NCBI RefSeq assembly: GCF_009674585.1
Contig: NZ_WKJP01000001.1
Coordinates: 558,001 to 622,000, forward strand
Direction of reading: 5' to 3'
Source of the DNA: Haloferax marinisediminis
GTDB lineage: Archaea > Halobacteriota > Halobacteria > Halobacteriales > Haloferacaceae
DNA: 64,000 nucleotides
In this document: piece after piece, positions 1-64,000 of the stretch
Position numbering within the stretch: the stretch's first letter is position 1
Layout of the letters: every line of letters starts with the position of its first letter
The notes under the pieces: model-generated
What the model was told of the DNA's origin: nothing
The model's input: the letters and a program-made list of their open reading frames with translations, nothing else
The model's database searches: none
Made by a program: the position numbers and the translations under genes

Positions 1-752
1 GAAGTCTCACGCATGTCGCGCTTCGGGACGTTCTCCATTCGACCCGAAATCTTCAGCAGGGCGGACGCCAGCGCCGACGGGCGACCCGTGATAATTGCCG
101 CCCCACGGTCGGCGGAGTACTCACGGTAGCGCGAGAGCGCCCGGATGAGCAGGTACGAGATAATCCACACCAGCAGCGACGCGATAATCGCGACGATGAC
201 CGGCATATTCTGGCGGTTGTCGTCGCCGCCGAAGAGCCAGCCCCAGCGGACGATGAGGAACGCGATGCTGGAGAGGAACGACGCGATAGTCATGACCATC
301 ACGTCGCGGTTCTTCACGTGCGCGAGTTCGTGCGCGAGCACGCCCTCCAACTCGTCGTCGTCTAGCGTTCGCAGCAGGCCTGTCGTGACACAGACGGCCG
401 AGTTCTTCTGTGACCGACCCGTCGCGAAGGCGTTCGGCATGGACGAATCCGAGATTGCGACCTTCGGCTTTGGCAGGTCCGCCTGCTGGGAGAGACGGCC
501 AATCATCGCGTGAAGCTTCTGCGCCTGTGGTCCGTCGTCTTCGTCGACGACGCGTGCGCCCATGCTGTAGAGCGCGATCTTGTCGCTGAAGAAGAACTGG
601 GCGAAGAGGAAGACACCCATGAACAAGACCATGATGGTCAGGCTCTGGAAGTACGCGACCAGCACTCCCGCGAAGACGATGTAGAGAGCGAACAACAGGA
701 ACATCGTGAACGCCATTCGCCCACGGAGTCCCCAGTCCGGTTTCCATTCCAT
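1..752 (-). CDS. htpX: HtpX-like M48 membrane zinc metalloprotease (C-terminus outside window)
   Basis: Membrane-embedded metalloprotease of the M48 (HtpX) family, which in known members degrades misfolded membrane proteins. The N-terminus carries two closely spaced hydrophobic segments (about residues 14-34 and 38-56). The zinc site HELAH lies at 141-145 and the third ligand is the Glu of REYSAD at about 211, with two more membrane segments between them (about 155-172 and 184-204). The chosen ATG at 750-752 reads MEWKPDW; a possible TATA element on the minus strand lies near 776-781. The reading frame runs off the left edge, so only about 250 residues are seen. It is divergent from the SDR gene at 890. 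Confidence 0.93.
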   Translation of the reverse strand, partial: MEWKPDWGLRGRMAFTMFLLFALYIVFAGVLVAYFQSLTIMVLFMGVFLFAQFFFSDKIALYSMGARVVDEDDGPQAQKLHAMIGRLSQQADLPKPKVAISDSSMPNAFATGRSQKNSAVCVTTGLLRTLDDDELEGVLAHELAHVKNRDVMVMTIASFLSSIAFLIVRWGWLFGGDDNRQNMPVIVAIIASLLVWIISYLLIRALSRYREYSADRGAAIITGRPSALASALLKISGRMENVPKRDMRET

Positions 753-791
753 ACCCCGTGATTAGTAATCCGGCTAATAAACGCTGTTGGA

Positions 792-808
792 GTGCGACAG
801 TTTCGCAC
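792..808. promoter_or_regulatory. Short perfect dyad between divergent htpX and SDR genes
   Basis: GTGCGA and TCGCAC form a perfect 6-base inverted repeat around a 5-base spacer. It sits between the putative htpX promoter (about 776-781, minus strand) and the putative TATA element TTTTAG of the SDR gene near 856-861. Its placement suggests an operator serving one or both genes; this is inference from position only. Confidence 0.35.
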
Positions 809-889
809 ACCAGCGCTGGGAAGCACACAGGTGGACGAATGTGCACACAGATGCGTGGTTTTAGCACGACGGAACTCCACCTGCAACAT

Positions 890-1780
890 ATGGAGACTGT
901 CATCGTCACCGGCGCCCTCGGGCGCTCCGGTCGCTGGATTGCCGACCGACTCGCCGACGAGTACGACGTGGTCGCCGTCGACCTCGACCACCCCGGATTC
1001 GAAGTCGACGCCCGCGAGAACCTCGATTTCCGCGCTGCTGACCTGACGAACATGGGCGAAGTTGCGGACCTCGTCGCCGACATCGACCCTGACGCAGTGG
1101 TTCACTGGGCTGCGATCCCCTCACCGACCCGCAACGCCGGCTCTCGTGTCTTCGAGACGAACGTCCAATCGACGTACAACGTCCTCGTCGCCGCCGCGCG
1201 TGCCGACGCACGAATCGTCTGGGCCTCGTCTGAGAGCGCCTACGGCTTCGCCTTCGCCGAGGAGAAACCACTTCCCGACTTCCTCCCCATCACCGAGGAC
1301 CACCCGCTCCGACCCGAAGACCCCTACGGGACCGCCAAAGTCGCCGGCGAAGAGGTGTCGAAGATGGTCACCCGCAAGTACGGTGTCTCGACGTGTGCCA
1401 TCCGCCCGTCGTGGATTCAGTACCCCGGTGAGTACAACTGTCGCGACATCGCGGAATCTGGAGACCTCGCTGGCGGTGCGGGGAACTGCTGGTCCTACGT
1501 GGACGTGCGCGACGTTGCCGGACTCGTCGCTGCCGCCCTCGAAACACCAGTCGACGGCCACGAAGCAGTTCACGCCGCCGCCGCAGAGAACTACCTCGGG
1601 CGACCGACCGCTGACGCCGTCGAAGCGTTCTGGGGCGAATTGCCACAAGAATGCACCCTCGATGGCGAAGAATCCGCCCTCGCGACGACAAAAGCAGAAC
1701 TCCTGTTCGACTGGGAGCCTGCCCACTCGTGGCGCGAGGCGGTCGACGAGGACGTTCCAGAACCGACGCTCTGGGAGTGA
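890..1780 (+). CDS. NAD(P)-dependent epimerase/dehydratase (extended SDR)
   Basis: Rossmann-fold oxidoreductase of the NAD-dependent epimerase/dehydratase family, 296 residues. The glycine-rich cofactor motif TGALGRSG lies at residues 7-14 and the catalytic YGTAK (Tyr146, Lys150) follows the Ser-rich strand WASSESAYG. The substrate is not deducible; sugar-nucleotide epimerases and uronate dehydrogenases share this architecture. The ATG at 890 is chosen because the Rossmann strand starts immediately after it and a TATA-like TTTTAG lies about 30 bases upstream, fitting a leaderless mRNA. A longer in-frame extension upstream has no family resemblance. Confidence 0.85.
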   Translation: METVIVTGALGRSGRWIADRLADEYDVVAVDLDHPGFEVDARENLDFRAADLTNMGEVADLVADIDPDAVVHWAAIPSPTRNAGSRVFETNVQSTYNVLVAAARADARIVWASSESAYGFAFAEEKPLPDFLPITEDHPLRPEDPYGTAKVAGEEVSKMVTRKYGVSTCAIRPSWIQYPGEYNCRDIAESGDLAGGAGNCWSYVDVRDVAGLVAAALETPVDGHEAVHAAAAENYLGRPTADAVEAFWGELPQECTLDGEESALATTKAELLFDWEPAHSWREAVDEDVPEPTLWE

Positions 1781-1869
1781 AGCCGAACGAGTAGGGAGCA
1801 GTGCCGGCTTCTCAACCGGCAGACGCGAGACACACTGTTTTCCCAACGGGGCGCATAGGTCTAGATAAC

Positions 1870-2508
1870 ATGTTCGCCGATAGAAAAGACGCAGGCCGCC
1901 GACTCGCGGACCTGCTCGACGAACGGGGAGAAACGGCGGACGTCGTCCTCGCTATCCCCCGGGGAGGACTTCCAGTCGGCCGTGAAGTTGCCGACCGACT
2001 CAGAGCACCGTTGGACGTGGTCGTCGCAAAGAAGGTCGGTGCTCCGGGGAATCCGGAACTGGCACTCGGGGCCGTCGCCGGCGACGGAAGCGCGTGGTGG
2101 AACGAAGACCTCCTGTCGTACTTCGACGTGACCGATGAGTACCTCGACCGGGAGCGAGAACGCAACGCCGAGGCGGCACGAGAGAAAGTGAAACTGTACC
2201 GCCACGGCGACCCACTGCCGGACGTCGAAGGAAAGCGCGTCATCGTCGTCGACGACGGCGTCGCCACGGGTGCAACTGCTCGTGCGTGTCTCCGGCAAGT
2301 CGTCGCCGCAGGGGCAGAACGCGTCGTCCTCGCGATTCCGGTCGCGCCACCGAGTACCGTCGTGGAACTCGAAGACGAGTGCGACGAGGTCGTGACGGTC
2401 CAAGCGCCCGAGGCCTTCGGCGCAGTCGGTGTGTTCTACCGTGACTTTTCGCAGGTGTCGGACGAGGAGGCCGCAGACTACCTCGAGAGAGAAGAACCCG
2501 AAGAGTAG
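1870..2508 (+). CDS. Phosphoribosyltransferase family protein
   Basis: Type I phosphoribosyltransferase fold, 212 residues. The PRPP-binding signature VIVVDDGVATGATA is at residues 124-137 and an early AIPRGG loop is at 28-33. Members of this subgroup are of uncertain substrate; some act on purine-related compounds, others are annotated only as PRTase-domain proteins. The ATG at 1870 (MFADRKDAGRRLA) gives the family-typical N-terminus. It is followed after 48 bases by nmd3 in the same direction. Confidence 0.82.
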   Translation: MFADRKDAGRRLADLLDERGETADVVLAIPRGGLPVGREVADRLRAPLDVVVAKKVGAPGNPELALGAVAGDGSAWWNEDLLSYFDVTDEYLDRERERNAEAAREKVKLYRHGDPLPDVEGKRVIVVDDGVATGATARACLRQVVAAGAERVVLAIPVAPPSTVVELEDECDEVVTVQAPEAFGAVGVFYRDFSQVSDEEAADYLEREEPEE

Positions 2509-2556
2509 TCGACGCGTGGCGCGGAATTTAAGCGGTCGAACGGGCTAGACCCGTCA

Positions 2557-3690
2557 ATGAGCGAATCCCGCGACTTCTGTCCCCGATGTGGGGACCCCAT
2601 CCCAGAGCGAGAAGACCCGCTCCCCGGGATGCCTCGTGAACGAGACGACGTGGTCTGCGACTCGTGTTACTTCGAGGATTTCGAGCTCGTCGACGCACCC
2701 GACGAGGTGCAGGTCCACGTCTGTGCGCAGTGTGGCGCCATCCACCGGGGCAACCGGTGGGTCGACGTCGGTGCCCGCGACTACACCGACATCGCGATCG
2801 AAGAGGTGTCGAACTCCCTCGGCGTCCACCTCAACGCCGAAGATATCAGTTGGGGTGTCGAACCCGAGCAAATCGACGAGAACAACATCCGGATGCACTG
2901 CCACTTTTCGGGTATCGTCCGCGGCACTCCCGTCGACGAGTCCATCGTCATCCCGGTGAGCATCGCCCGCGAGACGTGCAAGCGCTGTGGCCGCATCGCC
3001 GGTGGCTACTTCGCCAGTCTCGTACAGGTTCGCGCCGACGACCGCGTCCCCACGACCGAAGAAGGGGAAGAAGCAATCGAAATCGCCGAGTCCTACATCG
3101 CCGAACGCGAGGAGAAAGGCGACCGAGACGCGTTCATCTCCAGTGTCAAACGGACGCCCAACGGCCCGAACATCAAGATTTCGACCAACAAGATGGGGAG
3201 CAGCGTCGCCAAACAAATCCGCGAGCGACTGGGCGGGACGATCGACGAACACCCGACGCTCGTGACCGAAGACGGGGACGGAAACGAAGTCTACCGTGTC
3301 ACCTTCGTCACTCGCCTCCCACGCTACACGGCCGGTGACATCATCGACCCCGAAGACGACGACGACGGACCGGTCCTCGTCAGGAGCAACAAGGGACGCC
3401 TGAAAGGCATCCGCCTCACCACCGGAGAACACTACGAATCCGAGTTCGAAGACGGAGAACGCCCGGACGCCGAACACCTCGGGTCGACGGAAGACGCCCA
3501 AGAGACCACCGTCGTCACCGTCGAAGACGAGTACGCAGTGCAGGTGCTCGACCCCGAGACGTTCGAGGCGAAGACTATCCCACGACCGGATTACTTCGAC
3601 CCGGACGCGCCGATGGTGCCGGTGCTCAAGAGCCAGTCTGGACTCCACATCCTCCCGGACGAAGCCGTCGAAGACGACACAGACGAGTAG
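2557..3690 (+). CDS. nmd3: NMD3-family ribosome 60S/50S biogenesis protein
   Basis: Archaeal homologue of eukaryotic NMD3, the adaptor of the large ribosomal subunit; in archaea the role is presumably in late 50S maturation since there is no nuclear export. The N-terminal zinc-binding region has CxxC pairs at Cys8/Cys11, Cys34/Cys37 and Cys56/Cys59, and a further pair CKRCG near residue 146. The rest is a mixed alpha/beta region with an acidic C-terminus. The length of 377 residues fits archaeal members. A possible TATA element, GGAATTTAAG, is at 2521-2531, about 26-30 bases before the ATG, fitting a leaderless transcript. Confidence 0.88.
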   Translation: MSESRDFCPRCGDPIPEREDPLPGMPRERDDVVCDSCYFEDFELVDAPDEVQVHVCAQCGAIHRGNRWVDVGARDYTDIAIEEVSNSLGVHLNAEDISWGVEPEQIDENNIRMHCHFSGIVRGTPVDESIVIPVSIARETCKRCGRIAGGYFASLVQVRADDRVPTTEEGEEAIEIAESYIAEREEKGDRDAFISSVKRTPNGPNIKISTNKMGSSVAKQIRERLGGTIDEHPTLVTEDGDGNEVYRVTFVTRLPRYTAGDIIDPEDDDDGPVLVRSNKGRLKGIRLTTGEHYESEFEDGERPDAEHLGSTEDAQETTVVTVEDEYAVQVLDPETFEAKTIPRPDYFDPDAPMVPVLKSQSGLHILPDEAVEDDTDE

Positions 3691-3842
3691 CGAGACGGGG
3701 GAGGTACTCGGACAGGAACCGGCATCTCACACGGGCGAAGCAACTGTGCGGGGAGGAACCGAGGAAACGGTCGCTTTTCGAAAAATCGCGCTATCGAGCG
3801 TCAGCGTTCAAAGAAAGGACCGTCGTCGAACGGAGGGCCGAA

Positions 3843-4037
3843 TTAGTCTGCACTCGCCGAGTGGTCGGTCGACGTTGCTGCAACGGGTGCATCTTCCTCA
3901 CGCACCGAAACACCGTGGCGCTGGAGGGCGACTCGGAGGTCTTCTTCGGAGTACCCGGAGTGGGTCGCCGCCTGCGAGAGCGTCAGTGTTCCACTACGAT
4001 ACAGTGTGATCGCCGTGGCGAGTGCGTTGGAGTGCAT
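3843..4037 (-). CDS. Small haloarchaeal protein with HTH-like segment
   Basis: A 64-residue protein starting MHSNALATAIT. The segment ITLYRSGTLTLSQAATHSGYSEEDLRVALQRHG resembles a short helix-turn-helix of the kind seen in small haloarchaeal proteins of unknown function; I do not know its target. An in-frame ATG at 4115 would add 26 residues, but the start at 4037 is preferred because GTTAAC at about 4066-4072 is a suitably spaced minus-strand TATA-like element and the acidic, haloarchaea-like composition begins there. Confidence 0.6.
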   Translation of the reverse strand: MHSNALATAITLYRSGTLTLSQAATHSGYSEEDLRVALQRHGVSVREEDAPVAATSTDHSASAD

Positions 4038-4366
4038 GACCGATATATCGATATCAACCCCCTCATTGTTAACTATTTCGTGAGAAAGCGTGGCAAATAC
4101 ATGATTAAGGAGCATATGTGTTTACATACGTAGACCAGATTTGAATTTGAGTACCGCAAACACACATACCCGTTAACAATCATTGAAGATTTGTGTCGAA
4201 GCGGCGAGTACCGTTGGACGGAGCGAGTATTTTACCAGTATTACGATATATTATTACATATTAATTCGGCCATACTGAAGCCGAGAAATATGTACGTTCA
4301 CTCGGCGGTATCACGTCCGAAAATCAGTGGAAAAGCGTTAATTAGCGGTTGGCCGACGTAACGGAT
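4038..4366. promoter_or_regulatory. AT-rich intergenic region with divergent promoters
   Basis: About 330 bases with no convincing gene except the two short genes it separates. It is markedly AT-rich (for example ATATATTATTACATATTAA at 4248-4266). TATA-like elements fit the minus-strand gene at 4037 (GTTAAC near 4067) and the plus-strand micro-ORF at 4367 (GTTAATTAG at 4337-4345, about 26 bases upstream). No tRNA or repeat array is seen. Confidence 0.5.
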
Positions 4367-4453
4367 ATGGACCGACAGCAACTCCTCGCACTGACACTCG
4401 TGGCACTGATGATGGGGTCGACGCTGCTTACCGGTGTCAGTTTCCTCCTCTAA
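4367..4453 (+). CDS. 28-residue hydrophobic micro-protein
   Basis: Very short ORF beginning MDRQQLLALTLVALMMGS and ending VSFLL. After a charged N-terminus it is a single hydrophobic helix long enough to span a membrane (about residues 5-28). A TATA-like GTTAATTAG sits about 26 bases before the ATG, the spacing expected of a leaderless haloarchaeal gene. Its stop codon abuts the last base of the convergent helicase gene. Function unknown. It might be a small membrane regulator, but nothing beyond size and hydrophobicity supports that. Confidence 0.5.
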   Translation: MDRQQLLALTLVALMMGSTLLTGVSFLL

Positions 4454-6319
4454 TCACTCGCCCCAGACGTCCGAAAGGGGGTGATTATCTCGGCCGTCGT
4501 CGTCCGAATCGCTCGCTGTCGAGCGCGTACGCCGACTGGACGACCCACCACCGGACCCGCCCGTTCGAGTCGTGTTCGACCCGCCCGACCCACCGGTCGA
4601 CCGAGACTGTGTGCGCTGCGACGACTGCCCGCCGAGATTCGTGTCTCCACGACTCGCGTTGCTTCCGCGCCCGCCGGCCGCGACAGGGTCGAACTCGGGG
4701 AGGTCCGGTTTCGTCATGCGGTCGACTTGCTCGGCGAACCAGTCGGGCATGTCGGTGCGTGTCTTCTCGAACAGCTGGAGGAGACTGCTGTCTGCGATGT
4801 AGGTGTCGCCGTAGTCGTCGGGTGCGCGGACGACTCGACCACACGCCTGAATCACGGTTCGCAGTGCTGCGCGGCGGTACCACGCCCACTGCCCGTCTTC
4901 GAGCCGGCGAGCGACACGTGAGTCGTTCGTGTTGAGATACGGCGCTTTACACAACACCTGCCACCGACACAGGTCACCTTTCAGGTCGAGTGCCTCTTCC
5001 ATCTTGACCGAGAGGAAGACCTCAGGTCGGTCGGTCGCTTTCCACGTCTCTAGCTCCTCGTTGCGGTTGTCTCGGTCGTGGCCACGGATGCGGTTTCCGA
5101 GGCCCATCTCGGCCAGTCGACGCCGCAGTTCCGCCTGAATCGCATACGAGTGGCAGTGAATCAGTCCCTTCTCGTCGGGATGTTTCGCCATCAGCCGAAC
5201 GATGAGACGGGCGATTTTGGGGAGCGTCTCGTCGCGGTGTTCGTACGTCATCTTCCCCTGTGTCACGTCGTACAGCGGGCGGTTTTCGACCGGGAAGGTG
5301 TGTCCAACGTCCACGAGTGCGACGTTCGACGGGTCCAACCCGACCGACCGGCAGAACGCCGCTTTGTTCAGAATCGTCGCCGACAGGAGGGCGAACTTGT
5401 TCCCGCGGTCCCAGACGGTGTGTTGGAGGTACTTCGCCGGGTCGAGCGGTTTGATGGCGATGGGTGAGCCCTCGCCGTCGTGCTGGTCGACGACCCACGT
5501 GGTCGGACTCTGTGGGTCGCGGTAGTCTTCGACGAACCACTTCAGTTCCGAGCGGAGTTCCTGGAGTCGGTCACGGCGGGCGGCCTCGTCGGGGGTCAAC
5601 TCGGCTTTCGTCAACAACTCGTCTTTCGCGCGTTTGCAGACGCCAGCGAGCGTCTCGGCGAATCGGGCGGCCCGTTCGACCGGGTCACCCGCCTCGGAGA
5701 GGTCCGGGACGCCGATGTCGTCCCACACCGGAACCGTCCGGGGTTTGAGGTCGATGGTCGCGTACATCTCGGCCCACTCCGCGAGGCCGTGTGCCTCGTC
5801 GATGACGACTACGTCGCGCTTGCGGAACACGTCCGACCCGGCCGTCTGCATGAAGTACGCGAGCGTCATCGCCGCAATCTGGCGGTTGGAGGCGATAGCA
5901 CGGTCAGAGAAGTACGGACACCGGTGCCGGACGGTGCAGTCGAATCCACGGGTTCGAGCACAGGGGGCCCGGTCGACTGGGGTGTCTTCTTCACCGCGGA
6001 TGATACAGCGGTAGTTCGACTTCCCGCGGATAATCTTGAGGTCCGAGAGCAAGTCGTCTTCGGCGACGTCGTCGAGTTGCGACACCTGTGGCGTCGTGTA
6101 GTACGCGTCTGTCGCGTCCGCGGGCGACGACTCTTCGACGGTCTGGGCCGTGCCCGCGATGGAACGCGCGAGGAGCGACTTTCCGCTCCCGGTCGGCGCT
6201 CGAACCAACACCACGTCGTTGCCGCTCTCGAAGGCGTCACGAATGTCACGCAGGGCTTGCTCCTGATTACCGCGGAAACTGGGGGCGGGGAACGAGTCGA
6301 CGATGCGTGACGGGTCCAC
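4454..6319 (-). CDS. XPD/DinG-like superfamily 2 DNA helicase with Fe-S cluster
   Basis: ATP-dependent DNA helicase of the XPD/Rad3/DinG family, 621 residues, which unwinds DNA 5' to 3' in repair. Walker A APTGSGKS is at residues 41-48 and the DEAH box of VVVIDEAHGLAEW at 174-177. Between them Cys105, Cys120, Cys128 and Cys134 are placed like the four ligands of the XPD 4Fe-4S cluster. C-terminal helicase motifs include GLIHCHSY and the motif VI-like QACGRVVRAPDD. The last 60 residues are a Gly/Ser/Arg-rich, probably disordered tail. The start MDPSRIVDSFP is followed closely by the Q-motif region FRGNQEQALRDI. It converges with the micro-ORF at 4367. Confidence 0.9.
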   Translation of the reverse strand: MDPSRIVDSFPAPSFRGNQEQALRDIRDAFESGNDVVLVRAPTGSGKSLLARSIAGTAQTVEESSPADATDAYYTTPQVSQLDDVAEDDLLSDLKIIRGKSNYRCIIRGEEDTPVDRAPCARTRGFDCTVRHRCPYFSDRAIASNRQIAAMTLAYFMQTAGSDVFRKRDVVVIDEAHGLAEWAEMYATIDLKPRTVPVWDDIGVPDLSEAGDPVERAARFAETLAGVCKRAKDELLTKAELTPDEAARRDRLQELRSELKWFVEDYRDPQSPTTWVVDQHDGEGSPIAIKPLDPAKYLQHTVWDRGNKFALLSATILNKAAFCRSVGLDPSNVALVDVGHTFPVENRPLYDVTQGKMTYEHRDETLPKIARLIVRLMAKHPDEKGLIHCHSYAIQAELRRRLAEMGLGNRIRGHDRDNRNEELETWKATDRPEVFLSVKMEEALDLKGDLCRWQVLCKAPYLNTNDSRVARRLEDGQWAWYRRAALRTVIQACGRVVRAPDDYGDTYIADSSLLQLFEKTRTDMPDWFAEQVDRMTKPDLPEFDPVAAGGRGSNASRGDTNLGGQSSQRTQSRSTGGSGGSNTTRTGGSGGGSSSRRTRSTASDSDDDGRDNHPLSDVWGE

Positions 6320-6390
6320 GATGGTTCCTGTCGGTGGGGACGCCTAAATCCACCGCTCCCTCACGAAGACTGCGACGTGAAAACCGTGAC

Positions 6391-6594
6391 TTAGAGACCA
6401 GCGACGTCTTCTGCGGTCGGTTCGCGGTCACCCGGTAACTGCTCCATACACTCGAAACAGAGGAAGTGCTCCGACCCGTCGACGAGTTCGAGCGTCATCC
6501 CACCCGACGAAGACGTCGGAAAGTTCCACAGGTCGCCGATGCCGCCGGCGATGCGGACGCCCTTCCCGCAGGCGTCACACGGTTCTGAAGTCAT
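6391..6594 (-). CDS. Small zinc-finger-like haloarchaeal protein
   Basis: A 67-residue protein with two cysteine pairs, CDACG near the N-terminus and CFEC about 45 residues later, arranged like a small zinc ribbon. The central stretch is Gly/Ser-rich and the C-terminus acidic. The ATG at 6592-6594 (MTSEPCDACG) is chosen; upstream sequence in this frame is basic and unlike a haloarchaeal protein. It is divergent from the cysteine-cluster gene at 6711. Function unknown. Confidence 0.68.
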   Translation of the reverse strand: MTSEPCDACGKGVRIAGGIGDLWNFPTSSSGGMTLELVDGSEHFLCFECMEQLPGDREPTAEDVAGL

Positions 6595-6710
6595 ACGACG
6601 AGTGAGGTGACGGAGCGCCAAAAGCACCCCGCCCAGGTGACCGAGTCGGCACGTCAGGAGCGCACGGACCGCCGGGAGATTCATGTCGATAGACGTATAA
6701 CTTCTATGGC

Positions 6711-7595
6711 ATGCGTGTCGATTGCGAGGGGTGTGCAGGCTGCTGCATCGACTGGCGACCGGTCTCGCCCGTTTCGCTGGACCACGAGCGACGCGGACCG
6801 CGCGCACCACTCGACGACACCTACAACCTCGTCCCGTTGACCCGCGACGAGGTTCGTAACTTCGTCGACGCTGGACTCGGCGACGTACTCACACCGCGAC
6901 TGTGGAAAGTCCCGGCCGGGGAAGGCGTCGAAATCGACGGTGTCGACGTGGCGACGATTGGCGGCAACCCGGCGTTCTTCGTCGGCATGCGCAAACCGCC
7001 GAAACCCGTCGCCCCGTTTGGCCTCGACCGGACGTGGCTTCGTGCCTGTGCCTTTCTCGACCCCGAGACGCTCCAGTGTCGCATCCACGACACAGAGCTC
7101 TACCCCGCCGAGTGTTCGGAGTACCCCGGGCACAACCTCACCCTCGACCAAGAGACCGAGTGCGAACGCGTCGAAGCATCCTACGGCGGGGACCGCCTCG
7201 TCGACGAGGTACCCCCCACGGACCAACACGGCCTGCTCCTCGGCCCCCACGCCCTCGGCGCGAAGGTGTTCGTCCACCCCGACCCCTCGCGACTGGAAGG
7301 CGTCGTCGAACGCCTCCAGCGCCGGTCGTTGACTCCGGAAGACAGGGCCGAGTTCGTCGGTGTCGCGGTCGGTTCCCATCCGGGGTCGACCGAAGTCGAC
7401 GCCGACCGTGCCCGCGAGGCCCGAGCGCGCACGTTGCAAACAGCGTCGTGGGCCGGCGAACTCATCTCGACGTGGAACGGCATCGCGACTGTTCTCGGAG
7501 CGTCTGCCGCAGACGCACCGCACCCAGACGAGGTCGAAGTAAAACGCGGGGCACCCACGACTCCCGGGTGGGACGTCGTTCGAGCAGACAATTAA
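6711..7595 (+). CDS. YkgJ-type cysteine-cluster protein
   Basis: A 294-residue member of the YkgJ/CxxCxxCC family (UPF0153-like), thought to bind zinc or an Fe-S centre through clustered cysteines. The N-terminus has Cys5, Cys8, Cys11 and Cys12 (CEGCAGCC). A second set lies near residues 105-130 (RACAFLD, QCRIHD, ECSEYPGH), the usual partner set in this family. The remainder is haloarchaea-specific. The ATG at 6711 puts the first cysteine at residue 5, as usual. The biochemical role of the family is not established. Confidence 0.85.
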   Translation: MRVDCEGCAGCCIDWRPVSPVSLDHERRGPRAPLDDTYNLVPLTRDEVRNFVDAGLGDVLTPRLWKVPAGEGVEIDGVDVATIGGNPAFFVGMRKPPKPVAPFGLDRTWLRACAFLDPETLQCRIHDTELYPAECSEYPGHNLTLDQETECERVEASYGGDRLVDEVPPTDQHGLLLGPHALGAKVFVHPDPSRLEGVVERLQRRSLTPEDRAEFVGVAVGSHPGSTEVDADRAREARARTLQTASWAGELISTWNGIATVLGASAADAPHPDEVEVKRGAPTTPGWDVVRADN

Positions 7596-7661
7596 GCGAA
7601 GGCGGCCCGACGGCCCTCACGCGACGAGAGTTTAACATCCTGAACAGCGTTATCACACATC

Positions 7662-8591
7662 ATGAGAGTCCTCGTGACTGGTGCGACCGGATTCGTCGGC
7701 CGACGTCTCGTTCCAGCCCTCCTCGATGCGGATCACGACGTGGTCGCCCTCGTCCGCGACGCGAGTCGCTACAGTGGGCCGGATGAAGCCGAAGTCGTCG
7801 AAGGTGACTTACTCGACGCGGAGACGCTCACTCCCGCCATGGAGAGTGTCGACGCGGCCTACTATCTCGTCCATTCGATGCGGTCCGGCGGAGACTTCGA
7901 AGCGCGTGACCGACTCGCGGCCCGAAACTTCGTGAATGCGGCGTCGGCTGCGGGTGTCGAGCGTGTCGTGTATCTCGGTGGATTGGGTGAAGAACGAGAC
8001 CGGCTCTCGCCACACCTGCGCTCGCGGCGCGAGGTCGAACACCTCCTCGCGTCGGGGCCGTACGAACTCACTACCCTCCGAGCGGCCATCATCGTCGGTG
8101 CCGGGAGTGCGAGTTTCGACATGGTTCGGCAACTCGCGAAGCGCCTCCCGGTGATGGTGACGCCACAGTGGGTCGAGACGGAGTGTCAACCCATCGCGAT
8201 TAGCGACGTGGTCGCCTACCTCGTCGGCGTGCTCGACCACCCAGAGACAGCGGGCGAGACGTACGAAATCGGCGGTCCCGACGTACTCACGTATCGGGAG
8301 ATGCTCCAGCAAGTCGGGACACACCTCGGCCACGCACCGAGAATCGTCCCCGTCCCCGTGTTGTCGCCGCGCCTGTCGTCGTACTGGATCGACCTCGTCA
8401 CAGACGTGGACATGGACGTCGCGCGACCGCTCATCGAGGGGCTGAAAAATCCCGTCGTCGTCACGGACGACCGTATTCGGGACATCATCTCGGTCGACGA
8501 CATCCCGTTCGACGTCGCAGTCGAACGGGCCCTCGTCGAAGAGCGTGACGAGACGGCGATTTCCATCGAACCAGCGACCGAGGTGCCGTGA
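7662..8591 (+). CDS. NAD(P)H-binding atypical SDR (NmrA/complex I 39-kDa-like)
   Basis: A 309-residue atypical short-chain dehydrogenase. The dinucleotide motif VTGATGFVGRRL starts at residue 5 (glycines at 7, 10 and 13). No YxxxK catalytic pair is seen at the usual position; YYLVHSM and the RSRREVEHLL region are typical of the family related to the NDUFA9 subunit and NmrA regulators. Such proteins may be quinone- or lipid-linked reductases or NADP sensors. The ATG is at 7662 (MRVLVTG). Confidence 0.82.
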   Translation: MRVLVTGATGFVGRRLVPALLDADHDVVALVRDASRYSGPDEAEVVEGDLLDAETLTPAMESVDAAYYLVHSMRSGGDFEARDRLAARNFVNAASAAGVERVVYLGGLGEERDRLSPHLRSRREVEHLLASGPYELTTLRAAIIVGAGSASFDMVRQLAKRLPVMVTPQWVETECQPIAISDVVAYLVGVLDHPETAGETYEIGGPDVLTYREMLQQVGTHLGHAPRIVPVPVLSPRLSSYWIDLVTDVDMDVARPLIEGLKNPVVVTDDRIRDIISVDDIPFDVAVERALVEERDETAISIEPATEVP

Positions 8592-8673
8592 GCGCCGGTG
8601 GAGTCGAGTATCCCGACTGGACACGTATCGTGACAGTGGCGATTGATAAGTCGCGAGAGCCTAGAGCAAGGAA

Positions 8674-9369
8674 ATGAACGACGCCCCGGACTACGGCGAG
8701 ACGTGGGTGTACGAGAGCATCGTCGGTGCGCTTCCGGGCGTGAAAATCGGCGAAGCAGGCGCTATCGCTCTCCAAATCGCCGTGTTCGAGACGGCAGTCC
8801 TCTTTTTCGCGTGGGTGTACGACCTCTGGACCGCCGCGATTGCGGGAACGGCAGCCATCGTCGTCGCGGCCGTCGGCAGTGTCGTGATGCTCCGGATGGG
8901 CGAACAGACCCGCGCTGTTGCGGTTCCGACACCGTATCGACGCCTCCTCTTCGGGTCGAGCATCGAAGTCGTCCTCGGAGTACTCGCGTTCGTCGCGCTC
9001 GTGACGTACCTGTTCGTGTTCGACCCCCAGCGAGCCGAGACACCGCTCTTGACGATTCTCTTCGGGCCAGAGCAGCCCATCGTCGTCGTCTACCTGATGC
9101 TCCTCATCCTCTGGGACCTCTGCTACCGTATCGGCACGTCCTGGTGGGCCGCCGTCGTCGGCCTCTGGGGCGCGGTCCGCTACCGCTTCGACGAACCCAC
9201 TGCCCGGACGATTCGGCGGGTGAACCTGCTCAACGTCGGGTTCGGCGTCGCACAGATACTCCTGGTTCCGTTCATTCTAGACCAACCGGTCCTCCTCGTC
9301 GCGGTCGGTGGGCACGTCGTGGCCGTGACCGTCGTCTCGGTGACGGCAGCGGCGCTCGTGCGAACCTAA
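8674..9369 (+). CDS. Multi-pass membrane protein of unknown function
   Basis: A 231-residue integral membrane protein. Hydrophobic segments are visible at about residues 27-44, 49-69, 91-114, 131-150, 184-201 and 204-226, with short charged loops. No transporter or enzyme motif is recognised. The N-terminal 24 residues (MNDAPDYGETWVYESIVGAL) are conserved-looking and soluble. It stands alone between the SDR gene and the convergent small gene at 9394. Confidence 0.7.
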   Translation: MNDAPDYGETWVYESIVGALPGVKIGEAGAIALQIAVFETAVLFFAWVYDLWTAAIAGTAAIVVAAVGSVVMLRMGEQTRAVAVPTPYRRLLFGSSIEVVLGVLAFVALVTYLFVFDPQRAETPLLTILFGPEQPIVVVYLMLLILWDLCYRIGTSWWAAVVGLWGAVRYRFDEPTARTIRRVNLLNVGFGVAQILLVPFILDQPVLLVAVGGHVVAVTVVSVTAAALVRT

Positions 9370-9393
9370 TACTCGGACAGAAAGTGTGCTGAC

Positions 9394-9570
9394 TTACTCG
9401 CCAGACTTCATCTGCTTGAACTGTTCGAGAAGCGCATCCGCAGAGTCACCGGAGTCGTACTCGATAGTACCGTGGTACGTCGAGCGGTCGTCGTCGGTGC
9501 CGACATCGACCTGGCTCGTCATGCGTTCACGGCGTTCGTGTTCGGCTTCGTCATAGGCACCCATTGACAT
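9394..9570 (-). CDS. Small acidic haloarchaeal protein (DUF5786-like)
   Basis: A 58-residue acidic protein starting MSMGAYDEAEHERRE and ending FKQMKSGE. It closely resembles the DUF5786 family of haloarchaea, whose function is unknown: a charged N-terminal helix, a short strand (YHGTIEYDSGDSA) and a C-terminal amphipathic helix. The start at 9570 is preferred to an upstream one because TATA-like ATATATC lies near 9600-9606. Confidence 0.72.
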   Translation of the reverse strand: MSMGAYDEAEHERRERMTSQVDVGTDDDRSTYHGTIEYDSGDSADALLEQFKQMKSGE

Positions 9571-9716
9571 GATACAACATACCGTGAGGGTGAGTACCAC
9601 ATATATCTATCGGAGAAATTCATTCCATTGACACATACTCGGATAATGTGTTGCTAAACTGGCATTCGTGGCCGTCAGCGGGAAAGGATAAAAACACCTG
9701 CCGGACAACACCGTGT

Positions 9717-10721
9717 GTGGCACGCCCCCTTCGCTTTCGCTATGCCCCCGGTCGGTGGGATACGTCGCGAGTCAACCGCGACGTGTACCAGCCCCTCGAC
9801 GCCAATCTCGGCGCGTCGATGAGCGCTCCGTGGTACGACCCACCCGAGGGCTACGAAGCCCGCCGATTCGACATGGACAACGGTGATACGGCACTCCTCG
9901 CGTGGACCGACGACCACGCCTACTGGATTGGCAACACTGAGACGCCGAGTTCGCTCTGGCGGACGGACAAAGTGGCGTTCAACGAGGCCCCCTTCGAAAT
10001 CTCCCGGTGGGCCCAGCGTGAACTCATCGCCGAGCTGTTCAAAGCGTCACCGTGGCTGAAGCCCTACCCCCACCTCTCGTGGTTCTTCTTGCCGGTGTTC
10101 CTCTCGAAAGACGGGCGAGAGACCACTCGGTCGTTCTTCCACGACCACGCAGCAGGGTTCCCGGACGCGACACGTGACGAGGCACTGGAGTTCTACGAGG
10201 CGTTCTTCGCGACGGGCGTCCTCGACGAGTACCGCGAACTGATGGCCGGCAAACTCGGCACCTCCGAGTACTTCGACCCGACACGGATGGCCGCGGCGAT
10301 GGGCGAGTTCGACGTGGCTTACCTCCTCAACGAGGCGGGGTACGACATCACACCCGAAATCGAAGTCGCGACAGGCCACTCCATCGACTTCCGCGCCGAG
10401 AACACCCGCGCTGGCGGCGCGCTCATCGAAGTGACGCGCCCGCTCCCACCGAACCGTCGGTCGGTGAGCAACCCAGTTGCCGCGATCCGCGACACGGCGC
10501 AGACCAAGACCAACGGCGAGGGACAACTCGCCGAACACGGTGGTGGCGTGACGCTCTTCGTCGACTGCTCGTCGTATCCCGACGACGACTGGGCCGCCAT
10601 CATGGGCGAACAACCGGACGTTCGACACCGGCCGGCAGTCGTGTTCAGACTCCGTCCGTCGGGCCACGTCGAAGGCTACTCGAAAGGGTCGGTCCCCGTG
10701 GACCTCCCGTGGCTCCCGTAG
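9717..10721 (+). CDS. Conserved haloarchaeal protein (DUF5784-like)
   Basis: A 334-residue protein resembling the uncharacterised DUF5784 family. The GTG at 9717 is chosen as start (MARPLRFRYAPG) because GGATAAAAAC at 9686-9695 is a good TATA element about 26 bases upstream and the N-terminus then matches what I recall of the family; an internal ATG at 9819 would delete about 34 residues. Two parts are visible: an N-terminal region rich in aromatic residues, and a C-terminal alpha/beta part (TGHSIDFRAE, GGALIEVTRPL, GVTLFVDCSSYP) with an E-V/F-D pattern vaguely like a nuclease-type core. No function is assigned. Confidence 0.72.
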   Translation: MARPLRFRYAPGRWDTSRVNRDVYQPLDANLGASMSAPWYDPPEGYEARRFDMDNGDTALLAWTDDHAYWIGNTETPSSLWRTDKVAFNEAPFEISRWAQRELIAELFKASPWLKPYPHLSWFFLPVFLSKDGRETTRSFFHDHAAGFPDATRDEALEFYEAFFATGVLDEYRELMAGKLGTSEYFDPTRMAAAMGEFDVAYLLNEAGYDITPEIEVATGHSIDFRAENTRAGGALIEVTRPLPPNRRSVSNPVAAIRDTAQTKTNGEGQLAEHGGGVTLFVDCSSYPDDDWAAIMGEQPDVRHRPAVVFRLRPSGHVEGYSKGSVPVDLPWLP

Positions 10722-10805
10722 CCCGCGGCTCTCGTAGCGATTCTGACGCGCAGTTCTCACTGTAGCGAGCGTATAGCTAAATCAGCGACTGTCGGATGAG
10801 CGAGT

Positions 10806-10907
10806 ATGCAGTGTCACTACTGCGACCGTGAGGCCGCATACGCTCCCGAGAAAGACCACGTCAAGGTCGGCCTCTGCAAGCGGCACTTACGCGAGTACTT
10901 CGAGTAA
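10806..10907 (+). CDS. Tiny CxxC protein, shortened paralogue (DUF6757-like)
   Basis: A 33-residue protein, MQCHYCDREAAYAPEKDHVK followed by VGLCKRHLREYFE. Cys3, Cys6, Cys24 and His28 form a plausible CCCH zinc site. It is a paralogue of the 54-residue gene at 12262: the first 38 bases of the two genes are identical and most of the next 50 also match, but this copy stops 21 codons earlier. TATA-like AGCTAAATC lies about 27 bases upstream, so it is probably expressed as a leaderless message. Confidence 0.7.
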   Translation: MQCHYCDREAAYAPEKDHVKVGLCKRHLREYFE

Positions 10908-10976
10908 CGTGACGAGCCACAGGCTCACGGACGTGAGTTATTCGAAGAAGAATTCGTTCGGGAGGTTCGTCCGTGC

Positions 10977-11261
10977 TCAGAACGAGAGCATGTCAGGACC
11001 GTTCTCGCCGAACGGTGACGGGTCACGGTCGCTGTAGTACCGACGACCGATAGCCTCGTGACCGACACCGGTGAAGAGGGCATCGCGGACGTCCTGCGGG
11101 CACGTGTACGTCTCGTCTCCGAGACGGGCCAGAATCTCCGCGACCGTCTCCTGACCGTTTTGAAGCTCGATTACTTCGTCCCCGTAGTGTTGGGCGAAGT
11201 CGGTCGAGCTAGTCGGGTATTCGTGGCGATCGATTGCGTCGCCGAGTCCATTCAGGCGCAT
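10977..11261 (-). CDS. DUF5789-like small haloarchaeal protein
   Basis: A 94-residue protein resembling the DUF5789 family (function unknown): an N-terminal RLNGLGDAIDRHEYPTSS motif followed by GDEVIELQNGQETVAEILARLG and a C-terminal region ending PDMLSF. The fold is probably a small alpha/beta domain. The minus-strand ATG at 11261 has TCATTAAGG (minus strand, 11287-11295) at the right distance for a TATA box, which coincides with the first of four CCTTA repeats. Confidence 0.65.
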   Translation of the reverse strand: MRLNGLGDAIDRHEYPTSSTDFAQHYGDEVIELQNGQETVAEILARLGDETYTCPQDVRDALFTGVGHEAIGRRYYSDRDPSPFGENGPDMLSF

Positions 11262-11283
11262 TACACCCAGACAAATCCGGACC

Positions 11284-11346
11284 TCATCCTTAATGATTTT
11301 CCATGATTGTCCTTAGAGAATTGGTAGTCCTTAATCATCCTTAATG
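11284..11346. promoter_or_regulatory. Array of four CCTTA elements between divergent genes
   Basis: Between the divergent DUF5789-like gene and the PHP gene, CCTTA occurs at 11288, 11311, 11329 and 11339. Two copies sit in an identical 12-mer TCATCCTTAATG (11284-11295 and 11335-11346). The first coincides with the presumed minus-strand TATA box. An operator cluster or multiple TATA-like elements are both possible. Confidence 0.4.
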
Positions 11347-11393
11347 GAGAATTCGGAGCAAGGTTTGTTGCCTCCTCGGACCCACCACGACGC

Positions 11394-12188
11394 ATGCACG
11401 ACGACCCGCCGGTTGCGGATCTTCATCTCCACACGACCGCTTCGGATGGCCGCCTCACTATCGACCGTCTTCCCGATGCGGCCCGCGCGGGCGGTGTCGA
11501 CGTGGTAGCGGTGACAGACCACGACCGTTACCACCCCGAGCTGGACGGCTCAGTGGTCGAACGCGACGGTGTGACCATCATCCACGGCATCGAACTCCGT
11601 GCCGATGCGGGAGACAGACGAGTCGACCTGCTCGGATACGGCGTCGAACCACACCCCGGACTCACCGCCGAAGTCGAACGCCTCCAGAAGAACCGAGTCG
11701 AACGCGCGCGGAAAATCGTCGACTACGTCGAAGAGACCACCGGCGTCCACCTCGACATCGACATCCACGACGGGATTGGCCGACCACACATCGCCCACGC
11801 CATCGACACCAGTGATGCCCCCTACGACTATCAGGGTGCGTTCGACGAACTCATCGGTGCGGATGGCCCGTGTTACGTCCCCCGTGACCTCCCGTCGTTC
11901 GACCACGGCGTCGCGGTGCTGAAAGAAGCGTGCGCAGTCGTCGGTCTCGCACACCCGTTCCGCTACCGTGACCCAGCGGGGGCGCTCAACCTGTGTGAAC
12001 ATCTCGATGCTGTCGAACGGTACTACCCCTACGGATACGACACCGACGTTTCACTCGTCGACGAGGCAATCGAGAAGTTCGGCCTCCTCGCGACCGGCGG
12101 GAGTGATGCCCACGATGAGACCCTCGGACGAGCGGGTCCCCCTGAAGACGACTTCGTTCGGTTTGCGGCTGAGATTCCGGGTCTCTAA
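11394..12188 (+). CDS. PHP-domain metal-dependent phosphoesterase
   Basis: A 264-residue PHP (polymerase and histidinol phosphatase) domain protein. The DLHLHTTASDG motif (about residues 9-19), TDHDRYHPEL, GIELRA and the late GGSDAHDE supply the metal-binding His/Asp/Glu set of the family. Related stand-alone proteins hydrolyse nucleoside 3',5'-bisphosphates or nucleotides; the exact substrate here is not deducible. It is flanked by the two DUF6757-like paralogues. Confidence 0.88.
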   Translation: MHDDPPVADLHLHTTASDGRLTIDRLPDAARAGGVDVVAVTDHDRYHPELDGSVVERDGVTIIHGIELRADAGDRRVDLLGYGVEPHPGLTAEVERLQKNRVERARKIVDYVEETTGVHLDIDIHDGIGRPHIAHAIDTSDAPYDYQGAFDELIGADGPCYVPRDLPSFDHGVAVLKEACAVVGLAHPFRYRDPAGALNLCEHLDAVERYYPYGYDTDVSLVDEAIEKFGLLATGGSDAHDETLGRAGPPEDDFVRFAAEIPGL

Positions 12189-12261
12189 CTCGTTAGTCAG
12201 CTAATAACTCCGGGTTACCCCGGGGCGTAAACTTAAATCCTGTCACGACTCATGGGCGGGT

Positions 12262-12426
12262 ATGCAGTGTCACTACTGCGACCGTGAGGCCGCATACGCC
12301 GCCGAGAAAGACCACATCAAGGTCGGCCTCTGTGAGCGACACTTCCGCAAGCGCGTCGAGAAACTCGCCGAGTCTGAAGAACTCGCAGGCTTGAAAGAAA
12401 AACTCGACATTAACCGAACGAAGTGA
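12262..12426 (+). CDS. Tiny CxxC protein, full-length paralogue (DUF6757-like)
   Basis: A 54-residue protein with the same CHYC and LCERH putative zinc ligands as the gene at 10806, followed by a helical charged tail (VEKLAESEELAGLKEKL) that the other copy lacks. TATA-like CTTAAATC is at 12232-12239, about 27 bases before the ATG. Function unknown; the CCCH arrangement suggests a treble-clef or ribbon-like micro-domain. Confidence 0.75.
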   Translation: MQCHYCDREAAYAAEKDHIKVGLCERHFRKRVEKLAESEELAGLKEKLDINRTK

Positions 12427-12514
12427 CTCCCTACTCACTGGCGCACCTGCACTAACGACCCCATACCGTTCCCCCCCACGAACGAGACCACCACCGTTCC
12501 CCACGAACGGTCTT

Positions 12515-13027
12515 TTACCCGAGAACCCGTCCGCCGAATACGTAGAGCGCCGCGAGTACGCTCTCGAACACGAGCGTCCCCGCCGCCGACAACACGAGGA
12601 ACTGCCGCGATGACATCTCGGCGAACCCTGCGGGCACGGTGAGCATCCCGCGCGTGAACAACATCGCGTTACTCGCAGGGACGACGAGCGGGCCCCACCG
12701 TTCGAACCACCCGTCGAATCTGTCGAGTTTCGAATCGTCGATGCGGAACCACGAACGCGAGGCGAGGTATTCGCGCCCGCCGTATTTTGCGACCAGAAAC
12801 AGTGCGAACTGGCCAACTGTGGCACCAGCGACGGCGACGGCGAGGATGGGAATGAGATACTCCTCTCCGATTAGTATCAACGCACCCGGGACGAGTAGTT
12901 CGCTCGGTGCGATGTACAGCAGCATGGCACCTTCGAGGACGAACACCAAGAAGAGGACGAGAAATGCAACGTCCGAAGCCAAGAGGTCACGGAGGAAGGC
13001 GGGCAGTTCAGGAACGACAGCGCTCAT
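12515..13027 (-). CDS. DedA/SNARE-associated family membrane protein
   Basis: A 170-residue protein of the DedA (VTT) family, polytopic membrane proteins implicated in lipid scrambling or polyprenyl-phosphate recycling and membrane homeostasis. The N-terminal re-entrant-type region contains FVLEGAMLLYIAPSELLVPGA, where DedA members carry E...P and the F/Y-x-R/P motifs; the later GRxLTVPAGFAEM-like stretch (TRGMLTVPAGFAEMS) matches the family's second signature. About five hydrophobic segments are visible. It is divergent from hemB. Confidence 0.85.
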   Translation of the reverse strand: MSAVVPELPAFLRDLLASDVAFLVLFLVFVLEGAMLLYIAPSELLVPGALILIGEEYLIPILAVAVAGATVGQFALFLVAKYGGREYLASRSWFRIDDSKLDRFDGWFERWGPLVVPASNAMLFTRGMLTVPAGFAEMSSRQFLVLSAAGTLVFESVLAALYVFGGRVLG

Positions 13028-13121
13028 CGATGGCTGGTAGTTCGGCGCCTGACACCGTCACTGTGCTGGTTTCCCGCACGGAGAGCGACGACATTTTGCC
13101 ACCTCCATCCGAAGGCGGGGT

Positions 13122-14114
13122 ATGGACCTCACCGACCGCCCGCGACGGCTTCGAACGGATGGGATACGGCCGCTCGTCTCAGAGACGTCACTGGAGGCGA
13201 CAGACCTCGTCGCGCCCGTGTTCGTCGACGCGACGACCGACGAGCGAATCCCTATCGAGTCCATGCCGGGACACGAACGCGTTCCTGTCGACGAGGCGGC
13301 CGCCCGGGTAGCCGAAGTACGCGAGACTGGCGTCGAGGCAGTCATCATCTTCGGAATTCCCGAGTCGAAAGACGCCGAAGGGTCGCGCGCGTACGCGAAA
13401 GATGGAGTTGTTCAAGAGGCAGTCCAGCAGATTACCGCCGAGACGGACGCCTACGTCATCACCGACGTGTGTCTCTGCGAGTACACCGACCACGGACACT
13501 GCGGAATCATAGAGGACCACGCAGAAGACGACCCGACGCTGACCGTTCAGAACGACCCAACACTCGACCTTCTCGCGAAGACAGCCGTCTCGCACGCCGA
13601 AGCAGGCGCCGACATGGTCGCGCCGTCGTCGATGACCGACGGGATGGTGGGTGCCATCCGCGACGGATTAGACGACGCGGGCTACAGTGACGTTCCAATC
13701 ATGTCCTACGCCGCGAAGTACGAGAGCGCCTTCTACGGTCCCTTCCGAGACGCCGCCGATGGTGCGCCGGCCTTCGGCGACCGGCGTCATTACCAGATGG
13801 ACCCCGCCAACGCCCGCGAAGCGATGCGCGAGGTCGCGCTCGACGTCGAACAGGGTGCAGACGTGCTGATGGTCAAACCCGGCCTCCCGTATCTCGACAT
13901 CGTCCGTGCCATCCGCGAGACCTACGACCACCCCGTCGCCGCGTACAACGTCTCTGGGGAGTACGCGATGCTCCATGCCGCCGCCGAGAAAGGTTGGTTG
14001 GACCTCGACGCGACGGCGCACGAGTCACTGTTGTCGATGAAGCGAGCAGGCGCAGACCTCATCATCACGTACTTCGCAGAGCGCGTGGCGGAGAACCTCG
14101 CTGGGCGTCGCTGA
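13122..14114 (+). CDS. hemB: Delta-aminolevulinic acid dehydratase (porphobilinogen synthase)
   Basis: Condenses two 5-aminolevulinate molecules to porphobilinogen in tetrapyrrole synthesis. At 330 residues it has the usual length. Catalytic lysines are visible at Lys199 (SYAAKYES) and Lys252 (LMVKPGLPYLD). The zinc-binding cysteines Cys117, Cys119 and Cys127 in VCLCEYTDHGHCG show a zinc-type rather than magnesium-only enzyme. TATA-like CATTTTGCC is at 13093-13101, about 26 bases before the ATG. hemL, hemC, the uroporphyrinogen methyltransferase gene and hemD follow in the same direction but after the ammonium transporter genes. Confidence 0.97.
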   Translation: MDLTDRPRRLRTDGIRPLVSETSLEATDLVAPVFVDATTDERIPIESMPGHERVPVDEAAARVAEVRETGVEAVIIFGIPESKDAEGSRAYAKDGVVQEAVQQITAETDAYVITDVCLCEYTDHGHCGIIEDHAEDDPTLTVQNDPTLDLLAKTAVSHAEAGADMVAPSSMTDGMVGAIRDGLDDAGYSDVPIMSYAAKYESAFYGPFRDAADGAPAFGDRRHYQMDPANAREAMREVALDVEQGADVLMVKPGLPYLDIVRAIRETYDHPVAAYNVSGEYAMLHAAAEKGWLDLDATAHESLLSMKRAGADLIITYFAERVAENLAGRR

Positions 14115-14479
14115 CTCATACGTTCGCCGGCCACTACTAACTCACTCGTCGTCTACTCGCTGTGTTTCGCAAATACGGCACTCGGTAGCGTGGTGCGCAC
14201 GGCCAAAACGCCTATATCTGGCAACATTTTCCTGAACGTTCGTCCAACCATCACCGAACATTCGTCTTCGGAGTGGACGAAATACAACCTTATATGCGTA
14301 ATATTCTAACCTATTTTGTTCGAGTGTAGTATTATGCATAGGTAAATTTGAGCATTTCAACCCCTCTCTTTATGTATTACCTCTCCATGAAGCTGAACCG
14401 TGATGAAGCACCACAATCCGCACGGATACGGTAGAAAAGTACCCGATTGTATAGCAGACTCGTTCGGAGGTGTACACGC
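14115..14479. promoter_or_regulatory. Long regulatory region upstream of the first amt-glnK operon
   Basis: About 365 bases with no convincing gene; a 72-codon basic ORF on the minus strand does not look coding. TATA-like TTATATGC is at 14291-14298, implying a long 5' untranslated region. Four related elements precede it: GCAACATTTTCC at 14221, GAACGTTCGTCC at 14234, GAACATTCGTC at 14256 and GTGGACGAAAT (opposite orientation) at 14273. Similar elements stand before the second amt gene. A strong Shine-Dalgarno GGAGGTG at 14466-14472 sets the GTG start. Confidence 0.55.
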
Positions 14480-15883
14480 GTGACGCCACTGCAGGTCGAC
14501 CCATCGGTCATCGCGCAGGGGGTCAACTACGTCTGGATCCTCGTCGTGTCGTTCCTCATCTTCTTCATGCAGCCAGGATTCGCGCTGCTCGAAGCAGGGC
14601 AGGTCCGCGCGAAGAACGTCGGTAACGTCTTGATGAAGAACATGACCGACTGGGCGCTCGGCGTCCTCGTCTACTTCATCGTCGGTGCCGGCGTGGCGAC
14701 GATTATCGGTGGACTCACCTCGCCGGGTGGGTTCAGCGTTGCAGCCGCGTTCTCGTACATCGGTGATTCGGGATCGTGGATCGACTGGCTCTTCGGTGCC
14801 GTCTTCGCCATGACCGCCGCCACCATCGTCTCCGGTGCCGTCGCAGAACGCATGGACTTCCGTGCGTACGTCGTCTTCGCAGCCATCATGACGGGTATCA
14901 TCTACCCCGTCACGCAGGGCCTGACCTGGTCCGGCGGTCTGCTCGCTGGAAGCGGCTACCTCGGTGCGATTCTCGGAACGGGCTACCTCGACTTCGCCGG
15001 TGCAACCGTCGTCCACATGTGCGGTGGTGTCGCCGGCCTCGTCGCCGCAAAGATGGTCGGCCCGCGTAAGGGTCGCTTCGACGCGAACGGTAACAGCCAG
15101 CCCATCCCGGGCCACTCGATGCTGCTCGCCGTCCTCGGCACGCTCATCCTCGCGTTCGGCTGGTACGGCTTCAACGTCGGCACGCAGGCGACGGTTCTCG
15201 CGACAACCGAAAGCGGCGGACTCGAATTCATGGGTGCCGCACTCGGCCGTGTCGCCCTCGTGACCACCCTCGGCATGGGTGCAGGCGCAGTCGCCGCGGT
15301 CATCGTCTCGACGCAGTACCAGGGCAAGCCTGACCCACTCTGGATGGCAAACGGCCTGCTCGCTGGTCTCGTCGCCGTCACGGGCGCTGTCCCCCACGTC
15401 ACGTGGTGGGGCGGCCTCATCCTCGGCGCACTCGGCGGCGCAATCGTCCTTCCCGCGTACCGCTTCACGGTCGACTCACTCAAGATCGACGACGTGTGTG
15501 GTGTCTTCGCTGTCCACGGCGTCGCTGGTGCAGTCGGTACGGCACTCATCCCCGTGTTCGCAGTCGGCGGATTCTCCGCGACGCAGCTGGTGATGCAGGT
15601 CGCCGGTGTCGGCATCATCGCTCTCTGGACTATCGTCGCGTCCGCAGTCTTCCTGTTCGCAACGAGCACCGTCTTCGACCTCCGCGTCTCGGAAAAAGAA
15701 GAAGTCGAAGGCCTCGACGTCGGCGAACACGGCGTCTCCGTCTACCCCGAATTCGTCGGCGACTCCGGTCCCGACCGCGGACTGGGAACGCCTGCAGCAA
15801 CCGACGGCGGCCACGACGTGCGCACTGACGGTGGCGCCACGGACGACGTGAACGCAGCAGTCGAAGGAGGTGACGACCAATGA
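14480..15883 (+). CDS. amt: Ammonium transporter (Amt/MEP/Rh family), first copy
   Basis: Membrane channel-type transporter importing ammonium, 467 residues with about eleven transmembrane helices. The conserved twin-histidine pore residues sit in [12 protein letters not shown] and [12 protein letters not shown], and the N-terminal [13 protein letters not shown] is the family signature. The GTG at 14480 is chosen because GGAGGTG lies 7 bases upstream; a TTG further upstream has no such site. The acidic cytoplasmic C-terminal tail of about 60 residues contains [10 protein letters not shown], the part that contacts PII in known complexes. The stop overlaps glnK by 4 bases, so the two are translationally coupled. 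Confidence 0.97.
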
Positions 15884-16236
15884 GCGAGACTGACGGCATC
15901 AAGATGGTGATGGCCATCATCCGCCCCGACAAGCTCGCAGACGTGAAGTCGGCACTCGCCGAAGCAGGTGCCCCCTCGCTCACCGTCACGAACGTCTCCG
16001 GTCGCGGGTCGCAGCCCGCGAAGAAGGGACAGTGGCGCGGTGAGGAGTACACCGTCGACCTCCACCAGAAGGTCAAAGTCGAGTGCGTCGTCGCAGACAC
16101 ACCAGCAGACGACGTGGTCGACGCCATCGCCGACGCGGCCCACACCGGCGAGAAAGGTGACGGGAAGATATTCGTCATCCCCGTCGAAGAGGCCGTTCAG
16201 GTCCGCACCGGAAAGGAGGGGAAGCCAGCAGTCTGA
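15880..16236 (+). CDS. glnK: PII nitrogen regulator GlnK, first copy
   Basis: PII signalling protein of 118 residues that blocks its paired ammonium channel and senses ATP/ADP and 2-oxoglutarate. [16 protein letters not shown], the T-loop (about residues 40-58) and the C-terminal [16 protein letters not shown], which matches the PII signature, are all present. In the T-loop the residue matching uridylylated Tyr51 of enteric PII appears to be Trp (QWRGEEY), so control by uridylylation at that site is unlikely. Its ATGA overlap with amt fixes the start. Confidence 0.96.
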
Positions 16237-16618
16237 GCGAGAAATCCGCCGGTAGTCTCTGCTTTCGCCGCCGCACTCGCGGTGTTCGCCACCGCGCGTG
16301 TGGCACCACGCCCGCTGGGGGTCCCGATTCTGTCCCGACCCTCGTATTACTTTTCTTACACTACATGCGTCGAATTCTGCGGCAACATTTGTCCAATTAG
16401 TCCGTGACATACGACCTTAAACATCTCATACTTCATTTTAAAGCGGACATATGTCATCTATATCAAGATAATGTGGACAAATGTCAACACGAATGGTTAT
16501 GTACTCTCATGTGGATACAATCTTCCATGATTCGCGAAACATTCGTTCGCGAATTGAGCACTAACATGAACGACCGTCCATTTGAACTTCAGTTCGAATC
16601 GTCCATCGGAGGAATCGT
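16237..16618. promoter_or_regulatory. Regulatory region of the second amt-glnK operon with repeated dyads
   Basis: About 380 bases without a credible gene. ACATTTGTCC (16385-16394), GGACATATGTC (16445-16455, containing the palindrome GACATATGTC) and GGACAAATGTC (16475-16485) are variants of one element; centres are about 61 and 30 bases apart, close to whole helical turns. Two TTCGCGAA palindromes lie at 16531-16538 and 16546-16553. Candidate TATA elements are TTTTAAAG (16437-16444) and TATATC (16459-16464). GGAGG at 16608-16612 is the ribosome-binding site. Confidence 0.55.
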
Positions 16619-17989
16619 ATGCTGACCGCCCTACAGACAGACCTCGCCTCAGTCGTCGAAGGTGTGAACCTCGTGTGGGTCCTCACCGTCACCTTCCTCA
16701 TCTTCTTCATGCACGCCGGCTTCGCCATGCTCGAAGCCGGACAGGTGCGTGCGAAGAACGTCGCCAACCAGCTCACCAAGAACCTCTTGACGTGGAGTAT
16801 CGGCGTCATCGTGTTCTTCCTGCTAGGTGCGGCCGTCTCGTCTATCGTCGCCGGCCTCACCGGCGGCCCCGTGACGAGCATCAGTGACGCCTTCATGGGC
16901 CTCTACGCGCCCGATGCGTCGGCGACCACTGCGTGGGTCGACTGGCTCTTCGGTGCCGTCTTCGCCATGACCGCCGCCACCATCGTCTCCGGTGCCGTCG
17001 CTGGCCGCGCAAAACTCCGTGCGTACCTCACGTACACCATCCTAATCGCGGGCGTCATCTACCCCGTCGTCGTCGGCATCACCTGGGCTGGCGGCTTCCT
17101 CGGTGGCCTCGGCTTCCACGACTTCGCCGGCGGCATGATCGTCCACGGCATGGGCGGCATCGCCGGTCTCACCGCCGCGTGGCTCATCGGCCCGCGGATG
17201 AACCGCTTCAACTCCGATGGCAGCGCGAACGTCATCCCCGGTCACTCCATCGCGTTCGCCGTCCTCGGCACGCTCATCCTCGCGTTCGGCTGGTACGGCT
17301 TCAACGTCGGCACCGCCGCCGCGCCACTCGCGTACTCCGACGGCGCAATCACGCTCGGATCGTTCGCCTACGTCGGTCGTGTCGCCCTCGTGACCACCCT
17401 CGGCATGGCCGCTGGCGCAATCGGTGCGGGCGGCGTCGCCATGTACAAGACCGGCAAGGTTGACACGCTCTACGTCGCCAACGGCCTGCTCGCTGGCCTC
17501 GTCGGCGTCACCGCAATCGCAGACGACATCATCTGGCCGGGTGCGCTCGTCGTCGGCCTCCTCGCCGGCGCACAACTCCCCATCGTCTTCGAATTCGTCG
17601 AAAAGCGCCTCCGCATCGACGACGTGTGTGCGGTCTTCCCCGTCCACGGGTCTGCGGGCGTCCTCGGAACGCTCCTGTACCCCGTCTTCGCCGTCCCCGT
17701 CTGGCACAGCGGTGCCTCGTTCGTCTCGCTGGCCATCCCGCAGGTGGTCGGCGTCGGCGTCATCGCCATCTGGACGTTCGTCGCCACGGCAGCAGTCTTC
17801 GGCGTCTTCCGCGCTGTCGGCCAAGCCCGCGTCTCTCCCGACCACGAACGCGAAGGCCTCGACACGGCTGAACACGGCGTCGACACGTACCCCGAGTTCG
17901 GGTCGCGCGACACCGACACCGGCATCCGCGCTGACGGGTCCGGCATCCCACACGGGGATGGATTCATGACGACGCGGAAGGAGGACTGA
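16619..17989 (+). CDS. amt: Ammonium transporter (Amt/MEP/Rh family), second copy
   Basis: Second ammonium channel, 456 residues, same topology as the copy at 14480. Pore histidines lie in MIVHGMGGIAGL and FPVHGSAGVLGT; the signature [13 protein letters not shown] is near residue 37. GGAGG six bases before the ATG marks the start. Several DNA blocks are identical to the first copy, for example 64 bases at 16938-17001 versus 14781-14844 and 58 bases at 17256-17313 versus 15126-15183, while other parts have diverged. The C-terminal tail keeps the EHGVDTYPEF motif. It forms an operon with the following glnK. Confidence 0.97.
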   Translation: MLTALQTDLASVVEGVNLVWVLTVTFLIFFMHAGFAMLEAGQVRAKNVANQLTKNLLTWSIGVIVFFLLGAAVSSIVAGLTGGPVTSISDAFMGLYAPDASATTAWVDWLFGAVFAMTAATIVSGAVAGRAKLRAYLTYTILIAGVIYPVVVGITWAGGFLGGLGFHDFAGGMIVHGMGGIAGLTAAWLIGPRMNRFNSDGSANVIPGHSIAFAVLGTLILAFGWYGFNVGTAAAPLAYSDGAITLGSFAYVGRVALVTTLGMAAGAIGAGGVAMYKTGKVDTLYVANGLLAGLVGVTAIADDIIWPGALVVGLLAGAQLPIVFEFVEKRLRIDDVCAVFPVHGSAGVLGTLLYPVFAVPVWHSGASFVSLAIPQVVGVGVIAIWTFVATAAVFGVFRAVGQARVSPDHEREGLDTAEHGVDTYPEFGSRDTDTGIRADGSGIPHGDGFMTTRKED

Positions 17990-17992
17990 GCC

Positions 17993-18364
17993 ATGAGCAA
18001 CGCTGACCTGCCCAACGACGGTGGCATCAAGATGGTGATGGCCATCATCCGGCCCGACAAGCTCGCAGACGTGAAGACTGCACTCGCCGAGGTGGGTGCC
18101 CCGTCGCTCACCGTCTCGAACGTCTCCGGACGCGGCTCGCAACCCGCCAAGAAGAGCCAATGGCGCGGCGAAGAGTACACCGTCGACCTCCACCAGAAGG
18201 TCAAAGTCGAGTGCGTCGTCGCCGAGACACCGGCCGAAGACGTCGCCAACGCAATCGCAGACGCCGCTCACACCGGCGAGAAAGGTGACGGGAAAGTGTT
18301 CATCCTCCCGGTCGAAGCAGCCTATCAGGTTCGAACCGGCAAGACCGGCCGCGACGCAGTCTGA
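17993..18364 (+). CDS. glnK: PII nitrogen regulator GlnK, second copy
   Basis: PII protein of 123 residues, partner of the adjacent ammonium channel, nearly the same as the copy at 15880 except for a five-residue longer N-terminus ([11 protein letters not shown]) and scattered substitutions. The T-loop again has Trp at the Tyr51 position (QWRGEEY). [16 protein letters not shown] matches the PII C-terminal signature. About 50 bases encoding [16 protein letters not shown] are identical to the first copy. It starts 3 bases after the amt stop codon. Confidence 0.96.
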
Positions 18365-18368
18365 AGCG

Positions 18369-18397
18369 ACTTCGACTGCCGCCACTTCGACTGCCGC
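18369..18397. repeat. Two-copy 15-base tandem repeat after glnK
   Basis: ACTTCGACTGCCGC occurs at 18369-18382 and again at 18384-18397, immediately downstream of the second glnK. No function is evident; it lies in a 140-base gap with no gene. Confidence 0.6.
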
Positions 18398-18505
18398 TAC
18401 TCAGTGGGTCGGTCGACGTGACCGCCGACCGGGCGGACGCCGGCCCCACGCGAAACCATTTTTCTACTCCGCACGAAGCGACGTGACGATGAGCGGTGTC
18501 TCTCC

Positions 18506-19195
18506 GTGTTGAGTGTCGAAGTCGTCGTCGGCCTCGTCATTGCACTCGCCGGGATGTCCATCGTCGGCGTCGCCGTCGACCGATACCTCCCTGAGCCCGA
18601 CAGTCCACGCGCAGACCTGCTCGTGAGCGATATCAGCAAGTGGGCGGTGTTTCTGACGCTCTGTGGCTACGTCGTGGTCGTCGAGGGGCGACCACTGTCG
18701 TCGCTCTCGGGCCGCTCGCTCGACCCACTCTCGTTCGTCGCTGTCGTCGGTGTCGGCGTCTTCGTCCTGTTCGCGGCGAACGTGGTGACTGCACCACTGT
18801 TCGACCGGTTCGGTATCGACGACCTCGGTGATGGGATGTCGCACCTCGCGTCGCTCTCGGTTCGACACCGTCTCTTCGTCGCGGTCACGGCTGGCGTCAC
18901 CGAAGAAGCGCTGTTTCACGGCTACGCCATCGAACGACTCATCGAAGCGACCGGAAGTCCGCTCCTCGCCGGTGGTGTCTCGTTCGTCGCGTTCACTGCT
19001 GGCCACGCAGTCGGGTGGAGCCGCGGCGCAGTCGTCCGTATCGCGGTTCCCGCGTTGCTGACGACGCTCATGTATCTCGTCGTGCGCGACGTGGTGGCCC
19101 TGATGGCGATTCACGCGCTCAACGACGCCGCAGGGTTGCTGTTGGCGCGGTCGGTGCAAGGCGTCGAGGACGCGACGGACGGCGCGACCCAGTAA
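18506..19195 (+). CDS. CPBP-family intramembrane glutamic endopeptidase-like protein
   Basis: A 229-residue polytopic membrane protein of the CPBP (CAAX protease and bacteriocin-processing) family. Motif 1 is [14 protein letters not shown] with Glu133-Glu134; the Arg usual five residues after the first Glu is His138 here. Motif 2 contributes His167 (FTAGHAVG) and the last motif is [10 protein letters not shown]. Family members cleave membrane substrates or anchor complexes. The GTG at 18506 ([10 protein letters not shown]) is chosen, since a transmembrane segment begins at once. It is followed closely by hemL. Confidence 0.8.
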
Positions 19196-19227
19196 GGTCT
19201 TTGCCGCGAGGGGGCGAACCGCCGCGC

Positions 19228-20565
19228 ATGAGACACGACGAGTCCCGCGCGTTGTACGACCGAGCGCTGTCGGTTCTCGCTGGCGGTGTGAACTCCTCGG
19301 TCAGGGCAACCCAGCCCTACCCGTTCTTCGTCGAACGAGGAGACGGCGCACACGTCATCGACGCCGACGGGAATCGGTACATCGACTACGTGATGGGCTA
19401 CGGCCCACTCCTGTACGGCCACGACGCACCCGAGCCCGTCCAAGCGGCCGTCCAGAAACACGCCGCCGCAGGGCCGATGTACGGTGCACCGACGGAGATA
19501 GAAGTCGAACACGCCGAGTTCGTCGCCCGGCACGTCCCCTCGGTCGAGATGCTTCGCTTCGTCAACTCGGGTACCGAAGCGACCGTTTCGGCAGTCCGCC
19601 TCGCCCGCGCGACCACCGGGCGCGACAAAATCGTCGTCATGCAGGGCGGCTATCACGGCGCACAAGAGTCTACGCTGGTCGAAGGCGGCCCTGAGGGTGC
19701 GAGTCCGAGTACGCCGGGCATCCCCTCGTCGTTCGCAGAACACACGATTCCCGTCCCGTTCAACGACGCCGAGGCAGTTCGCGAGGTGTTCGAAGCACAC
19801 GGTCAGGACATCGCGGCGGTGTTGGCCGAGCCCATCCTCGCGAACATGGGCATCGTCCACCCAGTCGATGGCTATCTCCAGACGCTTCGCGACGTGACCG
19901 AGGAGTACGGCTCGCTCCTCATCTTCGACGAGGTCATCACTGGGTTCCGCGTCGGCGGCCTCCAGTGTGCCCAAGGGAAGTTCGGCGTCACGCCGGACCT
20001 CACGACGTTCGGGAAGATTATCGGCGGCGGGTTCCCCGTCGGTGCCATCGGCGGCAAAGCCGAACTCGTCGAGCAGTTCACCCCCGGCGGCAACGTGTTC
20101 CAGTCGGGCACGTTCTCCGGCCACCCAGTCACGATGGCCGCGGGCCACGAGTACCTGAAGTACGCCGCCGAAAACGACGTGTACGACCACGTCAACCGAC
20201 TCGGCGAGAAACTCCGGTCTGGCATCTCCGACATCCTCGAAGACCAGGCACCCGAGTACACCGTCGTCGGCACGGACTCGATGTTCAAGACCATCTTCAC
20301 GCGTCACGGCCCCGCCGACCGCGACGACCTCTGTGAGAGCGGATGTGAACAACGCGAGTCGTGTGCCCGCTTCGACTACTGTCCGAAGACCGGTGCCGAC
20401 GTGTCGAAGGCAGAAACCGACCGCTGGGAGCGCGTCTTCTGGCAGGAGATGAAAGACCGCGGCGTCTTCCTCACCGCGAACCAGTTCGAGTCGCAGTTCG
20501 TCTCGTACGCGCACACGGACGAAGACATCGAAGAGACGCTCGAAGCGTACAAAGAAGCGCTCTAG
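19228..20565 (+). CDS. hemL: Glutamate-1-semialdehyde 2,1-aminomutase
   Basis: PLP enzyme that converts glutamate-1-semialdehyde to 5-aminolevulinate, the committed C5-pathway step before HemB. At 445 residues it shows the N-terminal [20 protein letters not shown] and the PLP-lysine region [20 protein letters not shown]. Near the C-terminus it carries an insertion with Cys369, Cys373, Cys379 and Cys385 (spacing C-x3-C-x5-C-x5-C) not found in bacterial enzymes I know; a bound metal or Fe-S cluster is possible. The start ATG at 19228 lies about 26 bases after a TATA-like CTTTGCC. Confidence 0.95.
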
Positions 20566-20627
20566 CGTCTACGACCGCTCCCTCTCTCGAAATAATAGTT
20601 CGTTAACCCGACAGTTTCGGGTGCGAC

Positions 20628-21017
20628 TCACTCGACCCGCAGTCGCGACTCTGCTGCCTTCCAGAGCGGTGGGTAGGCCAACGCGCTCCCCAGACCGACG
20701 CCGAGAACCCACGCGAGGACGATGCCAACGACGTTCTCCTCCAGTTCGAAGAAGACGAGGAGGGTGACGAAGACGAGTGTCGTAACGAGACCGACCAACC
20801 ACACTCGGACGACGAGACGGAGTCGGAGCGGGCGAACCCACGTCAAGACGACACCTGCTACGCCAGTGAGAACGTAGCCAAGCCACCACGGCGCATCGTA
20901 TCCGAAGAGCGGCAAGAGCACGTCGAGTGGCGCGAACACCGGGAGCAACCCGAAGAACAGGAGCGCGACGACGACGAAGTCACCGACCTGCTGGACGGGT
21001 GAATCGAGGGAGGGCAT
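20628..21017 (-). CDS. Small four-helix membrane protein
   Basis: A 129-residue integral membrane protein with hydrophobic segments at about residues 14-36, 44-60, 70-90 and 95-113. It lies on the opposite strand between hemL and hemC. No motif is recognised and its position does not establish a role in heme synthesis. The ATG at 21017 begins MPSLDSPVQQVGDF. Confidence 0.68.
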   Translation of the reverse strand: MPSLDSPVQQVGDFVVVALLFFGLLPVFAPLDVLLPLFGYDAPWWLGYVLTGVAGVVLTWVRPLRLRLVVRVWLVGLVTTLVFVTLLVFFELEENVVGIVLAWVLGVGLGSALAYPPLWKAAESRLRVE

Positions 21018-21132
21018 TGAGGAAGTCGTGGTTCGGGCGGGGTATTCGTCTTTCCCTCCCGTGGTGCGTCAGACCCCGACACGACAGCGACGAACTGGAG
21101 GGCTTTTCAACGCGGGCGCCAGACAACAGCGT

Positions 21133-22230
21133 ATGACTACACGGACGCTGCGACTGGCGACGCGGGGGTCGGCGCTCGCTCGCGCACAGGCTTCGAGCGT
21201 ACAGGAGGCGCTCGCGAGCCGACGACTCGACGTCGAACTCGTCGAGGTCGAGACAGAGGGAGACCGAATTCAGGACGAACTCATCCACCGACTGGGCAAG
21301 ACGGGCGCGTTCGTTCGCGCACTCGACGAGCGCGTCCTCGACGGCGACGTCGACGCGGCGGTCCACTCGATGAAGGACATGCCGACGGAGAAGCCGAACG
21401 ACCTCGTCGTGGCCGGCGTCCCCGAGCGCGCACCTGCGGGCGACGTCCTCGTCACGAGCGACGGGTCCGACATCGACGAACTACCCGAAGGCGCAGTCGT
21501 CGGTACGTCGTCGCTCCGCCGACAGGCGCAACTGCTCAACTACCGCGAGGACCTCGAAGTCGCACCGCTCCGCGGCAACGTCGACACGCGCGTCGAGAAG
21601 TTGCTGGCGACGAGTCTCCAGCGAGAACACGAGGCCCGCGTCGAAGACGACAAAGAACGACAGGGGAAGCACGGAAAGACCGACCACGACGGCGAGTTCG
21701 ACCAGCGCGCCGACGAGTGGTTCGACAACCTCACCGAACTCGAACGGCAGGCGATGAGCCGAAAGGTCGACACCGAGTACGACGCTATCGTCCTCGCAGA
21801 GGCCGGTCTCAAGCGCAGTGGACTCGCCGACAAGGTCGAGTACCAGCGTCTCGACCGAAATTCGTTCGTCCCCGCACCCGGGCAGGGTGCCATCGCAGTG
21901 ACGGCGTCCGACCCAGAGATTGTCGACCTCGTCCACGACAAACTCGACCACCCGCGAACGCGCGTCGAGACCACCGTCGAACGAACCATCCTCGCCGAAC
22001 TCGGCGGCGGGTGTATCGCACCAATCGGCGTCCACGCGCTCTTGCAGGGCGAACACGTCCACGTCGACGTCCAAGTGCTCGCGACAGACGGGTCAGAAGC
22101 CATCAAGACGTCGCGTGACCTGCCAGTCGGCAACCACGCGAACACGGCCCGCGAGTTCGCAGCAGGACTGCGCGAGCGCGGTGCTGACCAGCTCATCGAG
22201 GCCGCCCGACAGGAAGCAGAGGAGGAGTGA
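21133..22230 (+). CDS. hemC: Hydroxymethylbilane synthase (porphobilinogen deaminase)
   Basis: Polymerises four porphobilinogen molecules to hydroxymethylbilane. Of its 365 residues the N-terminal LRLATRGSALARAQ, KTGAFVRAL, SSLRRQAQLLN and LRGNVDTRVEKL are family motifs. Cys294 in GGGCIAPIG carries the dipyrromethane cofactor. About 50 extra charged residues (roughly 160-205) are inserted just before YDAIVLAEAGLKR, absent from bacterial enzymes. TATA-like GCTTTTCAA is about 26 bases before the ATG at 21133. The methyltransferase gene starts one base after its stop. Confidence 0.96.
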   Translation: MTTRTLRLATRGSALARAQASSVQEALASRRLDVELVEVETEGDRIQDELIHRLGKTGAFVRALDERVLDGDVDAAVHSMKDMPTEKPNDLVVAGVPERAPAGDVLVTSDGSDIDELPEGAVVGTSSLRRQAQLLNYREDLEVAPLRGNVDTRVEKLLATSLQREHEARVEDDKERQGKHGKTDHDGEFDQRADEWFDNLTELERQAMSRKVDTEYDAIVLAEAGLKRSGLADKVEYQRLDRNSFVPAPGQGAIAVTASDPEIVDLVHDKLDHPRTRVETTVERTILAELGGGCIAPIGVHALLQGEHVHVDVQVLATDGSEAIKTSRDLPVGNHANTAREFAAGLRERGADQLIEAARQEAEEE

Positions 22231-22231
22231 G

Positions 22232-23083
22232 ATGACGGGGGAGGACGAGCCGGCTGACTCCGACACCGTCGGGATGGTCCACCTCGTCGGGAGCGGTCCG
22301 GGTGACCCGGAACTGCTCACGATGAAGGCCGCACGCCTCATCGACGAGGCAGACGTGGTCCTCCACGACAAACTGCCCGGCCCGGAGATTCTCGGGATGA
22401 TTCCGGCCGAAAAACGCGAAGACGTCGGCAAGCGTGCCGGTGGCGAGTGGACGCCACAGGAGTACACGAACGCCCGATTGGTCGAACTCGCCCGCGAAGG
22501 GAAGCAGGTCGTCCGATTGAAAGGTGGCGACCCGTTCGTCTTCGGCCGCGGTGGCGAAGAGATGGAACACCTCGCGGAGAACGGAATCCCGTTCGACGTC
22601 GTGCCCGGCATCACCTCGGCAGTCGGTGGCCCCGGGTCCGCAGGCATCCCCGTCACCCACCGCGACTACGTCTCGTCGGTCTCGTTCGTCACCGGGCACG
22701 AAGACCCGACGAAAGACGAGTCGGCAATCGACTGGGGAGCGTTGGCCGCGACGGGTGGGACGCTCGTCGTCCTCATGGGTGTCGGCAAACTGCCGCTCTA
22801 CACGGCCGAACTGCTCGACGCAGGAATGGACGCCGACACGCCCGTCGCCCTCATCGAGCGCGCGACGTGGCCCGAGATGCGCGTCGCGACCGGGACGCTC
22901 GAAACCATCGTCGACGTTCGCGACGAGGCCGACATCGAACCGCCGGCGATTACCGTCATCGGCGAGGTTGCGGCGACTCGTGACCACGTCAAGGAGTTCC
23001 TGCGTGGTGGCGGCGTCGACGCCCTCGCCAGTGCATCGACCGACGGCATGAAGGAAGCCGGTGACGAGGAGACAGACGAATAA
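22232..23083 (+). CDS. cobA: Uroporphyrinogen-III C-methyltransferase
   Basis: SAM-dependent enzyme (SUMT) that methylates uroporphyrinogen III at C2 and C7 to precorrin-2, leading to siroheme and cobalamin. It has 283 residues with the P-loop-like LVGSGPGDPELLTMKAARL near residue 18, VRLKGGDPFVFGRGGEE and PGITSAVGGPGSAGIPVTHRD. GGAGGAG at 22221-22227 before the ATG is the likely ribosome-binding site and lies within the end of hemC. The stop overlaps the hemD start (TAATG). The enzyme stands alone without the CysG dehydrogenase/chelatase domain. Confidence 0.95.
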   Translation: MTGEDEPADSDTVGMVHLVGSGPGDPELLTMKAARLIDEADVVLHDKLPGPEILGMIPAEKREDVGKRAGGEWTPQEYTNARLVELAREGKQVVRLKGGDPFVFGRGGEEMEHLAENGIPFDVVPGITSAVGGPGSAGIPVTHRDYVSSVSFVTGHEDPTKDESAIDWGALAATGGTLVVLMGVGKLPLYTAELLDAGMDADTPVALIERATWPEMRVATGTLETIVDVRDEADIEPPAITVIGEVAATRDHVKEFLRGGGVDALASASTDGMKEAGDEETDE

Positions 23084-23826
23084 TGAGCCAACAGGTTCGT
23101 GCTGCGGTCTTCCGCCCCGACGACGAGCGTATCGACGCGGCGGTCGAACTGCTTGATTCCCTCGGCGCGACCCCGATTGCCGACCCGATGCTGGTGGTCG
23201 AACCGACAGACGCAACACCCGAACCGGCCGAGTACGTCGTCCTCACGAGCAAGACCGGGGTCGAACTGCTCGCCGAGGCCGGATGGGAACCGGGCGAGGC
23301 AGTGCTGTGCTGTATTGGTCCTGCAACCGCCGGCGCCGCACGTGAGGCCGGCTGGACTGTCGACCGCGTCCCCGACGAGTACACGTCGTCCGGGTTGGTC
23401 GAACACCTCGCACCCGACGTGTCGGGGGCGACGGTCGAAGTCGCCCGGAGCGACCACGGGAGTGACGTTCTCCTCGACGGCCTGCGCGACGCCGGTGCCG
23501 ACGTTCACGAGACGGTTCTCTACCGGCTCGTTCGCCCAGAGGGGTCGGGCGAGTCGGCCGTCATGGCAGCCGACGGCGACCTCGAAGCGGCCCTGTTCAC
23601 CTCGTCGCTGACGGTCGAACACTTCCTCGACGCCGCCGAAGAACGCGGCATCCGCGAGGAGGCAATCGCCGGCCTGAACGCTGCCGTCGTCGGTGCCATC
23701 GGTTCGCCGACGCGGGAGACGGCCGAATCGCACGGCATCGACGTCGACGTCGTTCCCGACGAGGCGACGTTCGAGGCACTCGCCTGCGACGTCGTCGAAA
23801 CAGCAGCACCGACCTACCACGAGTGA
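23083..23826 (+). CDS. hemD: Uroporphyrinogen-III synthase
   Basis: Cyclises hydroxymethylbilane with D-ring inversion to uroporphyrinogen III. It has 247 residues of two similar alpha/beta domains with low sequence conservation; recognition rests on the VVLTSKTGVELL and ALFTSSLTVEHFLD motifs, the late VVGAIGSPTRETAE, and the position after hemC and the methyltransferase gene. The ATG overlaps the preceding stop by one base. Confidence 0.92.
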   Translation: MSQQVRAAVFRPDDERIDAAVELLDSLGATPIADPMLVVEPTDATPEPAEYVVLTSKTGVELLAEAGWEPGEAVLCCIGPATAGAAREAGWTVDRVPDEYTSSGLVEHLAPDVSGATVEVARSDHGSDVLLDGLRDAGADVHETVLYRLVRPEGSGESAVMAADGDLEAALFTSSLTVEHFLDAAEERGIREEAIAGLNAAVVGAIGSPTRETAESHGIDVDVVPDEATFEALACDVVETAAPTYHE

Positions 23827-23883
23827 CACGGCCGGGCCGCAGCGACTCGGATGCGACAGCGACCCGGGTGCGAGCGTGACGGA

Positions 23884-25059
23884 ATGAGCGAACCTACAAC
23901 CGACGGGTCGTGGCGAACCGTCGCCGCAGTCACCGGGTGGCAGACCGCGGCCAGTCTCTGTTACTACACCATCTTCGCCTCCACGGGACTCGTCCGTGAG
24001 GCGTTCTCGCTGTCCGAGTCACTCGTCGGCGTCTTTCTGACCGCCGGCGTCCTCGGATACACCCTCGCGTTGTTCCCGAGCGGTGCGCTCGTCGATGGCT
24101 ACGGCGAGAAACCCGCGATGGTCGTCGGTCTCTTCGCGCTCGCAGTCGCAGTCGTCGGCGTCTCGTTCGCACCCTCGTACGCACTCTTGTTGGTCACCGC
24201 CGGCCTCCTCGGTGTGGCATATTCGGCGGCGATGCCCGGTTCGAACCGTGGTATCGTCGCTGCCGCCCCCGCAGGGAGCAAGAACCTCGCGATGGGATTG
24301 AAACAGGTCGGCGTCACCGCCGGAAGCGGTGCATCGTCGGTCATCATCACGGGCGTCGCTGCCTTCGCGGCGTGGCAGACAGGGTTTTGGCTCATCGCCG
24401 TCGTCGCCGTGGTGTACGCGCTCTTCTTCGCCGTCGAGTATCGGGGGACGCCCGGAACCGGACGGCTCGAACGGCCACAACTCGGTGGGCTGAGCGACAA
24501 CCGAGTCTACGTCGCCCTCGTCGCCGCCGGACTGTTCATCGGTGCGTCTATCTACTCGATGCTCGGGTACACCATCCTCTACGTGCAGGACGTGGTCGGA
24601 ACGAGTCCCGCAATCGCCGGTGGCGTCCTCGCGGCGACGCAGGTGACCGGGAGCATCGGCCGTATCGGTGCCGGGAGTCTCGCCGACCGACTCGGTGGCG
24701 TGAACGGGGCGGCAACCGTCGCACTTGCTCAACTCACGGGTGCGGTCGTCCTGTTCGGCCTCCTCGCCGGAGCAGGGGGGTCGCTCGTCTTCACCGTCGT
24801 CGTGTTCGTCGCGCTCGGACTCACCATCCACGGCTCGACGGGTGTGTTCTACTCCTGTTTGAGCGGCGTCGTCGACGACGGCGACATCGGCGCAGCGACT
24901 GCGGGTGGACAGACCGCAATCAACACCGGCGGCCTGCTCGCACCACCGCTGTTCGGTATCGTCGTGGAGTCACTCGGCTACGGTGCCGGGTGGACAGTCG
25001 TCACCGTTTCGACGGTCGCAGCGGCACTCTTGCTGTTCGTGGTCACACGACGGCTCTAA
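23884..25059 (+). CDS. Major facilitator superfamily transporter
   Basis: A 391-residue secondary carrier with about twelve transmembrane helices. The loop between helices 2 and 3 reads GALVDGYGEKPAMVVG, matching the MFS G-x3-D-x-G/Y-x-R/K motif, and GSLADRLGGVNGA is the equivalent in the second half. It resembles YbfB/CynX-like or general haloarchaeal MFS carriers; the substrate is unknown. The ATG at 23884 (MSEPTTDGSW) places a short soluble tail before the first helix. Confidence 0.85.
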   Translation: MSEPTTDGSWRTVAAVTGWQTAASLCYYTIFASTGLVREAFSLSESLVGVFLTAGVLGYTLALFPSGALVDGYGEKPAMVVGLFALAVAVVGVSFAPSYALLLVTAGLLGVAYSAAMPGSNRGIVAAAPAGSKNLAMGLKQVGVTAGSGASSVIITGVAAFAAWQTGFWLIAVVAVVYALFFAVEYRGTPGTGRLERPQLGGLSDNRVYVALVAAGLFIGASIYSMLGYTILYVQDVVGTSPAIAGGVLAATQVTGSIGRIGAGSLADRLGGVNGAATVALAQLTGAVVLFGLLAGAGGSLVFTVVVFVALGLTIHGSTGVFYSCLSGVVDDGDIGAATAGGQTAINTGGLLAPPLFGIVVESLGYGAGWTVVTVSTVAAALLLFVVTRRL

Positions 25060-25166
25060 CAACTCGCGCCTGTCCCAGAGAGTTCGTACTGAGTCGAACC
25101 GGCGGTCGGCGCTGGATTCGACGTGTGACCCCTAGACTATTCGTACTCGTGTGCGCACCTTGTCAC

Positions 25167-25898
25167 ATGATACGATACGACATCCGTGGCGACGCGAGTT
25201 GGCTCACGCTCGACCGACCCGAGAAGAAGAACGCCCTCCACCTCGACGGATGGCGAGCACTTCGCGATGGCCTCGACCGGGCAGCAGAAGACTCCCGTGT
25301 GGCCGTCCTCACCGGTGTCGAAGACGTGTTCTGTGCCGGTGACGACATCGCCCTCATCGACGAGGCGGAGACTGCCGACGACGTGGAGACACTGACCGAC
25401 TGCCTCTACGACGTGTTTTTCGGCATCGAATCGCTGGACATTCCGGTCATCGCGGCCGTCAACGGACTCGCCTACGGCGGTGGCTGTGAACTCGTCGCCG
25501 CGTGTGACCTCGCTGTCGCCGTCGAAGATGCGACGTTCGCGCTCCCGGAGACGACCATCGGCGCGTATCCACCGTACGCAGTCGAGCGTGTGGCCGAAAC
25601 CGTCGGCAAGAAACGACTCATGGAACTCGCGCTGACGGGCGACCCAATCGACGCTGACCGGGCGGCAACGTGGGGGCTCGTGAATCGAGTGGTCCCGGCA
25701 GGACAGTTAGCGGAGACGACCACGCAATTCGTCGAGTCGATTGCAAATTCCCCCCGGCGTTCGACCCGCCTCACGAAACAGTACGCGGCAGTCGGTGCGG
25801 CCGACCCGGCGGCACGCGACCGAATCCGCGGTGCCTTCCAGCAGATTCGTGCCGACGACGAGTGTCGGGCGGCGACGAAACGGTTCTTCGAGCGGTGA
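25167..25898 (+). CDS. Enoyl-CoA hydratase/isomerase family protein
   Basis: Crotonase-fold protein of 243 residues. DRPEKKNAL near the N-terminus, the oxyanion-hole stretch FCAGDDIALI and AAVNGLAYGGGCELVAACD are typical. The position of the first catalytic Glu of enoyl-CoA hydratase is occupied by GGGCELVAACDLAV; ALPETTIGAYP carries the second. Activity on CoA esters is expected but the substrate cannot be named. The ATG at 25167 (MIRYDIRGD) is the first in frame giving the canonical N-terminal strand. Confidence 0.85.
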   Translation: MIRYDIRGDASWLTLDRPEKKNALHLDGWRALRDGLDRAAEDSRVAVLTGVEDVFCAGDDIALIDEAETADDVETLTDCLYDVFFGIESLDIPVIAAVNGLAYGGGCELVAACDLAVAVEDATFALPETTIGAYPPYAVERVAETVGKKRLMELALTGDPIDADRAATWGLVNRVVPAGQLAETTTQFVESIANSPRRSTRLTKQYAAVGAADPAARDRIRGAFQQIRADDECRAATKRFFER

Positions 25899-25935
25899 GC
25901 TGAAGACGACCCGTCTCAGGACGCTTCGATATCGC

Positions 25936-25999
25936 TATCCTCCGGGATATATACCAACCATATACTATATGTATCTAATAGCAGGATACTTAGTTAAAT
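25936..25999 (+). promoter_or_regulatory. AT-rich promoter with dyads upstream of the PstS-like gene
   Basis: TATCC and GGATA (25937-25941 and 25945-25949 approximately) flank a 3-4 base spacer, followed by the dyad CATAT-ACT-ATATG at 25959-25971. The likely TATA box GTTAAAT (25993-25999) is 16-25 bases before the two candidate ATG codons, so the message is probably leaderless. The dyads are placed where a phosphate-responsive activator might bind; that is inference. Confidence 0.45.
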
Positions 26000-26014
26000 C
26001 TGCGTTCGTCACGG

Positions 26015-27073
26015 ATGATGACGCGCAAGACGGACGACGTCGTTTCACGCCGAAAGTTCTTGATTGCCTCCGGTGCGGTCGGCCTCGCTGGCCTCGCCGG
26101 GTGTACTGAGAACAACAGTGGTTCTGGATCCGCAGACGAATCGGGCGGTTCAGACGACGCGGCGAGCGCTGAAAACGAGAACTCCGGCTCCGACACGGAC
26201 GCGCTTTCGGGCGCAATCGACATCGCCGGTTCTTCGACGGTGTTCCCACTGGCCACCGCGATGGCCGAGCGCTTCCGTGAAGAGAACCCCGACGTCAACA
26301 TCAACATCCAGTCGACGGGCTCCGGCGGCGGCTTCGCGAACTACTTCTGCCCCGGCGAGACCGACTTCAACAACGCCTCGCGCCCAATCAAATCCGAAGA
26401 GCAGGACCAATGTTCGACGAACGACGTTGACCCCGTCGAAATCAAAGTCGCGACCGACGCCCTGACCGTCATCGTCAACAACGAGAACGACTTCATCGGC
26501 GAGGGCCTCACCGTCGAGCAACTCAAGACCATCTTCTCGGCTGAGGAACAACCCGAGACGTGGTCCGACGTCAACGCCGACTGGCCGGAAGAACCAATCG
26601 AAATCTTCGGTCCCACTGACGCATCCGGCACCTACGACTACTTCATCGAGGCCATCATCGGCGAGGAGGGTCCGGGCCACCGCCAAGACTACTCCGCGAC
26701 CGAACAGGACCGCACCATCATCCAGGGTGTCGAAGGCTCCGAATTCGCCATCGGTTACATGGGCTACGCCTACTACAGCGAGAACACCGACGCTGTCCAG
26801 GCAGTCGCTATCGACGACGGCGACGGCTACGTCGAACCGTCGCTCGAAACGGCACTCTCCGGTGAGTACACGCCGCTGTCGCGCCCACTCTTCACCTACC
26901 CTGCAACGGACGCCCTCGAGAAGGACCACGTCGCCGAATTCGCTCGCTTCTGGATGGAGAACTCCACGAGCAAGGAAATCGTCGCCGACGAAGTTGGCTA
27001 CGTCCCACTCGGCGAAGACGAGCAGCAAGAGATGCTCGACAAGCTCGATTCGGCCATCGAGGAAGCAAACTAA
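26015..27073 (+). CDS. pstS: PstS-like phosphate ABC transporter substrate-binding lipoprotein
   Basis: Exported phosphate-binding protein of 352 residues (or one fewer, as a second ATG follows at 26018). The N-terminus has the twin-arginine signal SRRKFLIASGAVGLAGLAGC with lipobox Cys, then an acidic Ser/Gly-rich linker. GSSTVFPLATAMAERF, STGSGGGFANYF and GPTDASGTYDYF are the phosphate-contact loops of the PstS family. No pstC, pstA, pstB or phoU gene is adjacent: RecJ-like and PPK2 genes follow. It may be an extra binding protein serving a transporter encoded elsewhere. Confidence 0.88.
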   Translation: MMTRKTDDVVSRRKFLIASGAVGLAGLAGCTENNSGSGSADESGGSDDAASAENENSGSDTDALSGAIDIAGSSTVFPLATAMAERFREENPDVNINIQSTGSGGGFANYFCPGETDFNNASRPIKSEEQDQCSTNDVDPVEIKVATDALTVIVNNENDFIGEGLTVEQLKTIFSAEEQPETWSDVNADWPEEPIEIFGPTDASGTYDYFIEAIIGEEGPGHRQDYSATEQDRTIIQGVEGSEFAIGYMGYAYYSENTDAVQAVAIDDGDGYVEPSLETALSGEYTPLSRPLFTYPATDALEKDHVAEFARFWMENSTSKEIVADEVGYVPLGEDEQQEMLDKLDSAIEEAN

Positions 27074-27280
27074 CACATCCGCGTTCGGCACGTCCGCTGA
27101 CCCTGTCCACGTCTGTCTCGGGCGGCCGTGCCAGCGACGAAGCTTTTTGTAGCAAGACAGTCCCACTGCGGTACGTCATGCACGATGACGGTCGAACAGT
27201 GAACGCGGGTGGCCGAGGGGTGGCACACTCGCGAAACTGCCAGCGTTTATGCCGATGTCGCCGTGAGTACTGAACAACTG

Positions 27281-28699
27281 ATGGAAGGACCCGTCCCCGA
27301 CCTCACTGAGCACGCCGCGGCGTGTGCAGACCGACTCCGCGCCGCCGACCGGGTGCTCCTCGCTTCGCACATCGACGCCGACGGGTTGACGAGCGCCGGC
27401 ATCGCCTCGACGGCGCTCGAACGCGCCGGGATTCCGTTCGAGACCGTGTTCTGCCGCCAACTCGACGAGCGTGCAGTCGCCGAAATCGCGGCGACTGACT
27501 ACGACACCGTCCTCTTTACCGACTTCGGCAGCGGTCAACTCGACATCATCGCCGAACACGAATCGGCGGGAGACTTCCACCCCGTCATCGCCGACCACCA
27601 CCAGCCCGCCGAGGGCGTCGAGACCGAACACCACCTCAACCCACTTCGGTTCGGTATCGACGGAGCGACCGAACTCTCTGGAGCAGGCGCGAGTTACGTC
27701 CTCGCCCGCGCACTCGAACCCGAAGGAGGCGACAACCGTGACCTCGCGGCCCTCGCCGTCGTCGGCGCTGTCGGCGACATGCAAGATTCGAACGGCACCC
27801 TCCACGGAGCCAACGAAGGCATCGTCGAAGAGGGGGTCGAAGCCGGCGTCGTCGAAGAGGGGACGGACCTCCGCATCTACGGCCGACAGACGCGTGCACT
27901 CCCGAAGCTCCTCCAGTACGCGACCGACGTTCGCATCCCCGGTATCTCGAACAACGAAGCCGGGGCTATCGAGTTCCTGACCGAACTCGACGTGCCGGTC
28001 CGTGACGACGACGGTGAGTGGAAGCGATGGGTTGACCTCACGGGTGAGCAGCGACAGACTCTCGCCAGCGCCCTGATTCGCCGGGCCATCGCGAGCGGCG
28101 TCCCTGCCCGACGAATCGACGACCTCGTGGGAACGACGTACGTCCTCTCACGAGAGCAGGAAGGCACCGAACTCCGCGACGTGAGCGAGTTCTCGACGCT
28201 CCTGAACGCGACGGCCCGCTACGACCGAGGCGACGTGGGACTCGCCGTCTGTCTCGGCGACCGTGACCGCGCGCTCGACCGGGCGCGCAGACTCCTGCGC
28301 AACCACCGCCGAAACCTCTCGAACGGCCTCCAGTGGGTGAAAGAACACGGCGTGACTGTCGAAGAGAACCTCCAGTGGTTCGACGCCGGCGACGAGATAC
28401 GTGAGACCATCGTCGGCATCGTCGCCGGCATGGCCGTCGGCACCGACGCGACGCGCTCGGGAATCCCCGTCCTCGCTTTCGCCGAGAACGAAGATGGCGA
28501 CGTGAAAGTCTCCTCGCGCGGGTCGTACGTGATGGTCAGAAATGGCCTCGACCTCTCTGTCGTCATGCGCGAGGCATCCCGAGCAGTCGGCGGCGACGGC
28601 GGCGGGCACAACGTCGCGGCGGGTGCGACGATTCCGAAGGGGTCGGTCGAAGAGTTCATCGCAGAAGCCGACCGCATCGTCGGCGAGCAGTTAGGATAG
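27281..28699 (+). CDS. RecJ-type DHH family phosphoesterase
   Basis: DHH-DHHA1 phosphoesterase of 472 residues, related to RecJ single-strand exonuclease and to archaeal GAN-like and RecJ-like proteins. Motif HIDADGLTSAG lies near residue 28, the second acidic motif is FTDFGSGQ, the DHH motif is ADHHQP, and the DHHA1 signature GGDGGGHNVAAGA is near the C-terminus. The ATG at 27281 is taken; the in-frame GTG at 27263 (six residues longer) is an alternative, and a TATA-like TTTAT at 27246-27250 does not decide between them. Confidence 0.88.
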   Translation: MEGPVPDLTEHAAACADRLRAADRVLLASHIDADGLTSAGIASTALERAGIPFETVFCRQLDERAVAEIAATDYDTVLFTDFGSGQLDIIAEHESAGDFHPVIADHHQPAEGVETEHHLNPLRFGIDGATELSGAGASYVLARALEPEGGDNRDLAALAVVGAVGDMQDSNGTLHGANEGIVEEGVEAGVVEEGTDLRIYGRQTRALPKLLQYATDVRIPGISNNEAGAIEFLTELDVPVRDDDGEWKRWVDLTGEQRQTLASALIRRAIASGVPARRIDDLVGTTYVLSREQEGTELRDVSEFSTLLNATARYDRGDVGLAVCLGDRDRALDRARRLLRNHRRNLSNGLQWVKEHGVTVEENLQWFDAGDEIRETIVGIVAGMAVGTDATRSGIPVLAFAENEDGDVKVSSRGSYVMVRNGLDLSVVMREASRAVGGDGGGHNVAAGATIPKGSVEEFIAEADRIVGEQLG

Positions 28700-28704
28700 C
28701 CGAC

Positions 28705-29532
28705 TCAGTCGCTGTCCACCGGATTCGACCCGAACTTCGCGGGCACCCAGTCCTGGTCGTCGATGGGTGGGCGCTCGTAGTCGGCGTTCTGTCGCGGCGG
28801 AAGTTCGATGGGGTCGGGCGTCAGGTCTTCGTACGGAATCTGGTCCAAGAGGTGTGAGATACAGTTCAGTCGTGCGTGTCGTTTCACGTCTGCGTGGACG
28901 ATGTTCCACGGTGCGTCGTCGATGTCGGTGTATTCTAACATCACGTCTTTGGCTCTGGAGTACTCGACCCACTGTGACCGCGCTTCGAGGTCCATCGGAC
29001 TCAGTTTCCAGCGACGTTTCGGGTCCTCGTTGCGTTTCTGGAACCGTCGCTCCTGTTCTTCGTCGCTGATAGAGAACCAGTACTTGATGAGGATGATGCC
29101 AGACCGAACCAACATTCGCTCGAACTCGGGGCAGGTCCGGAGGAACTCTTCGTACTCTTCGTCGGTGCAGAATCCCATCACGCGCTCGACGCCCGCGCGG
29201 TTGTACCAACTCCGGTCGAACAACACCATCTCACCCTCTGTGGGGAGTTGCTCGACGTAGCGTTGGAAGTACCACTGCCCTTTTTCGCGCTCCGTGGGCG
29301 TCCCGAGAGCGACGACCCGCGCGACCCGCGGGTTGAGTCGACGAGTGATGCGCTTGATGACGCCACCCTTTCCCGCAGCGTCACGTCCCTCGAAGATGAC
29401 GCAGACTCGGAGGTTTTCCTCCGTAATCCAGTGTTGGAGTTTGACGAGTTCTTCCTGCAGAGAGTTCAACTCGCGCTTGTAGTGTTTCTTCTTGATGACC
29501 CCTTTTTTGTTGTATTCGACCTCGCTCGACAT
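28705..29532 (-). CDS. ppk2: Polyphosphate kinase 2 family protein
   Basis: PPK2 enzymes use polyphosphate to phosphorylate nucleoside mono- or diphosphates, or the reverse. The protein has 275 residues with Walker A GRDAAGKGG at 49-57, the lid/Walker B region VLFDRSWYNRAGVERVMGF, and KYWFSISDEEQERRF. It appears to be a single-domain PPK2. It converges with the RecJ-type gene, and lies about 1.6 kb from the PstS-like gene, hinting at a phosphate theme without co-transcription. Confidence 0.92.
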   Translation of the reverse strand: MSSEVEYNKKGVIKKKHYKRELNSLQEELVKLQHWITEENLRVCVIFEGRDAAGKGGVIKRITRRLNPRVARVVALGTPTEREKGQWYFQRYVEQLPTEGEMVLFDRSWYNRAGVERVMGFCTDEEYEEFLRTCPEFERMLVRSGIILIKYWFSISDEEQERRFQKRNEDPKRRWKLSPMDLEARSQWVEYSRAKDVMLEYTDIDDAPWNIVHADVKRHARLNCISHLLDQIPYEDLTPDPIELPPRQNADYERPPIDDQDWVPAKFGSNPVDSD

Positions 29533-29767
29533 ACCTCATGTATGGTCTTTGAGAACAAATACCAAGTGGGCTGGAAGGAGGACGCTGGACCAACGAGAAG
29601 ACTTTCGTATCGCAGCATGCAGTTTATGGTATGGTAGTGAGCTGTCACTCAGCGGTGGGAAACACTTCCTCTCAGCGTCGAGAGGCGCGAAATATCCGCG
29701 AAATCCTCATATTGGATGCTCGTGTATCACACGGTACCGGCCCGCATGGCCGGAGAGGGGTAAGACG

Positions 29768-29992
29768 ATGGCGACCGCGAGAACAAACAAATTCGAATAC
29801 GATTACCCGGTCGGTTACGAACCGGAGGTACAAACAGAGACGGTCGAGTTGGACCGTCGAACCGTCGAACGACTCGATGCACTGCGCGAGGACGAGGAGC
29901 AGTCGTACGACGAACTAATAGACGAACTCCTGTCCATCTTCGTGACGAGCGAGCTGTTCGCCGCGCGTGTGGACTCTCCACTCATCGAGTGA
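29768..29992 (+). CDS. Small haloarchaeal protein, antitoxin-like architecture
   Basis: A 74-residue acidic protein. The core TVELDRRTVERLDALRED-type helix-strand pattern (about residues 25-43) followed by DELIDELLSIF resembles ribbon-helix-helix or DUF7557-like small proteins, which can act as antitoxins or DNA-binding regulators; no toxin gene is beside it. The ATG at 29768 is preceded by GGAGAGG at 29752-29758. Upstream 29533-29767 contains no other gene. Confidence 0.6.
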   Translation: MATARTNKFEYDYPVGYEPEVQTETVELDRRTVERLDALREDEEQSYDELIDELLSIFVTSELFAARVDSPLIE

Positions 29993-30091
29993 CGCGCGGC
30001 CACCTCACTCCATTTTCGACACCCGAGTCATCGTAGGGCCGTAGCCACAGCTAATCTGCAGAATTCACGCGGGATAACCGCTCAGAGAACG

Positions 30092-30124
30092 CTTTTTTGA
30101 GCAGCTATCGGTCTACTCGATAGC
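30092..30124. promoter_or_regulatory. T-run followed by perfect 7-base inverted repeat
   Basis: A TTTTTT tract at 30093-30098 could end transcripts of the gene at 29768. It is followed by GCTATCG (30104-30110), a 7-base spacer and CGATAGC (30118-30124). CTCGATA also recurs directly at 30116 and 30128. An operator for the gene at 30231 is possible. Confidence 0.35.
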
Positions 30125-30230
30125 CGACTCGATAAACAGACAGGTGCTATACGAAACGAGTGGGTGCAGCGCCCCGAGCGCGCACCGGCCAATCGTCCGA
30201 TTTTTTGCCGCCAGTGGGAAACCTCCGAGT

Positions 30231-30548
30231 ATGACCGACTTCGACCCAGAGAAGTTCGAAGACAAGTACGTCCACTACTTCCCGCAGCTCCAGCGTGCGT
30301 ACAAGAACGCCTTCGAGACGATGAACGACGAGTTCGACTCGACGCTCATCCACGGCATCGACCAGCAGATTCTCAACGAGTCTGAACCGTTCTACGAGGA
30401 CGGCGACTTCTCCGTCGAACTCCCCGAGAACCCGCCAGAGCGACTCACTGCTGTCGAAATCGATGACGACGAACTGGAGGCCGTCCTCGACCGATACGTG
30501 GACGAAATCGAGGCCGAACTCCGCCGTGTCTTCGGCGTCGAAGCGTAA
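30231..30548 (+). CDS. Conserved acidic haloarchaeal protein (DUF5783-like)
   Basis: A 105-residue strongly acidic protein that I recognise as similar to the uncharacterised DUF5783 family. It begins MTDFDPEKFEDKYVHYFPQL and is mostly helical, with a second part PPERLTAVEIDDDELEAVLDRYVDEIE. No catalytic motif is visible. The ATG is 15 bases after the TTTTTT stretch region at 30201-30206 ends its run into a CCGCCAGTGGGAAACCTCCG spacer. It precedes the NifU-domain gene by 42 bases and may be co-transcribed with it. Confidence 0.7.
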   Translation: MTDFDPEKFEDKYVHYFPQLQRAYKNAFETMNDEFDSTLIHGIDQQILNESEPFYEDGDFSVELPENPPERLTAVEIDDDELEAVLDRYVDEIEAELRRVFGVEA

Positions 30549-30590
30549 CCCATCCAAAGGCCTAAGCCCGTTCACCCCGAACGCGCGTCC

Positions 30591-30959
30591 ATGAGCACGG
30601 AGACGCAGGACGGCGAGGACGACCTTAAAGAGCGTGTCGTGAATTTCCTCCGTCGGAACTTCCCGCAAATCCAGATGCACGGCGGAAGCGCGGCCATCCG
30701 CGACCTCGACCGAGAGACGGGTGAGGTCACGGTCCTCCTCGGTGGCGCTTGCTCTGGGTGTGGCATCTCCCCGATGACCATCCAGGCGATCAAGACCCGC
30801 ATGGTCAAGGAGATTCCCGAAATCAACGAAGTCCACGCCGACACCGGCATGGGCGGCGACATGGGTGGCGCAAGCCGCGGCGGCGACGTGAGCCCGTCGT
30901 TCCCCGGCGACACCAGCGACGACCGCGAAGACGACCAGGGTCCGCAGGCCCCGTTCTAA
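30591..30959 (+). CDS. NifU C-terminal-domain protein
   Basis: A 122-residue NifU-like/NfuA-type scaffold domain that carries an Fe-S cluster for delivery to target proteins. The cluster-binding CxxC is Cys54/Cys57 in GGACSGCGISPMT, preceded by RNFPQIQMHGGSA, which matches the family start. The C-terminal 35 residues are Gly/Asp-rich and likely unstructured. It follows the DUF5783-like gene and precedes the sulfatase-fold gene by 80 bases. Confidence 0.9.
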   Translation: MSTETQDGEDDLKERVVNFLRRNFPQIQMHGGSAAIRDLDRETGEVTVLLGGACSGCGISPMTIQAIKTRMVKEIPEINEVHADTGMGGDMGGASRGGDVSPSFPGDTSDDREDDQGPQAPF

Positions 30960-31039
30960 CGTAGTTTCTCAGCGGTTTTTTCGGTCGCTCCGCGACAGAG
31001 AACAGGAGTTTTATCGGCGACTACGCCGCACCCACGGGT

Positions 31040-32581
31040 ATGACAGCCGAGTCGCCCGAGAACGTCCTCTTCGTCGTCATGGACACGGTCCGCAAGGACC
31101 ACCTCACGCCGTACGGCTACGACCGCCCGACGACGCCGGGCCTCGAACAGTTCGCCGAAGAGGCGACCGTCTTCGAACAGGCCGTCGCGCCCGCCCCGTG
31201 GACGCTCCCGGTTCACGCCTCGCTCTTCACCGGAATGTACCCCAGTCAGCACGGGGCCGACCAGGAGAACCCGTACCTCGAAGGTGCGACCACGCTCGCA
31301 CAGACGCTCTCGGCGGCCGGATACGACACTGCGTGTTACTCTTCGAACGCGTGGATTACGCCGTACACCCACCTGACCGACGGGTTCGCAGACCAGGACA
31401 ACTTCTTCGAGGTCATGCCGGGCGACTTCCTCTCTGGCCCGCTGGCGAAGGCCTGGAAGACGATGAACGACAGCGACACGCTGCGGGCGCTCGCCGACAA
31501 ACTCGTCAGTCTCGGCAACACCGTCCACGAACATCTCGCCGGCGGCGAGGGTGCCGACTCGAAGACGCCCGCCGTTATCGACCGAACCATCGACTTCGTC
31601 GACGACTCCGACCAGTTCTTCGCGTTCATCAACCTGATGGACGCACACCTGCCCTATCACCCGCCGAAGCAGTACAAAGACCAGTTCGCACCGGGCGTCG
31701 ATTCGACCGAAGTCTGCCAGAACTCCAAGGAGTACAACTCGGGCGCCTACGAGATCGACGACGACGAGTGGGAAGACATCCGCGGCCTCTACGACGCCGA
31801 AATCGCCCACATCGACGACCAACTCACCCGCCTGTTCGACCACCTGAAAGAGACCGGAAAGTGGGACGACACCATGGTCGTCGTCTGTGCCGACCACGGT
31901 GAACTCCACGGCGAACACGGCCTCTACGGCCACGAGTTCTGCCTGTACGACCCACTCATCAACGTCCCGCTCATGGTCAAGCACCCGAAACTCGGCGCAG
32001 GCCGCCGTGACGACCAGGTCGAACTCGTCGACCTCTACCATACGGTTCTCGACTCACTGGGTGTCGAAGGCGGCGACCCCGCCAAGCCCGGTGATGACGC
32101 CGTCACGCTCGACCGAACTCGGTCGCTCCTCTCTGCGGACTACCGCGACTTCGCCCGCGCGACGAACGACGACCCCGGCCAGCACCACGACGGCCAGTAC
32201 GCCTTCGTGGAGTACTCTCGCCCCGTGGTCGAACTCAAACAGTTAGAGGAGAAGGCCTCGAAAGCGGGAATCGTCCTCCCGGAAGACTCACGATTCTACT
32301 CGCGGATGCGCGCTGCACGCCGTGTCGACGCCAAGTACACCCGAATCGACCGCATTCCAGACGAAGCCTACCGTCTCGACGAAGATGCAGGCGAAACCGA
32401 GAACCTCGCAGACTCGGACGACGAGGCCATCGCCGAGACAGAGGCCGCACTCAGCGAGTTCGAAGACGCGGCCGGCGGTGCGTGGACCGACGCCCTCGAT
32501 ACCGACGTCTCCGACGACTCTGTCGACCAGATGGACGACGAAGCACAGGAGCGACTCCGCGACCTCGGCTACCTCGAATAA
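31040..32581 (+). CDS. Sulfatase/alkaline-phosphatase superfamily hydrolase with Thr at the nucleophile position
   Basis: A 513-residue cytoplasm-type protein (no signal peptide seen) of the sulfatase fold. Metal-site residues appear in VVMDTVRKDHL (Asp15) and VVVCADHGELHGEHG. The position of the formylglycine Cys/Ser in CxPSR is Thr55 in the stretch TLPVHASLFTG (55-65), and Arg is replaced by His59. Enzymes of the fold with a nucleophilic Thr, such as lipoteichoic-acid synthase relatives, transfer or hydrolyse phosphoryl groups, so a phosphodiester or phosphotransferase role may be more likely than sulfate hydrolysis. The substrate is unknown. Confidence 0.83.
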   Translation: MTAESPENVLFVVMDTVRKDHLTPYGYDRPTTPGLEQFAEEATVFEQAVAPAPWTLPVHASLFTGMYPSQHGADQENPYLEGATTLAQTLSAAGYDTACYSSNAWITPYTHLTDGFADQDNFFEVMPGDFLSGPLAKAWKTMNDSDTLRALADKLVSLGNTVHEHLAGGEGADSKTPAVIDRTIDFVDDSDQFFAFINLMDAHLPYHPPKQYKDQFAPGVDSTEVCQNSKEYNSGAYEIDDDEWEDIRGLYDAEIAHIDDQLTRLFDHLKETGKWDDTMVVVCADHGELHGEHGLYGHEFCLYDPLINVPLMVKHPKLGAGRRDDQVELVDLYHTVLDSLGVEGGDPAKPGDDAVTLDRTRSLLSADYRDFARATNDDPGQHHDGQYAFVEYSRPVVELKQLEEKASKAGIVLPEDSRFYSRMRAARRVDAKYTRIDRIPDEAYRLDEDAGETENLADSDDEAIAETEAALSEFEDAAGGAWTDALDTDVSDDSVDQMDDEAQERLRDLGYLE

Positions 32582-32600
32582 CAGCGTCGTACCTCGAATA

Positions 32601-32650
32601 CCGGCACGCACCGAATACCGACACGCACCGAATACTGACACGCACCGGCG
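32601..32650. repeat. 17-base tandem repeat after the sulfatase-fold gene
   Basis: CCGGCACGCACCGAATA (32601-32617), CCGACACGCACCGAATA (32618-32634) and CTGACACGCACCGGCG (32635-32650) are near-identical tandem units. They fill the gap between two convergent genes. No role is evident. Confidence 0.7.
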
Positions 32651-32659
32651 AACTCCCCG

Positions 32660-33556
32660 TTACCGAAGCCCTTCTCCGCGTTCCCACGCCCGAAGCAGCG
32701 CCGCGAGCGTCCGATTCGTCGGCACCTCGAAGTCGTGTTCGGCGGCGATGTCGACGACCGCCCCGTTGATGGCGTCGACCTCGGTTCGTTTTTTCGCGTC
32801 CACGTCTTGGAGCATCGACGAGCGGTTCGCAGCCGTCTGTTTGACGACTCGGTCGATTGCTTCGCGGGCGACACGGTTCGGGAGCCGAACACCCTCCAAT
32901 CGGGCGATTCGAGCAGTCTCGCGGGCGGCACGGTGAGCCACGTCGCTGGCCTCGTCGGCCGCGAGCGCTCCGTTTTCGACGCGTGCGAGTGCAGTGACCG
33001 CGTTGATACCGGCGTTCACGGCGAGTTTCTCCCAGCGTCGGCGGGGCATATCTGCGGCCACGAGTGTCCGGATATCAGCGTCGCGGAAGGCCTTTCCCAC
33101 GCGTTCGGCGAGTGGGGACGCCCCGCCGTCGAGCGTGCCCAAGACGACGCGGCCGATTCCAGTGCACTCGACGCGGCCGGGTCCAACGAGTCGAGCGCCG
33201 TAGGTTGCAGTCCCCGCGAGCACGGGAACGTCGAGTCGTGCGTCGAGTACCTCCTCGGTCAGGCCGTTTTGGAGCGAGAGAACGGCGTCGACGTCGCACG
33301 CCGCGAGGGCCTCGGCTGCCGCGGCCGTGTCGAACGATTTGACGGTCACGAGAGCGAGGTCGGCGTCGTGGCCCGTTTCAGTCGTCGTCGCGGCCGGCGA
33401 GACGTGCGCGGACGCGGCACCGACGATATCGAGCCCGGTCTTCGAGACGCGTGACGTGTGCCGGCCTCGGCCGACGAGTGTCACGTCGTGGACCGACGCG
33501 AGCAACCCACCGACGAGTGTTCCGAGGCTACCCGCGCCGAAGACGAGAATTCGCAT
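32660..33556 (-). CDS. panE: Ketopantoate reductase family (2-dehydropantoate 2-reductase)
   Basis: NADPH-dependent reductase of 298 residues, expected to reduce ketopantoate to pantoate for coenzyme A synthesis. The N-terminal FGAGSLGTLVGGLL is the dinucleotide motif. The catalytic Lys lies in RRWEKLAVNAGINAVTAL, and the hinge sequence NGLTEE follows the Rossmann domain. The family includes related reductases of unknown substrate, so the precise role is probable rather than certain. It converges with the sulfatase-fold gene. Confidence 0.85.
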   Translation of the reverse strand: MRILVFGAGSLGTLVGGLLASVHDVTLVGRGRHTSRVSKTGLDIVGAASAHVSPAATTTETGHDADLALVTVKSFDTAAAAEALAACDVDAVLSLQNGLTEEVLDARLDVPVLAGTATYGARLVGPGRVECTGIGRVVLGTLDGGASPLAERVGKAFRDADIRTLVAADMPRRRWEKLAVNAGINAVTALARVENGALAADEASDVAHRAARETARIARLEGVRLPNRVAREAIDRVVKQTAANRSSMLQDVDAKKRTEVDAINGAVVDIAAEHDFEVPTNRTLAALLRAWERGEGLR

Positions 33557-33610
33557 AGCTACAGGTACTCGCCGGGTGACAAAAATCGAGGAGTCTCGCG
33601 GGTGACAGCG

Positions 33611-33898
33611 TCAGTCTTCGGTCCAGTAGTAGAGGTTCTCGCGTTCGGCACCACAGTTCGGACACGAGTCGGGTAACGTTTCGATGTCACCCATCTCCCC
33701 ACAGTCGCTACAGCGCCACATCAACTCCGCCTCACCGAACTCGTGGCCTGCGCGCTCGTGTTCGATGGACATCGCGGCGAACCCCTCCCGAGTCGTGACG
33801 AAGAAGCCGTCTTCGTCGAACCCGCGGACAGTGCCGATTTTGGTCCCATCCTCCGCGTACACCACCATTCCGACGGTTGGCTGCGTCTCACTAGCCAT
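33611..33898 (-). CDS. PRC-barrel-like plus zinc-ribbon small protein (DUF7130-like)
   Basis: A 95-residue protein with two parts. Residues 8-45 (GMVVYAEDGTKIGTVRGFDEDGF) look like a PRC-barrel-type beta motif. Residues 60-91 form a rubredoxin-like zinc ribbon with Cys63/Cys66 and Cys79/Cys82 (RCSDCGEMG, SCPNCGAE). The minus-strand TATA-like TTTAGG near 33922-33927 fits a leaderless start at 33898. Function is not established. Confidence 0.75.
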   Translation of the reverse strand: MASETQPTVGMVVYAEDGTKIGTVRGFDEDGFFVTTREGFAAMSIEHERAGHEFGEAELMWRCSDCGEMGDIETLPDSCPNCGAERENLYYWTED

Positions 33899-34045
33899 GT
33901 GTGTACATACAACATGGAGAAACCTAAATTCGGATGCCCATCACACCTGTCCGCTGGCGGGAGATGTGGCCCCATATAAGAGATAAACCAGATAGTGCGA
34001 TATAGAATGGTGACACAGGGCCAAACCCACGAACCCATCCCTTAC

Positions 34046-34068
34046 CTCGACTGAACTTTTAAGTCGAG
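34046..34068 (+). promoter_or_regulatory. Dyad-flanked TATA box of the restriction-modification gene
   Basis: CTCGACT (34046-34052) and AGTCGAG (34062-34068) form a perfect 7-base inverted repeat, with TTTTAA (34057-34062) as the likely TATA box in the loop. An overlapping shorter dyad ACTT-TT-AAGT is at 34055-34064. A protein bound here would mask the promoter. Confidence 0.5.
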
Positions 34069-34087
34069 TGACTAGCCAACGTGCGGT

Positions 34088-34144
34088 ATGTCTCGTCGCG
34101 TCGCTCGTGTGAACACGCCCTGCGAACTCATCGCGGATGTCTAA
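34088..34144 (+). CDS. 18-residue ORF overlapping the start of the restriction-modification gene
   Basis: MSRRVARVNTPCELIADV begins at an ATG about 28 bases from the centre of the TATA box, the leaderless position. Its TAA stop lies 8 bases inside the next gene, in another frame. It could couple translation to the downstream ATG by termination-reinitiation, or it may be a chance ORF. Confidence 0.4.
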   Translation: MSRRVARVNTPCELIADV

Positions 34145-37100
34145 CGGAGAGGCCGGAGAGATTCGTCGGGTGCTCGACGAGGAACTCTCACTCGGCGAGT
34201 GTAGACGCGACAGTCGCGGTGTCGAGGCGGCGGCGACGCAGTTCTTTCGAGACCTCTTCGTCGAGAGACTCAACTTCGAAGCGGTCACCTCACCACGGGG
34301 TGATTCTCCGTGGCAGGACCTCCTCGTTCACGAGTGGCCGAACACGATACGTGCGAACGCTGCCCGTCTCGTTGCGAGAGCCGGGAGGTTTCGGGTTATC
34401 TACGTCGAACTGGAGGAGCTGACTCCTAACACGGAACGGGACGTGCTTCGGTGTCTCACCCAGTCGAACCAAGCGAGTGGGTGGACCACTGGGCGGACCG
34501 TCCTCACAGTCTTCCACGCGCCTGCCGAGGACACGTGGCATCTCGTCACACCGTACGAGGGAGCGACAGGCGACGAGGAAAACGGCCGTCTGGTTCTCCG
34601 TCGCTACAGCCTCGGTGAAGGCGAGACACATCGAACCGTCGCCGACGCGCTGTCGAGACTGGATGCCAGCAACGGACGACTGGCAGAACGCATCGACGAG
34701 GCGTTCAGGGTCGAGCCCATCACCGAGGACTTCTACGAGGACTACAAGCACGCATTCGACACCCTCAGTAGCGAACTTCGTGAGAACGGCCTCGACGTCG
34801 AGGCTGCCGACCGGTACGCACACGTGACACTCAACCGATTGCTGTTCTGCTACTTCCTCCAGAAGAACGGCTTGCTCGGCGGGCGAGCGGACTTCGTCCG
34901 GTGGTTCCACGAGCGATACGAAGCGTCGGATGACGAGGGAGTGTTCCACGAGACGTGGCTCTCTGCCCTCTTCGATTGGATAACCCACCCAGAGGGGACG
35001 CGTCTCACAACCGAACTCCCCAGTGACGTCGAATCCGTCGTCGCTGAACTCCCATACATGTCTGGGCTCTTCCACCCGAGCGACGGGGACGAACTCGACG
35101 TCTTCCTGTCCGACGAGGCACTGAATTCGGTGATTCGAGGGTTCCTCGAACAGTACACCTTCACGGTCAGAGAAGAGCGTCCGTACGACGTCGACGTCGC
35201 CGTCGACCCGTCGATGCTCGGGAAGGTTTACGAGTCCCTCATCGCCGAGCGAGAACGCGACGAGGCGGGCATCTTCTACACACCTCGCTCCGAGGTCGAC
35301 CTGCTGTGTCGATTGGCACTCTACGAGCAGGTCTGCGACCACGTGGACGACCTCGATTCAGAGCGCACCCGGCGGATTGTGGAGTTCGTCTTCAGCGACC
35401 CACAGGAGTGGGACGCGGCAGACATCGAGGAAACGGAACAGCTCGAACAGATTCTGCACGAACTCCGCATCGTCGACCCAGCCTGTGGGAGCGGTGCGTT
35501 CCTCGTGGGGATGAAACAGGTTCTCACCGAACTGTTCGAGAAAGTGGGCAGTCAGCCAGACGACCACCGAACCGCACAGAGTATCAACGAGAGCCTGTAC
35601 GGCGTCGACATCAAAGCATGGGCCATCCGAGTCGCCGAGTTCCGTCTCTGGCTCTCACACGTCGAGGACGGAGGGCGACGACCCGACACCCGTTCAGGGC
35701 TGCCCCCCATCTCGTCCAATCTGAAGGTTGGAGACAGCCTGATTCAGAGACGTGACGAGGAGGGTGACGCCGCAGCCTTCAGCTGGGATATCGACTTCGC
35801 CGACGTCGTCGAAGACGGTGGATTCGATATCGTCATCGGGAACCCGCCGTACGTTCGCCAAGAAGCGATTACCGACCAGCTGATTCACCCGAAGCGACTC
35901 GAAGAGATGAGCGACGGTGAGGTCTCGTCGTCGAAGAAGCAGTACAAAGACCAACTCGTCGAGTCCGTGGAGGAGTCGTTCGGCATCACGCCGGACAGGC
36001 GAAGTGACATCTACGTCTACTTCTACTTCAAAGGGCTCGACCTCCTCCGCGACGGGGGCACGCTGGCGTATCTCACGTCGAATTCCTGGCTCGACGTGAA
36101 CTACGGGAGACAACTGCAAGCGGGCCTCCTTCGGTACTCGAATCTCCGATACGTACTCGATACCCGGGCAACCCCGATGTTTGGAGAGGCAGACGTCAAC
36201 GCGGTGATTACAGTCGCGAATCGAGAGTCCGAAGAGTCACTGGACGGAGAGACAGCGTTTCTGGCGTTCGACGAACACTGCGGGAACATCGTCCACGCAG
36301 AGGCGATTACGAGTGCCCTCGTCGACGAGCGTGAAGACACACGGGAGATTGTCTACGGCGAAGAGACACTGTACTATTCACAGATTCGGCACGGTCGGAG
36401 GGTCGCAGTTCCCGCATCGAGCCTGTGGAAACTCGGCGGAGGAGACGTCGAAGAAGCATCGACTGGAGCCCGAGCCACCGGTTCGTACTCCGTCGACTCG
36501 AAGTGGGGAATCTATCTGCAAGCCCCAGACGTGTACTTCCGACTCCTGAGTCGGAATCAAGACGAGTTGACGCCGCTCGCAGAACTCACAGAGGACGTGT
36601 TCCGCGGCATCACGTCAGGTGCGAACGAGTTCTACTTCCCAGACAACGAGACGATTTCGAACTACGGTATCGACGAGCGGTATCTCTCTCCGCTCGTGAA
36701 GAGCCCCCGGACACTGAAGCAGCGAACCATCGCGCCAGAGCGACTCGAACGCAAGCTGTTGAAGATTACCGAACCCAACGAGGACGCCCTGCCACGCGGG
36801 ATTCGCGCGTTCATCGACTGGGGAGTGTCTCAAGGCTACCCATCACGTCGAACCGTCAAGCGACGCGACCCGTGGTACGACGTTGGACCCGACATCAAAC
36901 AGACCCAGATACTCTGGCAGCGCACTCACTACACCAAACACGCAGTGTACTACGCTGAAAAACCGGTCTACGTGACAGACCGATTCTATGGAATCAACGT
37001 CGACCCCGAGTCGTACGACCCGAAGGTGTTCGCTGCACTCCTCAATTCGACGTTCTATGCGCTCGTGAAGATGCTGTACAGTAGTGAGGTGTCGGGGCGC

Positions 37101-37376
37101 TCTATCGACACCGCCGTCTACGAGGTAGAATCGTTCCCGATTCCGTCACCAGAGACGGTCTCGGACCACGAACGAGACGCGCTCGTGGACGCGTTCGAAG
37201 CCTTAGACCAACACGAACCCGAAGCAATCTACGACGAGTTCGAACGAGATGCCCGCCGCAAACTCGACGAGGTCGTCTTCGGTATCTTAGCTGCCGACCA
37301 AAACGAGCGTGCCGACGTGTACCGGAGTGTCGAGCGACTGAGTACACAGATTAGAGCGCGAGACCGCCGGCGGTAA
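34137..37376 (+). CDS. Eco57I/type IIG-like DNA methyltransferase, probable restriction-modification protein
   Basis: A 1079-residue protein with an Eco57I-type adenine methyltransferase core. Motif I DPACGSG is at residues 447-453 and motif IV NPPY at 569-572 (IVIGNPPYVRQEA), identifying an N6-adenine or N4-cytosine methylase. The 440-residue N-terminus is helicase-free and carries no clear PD-(D/E)xK nuclease pattern; YVELEEL near residue 86 is a weak candidate only. The C-terminal 400 residues (FRGITSGANEFY, LWQRTHYTKHAVYY, LNSTFYALVKMLYSS) match the TaqI-like target-recognition region. No separate nuclease or specificity gene is adjacent. It sits between two core genes and looks like an accessory insertion. 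Confidence 0.88.
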   Translation: MSNGEAGEIRRVLDEELSLGECRRDSRGVEAAATQFFRDLFVERLNFEAVTSPRGDSPWQDLLVHEWPNTIRANAARLVARAGRFRVIYVELEELTPNTERDVLRCLTQSNQASGWTTGRTVLTVFHAPAEDTWHLVTPYEGATGDEENGRLVLRRYSLGEGETHRTVADALSRLDASNGRLAERIDEAFRVEPITEDFYEDYKHAFDTLSSELRENGLDVEAADRYAHVTLNRLLFCYFLQKNGLLGGRADFVRWFHERYEASDDEGVFHETWLSALFDWITHPEGTRLTTELPSDVESVVAELPYMSGLFHPSDGDELDVFLSDEALNSVIRGFLEQYTFTVREERPYDVDVAVDPSMLGKVYESLIAERERDEAGIFYTPRSEVDLLCRLALYEQVCDHVDDLDSERTRRIVEFVFSDPQEWDAADIEETEQLEQILHELRIVDPACGSGAFLVGMKQVLTELFEKVGSQPDDHRTAQSINESLYGVDIKAWAIRVAEFRLWLSHVEDGGRRPDTRSGLPPISSNLKVGDSLIQRRDEEGDAAAFSWDIDFADVVEDGGFDIVIGNPPYVRQEAITDQLIHPKRLEEMSDGEVSSSKKQYKDQLVESVEESFGITPDRRSDIYVYFYFKGLDLLRDGGTLAYLTSNSWLDVNYGRQLQAGLLRYSNLRYVLDTRATPMFGEADVNAVITVANRESEESLDGETAFLAFDEHCGNIVHAEAITSALVDEREDTREIVYGEETLYYSQIRHGRRVAVPASSLWKLGGGDVEEASTGARATGSYSVDSKWGIYLQAPDVYFRLLSRNQDELTPLAELTEDVFRGITSGANEFYFPDNETISNYGIDERYLSPLVKSPRTLKQRTIAPERLERKLLKITEPNEDALPRGIRAFIDWGVSQGYPSRRTVKRRDPWYDVGPDIKQTQILWQRTHYTKHAVYYAEKPVYVTDRFYGINVDPESYDPKVFAALLNSTFYALVKMLYSSEVSGRSIDTAVYEVESFPIPSPETVSDHERDALVDAFEALDQHEPEAIYDEFERDARRKLDEVVFGILAADQNERADVYRSVERLSTQIRARDRRR

Positions 37377-37497
37377 CACAAATTCTCCAGTTGCCTACGC
37401 GCACGCTAGACACATATGTTACTAATGAACGAATCTGGGCACCAGTGTGCGAAATCTTAGAAGAACGTGCCGTTTGACACACTAGCTCCCTGAGATG

Positions 37498-37533
37498 CAG
37501 GTTCGAGAACAGGTTCGAGAGCAGGTTCAAAAG
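37498..37533. repeat. Three-copy 12-base tandem repeat
   Basis: CAGGTTCGAGAA (37498-37509), CAGGTTCGAGAG (37510-37521) and CAGGTTCAAAAG (37522-37533) lie in the 240-base gap between the methyltransferase gene and the convergent PolD large subunit gene. The gap holds no convincing gene. Confidence 0.7.
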
Positions 37534-37616
37534 TGGCGTCGAACGTCGTTGTTGAGGCGTCGCCGAGAGAACGCGAGTGCGTGAAAAACGGAGGAAAAAG
37601 ACCGACGCCGCAGAAC

Positions 37617-40600
37617 CTACATGAAGTCCGCGATGCCAGACTGTTTGTTTTTGTCGTTCTCGAAGATGGATTCGAGACTCTTTTCGAGCACTTCGAGGCG
37701 CTGTTTGGTGTAGTCGCGGCAGTTGAACTCGTCTGCCACCTCGATGGCGACGTCCATGTACTTGTTCACACTTCCCTGATGCACCGTGAGGTTCACCCGG
37801 CCACCGCACTCGCGGCATTCGCCTGTGAGGGGCATCCGGCGGTACTTCTCGCCGCAGTCGAGACACCGCGTCTCCTGTCGGGAGAAGGCACGGAGGTTCC
37901 CGATGAGGTCCGGCAGGAAGTGCCCCTCGATGACGCGTTCTGCCACGTCAGTCTCGTCGACGGCGCGGAGTTTCCGCGCGAGGAAGAGTTGGGCGTCCAT
38001 CTTGTCCATCATCGACCCGAGCGTCTTGTACGCAGAGAGGTCCGGTCCGGCGGCGATGTTCGTCGTGTCGTGGGTGTGGTGGAATCCGGTGTACTCGCGG
38101 TCGGTGCCGAGGTACTCTTCGGCGATGGTGACTTCGTCTTCCCAGTCGTCTGGGTCTTCCATCTGGAGCGTCGCCTCGTAGAACGCTCGTGGATACTGCC
38201 GAACGATGTCCATGTTGTGCGCCTCGTCGTCGATTTCGGAGGGGTCGATACGCGAGGACATCACGAGCGGTGCGTCCATCTGCCCACCTCGCTTGTCCGG
38301 GAGGAACTCCTTCGAGAAGTTGAGGAGTCCGTCCATGAGGAGCATGACACAGTCTTCGTCACCGTCGCAGTTGCGACGCTTCGCGGCGTGGAAGTACGGA
38401 TGTGCGTAGCCGACGGCCGCCGTCGTAAACCCGACGACCCGCCCGACGACTGCCGCAGACGTGTGCGGTGCCATCCCGAAGACGAGTTCGCCGATGAGGT
38501 CGTCGCGCTCTTCCATCTGGTAGAATCGGTCGAGACCGTAGAACTGCTCCAAGAGGTCGTCGACGAAGTCCGCCGTCTGCATCATGTGCTTCGCCGCGCC
38601 GTTCGAGAGGACGATGTCCTGGACTTTGAGTTCGACCAGTTGGTCGTCGAACCGGAGCGGTTCGCCGTCGATGTCGGTCTCGTAGCCGAGTTCGCGGAAG
38701 TGGCCTGCTGTCACGTCGAGTTCTTCTGGTCTGACGGCCGTGACGGGCAGGTCGGTCATGTCGTACCGGACGGTTCCGTCTTTGAACGACGACACGTCGT
38801 GTTTCGCTCGGAGGATGCCTTTCTCGATGGGTTCGGGCGTCTTGTTCGAGGAGGTGAGTCCTTTGACACCCTTCAGAATCTTGAACGACGACTCGCGTTC
38901 GCCGACGGATTCGAGGGCCTCCCTGTACTCGGTGTTCAGGTCGACTTCCTGCCACTCGACGCTCTCGACGTCCCACTCACAGCGGTCACAGTAGACGCGA
39001 CCCGACTCGTCGGGTTCGACGACGGTTCCACAGTCGTCACACTCGTAGTGAGGGTCGGTGTGGCCGCCGCACGCCGTGCATTTCGGCTTGAAGCCGAACG
39101 TCCCGCAGTCGGGACACTTCCGCCTGCCGATGCGGACCGAGATGTGTCCGCGCTTTCCAGAGTCACCGAACTCGCGGGCGGCGTCACCAACGTCACGCTG
39201 ACTCCCTCCTGCTTCGCCGATGGGAAAGAGCGTGTGGACGGCCGGTGAGAGGTCACGACGCTCGGACTTCTCCGGGCGGCCCATCCGGTTTCCGATGCGA
39301 GTCGGCGCGCGCTCTCGGATGGTGAAGGGTGCGACCTCGTTGACCGCCTCGATGGCGTTGTTGCCGTCGTCCCACTCGCGGGCACGGTCCGACAGGTCGT
39401 CGAGGTCCCACGTCCGTTCTCGGTCGTCGGTGAGGCCGAGGGTTCGTGCGAGCGGTCGCCAGATGGGAACGCGAAGGTCGGCGTCGGTCTGGCGGTGTGC
39501 GACGAGGAGGTGTTCGAGCGTCTCGCGGAGTTCGGGGGTTCGTTCGAGGACGAGCGTTCCTTCTTCCCCGCGTTCGGGCTCGTTGTCGGCACCGACACCG
39601 ACGCCAGTTCCGCCGTCGGCCTCTGCAGCGACAACGTCGCCGGCCGCGACAGCGTCCGCGAGTGCATCCAACTGCTCGATGGAGATGTCGTGCCAGAGGT
39701 AGGTGTACTCGGGGTGAAGTGGGGCGTCGAACTCGGTCGCCCACGAGAGGGCATCGTCGACGCTCGGGTGTTCGAGGCCGATGGTCGGGTCGTCTCGCAG
39801 GGCCTGCACGTTCGCGTCGGTCGCCTCGAAGTCCTGAATCCACCACTCGAAGACGTACGAGGCAGGGGCGAGCGGATGGTTGTTCTCGACGAACTCGCCG
39901 AAGTTGACGAGGTACTCGCCGAGGTCGAGAATCTTCTCGACGCCGTTTTGCAGTTCTTCTGCTTCTTCGGGGTCGTCGATACGGCGAACGTCGCCGTTGG
40001 CGAGTCTGACCGTCGGACCCTCGATGGAGTCCACTGGGACGACGCCGCCCGCCTTCCCGGGTCGTTCGGTCTTTATCTGCGTCCCGGTTGCGATGAAGTC
40101 GTCCACGATGTGCATCGTGGCGGGGTGGACGCCGGCGGTTGCGAACCCGTGGTTACGGGCACGGCCGTATCGGAGTCGGAATCCACCGGGTGCGGATGGA
40201 TGGCCGAAGACGGGGCGACCGGCGATGAGGTCGCGGAGGAACTTCGTCGCAGGTTCGACGCGAACTGGTCCGTCGGCCTCGTTCGCGGCGTCGGCTTCGT
40301 CGTCGTCAGCCTCAGCAGCGTCGTCGTCGCTTTCGGCCTCGTCGTCGGCCTCGGACTCGTCTTTGCCACCGTCTTTGCCGATGGTGCCGTCGATGAGGTC
40401 CTGTAGCCACGGCCAGTCGACTTCGTCGAGTTGACGGGTGTATCGCTGAATCTTCGGGGCTTTGAGTGCAATCCCCTCGGCCATGACGAGACACATCCCC
40501 CCGCGGGCGGAGTTGGTGTCGACACGTTCGAGGTCACGGTAGCCAGACACCTCCTCGTCACCCGTCGCCTCGCCGTCGAGCATGATGGGCATGTTCTCGG

Positions 40601-41216
40601 CGATGAAGCGGGTCTCTTTGTCCTTCGGTGAGTACTGCAGACCGGTCTCTTTGTCGTAGAGGTTTATCTCTTCGACGTAGCGCTCGATTTCGTCGGTTCG
40701 TCCTTTGTACTCGTCGATGCCGAGCAGCGACCGGGCGTAGTCGGCGACGAGCACCGAGAGTGCCTGTGCGGTCCCACCCGCCGAGCGAATCGGGCCGGCG
40801 TAGTAGACGTTGACGAACTCGGTGCCGTCGTCGTTGTTGAGAATCTCGACGCGGTCGATTCCTTCGATTGGTGCGGCGACGACACCCTCGGTGAGGAGGG
40901 CGACGGCGGTGCGAACCGCGCCCTCGACTTTGCCTTCGCGGGAGTCGTAGTCACCGACGTTACCGTCGACGAAGTCGGTCACGAGTTCGAGGGCGGCCTC
41001 CTCACGAGACATCTGGCCTTCGAGTTCACGGACCCGTTCGGCGACGCCGTCGATGCCGAGGATGTTCTCGACGCGGTCGGCCATGTCTTTGGCGACCGGA
41101 ATCTCGACGTCGGTCTTCGGGTCGTGTCCTTTCGCTTTCGCGGCGCGCGCGACATCGAACGCCTCGTCCAGACGGTCTTCGATGCGCGTGAAGTAGCGCT
41201 CGTCCTCCTCTCGCAC
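37617..41216 (-). CDS. polC: DNA polymerase D large subunit (DP2)
   Basis: Catalytic subunit of the euryarchaeal replicative family D DNA polymerase, 1199 residues. The family-typical N-terminal DDERYF-type start, GIDRVEILNNDDGTEFVNVYYAGPIRSAGGTAQ, and the catalytic region CDGDEDCVMLLMDGLLNF and FLPDKRGGQMDAPLV are all present. Zinc-binding CxxC groups occur at CPDCGTFG, CTACGG, CDDCG and CDRC, and near the C-terminus at CLDCGEKY and CRECGG. A strongly acidic insertion lies near residue 285-315. No intein interrupts it. The DNA-binding PPC-domain gene precedes it by three bases in the same operon. Confidence 0.97.
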   Translation of the reverse strand: MREEDERYFTRIEDRLDEAFDVARAAKAKGHDPKTDVEIPVAKDMADRVENILGIDGVAERVRELEGQMSREEAALELVTDFVDGNVGDYDSREGKVEGAVRTAVALLTEGVVAAPIEGIDRVEILNNDDGTEFVNVYYAGPIRSAGGTAQALSVLVADYARSLLGIDEYKGRTDEIERYVEEINLYDKETGLQYSPKDKETRFIAENMPIMLDGEATGDEEVSGYRDLERVDTNSARGGMCLVMAEGIALKAPKIQRYTRQLDEVDWPWLQDLIDGTIGKDGGKDESEADDEAESDDDAAEADDDEADAANEADGPVRVEPATKFLRDLIAGRPVFGHPSAPGGFRLRYGRARNHGFATAGVHPATMHIVDDFIATGTQIKTERPGKAGGVVPVDSIEGPTVRLANGDVRRIDDPEEAEELQNGVEKILDLGEYLVNFGEFVENNHPLAPASYVFEWWIQDFEATDANVQALRDDPTIGLEHPSVDDALSWATEFDAPLHPEYTYLWHDISIEQLDALADAVAAGDVVAAEADGGTGVGVGADNEPERGEEGTLVLERTPELRETLEHLLVAHRQTDADLRVPIWRPLARTLGLTDDRERTWDLDDLSDRAREWDDGNNAIEAVNEVAPFTIRERAPTRIGNRMGRPEKSERRDLSPAVHTLFPIGEAGGSQRDVGDAAREFGDSGKRGHISVRIGRRKCPDCGTFGFKPKCTACGGHTDPHYECDDCGTVVEPDESGRVYCDRCEWDVESVEWQEVDLNTEYREALESVGERESSFKILKGVKGLTSSNKTPEPIEKGILRAKHDVSSFKDGTVRYDMTDLPVTAVRPEELDVTAGHFRELGYETDIDGEPLRFDDQLVELKVQDIVLSNGAAKHMMQTADFVDDLLEQFYGLDRFYQMEERDDLIGELVFGMAPHTSAAVVGRVVGFTTAAVGYAHPYFHAAKRRNCDGDEDCVMLLMDGLLNFSKEFLPDKRGGQMDAPLVMSSRIDPSEIDDEAHNMDIVRQYPRAFYEATLQMEDPDDWEDEVTIAEEYLGTDREYTGFHHTHDTTNIAAGPDLSAYKTLGSMMDKMDAQLFLARKLRAVDETDVAERVIEGHFLPDLIGNLRAFSRQETRCLDCGEKYRRMPLTGECRECGGRVNLTVHQGSVNKYMDVAIEVADEFNCRDYTKQRLEVLEKSLESIFENDKNKQSGIADFM

Positions 41217-41219
41217 GGT

Positions 41220-41639
41220 TTACAACCAGAGGTCGAGGTCGGTTACGTCGTCGTGCTCGCGTTCGAGTGGTTCGTCGAACACGCGCAGGTTGACCTCGCC
41301 GGCGAAGACGGTCGCCGAGTCGAGGTGTCCTGCGAGCGACTGGCCACTTCGTCGAGACAAGACCGCGTGGGTGTGCGCGAAGGGTTCGCCGTCGAGGAGC
41401 GAGACGTTCCCAACGCAGGCGGCGACTTCGAGCGGTTCGTCGAACGTGACAGACTGGTACTCCTGGTCGTCCTGATCGTAGAACCAGAGTTCGGCGTCTT
41501 GGACGGCACCCATCGCGTTGAACCACGCGGAGTCGATGCCCTTCCGTGCACAGAACTCCTCAATCTCCTCGCGCCAGTCTGCACCGTGTTCGAGGCGTGC
41601 GAGATACTCCTCGCTGACTGTCACCGCTCGAGCGTTCAT
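41220..41639 (-). CDS. PPC/DUF296-domain DNA-binding-like protein
   Basis: A 139-residue single-domain protein of the PPC (DUF296) family, related to plant AT-hook PPC proteins and to prokaryotic proteins whose function is open. It contains WFNAMGAVQDAELWFYD, PLEVAACVGNVSLLDGEPFAHTHAVLS and AGHLDSATVFAGEVNLRVF, the conserved His/Glu-bearing strands. The ATG at 41639 is preferred to the upstream GTG at 41651. It lies three bases before the PolD large subunit gene on the same strand, so the two are probably co-transcribed. Confidence 0.88.
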   Translation of the reverse strand: MNARAVTVSEEYLARLEHGADWREEIEEFCARKGIDSAWFNAMGAVQDAELWFYDQDDQEYQSVTFDEPLEVAACVGNVSLLDGEPFAHTHAVLSRRSGQSLAGHLDSATVFAGEVNLRVFDEPLEREHDDVTDLDLWL

Positions 41640-41729
41640 GCGACGTACCACGAGCGAGTCGGACTAAAATGTAAATGGTCTCGTCCGCCCTCCAGTGAGC
41701 GGAAGGATTATTCGTCAGTGCCGGAGTAG

Positions 41730-41897
41730 TTATCGCCAGTCGTCGAGTGCGAGTGCGTCGGCTACGTCGGCCGCGAGCCAAGCGTCGTCGCGGGAGATAT
41801 CCGCGATAATAAGACGCTGGCCCGTCTGGGTGCTGTCCACCGAGGCCATGACCTCGGCGCCCGAGTCGTCGACGGAAGCCTTCGCATCCGGCGTCAT
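41730..41897 (-). CDS. Small acidic haloarchaeal protein
   Basis: A 55-residue acidic protein beginning MTPDAKASVDDSGAEVMASV and ending ALALDDWR. The segment LIIADISRDDAWLAADVADAL is the most protein-like and suggests a short strand followed by a helix. Its composition (many Asp, Ala, Ser, one Trp pair) is typical of haloarchaeal proteins, though no known domain is recognised. A TATA-like TATATAAG (plus strand) at 41920-41928 reads CTTATATA on the minus strand at the expected distance. Confidence 0.62.
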   Translation of the reverse strand: MTPDAKASVDDSGAEVMASVDSTQTGQRLIIADISRDDAWLAADVADALALDDWR

Positions 41898-42100
41898 GTA
41901 TGATACGTAGTGACACCCCTATATAAGTTGCCCGAAACAACAAGCGAGAAAGTCACTCGCGTTGCACGATTCTGTCGCTTCAGAGACCGGCCTGGATGAG
42001 AAACTGACGGTATGAGCATTTTGAGCGGCAGAATTCGCCGTTTGGGTATGTAACTACACCCCCTCCACGCTATACTATATCAAACAAATCGAATACGGTA

Positions 42101-42132
42101 AGTTTATCCACAAGGACCGGGAAGATTGGTCC
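42101..42132 (+). promoter_or_regulatory. TATA box and short dyad before the oligopeptide-binding protein gene
   Basis: AGTTTATCC at 42101-42109 is the probable TATA box about 30 bases before the ATG. GGACC (42114-42118) and GGTCC (42128-42132) form a 5-base inverted repeat ending two bases before the ATG, so a bound repressor would cover the start site. Confidence 0.4.
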
Positions 42133-42134
42133 GA

Positions 42135-43976
42135 ATGCCAGACACTAACAAACTCTCACGTCGTCGTTTCCTGAAGGCAACGGGTGGGGCCGCAACGGCC
42201 GCTGCCCTCGCCGGTTGTACCGGCGGTAACGGCGAAGAAGAGACCACGACCGAATCCGGTGGGCAGGAAGAGACTACGACCGAACAGCAGACCGAAGCCG
42301 AAGATTCCGGCAACGAGCTGTCCGGGTCCGTCTTCCAGCGCATCCTCTCCGGGACGGTCACCACGCTCGACCCCGTCGCAGCGACCGACACGTCCTCCGG
42401 CATCATCATTCAGCAGGTCTTCGACTGCCTGATGTCCTATCCGGACGGCCTCCCGACGGTCGAGAACGAACTCGCCGCCGACTACGAGGCATCCGAGGAC
42501 TTCACGACGTACACGTTCCAGCTCGAAGACGCCACCTACCACGACGGTAGCGCTGTCAAGGCTGCTGACTTCGCCTACGCGTGGGAACGTCTCGCCGCGT
42601 CCGAGAACAGCCGCCGCGCATACTTCATCCTCGACTCCATCGGAATCGAGCACGAGACCGACAGCGACGGAAACTACGTCCCCGGTTCGCTCGGCGTCGA
42701 AGCCGCGAGCGACACCGAACTCGTCGTCAACCTCAAAGAGCCGTTCCACGACACGCTCGAGATGCTCGCGTACACCTCGTTCGCCGCATACCCAGAGGGT
42801 ATCGTCGGCGACATCGAGGGCTACGACGGCGAGATGGAGTACACCGAGTTCGCCAGCAAGAACCCCATCGGCGCAGGTCCGTTCGAGTTCGCCTTCTGGG
42901 AGAAGGGTACCGCCGCAGCCGTCTCCAAGAACGAAGACTACTACGGCGACGTCGCGCAGGTCGACAACGTCCGCTGGCAGGTCATCGAGGACGACACGGC
43001 CCGCTACAACTACGCGATGAACGAGAACGCGGACTACTTCGGTCTGCCCACCGCCCAGTACGACCCCGGTAAGGTCCAGGTGGACAACGTCGACGAGTTC
43101 GGCCGTGAAGTCGGTAAGTACGGCCCTGTCCGTAACGGTAAGACGGTCAACTACGTCGGTGTCCCGACCCTGTCGATCTTCTACGTTGGTTTCAACATGA
43201 AGAAGGTCCCCAAGCCGGTTCGCCAGGCGTTCGCGTACGTCCTGAACCAGGACCAGATGGTCGAAGAAGTGTTCAAGGGTCGCGGTTCCCCGGCATACAT
43301 CTTCACGCCGCCGACCATCTACCCAGGTGGCGCACAGGCCGCAGAGTCCAAGGTCGAGGCCGACTACCCGTACGGTGTCGCCGAGACTGACATCCAGGCA
43401 GCCCGCGAAGTCATGGAAGAGGCTGGCTACGGCCCGGACAACAAGTTCGAGGTCCAGTGGACCCAGTACAACTCCGGCACGTGGGAGGAGATGGCGAAGA
43501 TCCTGCGCGACCAGCTCGCGTCGGCTCACGTCGACATGAAGATCGAGAAGGCCGACTTCTCGACGCTCCTCGAGCGTGGCCGCAACGGTCAGCTCGAAGC
43601 GTACACCCTCGGCTGGATTGCTGACTGGCCAGCAGCGGACAACTTCCTCCAGCTGCTCAACCCGCCGCAAACGAACACGGACCAGACCGGTCCGATCTCG
43701 TACGTCAACTGGACGGCCGACAACGGCGATTCCTACCAGAAGGCGACCGACGCCTACCAGCAAGTCGTCAACAACCCTGCACCAACCGACGAAGCGCAGG
43801 CAGTTCGTGACGAAGCCTACGTCGAGATCGAGGAATCCAACTGGGACGACGTTGCGATGCTCACGATCTACAACCGGAAGGACGAGACGTTCTGGTACGA
43901 CTCCGTCAACATCGAACCGTTCGGTGGCATGGGTCCATCCCGCCAGAAGCTGAACAACGTTACCCTCAACCGGTAA
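42135..43976 (+). CDS. dppA: Dipeptide/oligopeptide ABC transporter substrate-binding lipoprotein
   Basis: Family 5 extracellular solute-binding protein of 613 residues. The N-terminal twin-arginine signal SRRRFLKATGGAATAAALAG ends in lipobox Cys, followed by a Thr/Glu-rich linker, so the protein is exported folded and lipid-anchored. LDPVAATDTSSGIIIQQVFD, YHDGSAVKAADFAYAWERL and KNPIGAGPFEF are family motifs. The ATG at 42135 is preferred to a TTG 9 bases upstream. The permease and ATPase genes follow after a 214-base gap with a hairpin, which would favour higher expression of this gene. Confidence 0.93.
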   Translation: MPDTNKLSRRRFLKATGGAATAAALAGCTGGNGEEETTTESGGQEETTTEQQTEAEDSGNELSGSVFQRILSGTVTTLDPVAATDTSSGIIIQQVFDCLMSYPDGLPTVENELAADYEASEDFTTYTFQLEDATYHDGSAVKAADFAYAWERLAASENSRRAYFILDSIGIEHETDSDGNYVPGSLGVEAASDTELVVNLKEPFHDTLEMLAYTSFAAYPEGIVGDIEGYDGEMEYTEFASKNPIGAGPFEFAFWEKGTAAAVSKNEDYYGDVAQVDNVRWQVIEDDTARYNYAMNENADYFGLPTAQYDPGKVQVDNVDEFGREVGKYGPVRNGKTVNYVGVPTLSIFYVGFNMKKVPKPVRQAFAYVLNQDQMVEEVFKGRGSPAYIFTPPTIYPGGAQAAESKVEADYPYGVAETDIQAAREVMEEAGYGPDNKFEVQWTQYNSGTWEEMAKILRDQLASAHVDMKIEKADFSTLLERGRNGQLEAYTLGWIADWPAADNFLQLLNPPQTNTDQTGPISYVNWTADNGDSYQKATDAYQQVVNNPAPTDEAQAVRDEAYVEIEESNWDDVAMLTIYNRKDETFWYDSVNIEPFGGMGPSRQKLNNVTLNR

Positions 43977-43989
43977 TCCGTTCAGCCCG

Positions 43990-44038
43990 CGGCGGTCTCA
44001 CGTGCCCGCCGTGAACTACAGAACGGACAAATATTTTT
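43990..44038 (+). terminator. Hairpin and T-tract between dppA and dppB
   Basis: CGGCGG (43990-43995) pairs with CCGCCG (44006-44011) across a 10-base loop, 13 bases after the dppA stop codon. A TTTTT run at 44034-44038 follows. This could end part of the transcripts and give excess binding protein, as is usual for such operons. A second weak promoter for dppB may lie near GAGATTAAAAC (44101-44111). Confidence 0.45.
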
Positions 44039-44190
44039 GACAAGCGTGCAATTAGTCACCGCTATCTGAAAGATTCAGCTGAAACAGCTGGGTATAGTGG
44101 GAGATTAAAACTCAGAAGCGCAAGACATATCCACCCGACTCATTAAACCATTACAATAATGTCCGCTCGAACGGTCTGCGAGGTGATGCC

Positions 44191-45240
44191 ATGAGTCGAT
44201 GGCAGTACTTCCTTCGCAGGGTACTGATGTCGATTCCTGTCGTCATCTTCGGGACGACGATTACGTTTGCACTCATCCGTCTGGGTCCACTCGACCCCGT
44301 TTCAGCAATTTTAGGGACGCAATACAACCCACAGGCTGCTGAGCAAATCCGACAGAACCTCGGATTGAACCAGCCGCTCTGGAGCCAGTACTTCGACTTC
44401 ATGTACCGGCTGTTCACCTTCCAGCTCGGTCAGTCATGGGTCATCGCACCCGGGACGACGGCGTACGAACTCATTCAGGTGTACGCACCACGGACGATTT
44501 GGCTCGGCTTCTGGTCGGTCCTCATCGCCCTGTTCGTCGGTATCCCGCTCGGCTTCTACGCCGGATTGCATCCCAACACGTTATCCGATTACGTCGCGTC
44601 GTTCGGCGGAATCGTCTGGCGTGCTATGCCGAACTTCTGGCTGGCAATCATGCTCGTCACAGCCCTCTCACAGACTGGGCAATGGACGAACGGGTTCTTC
44701 ACCTGGCAAACGTGGATCGTGAAGACGAACGTCGTCACACCGCCAGCACTCGGCTTCTTCGAATCCCCGTTACAGCAGTTCCTCGAGGACCCCGGTGGGT
44801 GGATGAACTCGTTCATCAAGGCGACCAAGCAGATTGCACCCGCGGCACTTGTCCTCGGGTCGGCGTCGATGGGTAACGAGATGCGTATCGGCCGGACGGC
44901 AGTCCTCGAGACCATCAACTCGAACTACGTCGAGACGGCCCGCGCCAAAGGTGTCTCCGGACGTTCGCTCGTCTGGAAGCACATCTTCCGGAACGCCCTC
45001 ATCCCGCTCGTCCCCATCATCACGGGTGAGGCGTTCTTGCTTCTCGGTGGGTCCGTCTTCGTCGAGACCGTCTTCGCGATCAACGGCCTCGGGTGGCTGT
45101 TCTTCAACGCAGCCATCAACGGCGACTTGCCGCTCATCGGGACGCTGATGTACATCTTCATCCTCATCCTGGTCGGCACGAACATCCTGCAGGACTTCCT
45201 GTACACAGTCATCGACCCGCGCGTCGGGTACGAGGGGTGA
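44191..45240 (+). CDS. dppB: Dipeptide/oligopeptide ABC transporter permease, DppB type
   Basis: First inner-membrane permease of the peptide importer, 349 residues with about six transmembrane helices. The N-terminal RRVLMSIPVVIFGTTITFALIRLGPLDPV region is typical, with FGQSWV-type LGQSWVIAPGTTAYELI before the core. The cytoplasmic EAA loop is AKGVSGRSLVWKHIFRNALIPL. It is followed by dppC after 6 bases. Confidence 0.94.
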   Translation: MSRWQYFLRRVLMSIPVVIFGTTITFALIRLGPLDPVSAILGTQYNPQAAEQIRQNLGLNQPLWSQYFDFMYRLFTFQLGQSWVIAPGTTAYELIQVYAPRTIWLGFWSVLIALFVGIPLGFYAGLHPNTLSDYVASFGGIVWRAMPNFWLAIMLVTALSQTGQWTNGFFTWQTWIVKTNVVTPPALGFFESPLQQFLEDPGGWMNSFIKATKQIAPAALVLGSASMGNEMRIGRTAVLETINSNYVETARAKGVSGRSLVWKHIFRNALIPLVPIITGEAFLLLGGSVFVETVFAINGLGWLFFNAAINGDLPLIGTLMYIFILILVGTNILQDFLYTVIDPRVGYEG

Positions 45241-45246
45241 ATCACA

Positions 45247-46686
45247 GTGAGCACACCAACAGAAACCGAAATTCCGCTTCGACAACGAGTCGCTGAGAAT
45301 CCCCAACCGGCGTTGATTTGGGCTGCAATCGGTGCGGTCCTCATCGGCGTCGAACTTGGCGCAATCCTTCAAGTCATCGCTGCGATTGCTGGCGTGATTA
45401 TCAACCTGATCCCGGGCGACCCGGGTGCCGCTGCACTGAGCTCTCTCCAGGAGTCGCTCAAGACCATTCCGACACTCGTCTCGCGTGACTTCATCCCGAA
45501 CCAGGGGTACTGGGACGGCTCGCAGTGGGTCGGTACCTTCCTCGGTCTCTCACCCGCCGCGGCGTGGGCCGTTCGCGTCGTCGTCGTGTACGCGTACGCC
45601 TTCGCAGTCCTCGCATGGCTCTGGAACGGCTACAAGCGATACCGTCAGTACTACCGCCGCGTCGACTGGACGCCGCGTGACGACGTCGTGAACCGATTCC
45701 GGGGCCACACCTGGGGACAGTTCGGTCTTGTCATTACTATCGCGTTTGTGGTCATGGCGATTTTCGCCCCGGCACTCGGGCCGACCACCATGGAGGAGAA
45801 CATCCTCCAGCCGTACGACTACGAAGTGAGCTACTGGGACGAAGAAACCCAGTCCGTCGAGACTGCCCTCGTCGGTGAAGCGAACCTCGGGTCTGGCTCA
45901 CAGGGCGCCGGTGACGAGAACGTTGGCCCGATGAGCTACGACGACTACGGCAGATTCCATCCGTTCGGCACAGCGACCAACGGGAAGGACTTGTTTACAC
46001 AGGTGGTGTTCGGGGCGAGGATCTCGCTCACCATCGCCGTAGTCGCAATGGGAATCGCCGGCATCATCGGCCTCTCGCTAGCCATGATAACGGCGTACTA
46101 CAAGGGGCTCGCTGACCTCGCCATCGTGTTGGCGAGTGACTCGATACAGTCGTTGCCAGTCATCATGGTCCTCATCTTGATGCTCGTCATCTTCCAGGGG
46201 ACGTGGTTGAAAGACCTGTACGACGGTGCAGTGCTCATCATCCTCATCTTCAGCCTCGTCTACTGGCCGTTCATCTGGCGGTCGATACGTGGTCCAGCGT
46301 TCCAGGTCTCCGAGCAGGACTGGATCGACGCCGCGAAGTCGTTCGGCCAGACGCCGGGACAGGTCATGCGCAAACACATGGCTCCGTACGTGTTCAGCTA
46401 CATGCTCATCTACGCCTCGCTTAGCCTCGGTGGAATTATCATCAGCGTCGCCGGTCTCTCGTATCTCGGACTGGGTATCGCACCACCGACCCCCGAGTGG
46501 GGTCGCCTCATCGCTGACGGTCAGCAGTACGTCGCGAGTCCCTCGTGGCACATCTCGTTGATTCCCGGTGTACTCATCACGCTCGTCGTGACGGGTCTCA
46601 ACGCATTCGGTGACGGTATCCGCGACGCAATCGACCCGCAAGCCGACACCGGTGACGAGGCTGCGGCCACGGGAGGTGGCGCATGA
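45247..46686 (+). CDS. dppC: Dipeptide/oligopeptide ABC transporter permease, DppC type with long N-terminal extension
   Basis: Second permease, 479 residues, about 180 longer than usual DppC. The added N-terminus has two hydrophobic segments (about residues 25-60 and 111-131) before the standard domain that begins near WGQFGLVITIAFVVMAIFAP. An insertion of about 60 residues separates this helix from GKDLFTQVVFGARISLTIAVVAMG. The EAA loop AKSFGQTPGQVMRKHMAPYV contacts the ATPases. The stop overlaps dppD by 4 bases (ATGA). Confidence 0.93.
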   Translation: MSTPTETEIPLRQRVAENPQPALIWAAIGAVLIGVELGAILQVIAAIAGVIINLIPGDPGAAALSSLQESLKTIPTLVSRDFIPNQGYWDGSQWVGTFLGLSPAAAWAVRVVVVYAYAFAVLAWLWNGYKRYRQYYRRVDWTPRDDVVNRFRGHTWGQFGLVITIAFVVMAIFAPALGPTTMEENILQPYDYEVSYWDEETQSVETALVGEANLGSGSQGAGDENVGPMSYDDYGRFHPFGTATNGKDLFTQVVFGARISLTIAVVAMGIAGIIGLSLAMITAYYKGLADLAIVLASDSIQSLPVIMVLILMLVIFQGTWLKDLYDGAVLIILIFSLVYWPFIWRSIRGPAFQVSEQDWIDAAKSFGQTPGQVMRKHMAPYVFSYMLIYASLSLGGIIISVAGLSYLGLGIAPPTPEWGRLIADGQQYVASPSWHISLIPGVLITLVVTGLNAFGDGIRDAIDPQADTGDEAAATGGGA

Positions 46687-47762
46687 GCGCCGACCAGACC
46701 ACGGAGACCCGCCAGCAGGGCGAACCGATTCTGTCGGTCGAAAACCTCCGGACCGCGTTCTACACGGACAAAGAGGTCATCCGCGCCGTCGACGGCATCT
46801 CGTTCGACATCCACCGCGGAGAGACGGTCGGTATCGTCGGCGAGTCGGGCTCTGGGAAGTCCGTCACCGCACGGTCTATCATGCGACTCGTCGATAACCC
46901 CGGTCGCATCGAGAACGGGCGCATCATGTACGACGGTGAAGACCTGCTCGACAAGAATCCCAAGCAGATGCGGGCGATTCGAGGCGGGAGCATCGCGATG
47001 GTGTTCCAAGACCCGCTGACGAGTCTGAACCCGGTCTACACCGTCGGCAACCAAATCAAGGAGGCGCTCCGTCTCCACCGCGGAATGAGCGGGTCGAAGG
47101 CGACGAGAGAGGCCATCGAACTGCTCGAAGCAGTCGGTATCCCGGACGCACACCGTCGTGTCCGCGAGTATCCCCACCAGTTCTCCGGTGGCATGCGACA
47201 GCGCGCCGTCATCGCGATGGCGCTCGCGTGCGACCCCGAACTGCTCATCTGCGACGAGCCGACGACGGCACTCGACGTGACCATCCAGGCACAGATTCTG
47301 GAACTGCTCGAAGAGCTCCAAGAAGAGCGTGACCTCGCGATTATGTTCATCACCCACGACATGGGTGTCATCGCCGAAATCGCAGACCGCGTCAACGTGA
47401 TGTACGCGGGCGAAATCGTCGAGAGCGCGCCAGTCGTCGAGCTGTTCGAGTCGCCGAAGCACCCCTACACGCAGGGACTGCTCAACTCCATCCCCGGACA
47501 GGGACTCGAAGAGGGTGGCCGTCTCTCGACTATCGAAGGCGACGTGCCGACGCCGAACGAGAAACCGACGTACTGCCGGTTCGCACCACGGTGCCCCAAG
47601 GCGTTCGCAGAGTGTGACACGGTCCACCCGGTTCAGGTCGACGTCGGCGACGACTCGACCCAGCACCGTGCGTCGTGTCTCCTCTATCCCGAGGACCTCC
47701 CGAAAGGAGAGGCAGTCGACGTCCACCGCTCGCGCGGAGCAAACGGAGGTGACCAGCGATGA
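46683..47762 (+). CDS. dppD: Dipeptide/oligopeptide ABC transporter ATP-binding protein, DppD type
   Basis: Cytoplasmic ATPase, 359 residues. Walker [12 protein letters not shown] signature FSGGMRQR, and Walker [14 protein letters not shown] followed by the switch His ITHDMG. The C-terminal part [15 protein letters not shown] with clustered cysteines is the oligopeptide-specific extension that in some members binds a 4Fe-4S cluster. It overlaps dppF by four bases. Confidence 0.95.
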
Positions 47763-49090
47763 GTACCACGACCACTGAAGAGACGATGAGCAAGGAGACC
47801 CAAGAGACGCTCCTCGAAGTAAACGACCTCAAGACGTACTACGAGGACGGCGGTCTTCTCGGGTCCAACCCCGTGAAGGCAGTCGACGGCGTATCGTTCG
47901 AAATCCAACGCGGTGAGACGCTCGGGCTCGTCGGTGAGTCCGGGTGTGGGAAGTCCACGCTCGGGCGCACGCTGATGCGCCTCGAAGAGGCAACCGCGGG
48001 CGAGGTCAAACTCAACGGCACGGACATCACGACGCTGTCGGGTGCCGACCTCAAGCAGTTCCGCAACGACGTGCAGATGGTCTTCCAGGACCCCGATTCG
48101 AGCCTCAACGAGCGGATGACCGTCGGTGAAATCATCCGCGAACCGCTCGACGTCCACGAGTGGAAGACGCCGCAAGAACGCCGTCAGCGCGTCCGCGAAC
48201 TCCTCCAGACCGTCGGTCTGCAGGAAGAACACTACTACCGCTACCCGCACCAGTTCTCCGGTGGCCAGCGCCAGCGTATCGGTATCGCCCGTGCGCTCGC
48301 CCTCGAACCCGAGTTCATCATCCTCGACGAACCGGTGTCCGCACTCGACGTGAGTGTCCAGGCAAAGATTCTCAACCTGCTCGAAGACCTCCAAAACGAG
48401 TTCGGCCTCACCTACCTCTTCATCGCCCACGACCTCGCGGTCGTCCGTCACATCTGTGACCGCGTCGCGGTGATGTACCTCGGGAACATCATGGAGATTG
48501 GCCCAGCCGACGAGATGTTCGAGGCACCGGCCAACCCGTACACCCACGCACTCCTGTCGTCGATTCCGGAGCCGAACCCGACGGCCGAGCGTGACCGCAT
48601 CACCCTCCGTGGGACGCCGCCGAGTCCGCGTGACCCGCCGGCAGGATGTCCGTTCTCGACGCGCTGCCCGGTCAAGATTCGCCCCGAGCAGTACACCACT
48701 CTCGACGACGAACTCTGGGAGCGTATCGAAGTGTTCCGCGAAGTGCTCCGCGAGCGGTCGCGTGCAGAACCGTCGCTGTCTGACCGCGTCCGCAACCTCC
48801 TCGGTCGCGAGACCCACCAGGCGGGGATGAACGAGACGCTCACCGAGCTGTTCGGTGACCTCGACGTCCCAGCGGACGTGATGGACCACCTCCGCGAGGC
48901 CGCAGACTACGCGGAGAACGGCGACGAAAACGCAGCGCGGACGTACCTCCGCGAGGAGTTCGGGAGCATCTGTGACAGTGAACGCCCCGACCAACTCGGC
49001 GTCGGTGACCGTGGCCGCCTGAGCCTCTGTCACCGTCACGACGCAGAATACGACGAACCGGCCGACGTCTTCGAAACACTCATCCAGTAA
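47759..49090 (+). CDS. dppF: Dipeptide/oligopeptide ABC transporter ATP-binding protein, DppF type with C-terminal extension
   Basis: Second ATPase, 443 residues. Walker A GESGCGKS, signature FSGGQRQR, Walker [14 protein letters not shown] and switch IAHDLAVV are intact. After the usual oligopeptide-family cysteine region ([12 protein letters not shown]) it continues for about 130 residues, of which the last part ([18 protein letters not shown], ending in LCHRHD and DVFETLIQ) is haloarchaea-like and of unknown use. It completes the operon with the previous gene overlapping its start. Confidence 0.94.
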
Positions 49091-49093
49091 TCG

Positions 49094-49516
49094 ATGGAGT
49101 TCAACCCACGCCGACTCGGTGTCAAGACCATCGACGCAGTGGTCTACGCACTCGTTCTCACCGGCGTGGTGTTCGTCCTCACCGCGACCGTGAGCGTCGC
49201 CGCTGGCGGTGGCCTTCCCGGTGCGAAGTGGCTCATGTTCTTCCTCGGGTTTACGATGCTCGCGTACGCGTCGCTGAAACTCCGCCCGAAAGCCGCGTGG
49301 AAAGGCGGAGGCGACGACGGTGGTCTGTTCTCGGGTAGCGACGAACCAATCGGTATCGAGAAACTCGTCGGTGGACTCCTCGACAGGGTGTTGCCGCCGG
49401 CGCTCCGACCCGAACCGAACGAGCGCCCGTCGAGTGGAACGAAACTGTTCCTCGCGGCGGTCTGTATCCTCGCCACGTCGTTCGTCATGGAAGTCGTCTT
49501 CGGCATCAACTACTGA
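49094..49516 (+). CDS. Small membrane protein after the peptide transporter operon
   Basis: A 140-residue protein beginning 3 bases after dppF, so likely in the same transcript. Hydrophobic segments lie at about residues 13-34, 44-61 and 118-137, with a soluble Gly/Asp-rich loop between the second and third. No motif is recognised. It may be a stabilising accessory of the transporter or just co-transcribed. Confidence 0.7.
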   Translation: MEFNPRRLGVKTIDAVVYALVLTGVVFVLTATVSVAAGGGLPGAKWLMFFLGFTMLAYASLKLRPKAAWKGGGDDGGLFSGSDEPIGIEKLVGGLLDRVLPPALRPEPNERPSSGTKLFLAAVCILATSFVMEVVFGINY

Positions 49517-49680
49517 GGCCGACTTCTACGACGCCGACTCCGAGACATTGACGCCTCCGTCAGGACCACCCACCGGCAACGCGAGACGTACCGCCGGATA
49601 CTCGATTGCACCGGCCACCCGAGGCCACTCCTCTCCCTGTGGTCCGATGCCTTTTACCATATCCATCGTCCACCTCAGAT

Positions 49681-50313
49681 ATGGTCGAGTCCGGAGACGA
49701 AGACGTACCCAACGTGGAACGTATCGCGAGCGAAGCAGACCGTCGCCGCGAAGCGTGGGGTGCGACCCTCGACGACATGACAGCGTTGGCCGACGAGTAC
49801 GAAGAAGAGGGGTGGAAGACGGTCCGTATCGCCGCTGGCGACACCGGAACGTTCGGACCCGGTGATGCGAAAGGTGACGACGAAGCGTTCGGTATCGCGT
49901 ACGTCGTCCCGGGCGACAAGGCAGCGGAAGTCTCCGAACTCTTCGAAGCGTCGTCGTTCCCCGAGTACGAAGTCTACCGTGCCGAGAACGACGGACGCGT
50001 CTACATGGTGACCGCGCTGCTCGCACCGGACATCGAGACGGTCGTGTTCGTCGCCGGCGCGTGGGACCTGCGTACCGCACTGAACTGTGCGACGACGGCA
50101 GTCGAGCGTGGGCGCATGTACACCTTCCTCCAGAAACTCGACGGGACGCTCGTCGGCGTCGTCGAACACGACGACCCCGAGAAGTTCTTCCCCAACCTCG
50201 ACGCAATCCGGCGCTACGCACCGAACGCCGGTAGTGAGGAGACGGGAGCAGAAGACGCAGACGACGTCGAAGCCGACGCCGCTGACGACGTCACCGACGA
50301 AAGCGACGCGTAA
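49681..50313 (+). CDS. Conserved acidic haloarchaeal protein (DUF7529-like)
   Basis: A 210-residue acidic protein starting MVESGDEDVPNVERIASEAD. The central part EEEGWKTVRIAAGDTGTFGP and VVPGDKAAEVSELFEASSFPEYEVYRAENDGRVYMVTALL is an alpha/beta domain that I can liken only to uncharacterised haloarchaeal proteins. The C-terminal 30 residues are almost entirely Asp, Glu and Ala. TATA-like CTTTTACC lies at 49651-49658, about 26 bases before the ATG at 49681. Confidence 0.68.
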   Translation: MVESGDEDVPNVERIASEADRRREAWGATLDDMTALADEYEEEGWKTVRIAAGDTGTFGPGDAKGDDEAFGIAYVVPGDKAAEVSELFEASSFPEYEVYRAENDGRVYMVTALLAPDIETVVFVAGAWDLRTALNCATTAVERGRMYTFLQKLDGTLVGVVEHDDPEKFFPNLDAIRRYAPNAGSEETGAEDADDVEADAADDVTDESDA

Positions 50314-50337
50314 TCGACGCATCGCCACTGTATACCC

Positions 50338-50381
50338 GACACGTGACTGGCGCGCGACCGACACGTAACTGACACGTAACT
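50338..50381. repeat. Short GACACGTRACT repeats upstream of the CBS gene
   Basis: GACACGTGACT (50338-50348), GACACGTAACT (50360-50370) and GACACGTAACT (50371-50381) are copies of an 11-base unit in the 205-base gap between two genes. They lie 140-180 bases before the CBS gene ATG, too far to be its core promoter. Confidence 0.6.
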
Positions 50382-50518
50382 GACGCACACCCACACTGTC
50401 GAACGAATTAGTCGAGACAGTTCCGCTGAACACAGCGCCCGGTCGATTCTTCGGGTGGTGTGTCAATGAGTCGAAAGCGTTCGCAGAGTACATTAGGCGT
50501 GGGAATGAAAGCGGGTGT

Positions 50519-51373
50519 ATGAAAGTAGCCGACGCGATGACTCCCGGTGAGGAGGTCGTGACCGTGTCCCTTCCGGGCACCCGCGACGACGTTCTGGAAT
50601 ACCTCCAAGAGCGTGGCTTCTCCTCCGTACCCGTCGTGAAAGAGACCGACGACGGTTCGACGTACCGCGGTCTCATCTCCCGAGAAGACCTCATCAAGCA
50701 CCCAGACGAGGACCAACTCGCAGTGCTCGTCCGCGAGGTCCCGACCGCGAGCGCCGACGACGACCTCGAAGAAGTAGCCGCGATGATGGTCGCAGAAGAC
50801 GCACGCCGGATTCCCGTCGTCGAAGACGGCGAAATCGAGGGCATCATCACCGTGACCGACGTCGTCCGTGCCATCGCGCGCGGCGACATCGACGGCGAGA
50901 CACAGGTCGGTGACCTCGCATCTCGCAACGTCAACACGACGTACATCGAGGTTCCGCTCCCGGTCGTCGAGCGTGAGATTTTCTACGCCAACGTCCCCTA
51001 CGCCGTCGTCCTCGACAAGGAGGCCTCGCTGGCCGGTATCGTCACCGAAGTCGACATCATCGAAGTCGCTCGCGTCGTCGAAGGCGAAGCGGGTACTGGC
51101 GACTCCGTCGCCAATCAGGACGACGAGTGGATGTGGGAGGGCATCAAAGCAGTCGGCAACCGCTACATCCCGACCCGTAACGTCGAGATTCCGGCCGAGC
51201 CCGTCTCGAAATTCATGACCGACAACCTCGAAACCGTCTCGACGCGCGCCTCCGCCAAGGACGCCGCACAGATGATGATTCGCGAGGACATCGAGCAGAT
51301 TCCGCTCGTGAGCGGTGACGAACTCATCGGCATCGTCCGCGACATCAACCTGCTGGAGGCACTGTATGAGTGA
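50519..51373 (+). CDS. Four-CBS-domain protein overlapping glycyl-tRNA synthetase
   Basis: A 284-residue protein made of two CBS pairs: MKVADAMTPGEEVVTVSL, PTASADDDLEEVAAMMVAED, DLASRNVNTTYIEV and VSKFMTDNLETVSTRASAKDAAQMMI begin the four repeats. CBS pairs commonly bind adenosine nucleotides and act as energy sensors. Its stop codon lies 8 bases inside glyS, so translation is coupled to the synthetase. No enzymatic domain is attached. Confidence 0.87.
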   Translation: MKVADAMTPGEEVVTVSLPGTRDDVLEYLQERGFSSVPVVKETDDGSTYRGLISREDLIKHPDEDQLAVLVREVPTASADDDLEEVAAMMVAEDARRIPVVEDGEIEGIITVTDVVRAIARGDIDGETQVGDLASRNVNTTYIEVPLPVVEREIFYANVPYAVVLDKEASLAGIVTEVDIIEVARVVEGEAGTGDSVANQDDEWMWEGIKAVGNRYIPTRNVEIPAEPVSKFMTDNLETVSTRASAKDAAQMMIREDIEQIPLVSGDELIGIVRDINLLEALYE

Positions 51374-53150
51374 GGGCACCGAGTCCGCCGCGCTCGCCGA
51401 ACTGGCGAAGCGTCGCGGGTTCTTCTTCGGTTCGTCCGAATCCTACGGCGGCGTCGGCGGGTTCTACACCTACGGTCCGCAGGGTGCCGCACTGAAGTCG
51501 AACGTCGAAGAGGCGTGGCGTGACCGCTTTGCAGTCCAGGAAGGCAACCTCGAAATTGAGGCGCCGACCATCATGCCGGAGCCCGTCTTCGAGGCGTCTG
51601 GTCACCTCGACGGCTTCGACGACATGCTCGTCGAGTGTGCCGAGTGTGGCGAGTCGCACCGCGCAGACCACCTCATCGAAGACAACTCCGCACTGGAAGA
51701 CGCGGAGACGCTCTCGCCCGAAGAGGCCGCAGAGAAGATTGCAGACCTCGGCCTCGTCTGCCCGAACTGTGGTGCTGACCTCGCCGGCCAGTCGGTCGAA
51801 GAGTTCAACCTGATGTTCGAGACGAACATCGGCCCCGGTTCGAAGACGCCCGGCTATCTCCGTCCCGAGACGGCGCAGGGTATCTTCGTCGAGTTCCCGC
51901 GCATCAAAGAGTACGCCCGGAACCGCCTCCCGTTCGGCGTAACACAGATTGGCCGCGCCTACCGCAACGAGATTAGCCCGCGCAAGAACATCGTCCGCAC
52001 CCGCGAGTTCACACAAGCGGAGTTAGAGCAGTTCGTCGACCCCGAGCGCGACGAACCGGACCTCTCGTCGGTCGAAGACGTGGAAGTTCGACTCTACCCC
52101 GCCACCGAACAGCAGAAAGACGACGGCGACTACATCGACATCACCGTCGGCGAGGCAGTCGAAGAAGACATCGTCGCAAACGGCTGGATTGGCTACTACC
52201 TCGGCATCGCTCAGGAGTGGTACGAACACATCGGCGTGGACATGGAGCGCTTCCGCTTCCGCCAGCACCTCCCCGGTGAACGCGCGCACTACGCCGCCGA
52301 CTGTTGGGACGCAGAGAGCGAAGTCGACGGTGACTGGATCGAGATTGCTGGCTTCGCCTACCGTGGCGACTACGACCTCACGAAGCACGGCGAACACGCC
52401 GACGACGACTTCACCGTCTTCCAGCAGTACGACGAACCCAAGACGGTCGAACGCGCCGTCGTCGACCCCGACATGGCGACGCTCGGCCCCGAATTCGGCG
52501 CACAGGCCGCCGACGTGGCGGAGGCGCTCGAAGCGCTCGCCCAGCGCGACCCGGACGCCTTCGACGCCGACGAGGTCACACTCGACATCGACGGCGAGGA
52601 CGTCACCGTCGACACCGACGTGGCGAACTTCGCAGTCGAGACGCAGACCGAAGCGGGCGAACACATCACGCCGCACGTCGTCGAACCCTCGTTCGGTGTC
52701 GACCGCACGGTCTACACACTCCTCGCGCACGCGTACGAGACAGACGAAGTCGACGGCGAAGCACGCACGTTCCTCTCGCTGTCACCCACGATTGCGCCGA
52801 CGAACGTCGGTGTCTTCCCGCTCGTCAGCAACGTCGACGAACTGGTCGACCTCGCAGACGACGTGGCCGAAGAACTCCGAACCGCTGGCTTTGCGGTCGT
52901 CTACGACGACTCCGGCAGCATCGGTCGCCGCTACCGCCGACAGGACGAAGTCGGCACACCGTTCTGTGTCACTATCGACCGAGACGGCCTCGAAGGGTCG
53001 GGCGCAAACACGGTGACCATCCGCGAACGCGACTCTGGCCGACAGGTTCGCGTCCCCGTCTCCGACCTCGTCGAGACGTTCGTTGGCCTCCGCGCCGGGA
53101 CCACCTCGTTCGACGACGTCCTCGAGACGAACGAAGTCGTCAAGGCGTAA
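51366..53150 (+). CDS. glyS: Glycyl-tRNA synthetase
   Basis: Class II aminoacyl-tRNA synthetase of the dimeric archaeal/eukaryotic type, 594 residues. The N-terminal ALAELAKRRGFFFGSSESYGG and GFYTYGPQGAALKSNV are family hallmarks. Cysteine pairs CAECG and CPNCG mark a zinc insertion. Class II motif 2 appears as RPETAQGIFVEF and GRAYRNEISPRKNIVRTREF; the acidic and anticodon-binding parts include LSPTIAPTNVGVFPLV. The ATG at 51366 overlaps the CBS gene by 8 bases. Confidence 0.96.
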   Translation: MSEGTESAALAELAKRRGFFFGSSESYGGVGGFYTYGPQGAALKSNVEEAWRDRFAVQEGNLEIEAPTIMPEPVFEASGHLDGFDDMLVECAECGESHRADHLIEDNSALEDAETLSPEEAAEKIADLGLVCPNCGADLAGQSVEEFNLMFETNIGPGSKTPGYLRPETAQGIFVEFPRIKEYARNRLPFGVTQIGRAYRNEISPRKNIVRTREFTQAELEQFVDPERDEPDLSSVEDVEVRLYPATEQQKDDGDYIDITVGEAVEEDIVANGWIGYYLGIAQEWYEHIGVDMERFRFRQHLPGERAHYAADCWDAESEVDGDWIEIAGFAYRGDYDLTKHGEHADDDFTVFQQYDEPKTVERAVVDPDMATLGPEFGAQAADVAEALEALAQRDPDAFDADEVTLDIDGEDVTVDTDVANFAVETQTEAGEHITPHVVEPSFGVDRTVYTLLAHAYETDEVDGEARTFLSLSPTIAPTNVGVFPLVSNVDELVDLADDVAEELRTAGFAVVYDDSGSIGRRYRRQDEVGTPFCVTIDRDGLEGSGANTVTIRERDSGRQVRVPVSDLVETFVGLRAGTTSFDDVLETNEVVKA

Positions 53151-53157
53151 TACGACC

Positions 53158-53760
53158 GTGGGACGCCCGAGCACCGCCGAGATAAAACGGCGTCTGGTCC
53201 ACGTGAGCGGGTCGGGGATGCCACTCCTCTACATCCTCGGCATCGTCGACTGGCAGACGCTCGGTTACCTCTTCGTACTCGCGTCGATTGCCGTCACCGT
53301 CCTCGAAGTGCTCCGTCTCTACGGGAACCTCGACTGGCGAATCTACGACGAACTCACCCGTGAGTACGAACAAGATAACGTCGCAGGCTACGCCCTCTAC
53401 ACCTACAGCCAGACGTTCGTCGCGCTCGTCTTCGCGCCGTACATCGCAGTCCCCGGGATGCTCATGCTCACCGTCGGCGACCCGATAAGCGGCCTTCTCG
53501 GGTCTGCACCGGTCGGCGAGATGAAGTCGCTCAGTACGCTCGCGGCGATGTTCACCGTCTGTTTCGCCCTCACCGCACCGTTCGTGATACCGGTCGCTGG
53601 CGTCGTCGTCGGGAGCGTCGCGTCGGCGGCGGGTGCAGTCGGTGCGACGGTGTCAGACGGCGTGAAGCCCGTCGTCGCGGGCTACGTCATCGACGACAAC
53701 CTCTCGATTCCGCCGGTCTCTTGCGCCGCCATCGCGGTGACCCTCACGCTTCTCGCGTGA
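53158..53760 (+). CDS. Dolichol kinase-like (CTP-dependent polyprenol/diacylglycerol kinase family) membrane protein
   Basis: A 200-residue polytopic membrane protein resembling the Sec59/Dgk1-type CTP-dependent lipid kinases, which phosphorylate dolichol or related lipids. RRLVHVSGSGMPLLYIL near the N-terminus, RIYDELTREYEQDNVAGYALYT and MLTVGDPISGLLGS are the conserved stretches. About six hydrophobic segments are visible. GTG at 53158 begins the conserved region just after glyS. Haloarchaeal S-layer glycosylation and lipid precursors need polyprenol phosphate, so the role is plausible. Confidence 0.78.
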   Translation: MGRPSTAEIKRRLVHVSGSGMPLLYILGIVDWQTLGYLFVLASIAVTVLEVLRLYGNLDWRIYDELTREYEQDNVAGYALYTYSQTFVALVFAPYIAVPGMLMLTVGDPISGLLGSAPVGEMKSLSTLAAMFTVCFALTAPFVIPVAGVVVGSVASAAGAVGATVSDGVKPVVAGYVIDDNLSIPPVSCAAIAVTLTLLA

Positions 53761-53815
53761 ATCGGTGTGCGACTGTCGTGCGATTTTATTTCACCGGGTC
53801 TCTAATCTTCCAGTC

Positions 53816-54301
53816 GTGACTGTCTACGAGAGCGACCTTCCGGGCGTCGGGAAAAAACACGAGGTGGAACTCGACGGCGGGGCACGACTCGTCATCGTGA
53901 CCCACAACACCGGGAAACGAGAGGTATTTCGCCGCGCGAGCGCCGACAGCGACTCAGAGAAACTGTTCGAACTGAACGATGACCTCGCGCGACAGGTTGG
54001 GACGCTCCTCGAAGGCGCGTACTTCCAACCGGTCCAGTCGACCTCCATCGAGACGTTGCTCGGCGACAACACCGTCCTCGAGTGGGTGGAAGTCAGCGAC
54101 GACTCCGACGTCGTGGGAAAGACACTCGGCGAGTCAGAACTCCGGCAGGTGACTGGGGCGTCCGTCATCGTCATCGAACGTGACGACGAAGTCATCACCT
54201 CGCCGGGAGGCGACGCGATGATCGAAGCAGGCGACACGCTGGTCGTCATCGGCGCCCGTGACGCCTGCCGTGACTTCGTGACACTCGTAACCGGAGCCTA
54301 A
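53816..54301 (+). CDS. RCK_C (TrkA-C) domain regulatory protein of a cation/proton antiporter
   Basis: A 161-residue soluble protein with an N-terminal subdomain and a C-terminal RCK_C (TrkA-C) domain (about residues 75-158, including LEWVEVSDDSDVVGKTLGESEL and AMIEAGDTLVVIGARDA). The layout resembles KhtT, which regulates a potassium/proton antiporter. The start is a GTG at 53816 supported by TATA-like ATTTTATT (53782-53789), 27 bases upstream. The stop overlaps the antiporter gene by one base, strongly linking the two. Confidence 0.85.
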   Translation: MTVYESDLPGVGKKHEVELDGGARLVIVTHNTGKREVFRRASADSDSEKLFELNDDLARQVGTLLEGAYFQPVQSTSIETLLGDNTVLEWVEVSDDSDVVGKTLGESELRQVTGASVIVIERDDEVITSPGGDAMIEAGDTLVVIGARDACRDFVTLVTGA

Positions 54302-55500
54302 TGGCAGCGGACCTCCTCGAATTCGGCTATCTACTCGTCGTTCTCGCCCTCACCGGGGCGATTGCACTCCGACTCGGTCTGTCGGTCATCCCCCTGTACG
54401 TCATTGGCGGCGTCGTCGTCGGCCCGTACGTCGCAGGGCGACTCGGCCTTCCGTACGTCGCCGAGGGCGAAGTGATCACGCTGCTCGCGGAAGTTGGTAT
54501 CGTGCTGCTCTTGTTCTTCCTCGGACTCGAGTTCAGCCTCGACCGACTCCGTGCCGCGCGGAGCAACATCAGCCGCGCCGGTGCCATCGACCTGCTGGTG
54601 AACCTGCCACTGGGCGTCGTCATCGGACTCGCCCTCGGGTGGTCGGTCGTCGAAGCGTTCCTCCTCGGCGGCATCGTCTACATCTCTTCGTCCGCCATCG
54701 TGACGAAGACGCTCATCGACCTCGGGTGGATTGCCGACCCCGAATCCGAACCCATTCTGGGGACGCTCGTCTTCGAAGACCTCGCCATCGCCGTCTACCT
54801 CGCCGCCGTCACCTCACTCGTCCTCGGTGGCGAGGGCGGACTCGCCGCGATTGGGCGCTCGCTCGCCATCGCGTTCGGGTTCCTCGGTCTCCTCCTCATC
54901 GCTGTCCAGTACGGGACGAGCCTGTTCACTCGCGTCCTCGACGTGGAGAACGAAGAGGCGTTCGTCCTTCGAGCGCTCGCCGTCGTCGTCCCCATCGCCG
55001 GCGCAGCACTAGCGCTCGGCGTGAGCGAGGCAGTTGCGGCGTTCTTCGTCGGCATGGGCTTTTCGACGAGTGGCCACCGCGAGACCATCGAGCGCCGCCT
55101 GACGTCCGTCCGCGACGTGTTCGCGGCGATATTCTTCTTCTGGATTGGCCTCGGGACGGACCCGACGTTGCTCGTCGCGGCCGCGGTTCCGCTCGTCATC
55201 GCCGTGGTGTTGACGACGCCTGCAAAGGTCATCTCTGGCTACCTCGGCGGCCGTGTCTACGACCTCTCGAACCACCGGTCACTCCGCGTCGGTGTCGGAA
55301 TGGTCCCACGCGGGGAGTTCTCGCTCGTCATCGCGGCGCTGGCGGCGTCGGGGTCGACACAGGTGATGCGCGAGGTCATCCCGTCGTTCGCCGTCGGGTA
55401 CGTTCTCGTCATGAGCGCCCTCGGGACGGTGTTAATGCAGCGGTCTGACCTCGTCGAACGACTGATCTTCCGTCGACAGTCGGCGGGAGCAGACTCCTAA
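54301..55500 (+). CDS. CPA2-family cation/proton antiporter (KhtU/KefB-like)
   Basis: A 399-residue membrane antiporter with about twelve helices, CPA2 monovalent cation/proton type. GLEFSLDRLRAARSN, GGIVYISSSAIVTKTL and FFFWIGLGTDPTLL are diagnostic. It has no attached RCK domain; the preceding gene supplies one, as in KhtTU. It probably exports K+ or Na+ in exchange for protons. A second ATG-rich start is not needed since the first ATG overlaps the upstream stop. Confidence 0.93.
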   Translation: MAADLLEFGYLLVVLALTGAIALRLGLSVIPLYVIGGVVVGPYVAGRLGLPYVAEGEVITLLAEVGIVLLLFFLGLEFSLDRLRAARSNISRAGAIDLLVNLPLGVVIGLALGWSVVEAFLLGGIVYISSSAIVTKTLIDLGWIADPESEPILGTLVFEDLAIAVYLAAVTSLVLGGEGGLAAIGRSLAIAFGFLGLLLIAVQYGTSLFTRVLDVENEEAFVLRALAVVVPIAGAALALGVSEAVAAFFVGMGFSTSGHRETIERRLTSVRDVFAAIFFFWIGLGTDPTLLVAAAVPLVIAVVLTTPAKVISGYLGGRVYDLSNHRSLRVGVGMVPRGEFSLVIAALAASGSTQVMREVIPSFAVGYVLVMSALGTVLMQRSDLVERLIFRRQSAGADS

Positions 55501-55567
55501 ATCGACGGGTTCGGACCGCTCTGTCGCCGAGTGACTCGACTGAGGCGAACGTTGCGGTGCCGAAAGA

Positions 55568-55575
55568 ATTTAATA
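55568..55575 (+). promoter_or_regulatory. TATA box of the Arg-rich leader ORF
   Basis: TTTAATAT at 55569-55576 (allowing one base) lies about 30 bases before the ATG at 55603, fitting a nearly leaderless transcript that would begin at the short ORF rather than at argG. Confidence 0.5.
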
Positions 55576-55602
55576 TGGACGATGTTGTAGGCACTCACAA
55601 CC

Positions 55603-55680
55603 ATGGCGACTCGCAGCACCTTCGCCACTTTTGCCCCGCTGCGAGCCGCTGCTGTCCGACGACGACGACCGGCCCTTTAG
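55603..55680 (+). CDS. 25-residue Arg-rich leader-like ORF upstream of argG
   Basis: Short ORF beginning MATRSTFATFAPL and ending VRRRRPAL, located 136 bases before argG. Four consecutive arginine codons, all CGA (55657-55668), precede Pro-Ala-Leu-stop. A hairpin overlaps the end of the ORF. A TATA element sits about 30 bases upstream of the ATG. Six of 25 residues are Arg. The arrangement recalls bacterial leader peptides that sense charged tRNA, but no archaeal attenuator of this kind is known to me; it may also be a small regulatory peptide. Nothing shows that it is translated. Confidence 0.55.
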   Translation: MATRSTFATFAPLRAAAVRRRRPAL

Positions 55681-55684
55681 GGCC
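55671..55684 (+). promoter_or_regulatory. Hairpin spanning the leader ORF stop codon
   Basis: GGCCC-TTTA-GGGCC forms a 5-base GC stem with a 4-base loop. The 5' arm lies in the last codons of the Arg-rich ORF and the stop codon TAG in the loop and 3' arm. A ribosome stalled on the CGA codons just upstream would cover it. Confidence 0.55.
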
Positions 55685-55742
55685 AGAATCATCATATCCT
55701 TCGGGACACGTCGAAATTTCTAATCTCCAGTTTTCTTGGCTA

Positions 55743-55807
55743 TAGGCATCTCTACCACTTAATTTCACAGAATGAATGCAAAGAATTTATTTAGGTATCC
55801 CTACCAC
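55743..55807 (+). promoter_or_regulatory. Paired 16-base operator-like repeat bracketing the argG TATA box
   Basis: TAGGCATCTCTACCAC (55743-55758) and TAGGTATCCCTACCAC (55792-55807) match at 14 of 16 positions, centres 49 bases apart. The second contains the dyad GGTA-N4-TACC. Between them TTTATTTAGG (55786-55795) is the argG TATA box, about 26 bases before the leaderless ATG. The downstream repeat therefore covers the region between TATA box and start site, fitting repressor binding. Confidence 0.6.
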
Positions 55808-55815
55808 AGACGAGT

Positions 55816-57033
55816 ATGAAGAAAGTCGCACTCGCGTTCTCCGGCGGACTCGACACCACAATCTGCGTCCCAATCCTCAAAGAGGAGTACGGATACGACG
55901 AAGTCATCGGCGTCACCGTCGACGTCGGTCAGCCCGAAGAAGAGTTCGACGAGGCCTACGAGACGGCCGAAGCACTCGGACTCGAACACTACGTCATCGA
56001 CGCGAAAGACGAGTTCGCCGAACTCTGTCTCGACTCCGTCACCGCAAACGCGGACTATCAGGGCTATCCCCTCGGGACAGCGCTCGCACGCCCGGTCATC
56101 GCGAATGCCATCCTCGACCTCGCACTCGAAGAGGACTGTGACGGCATCGCCCACGGGTGTACGGGTAAAGGAAACGACCAGCTGCGCTTCGAAGCAGTCT
56201 GGCGTGCCTCTGACCTCGAAGTCATCGCCCCCGTCCGCGAGATGGGCATGACCCGCGAGTGGGAAATCGAGTACGCCGCCGAGAAAGACCTCCCAGTGCA
56301 GGGAGGCAACGAAGGCGTCTGGTCCATCGACACGAACCTCTGGAGCCGTTCCATCGAGGGCGGCAACCTCGAAGACCCCGGCTACGTCCCGCCGGAAGAC
56401 ATCTACGAGTGGACCGACCAGCCCTCGGGCGAGACGGAACTCATCGAGATTACGTTCGAAGATGGCTACCCGGTCGCCATCGACGGCGACGAGATGGAGC
56501 CCCTCGAACTCATCGCCTTCCTCAACGAGAAAGCCGGTTCGTACGGCGTCGGCCGCACGGACATGATGGAAGACCGCATGCTCGGCCTGAAGGTGCGCGA
56601 GAACTACGAGCACCCGGCCGCGACGACGCTCCTCAACGCGCACAAGGCGCTCGAAGGCCTCGTCCTCACGAAAGAAGAGCGTGACTTCAAGGCCACCGTC
56701 GACAACGAGTGGTCCCAGAAGGCCTACGAGGGCCTCATCGACGCCCCGCTCGTGGGTGCGCTCGAAGGCTTCATCGAGAAGACCCAAGAGCGCGTCACGG
56801 GCACTGTGACCATCAAGTTCGAGGGCGGACAGGCCCGCCCGGTCGGCCGCGAGTCCGAGTACGCTGCCTACTCCGAGTCCGCCGCCTCCTTCAACACGGA
56901 GACGGTCGACGGCATCGAGCAGGCCGACGCCACGGGCGTCGCCAAGTACCACGGCTTCCAGGCACGCCTCGCGAACCAGAGCACGAAGAAAGAAAAGCCA
57001 GAACTGGCCGCCGACGGCGGCAGCGACGAGTAA
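55816..57033 (+). CDS. argG: Argininosuccinate synthase
   Basis: ATP-dependent enzyme joining citrulline and aspartate to argininosuccinate, 405 residues. The PP-loop FSGGLDTT is at residues 8-15, and GYPLGTALARPVIA, GKGNDQLRFE and MTREWEIEYA follow as in the family. The start ATG at 55816 has its own TATA box about 26 bases upstream, so argG can be transcribed apart from the short ORF ahead of it. argH begins one base after its stop. Confidence 0.97.
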   Translation: MKKVALAFSGGLDTTICVPILKEEYGYDEVIGVTVDVGQPEEEFDEAYETAEALGLEHYVIDAKDEFAELCLDSVTANADYQGYPLGTALARPVIANAILDLALEEDCDGIAHGCTGKGNDQLRFEAVWRASDLEVIAPVREMGMTREWEIEYAAEKDLPVQGGNEGVWSIDTNLWSRSIEGGNLEDPGYVPPEDIYEWTDQPSGETELIEITFEDGYPVAIDGDEMEPLELIAFLNEKAGSYGVGRTDMMEDRMLGLKVRENYEHPAATTLLNAHKALEGLVLTKEERDFKATVDNEWSQKAYEGLIDAPLVGALEGFIEKTQERVTGTVTIKFEGGQARPVGRESEYAAYSESAASFNTETVDGIEQADATGVAKYHGFQARLANQSTKKEKPELAADGGSDE

Positions 57034-57034
57034 G

Positions 57035-58501
57035 ATGACAGGCGAGGACGGTGACTCCGAGAGCGTCATTCGCCGGGACCGCTTCAGCGGCGGCCCCGCC
57101 CGCGGGTTCATGTCGAGTCTCGCGGCAGACGAACGCATCTTCGAGGCCGACCTCGCCGTCGACCGGGCGCACGTGGTGATGCTCGCGGCACAGGACATCA
57201 TCGAGTCCGACGTCGCCGCAGACATCCTCGACGCGCTTGACGACGTGGAAGCCGCCGGCCACGAGTCACTCTCCGGCGGCGAAGACGTGCACGAAGCCAT
57301 CGAAGCGGCCGTCATCGACATCGTCGGCCCCGACGGTGGGAAGATGCACACCGCGCGCTCGCGCAACGACGAGGTTGCGACGTGTATCCGCTACCGCCTC
57401 CGCGAGGACGTACTGGAGGCACTCGACGCCGCCCTCGCACTGCGCGAATCGCTCGTCGAGACGGCGGCAGCACACACCGAGACGGTGATGCCCGGGTACA
57501 CACACCTGCAACCCGCCCAACCGACGACGGTTGCGCACTTTCTGCTCTCGTACGAACGGGCGGTCGCCCGCGACTGCGCCCGCCTCATGTGTGCGTACGA
57601 GCGTATCAACCAGTCACCCCTCGGGTCGGCCGCCTTCGCGGGGACACCGTTCGACGTGAACCGCGAACTCGTCGCCGACCTCCTCGGGTTCGACAGCGTG
57701 ATGGAGAACTCGATGGACGCCTCTGCGACGCGCGACTTCCTCGCGGAGACGCTCGGGGCGCTGACGACACACGCCATCACGCTCTCGGGACTCGCCGAAG
57801 ACCTCGTCATCTTCTCGAACAAGGGCTTCGTCGAACTCTCGGACGACTACTCGTCGACGTCGTCTATCATGCCCCAGAAGAAGAACCCCGACACGATGGA
57901 ACTCGTCCGCGCCGTCGCGGGCGACGCCGTCGGGGAACTCACCGGGCTCTTGACGACGCTCAAAGGACTGCCGCGCGCGTACAACCGCGACTTACAACGC
58001 GCGCACAAGCACGCGTTCCGCGCCGTGGACGACGTATCCGAAGCGGCCGCCGTGGCCGCCGGTGCCGTCGCCTCCGCGACGTGGCCCGAAGACGAACTCG
58101 CCGCGGCCGCCGGAGACGGCTTTTCGACGGCGACGGGCGTCGCGGACCTGCTCGCGATGGCGGGGCTACCGTTCCGCACGGCCCACGAAGTCGTCGCCGA
58201 GGCCGCCGCCCGGTCCACGGGAACGCCAGACGTGGCAACACTTGACGCCGTCGCTACGGACGTATTAGGTGAGTCTCTCTTTACGCACGTGACAGCAGAC
58301 GCCGTCGAAGCCGCGCTCGATCCGACCGAGAGCGTGGCGAGTCGCGATTCGGTCGGTGGGCCCGCGCCCGCCGCCGTCGAATCGACGCTCTCGACGGCCC
58401 GTGACGACCTCTCGGCGGACTACGCTGCCGTCGCGGACGCCCGCGACACGCTTACGGCCGCTGCCGACGAACTCGACGAGGAGGTATCGAGCTATGTCTG
58501 A
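57035..58501 (+). CDS. argH: Argininosuccinate lyase
   Basis: Splits argininosuccinate to arginine and fumarate; 488 residues. The fumarase-superfamily signature TSSIMPQKKNPDTMEL is intact, with HTARSRNDEVAT and GYTHLQPAQPTTVAH. The C-terminal 70 residues, rich in Ala and Asp, extend slightly beyond bacterial enzymes. It is co-transcribed with argG. Its stop codon is overlapped by an Arg-rich ORF in another frame. Confidence 0.96.
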   Translation: MTGEDGDSESVIRRDRFSGGPARGFMSSLAADERIFEADLAVDRAHVVMLAAQDIIESDVAADILDALDDVEAAGHESLSGGEDVHEAIEAAVIDIVGPDGGKMHTARSRNDEVATCIRYRLREDVLEALDAALALRESLVETAAAHTETVMPGYTHLQPAQPTTVAHFLLSYERAVARDCARLMCAYERINQSPLGSAAFAGTPFDVNRELVADLLGFDSVMENSMDASATRDFLAETLGALTTHAITLSGLAEDLVIFSNKGFVELSDDYSSTSSIMPQKKNPDTMELVRAVAGDAVGELTGLLTTLKGLPRAYNRDLQRAHKHAFRAVDDVSEAAAVAAGAVASATWPEDELAAAAGDGFSTATGVADLLAMAGLPFRTAHEVVAEAAARSTGTPDVATLDAVATDVLGESLFTHVTADAVEAALDPTESVASRDSVGGPAPAAVESTLSTARDDLSADYAAVADARDTLTAAADELDEEVSSYV

Positions 58502-58721
58502 GGTATCCACCCCAGTCGCCGGCCTGCCGCGACCACCGCGAGCGGTTGCTCCGCGACGACCACGACGACCGGTCTCGGTTCGGCGACGACCGCGACCGGA
58601 ACCGCGACCACGACCGACGGCAGGGACGGCCCGACCGGTTCCGTCCCTGGTGTCGGGTGAGGGTGGCAACCGAGCTCGACACGTCGTTCGGCCGACCACG
58701 GTGGTCGGTCGAATCACCTGA
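58494..58721 (+). CDS. Putative 75-residue Arg/Pro-rich ORF overlapping the argH stop
   Basis: An ORF beginning MSEVSTPVAGLPRPP at an ATG 8 bases before the end of argH. About 17 of 75 residues are Arg, and 15 of those 17 codons are CGA (the others CGG), unlike argG and argH, which use mostly CGC and CGT. Pro is also abundant. The composition is low-complexity and strongly basic, not like a haloarchaeal protein, so it may be a chance ORF in a CGAC-rich stretch; alternatively it is a translated leader of the arginine region. A TTTTTT tract at 58751-58756 follows it. Confidence 0.35.
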   Translation: MSEVSTPVAGLPRPPRAVAPRRPRRPVSVRRRPRPEPRPRPTAGTARPVPSLVSGEGGNRARHVVRPTTVVGRIT

Positions 58722-58750
58722 TATCCACCGAGAGAGTCTTCTTTACGCTA

Positions 58751-58791
58751 TTTTTTGTCCCGTAATTTTCGACGGATTTAATACCATCCGT
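58751..58791 (+). promoter_or_regulatory. T-tract then dyad-covered TATA box of lysW
   Basis: TTTTTT at 58751-58756 may end argGH transcripts. ACGGAT (58772-58777) and ATCCGT (58786-58791) are a perfect 6-base inverted repeat flanking the TATA box (TTTAATA, 58777-58783), about 30 bases before the lysW ATG. The lysW-argE genes thus have their own likely regulated promoter, of different operator sequence from argG. Confidence 0.55.
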
Positions 58792-58809
58792 GGCCCAGCC
58801 TGAGATGTA

Positions 58810-58989
58810 ATGAGCGACACCATCACTGCGGAAGACCCGCTGAGCGGAGAAGAAATCGAGCTGCCGGCCGACGTCGAAGTCGGCGAAATCATCGACAGTC
58901 CTGCCACAGGCGCAGAACTAGAGGTCGTCTCCCTCGACCCCGTCGTGCTCGAGGAAGCACCTGAACTCGAAGAGGATTGGGGAGAGTAA
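58810..58989 (+). CDS. lysW: LysW/ArgW amino-group carrier protein lacking zinc cysteines
   Basis: Small acidic carrier (59 residues) whose C-terminal Glu is joined to the amino group of glutamate (and in some archaea 2-aminoadipate), shielding it during arginine or lysine synthesis. The tail ELEEDWGE holds the conserved EDWGE end, and EVVSLDPVVLEEAPELEE matches the family. However, the usual zinc ribbon with four Cys (CPxCG and CxxCG) is gone: the corresponding stretches read EDPLSG and SPATGAE, with no Cys anywhere in the protein. It presumably folds without zinc, perhaps relying on salt and acidity. It heads the operon with argX. Confidence 0.9.
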   Translation: MSDTITAEDPLSGEEIELPADVEVGEIIDSPATGAELEVVSLDPVVLEEAPELEEDWGE

Positions 58990-58990
58990 C

Positions 58991-59866
58991 GTGCATATTG
59001 GACTGCTCTACTCCCGGATTCGCCGCGACGAGAAGTTGCTCCTCAACGAGCTCCGCGAGCGCGGCCACGAGGTGACGAAGATAGACGTTCGGAAAGAGCA
59101 GTTCGACCTCACCGAGCCGCCGGCGGCGTTCGACGGCGTCGACATCGTGGTCGACAGGTGTCTGGCGACGAGCAGGAGCCTCTACATCACGCGCTTCCTG
59201 CAGTCGTACGGCATCCCCGTCGTCAACTCACACGAGACGGCAGACATCTGCGCCGACAAGGCGAAGAACAGTCTCGCACTCGCGGATGCGGGCGTCCCCA
59301 CGCCCAACACGAAAGTCGCGTTCACCGTCGAATCGGCGATGGAAATCGTCGAAGAGTTCGGCTACCCCTGCGTCCTCAAGCCCGTCGTCGGGTCGTGGGG
59401 ACGTCTGATGGCGAAAATCGACTCCGAAGCGGCCGCCGAGGCGATTTTAGAGCACAAGGCGACGCTCGGAAACTACGAACACAAGGTGTTCTACATCCAG
59501 GAGTTCGTCGAGAAACCCGGTCGCGACATTCGCGTCCTCGCCGTCGATGGTGAACCCATCGCCGCGATGACTCGAACCTCGGACCACTGGCTCACGAACG
59601 CCGCGAAAGGCGCCGACGCCGAAGCGTTCGAACTCGACGACCGCGCGAAAGAACTCGTGAAGCAGGCGTCCGATGCAGTCGGCGGCGGCCTGCTCGGCGT
59701 CGACCTCATGGAGACCGGTGACGACTACACCGTCCACGAGGTCAACCACACGGTCGAGTTCAAAGCACTCAACGACGCGGTCGACGTGGACGTTCCCGCG
59801 AAGGTCGTCGATTGGCTGGAGACGAAAGTCGACGGCGAAAAGACGCTCGCGGAGGTTTCGGCGTGA
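58991..59866 (+). CDS. argX: LysW-glutamate (or aminoadipate) ligase, ArgX/LysX
   Basis: ATP-grasp ligase that joins the amino group of glutamate to the C-terminus of LysW; 291 residues. The ATP-grasp core is seen in YPCVLKPVVGSWGRLMAKIDS and FYIQEFVEKPGRDIRVLAVDG, and the Mg-binding end in VHEVNHTVEFK. GTG at 58991 starts one base after the lysW stop, and argC overlaps its end by 4 bases. Only argGH and a carboxylate-linked arginine set are present here, so glutamate for arginine is the main expected substrate; use for lysine cannot be excluded. Confidence 0.93.
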   Translation: MHIGLLYSRIRRDEKLLLNELRERGHEVTKIDVRKEQFDLTEPPAAFDGVDIVVDRCLATSRSLYITRFLQSYGIPVVNSHETADICADKAKNSLALADAGVPTPNTKVAFTVESAMEIVEEFGYPCVLKPVVGSWGRLMAKIDSEAAAEAILEHKATLGNYEHKVFYIQEFVEKPGRDIRVLAVDGEPIAAMTRTSDHWLTNAAKGADAEAFELDDRAKELVKQASDAVGGGLLGVDLMETGDDYTVHEVNHTVEFKALNDAVDVDVPAKVVDWLETKVDGEKTLAEVSA

Positions 59867-60906
59867 GCGAGGTACTCACAGCAGGTGTCGTCGGTGGCTC
59901 TGGATTCACCGGCGGTGAACTGCTCCGTCTCCTCGATGGACACCCGAACTTCGAGATCGCACAGGCCACGAGCCGCTCCTACGAGCGCAAGACCATCGGC
60001 CACGTCCATCCGAACCTTCGTCACCTCGACGTGCGCTTTACCTCACCCGAGGACCTCGAATCGGTCGACGTGCTGTTTACGGCGACACCGCACGGCGTCT
60101 CGATGGAACACATCGACGAGTTCCAGGACGCCGCCGACACCGTCGTGGACCTCTCTGCCGACTTCAGACTCTCCGAAGAAGCACAGTACGACCAGTGGTA
60201 CGACGGGCACACGTGCCCCGAATATCTCGAAAAGTCGGAGTACGCGCTTCCCGAACTGAATCGCGAGAACCTCCCCGGTGCGGACCTCATCGCCGCGGGC
60301 GGGTGTAACGCGACTGCGACGATTCTCGGGCTGAAACCACTTTTCGACGCCGACATCCTCTCCGGTGACGAGCAGGTCGTCGTCGACGTGAAAGTCGGGT
60401 CGTCCGAAGGTGGCGCGGGCGCGAGCAAGGCGTCGTCACACGCCGAGCGCTCCGGAATCGTCCGCCCCTACGCCCCGACCGGCCACCGTCACGAGGCCGA
60501 AATCGAGGAGTTCCTCGGCCTCTCTGTCTCCTTTACCGTCCACGCAGTGGACATGGTCCGCGGTGCGGCGGCGACCTGTCACGTCTTCCCCGACGGACCA
60601 GTGTCGAAAGGCGACATGTGGAAGGCCTACAGAGGAAGCTACGGCGACGAACCGTTCATGCGCACCGTCGCCGGCGGCGGTGGCGTCTACCGCTACCCCG
60701 AACCGAAGGCCGTCGCAGGCACCAACTTCGGCGAAGTCGGCTTCGAAATCGACCCCTCGAACCGCCGACTCGTCGTGTTTTCGGCCATCGACAACATGAT
60801 GAAAGGCTCTGCCGGGCAGGCAGTCCACGCCGCCAACATCGCACTCGGCTTCGACGAGACGGCCGGCCTCGACTTCACTGGCTTCCACCCGATTGGGTCT
60901 CCCTGA
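59863..60906 (+). CDS. argC: [LysW]-gamma-glutamyl phosphate reductase, ArgC/LysY
   Basis: NADP-dependent reductase of carrier-bound glutamyl phosphate to the semialdehyde, 347 residues. The N-terminal GVVGGSGFTGGELLRLL is the dinucleotide motif, and catalytic Cys is in GGCNATATILGL. GTG at 59863 (MSEVLTAGVV) is supported by the four-base overlap with argX. It lies 57 bases before argB. Confidence 0.94.
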   Translation: MSEVLTAGVVGGSGFTGGELLRLLDGHPNFEIAQATSRSYERKTIGHVHPNLRHLDVRFTSPEDLESVDVLFTATPHGVSMEHIDEFQDAADTVVDLSADFRLSEEAQYDQWYDGHTCPEYLEKSEYALPELNRENLPGADLIAAGGCNATATILGLKPLFDADILSGDEQVVVDVKVGSSEGGAGASKASSHAERSGIVRPYAPTGHRHEAEIEEFLGLSVSFTVHAVDMVRGAAATCHVFPDGPVSKGDMWKAYRGSYGDEPFMRTVAGGGGVYRYPEPKAVAGTNFGEVGFEIDPSNRRLVVFSAIDNMMKGSAGQAVHAANIALGFDETAGLDFTGFHPIGSP

Positions 60907-60963
60907 GCGTACCGTCCCCGAACACACCAGCTCCAGACCGACCACCAACGAACTACACCGACT

Positions 60964-61896
60964 ATGACAGGATACACACGCGAGGAACTGCTCGCGGCAC
61001 ACGAACAGCTCGTCGACAACGAGGCGAACCTCATCGCAGATGGGGGCCAAGAACCGCCAGTCGTCGTCAAGATTGGCGGCGCGAAAGCCGTCGACCCAGA
61101 GGGTGCCGTCGCAGACGTCGCACACCTCGTCGCCAACGGCACCGACGTCGTCGTCGTCCACGGCGGGTCCACTGCCGTCGACGAGACGCTCGAAGAACTC
61201 GGCGAGGAACCGACCTACGTCGAATCACCCTCGGGTGTGACCGGCCGCTTCACCGACGAGCGCACCATGGAGGTGTTCTCGATGGTGATGCCCGGCAAAC
61301 TCAACACCGACCTGACGGCGCTGTTCCGTGAGGCAGGCGTCGACGCGCTCGGCCTCTCTGGCGTGGACGGTGGACTCCTCACTGGCCCGCGCAAGTCGGC
61401 AGTTCGCGTCGTCGAGAACGGCAAGAAGAAGATCAAACGCGGCGACCACTCCGGGAAGATTACTTCGGTCAACGCGTCGCTCCTCGAAACCCTCCTCGAC
61501 GGCGGCTACACGCCAATCGTGACCGTCCCGATGCTCGCCGACGACGGTGTCCCAGTGAACGCGGACGCCGACCGTGCCGCAGCGGCAGTCGCGGGCGCAC
61601 TCGGCGCGAGACTCGTCGTCCTCACCGACGTGAAGGGCGTCTACGCCGACCCCGACGACGAATCGACGCTCATCGAGACGGCCGACACGCCCGAGGAGTT
61701 CGAGGCGCTCGAAGCGGCCGCAGAAGGCTTCATGACGAAGAAAGTCATGGCCGCGAAAGAAGCACTCACCGGCGGGGCCGCCGAAGTCATCGTCTCCGAT
61801 GCGAACCTGAACGACCCCATCGTGACGGCGCTCAACGGCGGCGGCACGCACGTGACGCCCGGTGCGCTGGTCGAAGCTGAGGAGGCCTCGCAATAA
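60964..61896 (+). CDS. argB: [LysW]-glutamate/aminoadipate kinase, ArgB/LysZ
   Basis: Amino-acid-kinase-family enzyme phosphorylating the carrier-bound glutamate, 310 residues. VVKIGGAKAV near residue 33, HGGSTAVDETLEEL, TDVKGVYADPD and the substrate-loop GFMTKKVMAAKEALTGG are typical of the N-acetylglutamate kinase relatives. In the LysW pathway it follows ArgX. Its stop overlaps argD by one base (TAATG). Confidence 0.94.
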   Translation: MTGYTREELLAAHEQLVDNEANLIADGGQEPPVVVKIGGAKAVDPEGAVADVAHLVANGTDVVVVHGGSTAVDETLEELGEEPTYVESPSGVTGRFTDERTMEVFSMVMPGKLNTDLTALFREAGVDALGLSGVDGGLLTGPRKSAVRVVENGKKKIKRGDHSGKITSVNASLLETLLDGGYTPIVTVPMLADDGVPVNADADRAAAAVAGALGARLVVLTDVKGVYADPDDESTLIETADTPEEFEALEAAAEGFMTKKVMAAKEALTGGAAEVIVSDANLNDPIVTALNGGGTHVTPGALVEAEEASQ

Positions 61897-63032
61897 TGTC
61901 AGGTTTCGTCTTCAGCGAGAAGCCCATCACCATCGAATCCGGTGAGGGTCCGTACCTCTATTCGGACGACGGAACCGAGTATCTCGACTTCGGCGCGAGT
62001 TACGCCGTCGCGGCACTCGGCCACTCGCACCCTGCGGTCACCTCCGCGATTCAGGAGCAGGCCGCGAAGTTGACCTACGTGCAGGCGTCGTATCCGGTCG
62101 AGGTTCGCACCGAACTGTACGAGAAACTCGCCGCACTCGCACCGGGCGACATCGAGAACGTCTGGCTCTGTAACTCCGGGACCGAGGCGAACGAAGCGGC
62201 GATGAAGTTCGCCCGCTCGGCGACCGGCCGCCAGAAGATTATCGCCACCAAACGCGCCTTCCACGGGCGCACCCTCGGTTCACTCGCGCTCACGTGGAAA
62301 CAGAAGTACAAGAAGCCGTACGAACCGGTCGCTGGCGGCGTCGAGTTCGTCACCTACGGCGACGAGGAAGAACTGGCAGAAGCCATCGACGACGAGACGG
62401 CCGCCGTCTTCCTCGAACCGATTCAGGGAGAGGGCGGCATCAACCCCGCTTCGGCGGAGTACCTACAGGCCGCCCGCGACCTGACCGAAGACGCGGGTGC
62501 AGCACTCGTCTTCGACGAGATTCAGACCGGAATCGGTCGCACTGGGTCGCTGTGGGCCTGCGAGAACGCCGGCGTCGTCCCCGACATTCTCACGAGTGCG
62601 AAAGGCATCGCCAACGGTCTCCCACTCGGCGCGACGCTCTGTGCCGACTGGATTGCCGACGGCGCGGCCTCCCACGGGTCGACGTTCTCCGGCGGTCCCG
62701 TCGTCTGTGCCGCCGCAAACGCCACCCTCGACACCATCGTCGAACAGGACATCCCCGGCCACGCAGCAGCGGTTGGGAACTACCTCACCAGCGAACTCGA
62801 AGCAGCCGTCGAGGAACACGACCTGCCAGTCCGCGAGGTCCGCGGCGAAGGTCTGATGATTGGCGTCGAGGTCAAACGCGGCGCGAACCGCACGCTGAAG
62901 CATCTCGCACTGTCCGAGCAGTTGCTCGCACTTCCGGCGGGGCGGACCGTCGTGCGGTTCCTCCCGCCACTCATCATCGAGGAAGAACACGCGGACCGCG
63001 CAGTGGATGCGATGACGAACGTGTTGTCATGA
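61896..63032 (+). CDS. argD: [LysW]-ornithine/lysine aminotransferase, ArgD/LysJ
   Basis: PLP class III aminotransferase making carrier-bound ornithine from the semialdehyde, 378 residues. GTEANEAAMKFARSATGR, VFDEIQTGIGRTGSLWA and the PLP lysine in TSAKGIANGLPLGAT are all present. The C-terminus is somewhat shorter than in free-acetylornithine aminotransferases. Coupled to argB and argE by overlapping start and stop codons. Confidence 0.95.
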   Translation: MSGFVFSEKPITIESGEGPYLYSDDGTEYLDFGASYAVAALGHSHPAVTSAIQEQAAKLTYVQASYPVEVRTELYEKLAALAPGDIENVWLCNSGTEANEAAMKFARSATGRQKIIATKRAFHGRTLGSLALTWKQKYKKPYEPVAGGVEFVTYGDEEELAEAIDDETAAVFLEPIQGEGGINPASAEYLQAARDLTEDAGAALVFDEIQTGIGRTGSLWACENAGVVPDILTSAKGIANGLPLGATLCADWIADGAASHGSTFSGGPVVCAAANATLDTIVEQDIPGHAAAVGNYLTSELEAAVEEHDLPVREVRGEGLMIGVEVKRGANRTLKHLALSEQLLALPAGRTVVRFLPPLIIEEEHADRAVDAMTNVLS

Positions 63033-64000
63033 ACGCTGGAACCACACACGACAGCCACAGCGAGACGGACGCCGCCCTCGTCGCCGACACCGACTGGGCC
63101 GAAGCGCGTCGTCTCCTCTACGACATGGTGTCGACCCCTTCCGTCTCGGGCGACGAGGAAGATGCCGCCGAGGTGCTGAAGGCGTTCTTCGAAGCACACG
63201 ACCGTGAAGTGTGGATAGACGAGGTCGGAAACGTCCGTGCACCTGCCGACGACTCGGTGCTCCTCACCTCACACATCGACACTGTCCCCGGAGAGGTTCC
63301 CGTCAAAGTCGAAGACGGCGTCCTCTGGGGTCGCGGAAGCGTCGACGCCACCGGTCCACTCTGTTCGATGGCCGCGGCGGCCGTCGAGACAGGCGTCTCG
63401 TTCGTCGGCGTCGTCGGTGAAGAGACCTCTTCGCGCGGTGCGTGGCACCTCGTCGAAGACCGCGAGGCACCCGACGCCGTCATCAACGGCGAACCATCCG
63501 GGTGGGACGGCGTGACCCTCGGCTACCGCGGATTCCTCTCGGGGACGTACGTCTCGACCAGTGAGTTGGGACACTCGTCGCGCCCCGAAGACAACGCCAT
63601 CCAGTCGGCCGTCGCGTGGTGGTCACGCGTCGCCGACTTCTTCGACGAAGAGTACGACGGCGTCTTCGACACGGTGACGACCAAGCCCGTGAACTTCGAC
63701 GGCGGTCCCACCGAGGACGGCCTCGCCGTCGAGGCGACGGTGGACGTGCAGTTCCGCGTCCCGCCGCGCCTCACTATCGACGACGTACGCGAAGTCGCCG
63801 AGGGTGAACTCACCCGCGGGAGCGTCCACTGGAACAAACCCATCCCACCGGTCATGATGAGTCCGCGCACGGAAGTCGCGCGGGCGTTCCGCGTCGCAAT
63901 CCGTGGCATCGGCGGGACGAAACCACGCCTGCTTCGCAAGACCGGGACCAGCGACATGAACATCTTCGCCGGGACGTGGGACTGCCCGATGGCGACCTAC
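63029..64000 (+). CDS. argE: [LysW]-ornithine/lysine hydrolase, ArgE/LysK (C-terminus outside window)
   Basis: M20-family metallopeptidase that frees ornithine from the carrier; the first 324 residues are visible and the frame is open to the window edge. LLTSHIDTVPGEV supplies His/Asp ligands, GRGSVDATGP the bridging Asp, and VGEETSSRGA the catalytic Glu. ATGA overlap with argD sets the start. The next gene, likely argF, is beyond the window. Confidence 0.94.
   Translation, partial: MNAGTTHDSHSETDAALVADTDWAEARRLLYDMVSTPSVSGDEEDAAEVLKAFFEAHDREVWIDEVGNVRAPADDSVLLTSHIDTVPGEVPVKVEDGVLWGRGSVDATGPLCSMAAAAVETGVSFVGVVGEETSSRGAWHLVEDREAPDAVINGEPSGWDGVTLGYRGFLSGTYVSTSELGHSSRPEDNAIQSAVAWWSRVADFFDEEYDGVFDTVTTKPVNFDGGPTEDGLAVEATVDVQFRVPPRLTIDDVREVAEGELTRGSVHWNKPIPPVMMSPRTEVARAFRVAIRGIGGTKPRLLRKTGTSDMNIFAGTWDCPMATY

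Follow-up and report, generated by a model that had tools for sequence, protein, structure and literature searches.

An arginine-rich leader element was found directly upstream of argG in Haloferax marinisediminis. We put the probability at about three in four that it acts as an attenuator of arginine biosynthesis through a leader peptide, sensing the charging state of tRNA-Arg. The element is class-wide in Halobacteria, far larger in extent than the first-pass annotation of this DNA could see. In the window, i.e. the whole stretch of 64,000 nucleotides that was analysed, the leader open reading frame (ORF) heads an arginine gene cluster, as indicated by the genes that follow it, namely argG, argH, argW and argX (-argC-argB-argD). 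The features identified, with the evidence for each, were as follows.

55560 to 55575, plus strand: upstream promoter P1, consisting of a BRE-like CCGAAAG and a TATA box, TTTAATA (from sequence; TTTAAT kept in all Haloferax).
55603 to 55680, plus strand: leaderless leader ORF of 25 codons, peptide MATRSTFATFAPLRAAAVRRRRPAL (frame kept in 14 of 14 other Haloferax).
55610 to 55645, plus strand: hairpin A within the ORF, CTCGCAGC (55610-55617) pairing with GCTGCGAG (55638-55645) (fold and compensatory change).
55657 to 55668, plus strand: control codons, four consecutive CGA (Arg) (from sequence).
55671 to 55684, plus strand: hairpin B, GGCCC (55671-55675)-TTTA-GGGCC (55680-55684), with the TAG across the loop edge (covariation).
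55685 to 55702, plus strand: G-poor unstructured tract directly 3′ of hairpin B (base counts across loci).
55731 to 55734, plus strand: T4 tract 46 nt past hairpin B, a possible U-tract terminator (Haloferax-specific position).
55742 to 55765, no strand assigned: block TATAGGCATCTCTACCACTTAATTT (TATAGGCATCTCTACC..TTAATTT) 5′ of P2, a possible regulator site (conserved in Haloferax).
55780 to 55793, plus strand: P2, the argG-proximal promoter AAAGAATTTATTTA, with its TATA at 55786-55793 (Haloferax comparison).
55816 to 57033, plus strand: argG, argininosuccinate synthase, predicted to be leaderless from P2 (NCBIfam NF010392, E 4.4e-200).
57035 to 58501, plus strand: argH, argininosuccinate lyase (TIGR00838, E 2.1e-141).
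58810 to 59866, plus strand: argW, LysW-type carrier (58810-58989), and argX, LysX-type ligase (58991-59866) (TIGR01206, TIGR02144).
59866 to 63032, plus strand: argC-, argB- and argD-like genes (assigned by reading ORFs, without profiles).

In P1, a purine-rich BRE-like stretch lies 5′ of the TATA box (TTTAATA, 55569-55575), and the leader ATG at 55603 is located 31 nt from the TATA centre, the spacing of leaderless haloarchaeal mRNAs. The transcription start suggested by this spacing would place the ORF at the very beginning of a leaderless mRNA, and its reading frame closes with a TAG at 55678-55680. The first-pass annotation had reported a 25-codon ORF with its own TATA box upstream of argG-argH, a 5-base GC hairpin across its stop and a separate TATA box for argG further down, and all of these were recovered, the hairpin as GGCCC-TTTA-GGGCC at 55671-55684 and the argG TATA at 55786-55793 ahead of the argG start at 55816. 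Its statement that the ORF ends in four CGA codons was correct for the codons themselves (55657-55668) and slightly loose as to the ending, because Pro-Ala-Leu codons still stand between the CGA run and the TAG stop. Hairpin A, which is longer than hairpin B, had been overlooked.

None of the 14 other Haloferax genomes has lost the ORF, either hairpin, the Arg codons or the promoter. In one Haloferax clade RPRRRAL replaces RRRRPAL, with four Arg codons kept at shifted positions; one species carries a +3 insertion within the ORF that retains the frame; and in two species the loop TTTA is changed to CTCA, with the stem kept, the stop lost at that place and a new stop located 9 nt downstream. Beyond the genus, a genome search together with a scan of single genomes, one for each species, gave 110 argG loci, of which 93 were distinct over the last 300 nt, spanning about 27 named genera of Halobacteria. 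The automatic leader test was passed by 91 of the 110, and reading the rest by eye revealed an Arg-rich ORF in each. Conservation of the ORF and of its Arg run among relatives, on which the first-pass annotation had staked its reading, is therefore seen in 14/14 other Haloferax and in 93/93 distinct haloarchaeal loci inspected, and no Arg-rich leader ORF was found ahead of argG in 20 Halobacteriota genomes from other classes. A canonical stop-codon hairpin was present in 89 of the 93 distinct loci (86 measured, plus L027, L073 and L077, in which the automatic test found the hairpin and the later picker chose another). Four loci of Halohasta/Halonotius type (L078, L079, L090 and L071) are diverged, having an Arg-rich ORF with QRRLRRLPRAG and lacking the canonical stop-codon hairpin.

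In most of the 93 loci a TATA-like box is located 25-31 nt 5′ of the leader ATG. The leaders vary in length from 12 to 87 codons and always end in the manner of RRRRPGR, RRPRRRAL, RRRPGSP or RRPGL immediately before the stop, with peptide bodies little alike between genera. It could be supposed that the ORF, being conserved and having its own promoter, codes for a small arginine-rich protein with a function of its own and is adjacent to argG by happenstance. This was rejected, and we hold it to be highly improbable, because between genera the N-terminal two thirds show no relationship; the lengths vary, the C-terminus is the sole common part, and the wobble positions of the body are constrained by hairpin A.

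Most argG leaders have 3-5 Arg within their last 12 codons. Of all Arg codons in the terminal twelve of the leaders, 72.6% are CGA, compared with 1.5% in the argG genes and 16.7% in the genes of the window, and AGA and AGG do not occur at all. Of the CGA trinucleotides within the 33 nt 5′ of the stem, 290 are in frame and 12 and 7 fall in the other two frames, a count to be read with the caution that ORF picking favoured Arg-rich frames and that CGA repeats stay in phase with themselves. The TATA-to-ATG spacing is independent of ORF picking and thus argues that the chosen leader starts are real. However much the peptide bodies diverge, Arg codons always stand immediately 5′ of the stem of hairpin B, the last of them ending 1-2 nt ahead of it in 78 of 86 loci.

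Pairing in hairpin B was examined in an alignment of 69 loci, in which its five pairs gave a covariation score of 0.190 versus 0.109 after shuffling, with 0/500 shuffles, which ignore relatedness, reaching the observed value; a sliding control also peaked at the true register, and 20 cells were changed on both sides. This count is conservative, since loci with longer stems were misaligned by MAFFT, and the arms were also tallied directly, yielding GGCCC/GGGCC, GGGCC/GGCCC, GGGGTC/GACCCC, CGGGCC/GGCCCG and others. In 76 of the 86 measured loci the loop and the stop codon overlap, and in the other 10 the stop lies closely 3′ of the hairpin. These observations also bear on the proposal that hairpin B and the CGA string form a binding site for a regulator, on RNA or DNA, with the reading frame being incidental. 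The motif CGACGACCGGGCC...GGCCCA is indeed conserved in sequence and CGA repeats are of low complexity, but the CGA codons keep the frame of a leaderless ATG over the whole range of ORF lengths, pairing is kept although the stem sequences vary widely, and the leaders of ilvB, pheS and trpS described below carry the matching amino acid rather than the argG motif; such a site is very unlikely to explain the element.

Directly 3′ of hairpin B, G makes up 4%, 1% and 1% of the bases in the first three 5-nt bins across loci and then 24%, the G-free run having a median of 16-17 nt versus 3.8 expected. A consistent T run after the stem is absent across loci; only Haloferax has a T4-T5, further downstream. 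Since hairpin B is short and lacks a U tract, a terminator of the bacterial intrinsic type was ruled out. The T4-T5 itself, which every one of the 14 distinct Haloferax loci has at +45 to +47, was considered as a U-tract terminator and rejected, being consistent only in Haloferax and 46 nt downstream.

Hairpin A shows a compensatory change, CTCGCAGT/ACTGCGAG, in three Haloferax species (L009, L013 and L014). Over 84 loci the leader ORF bodies had a mean folding z of -1.40, and the longest 5′-proximal stem in the body measured 8.4 bp versus 6.6 bp in codon shuffles. The position of hairpin A is shared by different genera despite unrelated stem sequences, and a second hairpin is found in most loci. 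The whole-leader fold of the window genome (z -0.47) was no more stable than shuffles. Predicted folds place hairpins A and B side by side, and a mutually exclusive antiterminator pairing was not identified in them. In Halorubrum, in Natronocalculus and in the minimum-energy fold of the window genome, the CGA codons could pair with TCG repeats further downstream as an outer helix, which was discarded as inconsistent across genera.

It was also considered that CGA runs and GC hairpins arise easily in CG-rich DNA, so that the element might be a chance or compositional product of a GC-rich genome. A blind scan was made of 464 kb of the window genome (the window and twenty 20-kb stretches; 928 kb counting both strands), and twenty 20-kb stretches were also sampled from one relative. 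It returned 57 short ORFs with a leaderless-type TATA, only 5 of which had a stop-codon hairpin, and upon ranking by amino acid enrichment at the ORF end the argG leader came first and the pheS leader, found independently, came second. The combination is thus confined to 5 cases in 928 kb of strand sequence, and at one gene it is kept class-wide and is absent ahead of argG in the 20 genomes of other classes. A chance ORF was ruled out by the scan together with the conservation; no result of the analysis spoke for chance, which we regard as the least probable of the readings considered. Rfam covariance models gave no match at E <= 1 for six loci with Arg, branched-chain, Trp or Phe leaders.

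A P2-type TATA was recognised ahead of argG in 58 of the 93 loci, and about 31 have no recognisable second promoter. In these 31 or so the leader ORF is very probably carried on the argG mRNA, since no other promoter is seen there, which partly settles the earlier query whether the leader forms a separate small transcript or acts on read-through transcripts. Where P2 is present, it would give argG a leaderless mRNA of its own, and the share of transcripts that read through would be determined by the leader. The block at 55742-55765 recurs upstream of argG in Halobellus, Halegenticoccus and Halogeometricum, and other genera carry TAGCGTGCAGTCC where the Haloferax argG has this block; both are possible regulator sites.

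For the attenuator the following course of events is proposed. The leaderless mRNA would begin at the ATG of the short ORF, with the ribosome loading onto the 5′ end, and hairpin A in the ORF body would probably slow RNA polymerase, keeping ribosome and polymerase in step. The ribosome would then arrive at the clustered CGA codons, which are rare and are read by one tRNA-Arg. When charged tRNA-Arg is scarce, it would stall 1-2 nt ahead of hairpin B and cover the 5′ arm, hairpin B would fail to form, and transcription would run on into argG. When charged tRNA-Arg is plentiful, the ribosome would proceed to the stop in the hairpin B loop and come off; hairpin B would form, about 17 unstructured G-free bases would follow it, and transcription would end, either through hairpin B itself or through FttA/aCPSF1 acting on ribosome-free RNA. 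In H. volcanii, hairpins are located <=10 nt upstream of 503 termination sites (Berkemer et al. 2020, PMC7237163), one such hairpin tested in vivo halted 59% of transcripts (PMC7237163), and a proposal for archaeal FttA has it acting on RNA that ribosomes no longer protect (PMC11616081).

The output of the argG leader is probably transcription attenuation. A leader peptide that likewise senses Arg-tRNA might instead act after transcription, the stalled ribosome altering the stability of the mRNA or re-initiation at argG and not termination. In its favour are the approximately 31 loci without P2, where the 5′ UTRs are A/C-rich, apparently unstructured and, between leader stop and argG, 81-187 nt long, the G-free tract past the hairpin, which could be a landing site for ribosomes, and the lack of a U tract following hairpin B. 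Against it, genomes with P2 can make a leaderless argG mRNA for which an upstream ribosome is unneeded, and hairpin-associated termination is documented in H. volcanii (PMC7237163). We therefore consider a post-transcriptional output unlikely, with a somewhat better claim than a regulator-binding site. Counted against the attenuator were the shortness of hairpin B with no U tract behind it, the failure to identify an antiterminator, the unremarkable whole-leader fold, P2, which is present in 58/93 loci and would bypass the leader, argS, which is also linked to arginine and has no leader, the different layout of the second trpS leader and the absence of argG from the published table of H. volcanii upstream ORFs (PMC4983044), the last two being described below.

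Similar leaders were present at other amino acid genes. An upstream ORF ending in branched-chain codons precedes ilvB (acetolactate synthase) in 19 of 20 genomes. One such leader, MNQHDARLASAPPQSAASAADVAAVRSLIIVGA before its stop (L173:1173-1274; G000:C1 near 2035551), has the stop inside a GGGGC-ATA-GCCCC hairpin; the Haloferax ilvB leader ends in RSLIIVGA, adjoining the GGGGC...GCCCC stem with the TAG in the loop. The codon abutting the ilvB stem is GTA, which makes up 5% of the Val codons in the window genome. For pheS, an ORF ending in GFGFFF and two further residues (e.g., GFGFFFLTA) was found in 17 of 19 genomes, with the TGA in the hairpin loop in Haloferax; examples of these Phe-rich leaders are those at L215:762-848 and in L216-L232, such as MASEPERGARASEPTTDGFGFFFLTA. 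A second trpS, often plasmid-borne, was preceded by an ORF with WRW (CWRW) in 8 of 8 loci viewed (L139-L146, approximately 1-1.15 kb in). Its Trp codons are located between the inverted repeats TCCACTTCCC/GGGAAGTGGA (10-bp in Haloferax), and this layout differs from that of argG in having the control codons inside the stem-loop and no stop-codon hairpin. On a Haladaptatus halobius plasmid, a region 84% identical to the Trp leader DNA (L354:2501-2591) has no adjacent trpS and is possibly a remnant. Matching leaders were sought and not found ahead of hisG, trpC, trpD, hom, leuA and argS. In L255-L268, roughly 100 nt 5′ of the matched part of leuA, translation from the leaderless ATG of leuA1 would run through GRVLPGH in a frame other than that of leuA. 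The leuA frame itself lacks a start codon in several Haloferax, and every genus viewed carries an identical TCGAGTTCTTCCAGGGCAC, with a possible programmed +1 frameshift at CTT-CCA.

The earlier suggestion of a leader peptide sensing charged arginyl-tRNA is thus supported by the conservation, by the in-frame excess of CGA (290 versus 12 and 7) and by the leaders of ilvB, pheS and the second trpS. It seems to us rather probable, if less so than for argG itself, that Halobacteria possess general leader-peptide attenuators (for Arg, branched-chain amino acids, Phe and, in related form, Trp) whose deciding hairpin incorporates the stop codon of a leaderless upstream ORF.

In H. volcanii, mapping of transcription starts has revealed long 5′ UTRs with upstream ORFs before pheS (26 aa) and a Trp-tRNA ligase gene (23 aa) (Babski et al. 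2016, PMC4983044), and these lengths are those of most Haloferax leaders here. Exact identity with the ORFs of Table 2 of that report was not accepted: the lengths agree, and the molecular weights are slightly off, the peptides compared being those of relatives and not of H. volcanii. The section on these upstream ORFs treats them as small proteins only, with low isoelectric points noted and no tie to control codons, hairpins or attenuation; its table covers only leaders of 150-250 nt with ORFs of 15-31 aa, and argG and ilvB are absent from it (PMC4983044). With the H. volcanii hairpin termination sites, the leaders share a hairpin just upstream of the transcript end; regulated attenuators were not reported in that study (PMC7237163). 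Ribosome-mediated amino acid attenuation in archaea was not found in the open-licence literature searched, and an earlier mention of the leader ORF in work on the Haloferax small proteome or on archaeal ribosome profiling is possible. If Halobacteria do possess the general system, this kind of ribosome-mediated attenuation arose or was adapted in Archaea, which implies functional coupling of transcription and translation. A class-wide archaeal version would show ribosomes controlling transcription or mRNA fate in archaea, simple reporters in Haloferax volcanii would suffice to test the question of coupling in haloarchaea, and the leader ORFs would add to the small ORFs missed by genome annotation.

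In bacteria, the control of amino acid genes by attenuation through translating ribosomes is textbook knowledge. Like the bacterial attenuators trpL, hisL, ilvL and pheM, the haloarchaeal leaders have a short ORF with clustered codons for the pathway product, a conserved hairpin beside these codons and within reach of a ribosome stalled there, and hairpins placed such that a stalled ribosome would decide the folding; the genes they precede are biosynthetic operons or encode aminoacyl-tRNA synthetases, with pheS common to both. Unlike them, the haloarchaeal leaders have an archaeal promoter, a leaderless start, a stop codon inside the decisive hairpin and rare CGA or GTA codons, and they are without a U-tract terminator or an identified antiterminator; on account of these last two differences the argG leader was not filed as a classical attenuator. 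In attenuation of the Escherichia coli pyrBI type, a single hairpin can be blocked by a closely following ribosome, as would be the case in the argG leader, whereas the signal there is the speed of the polymerase (UTP), unlike the tRNA charging proposed for the argG leader.
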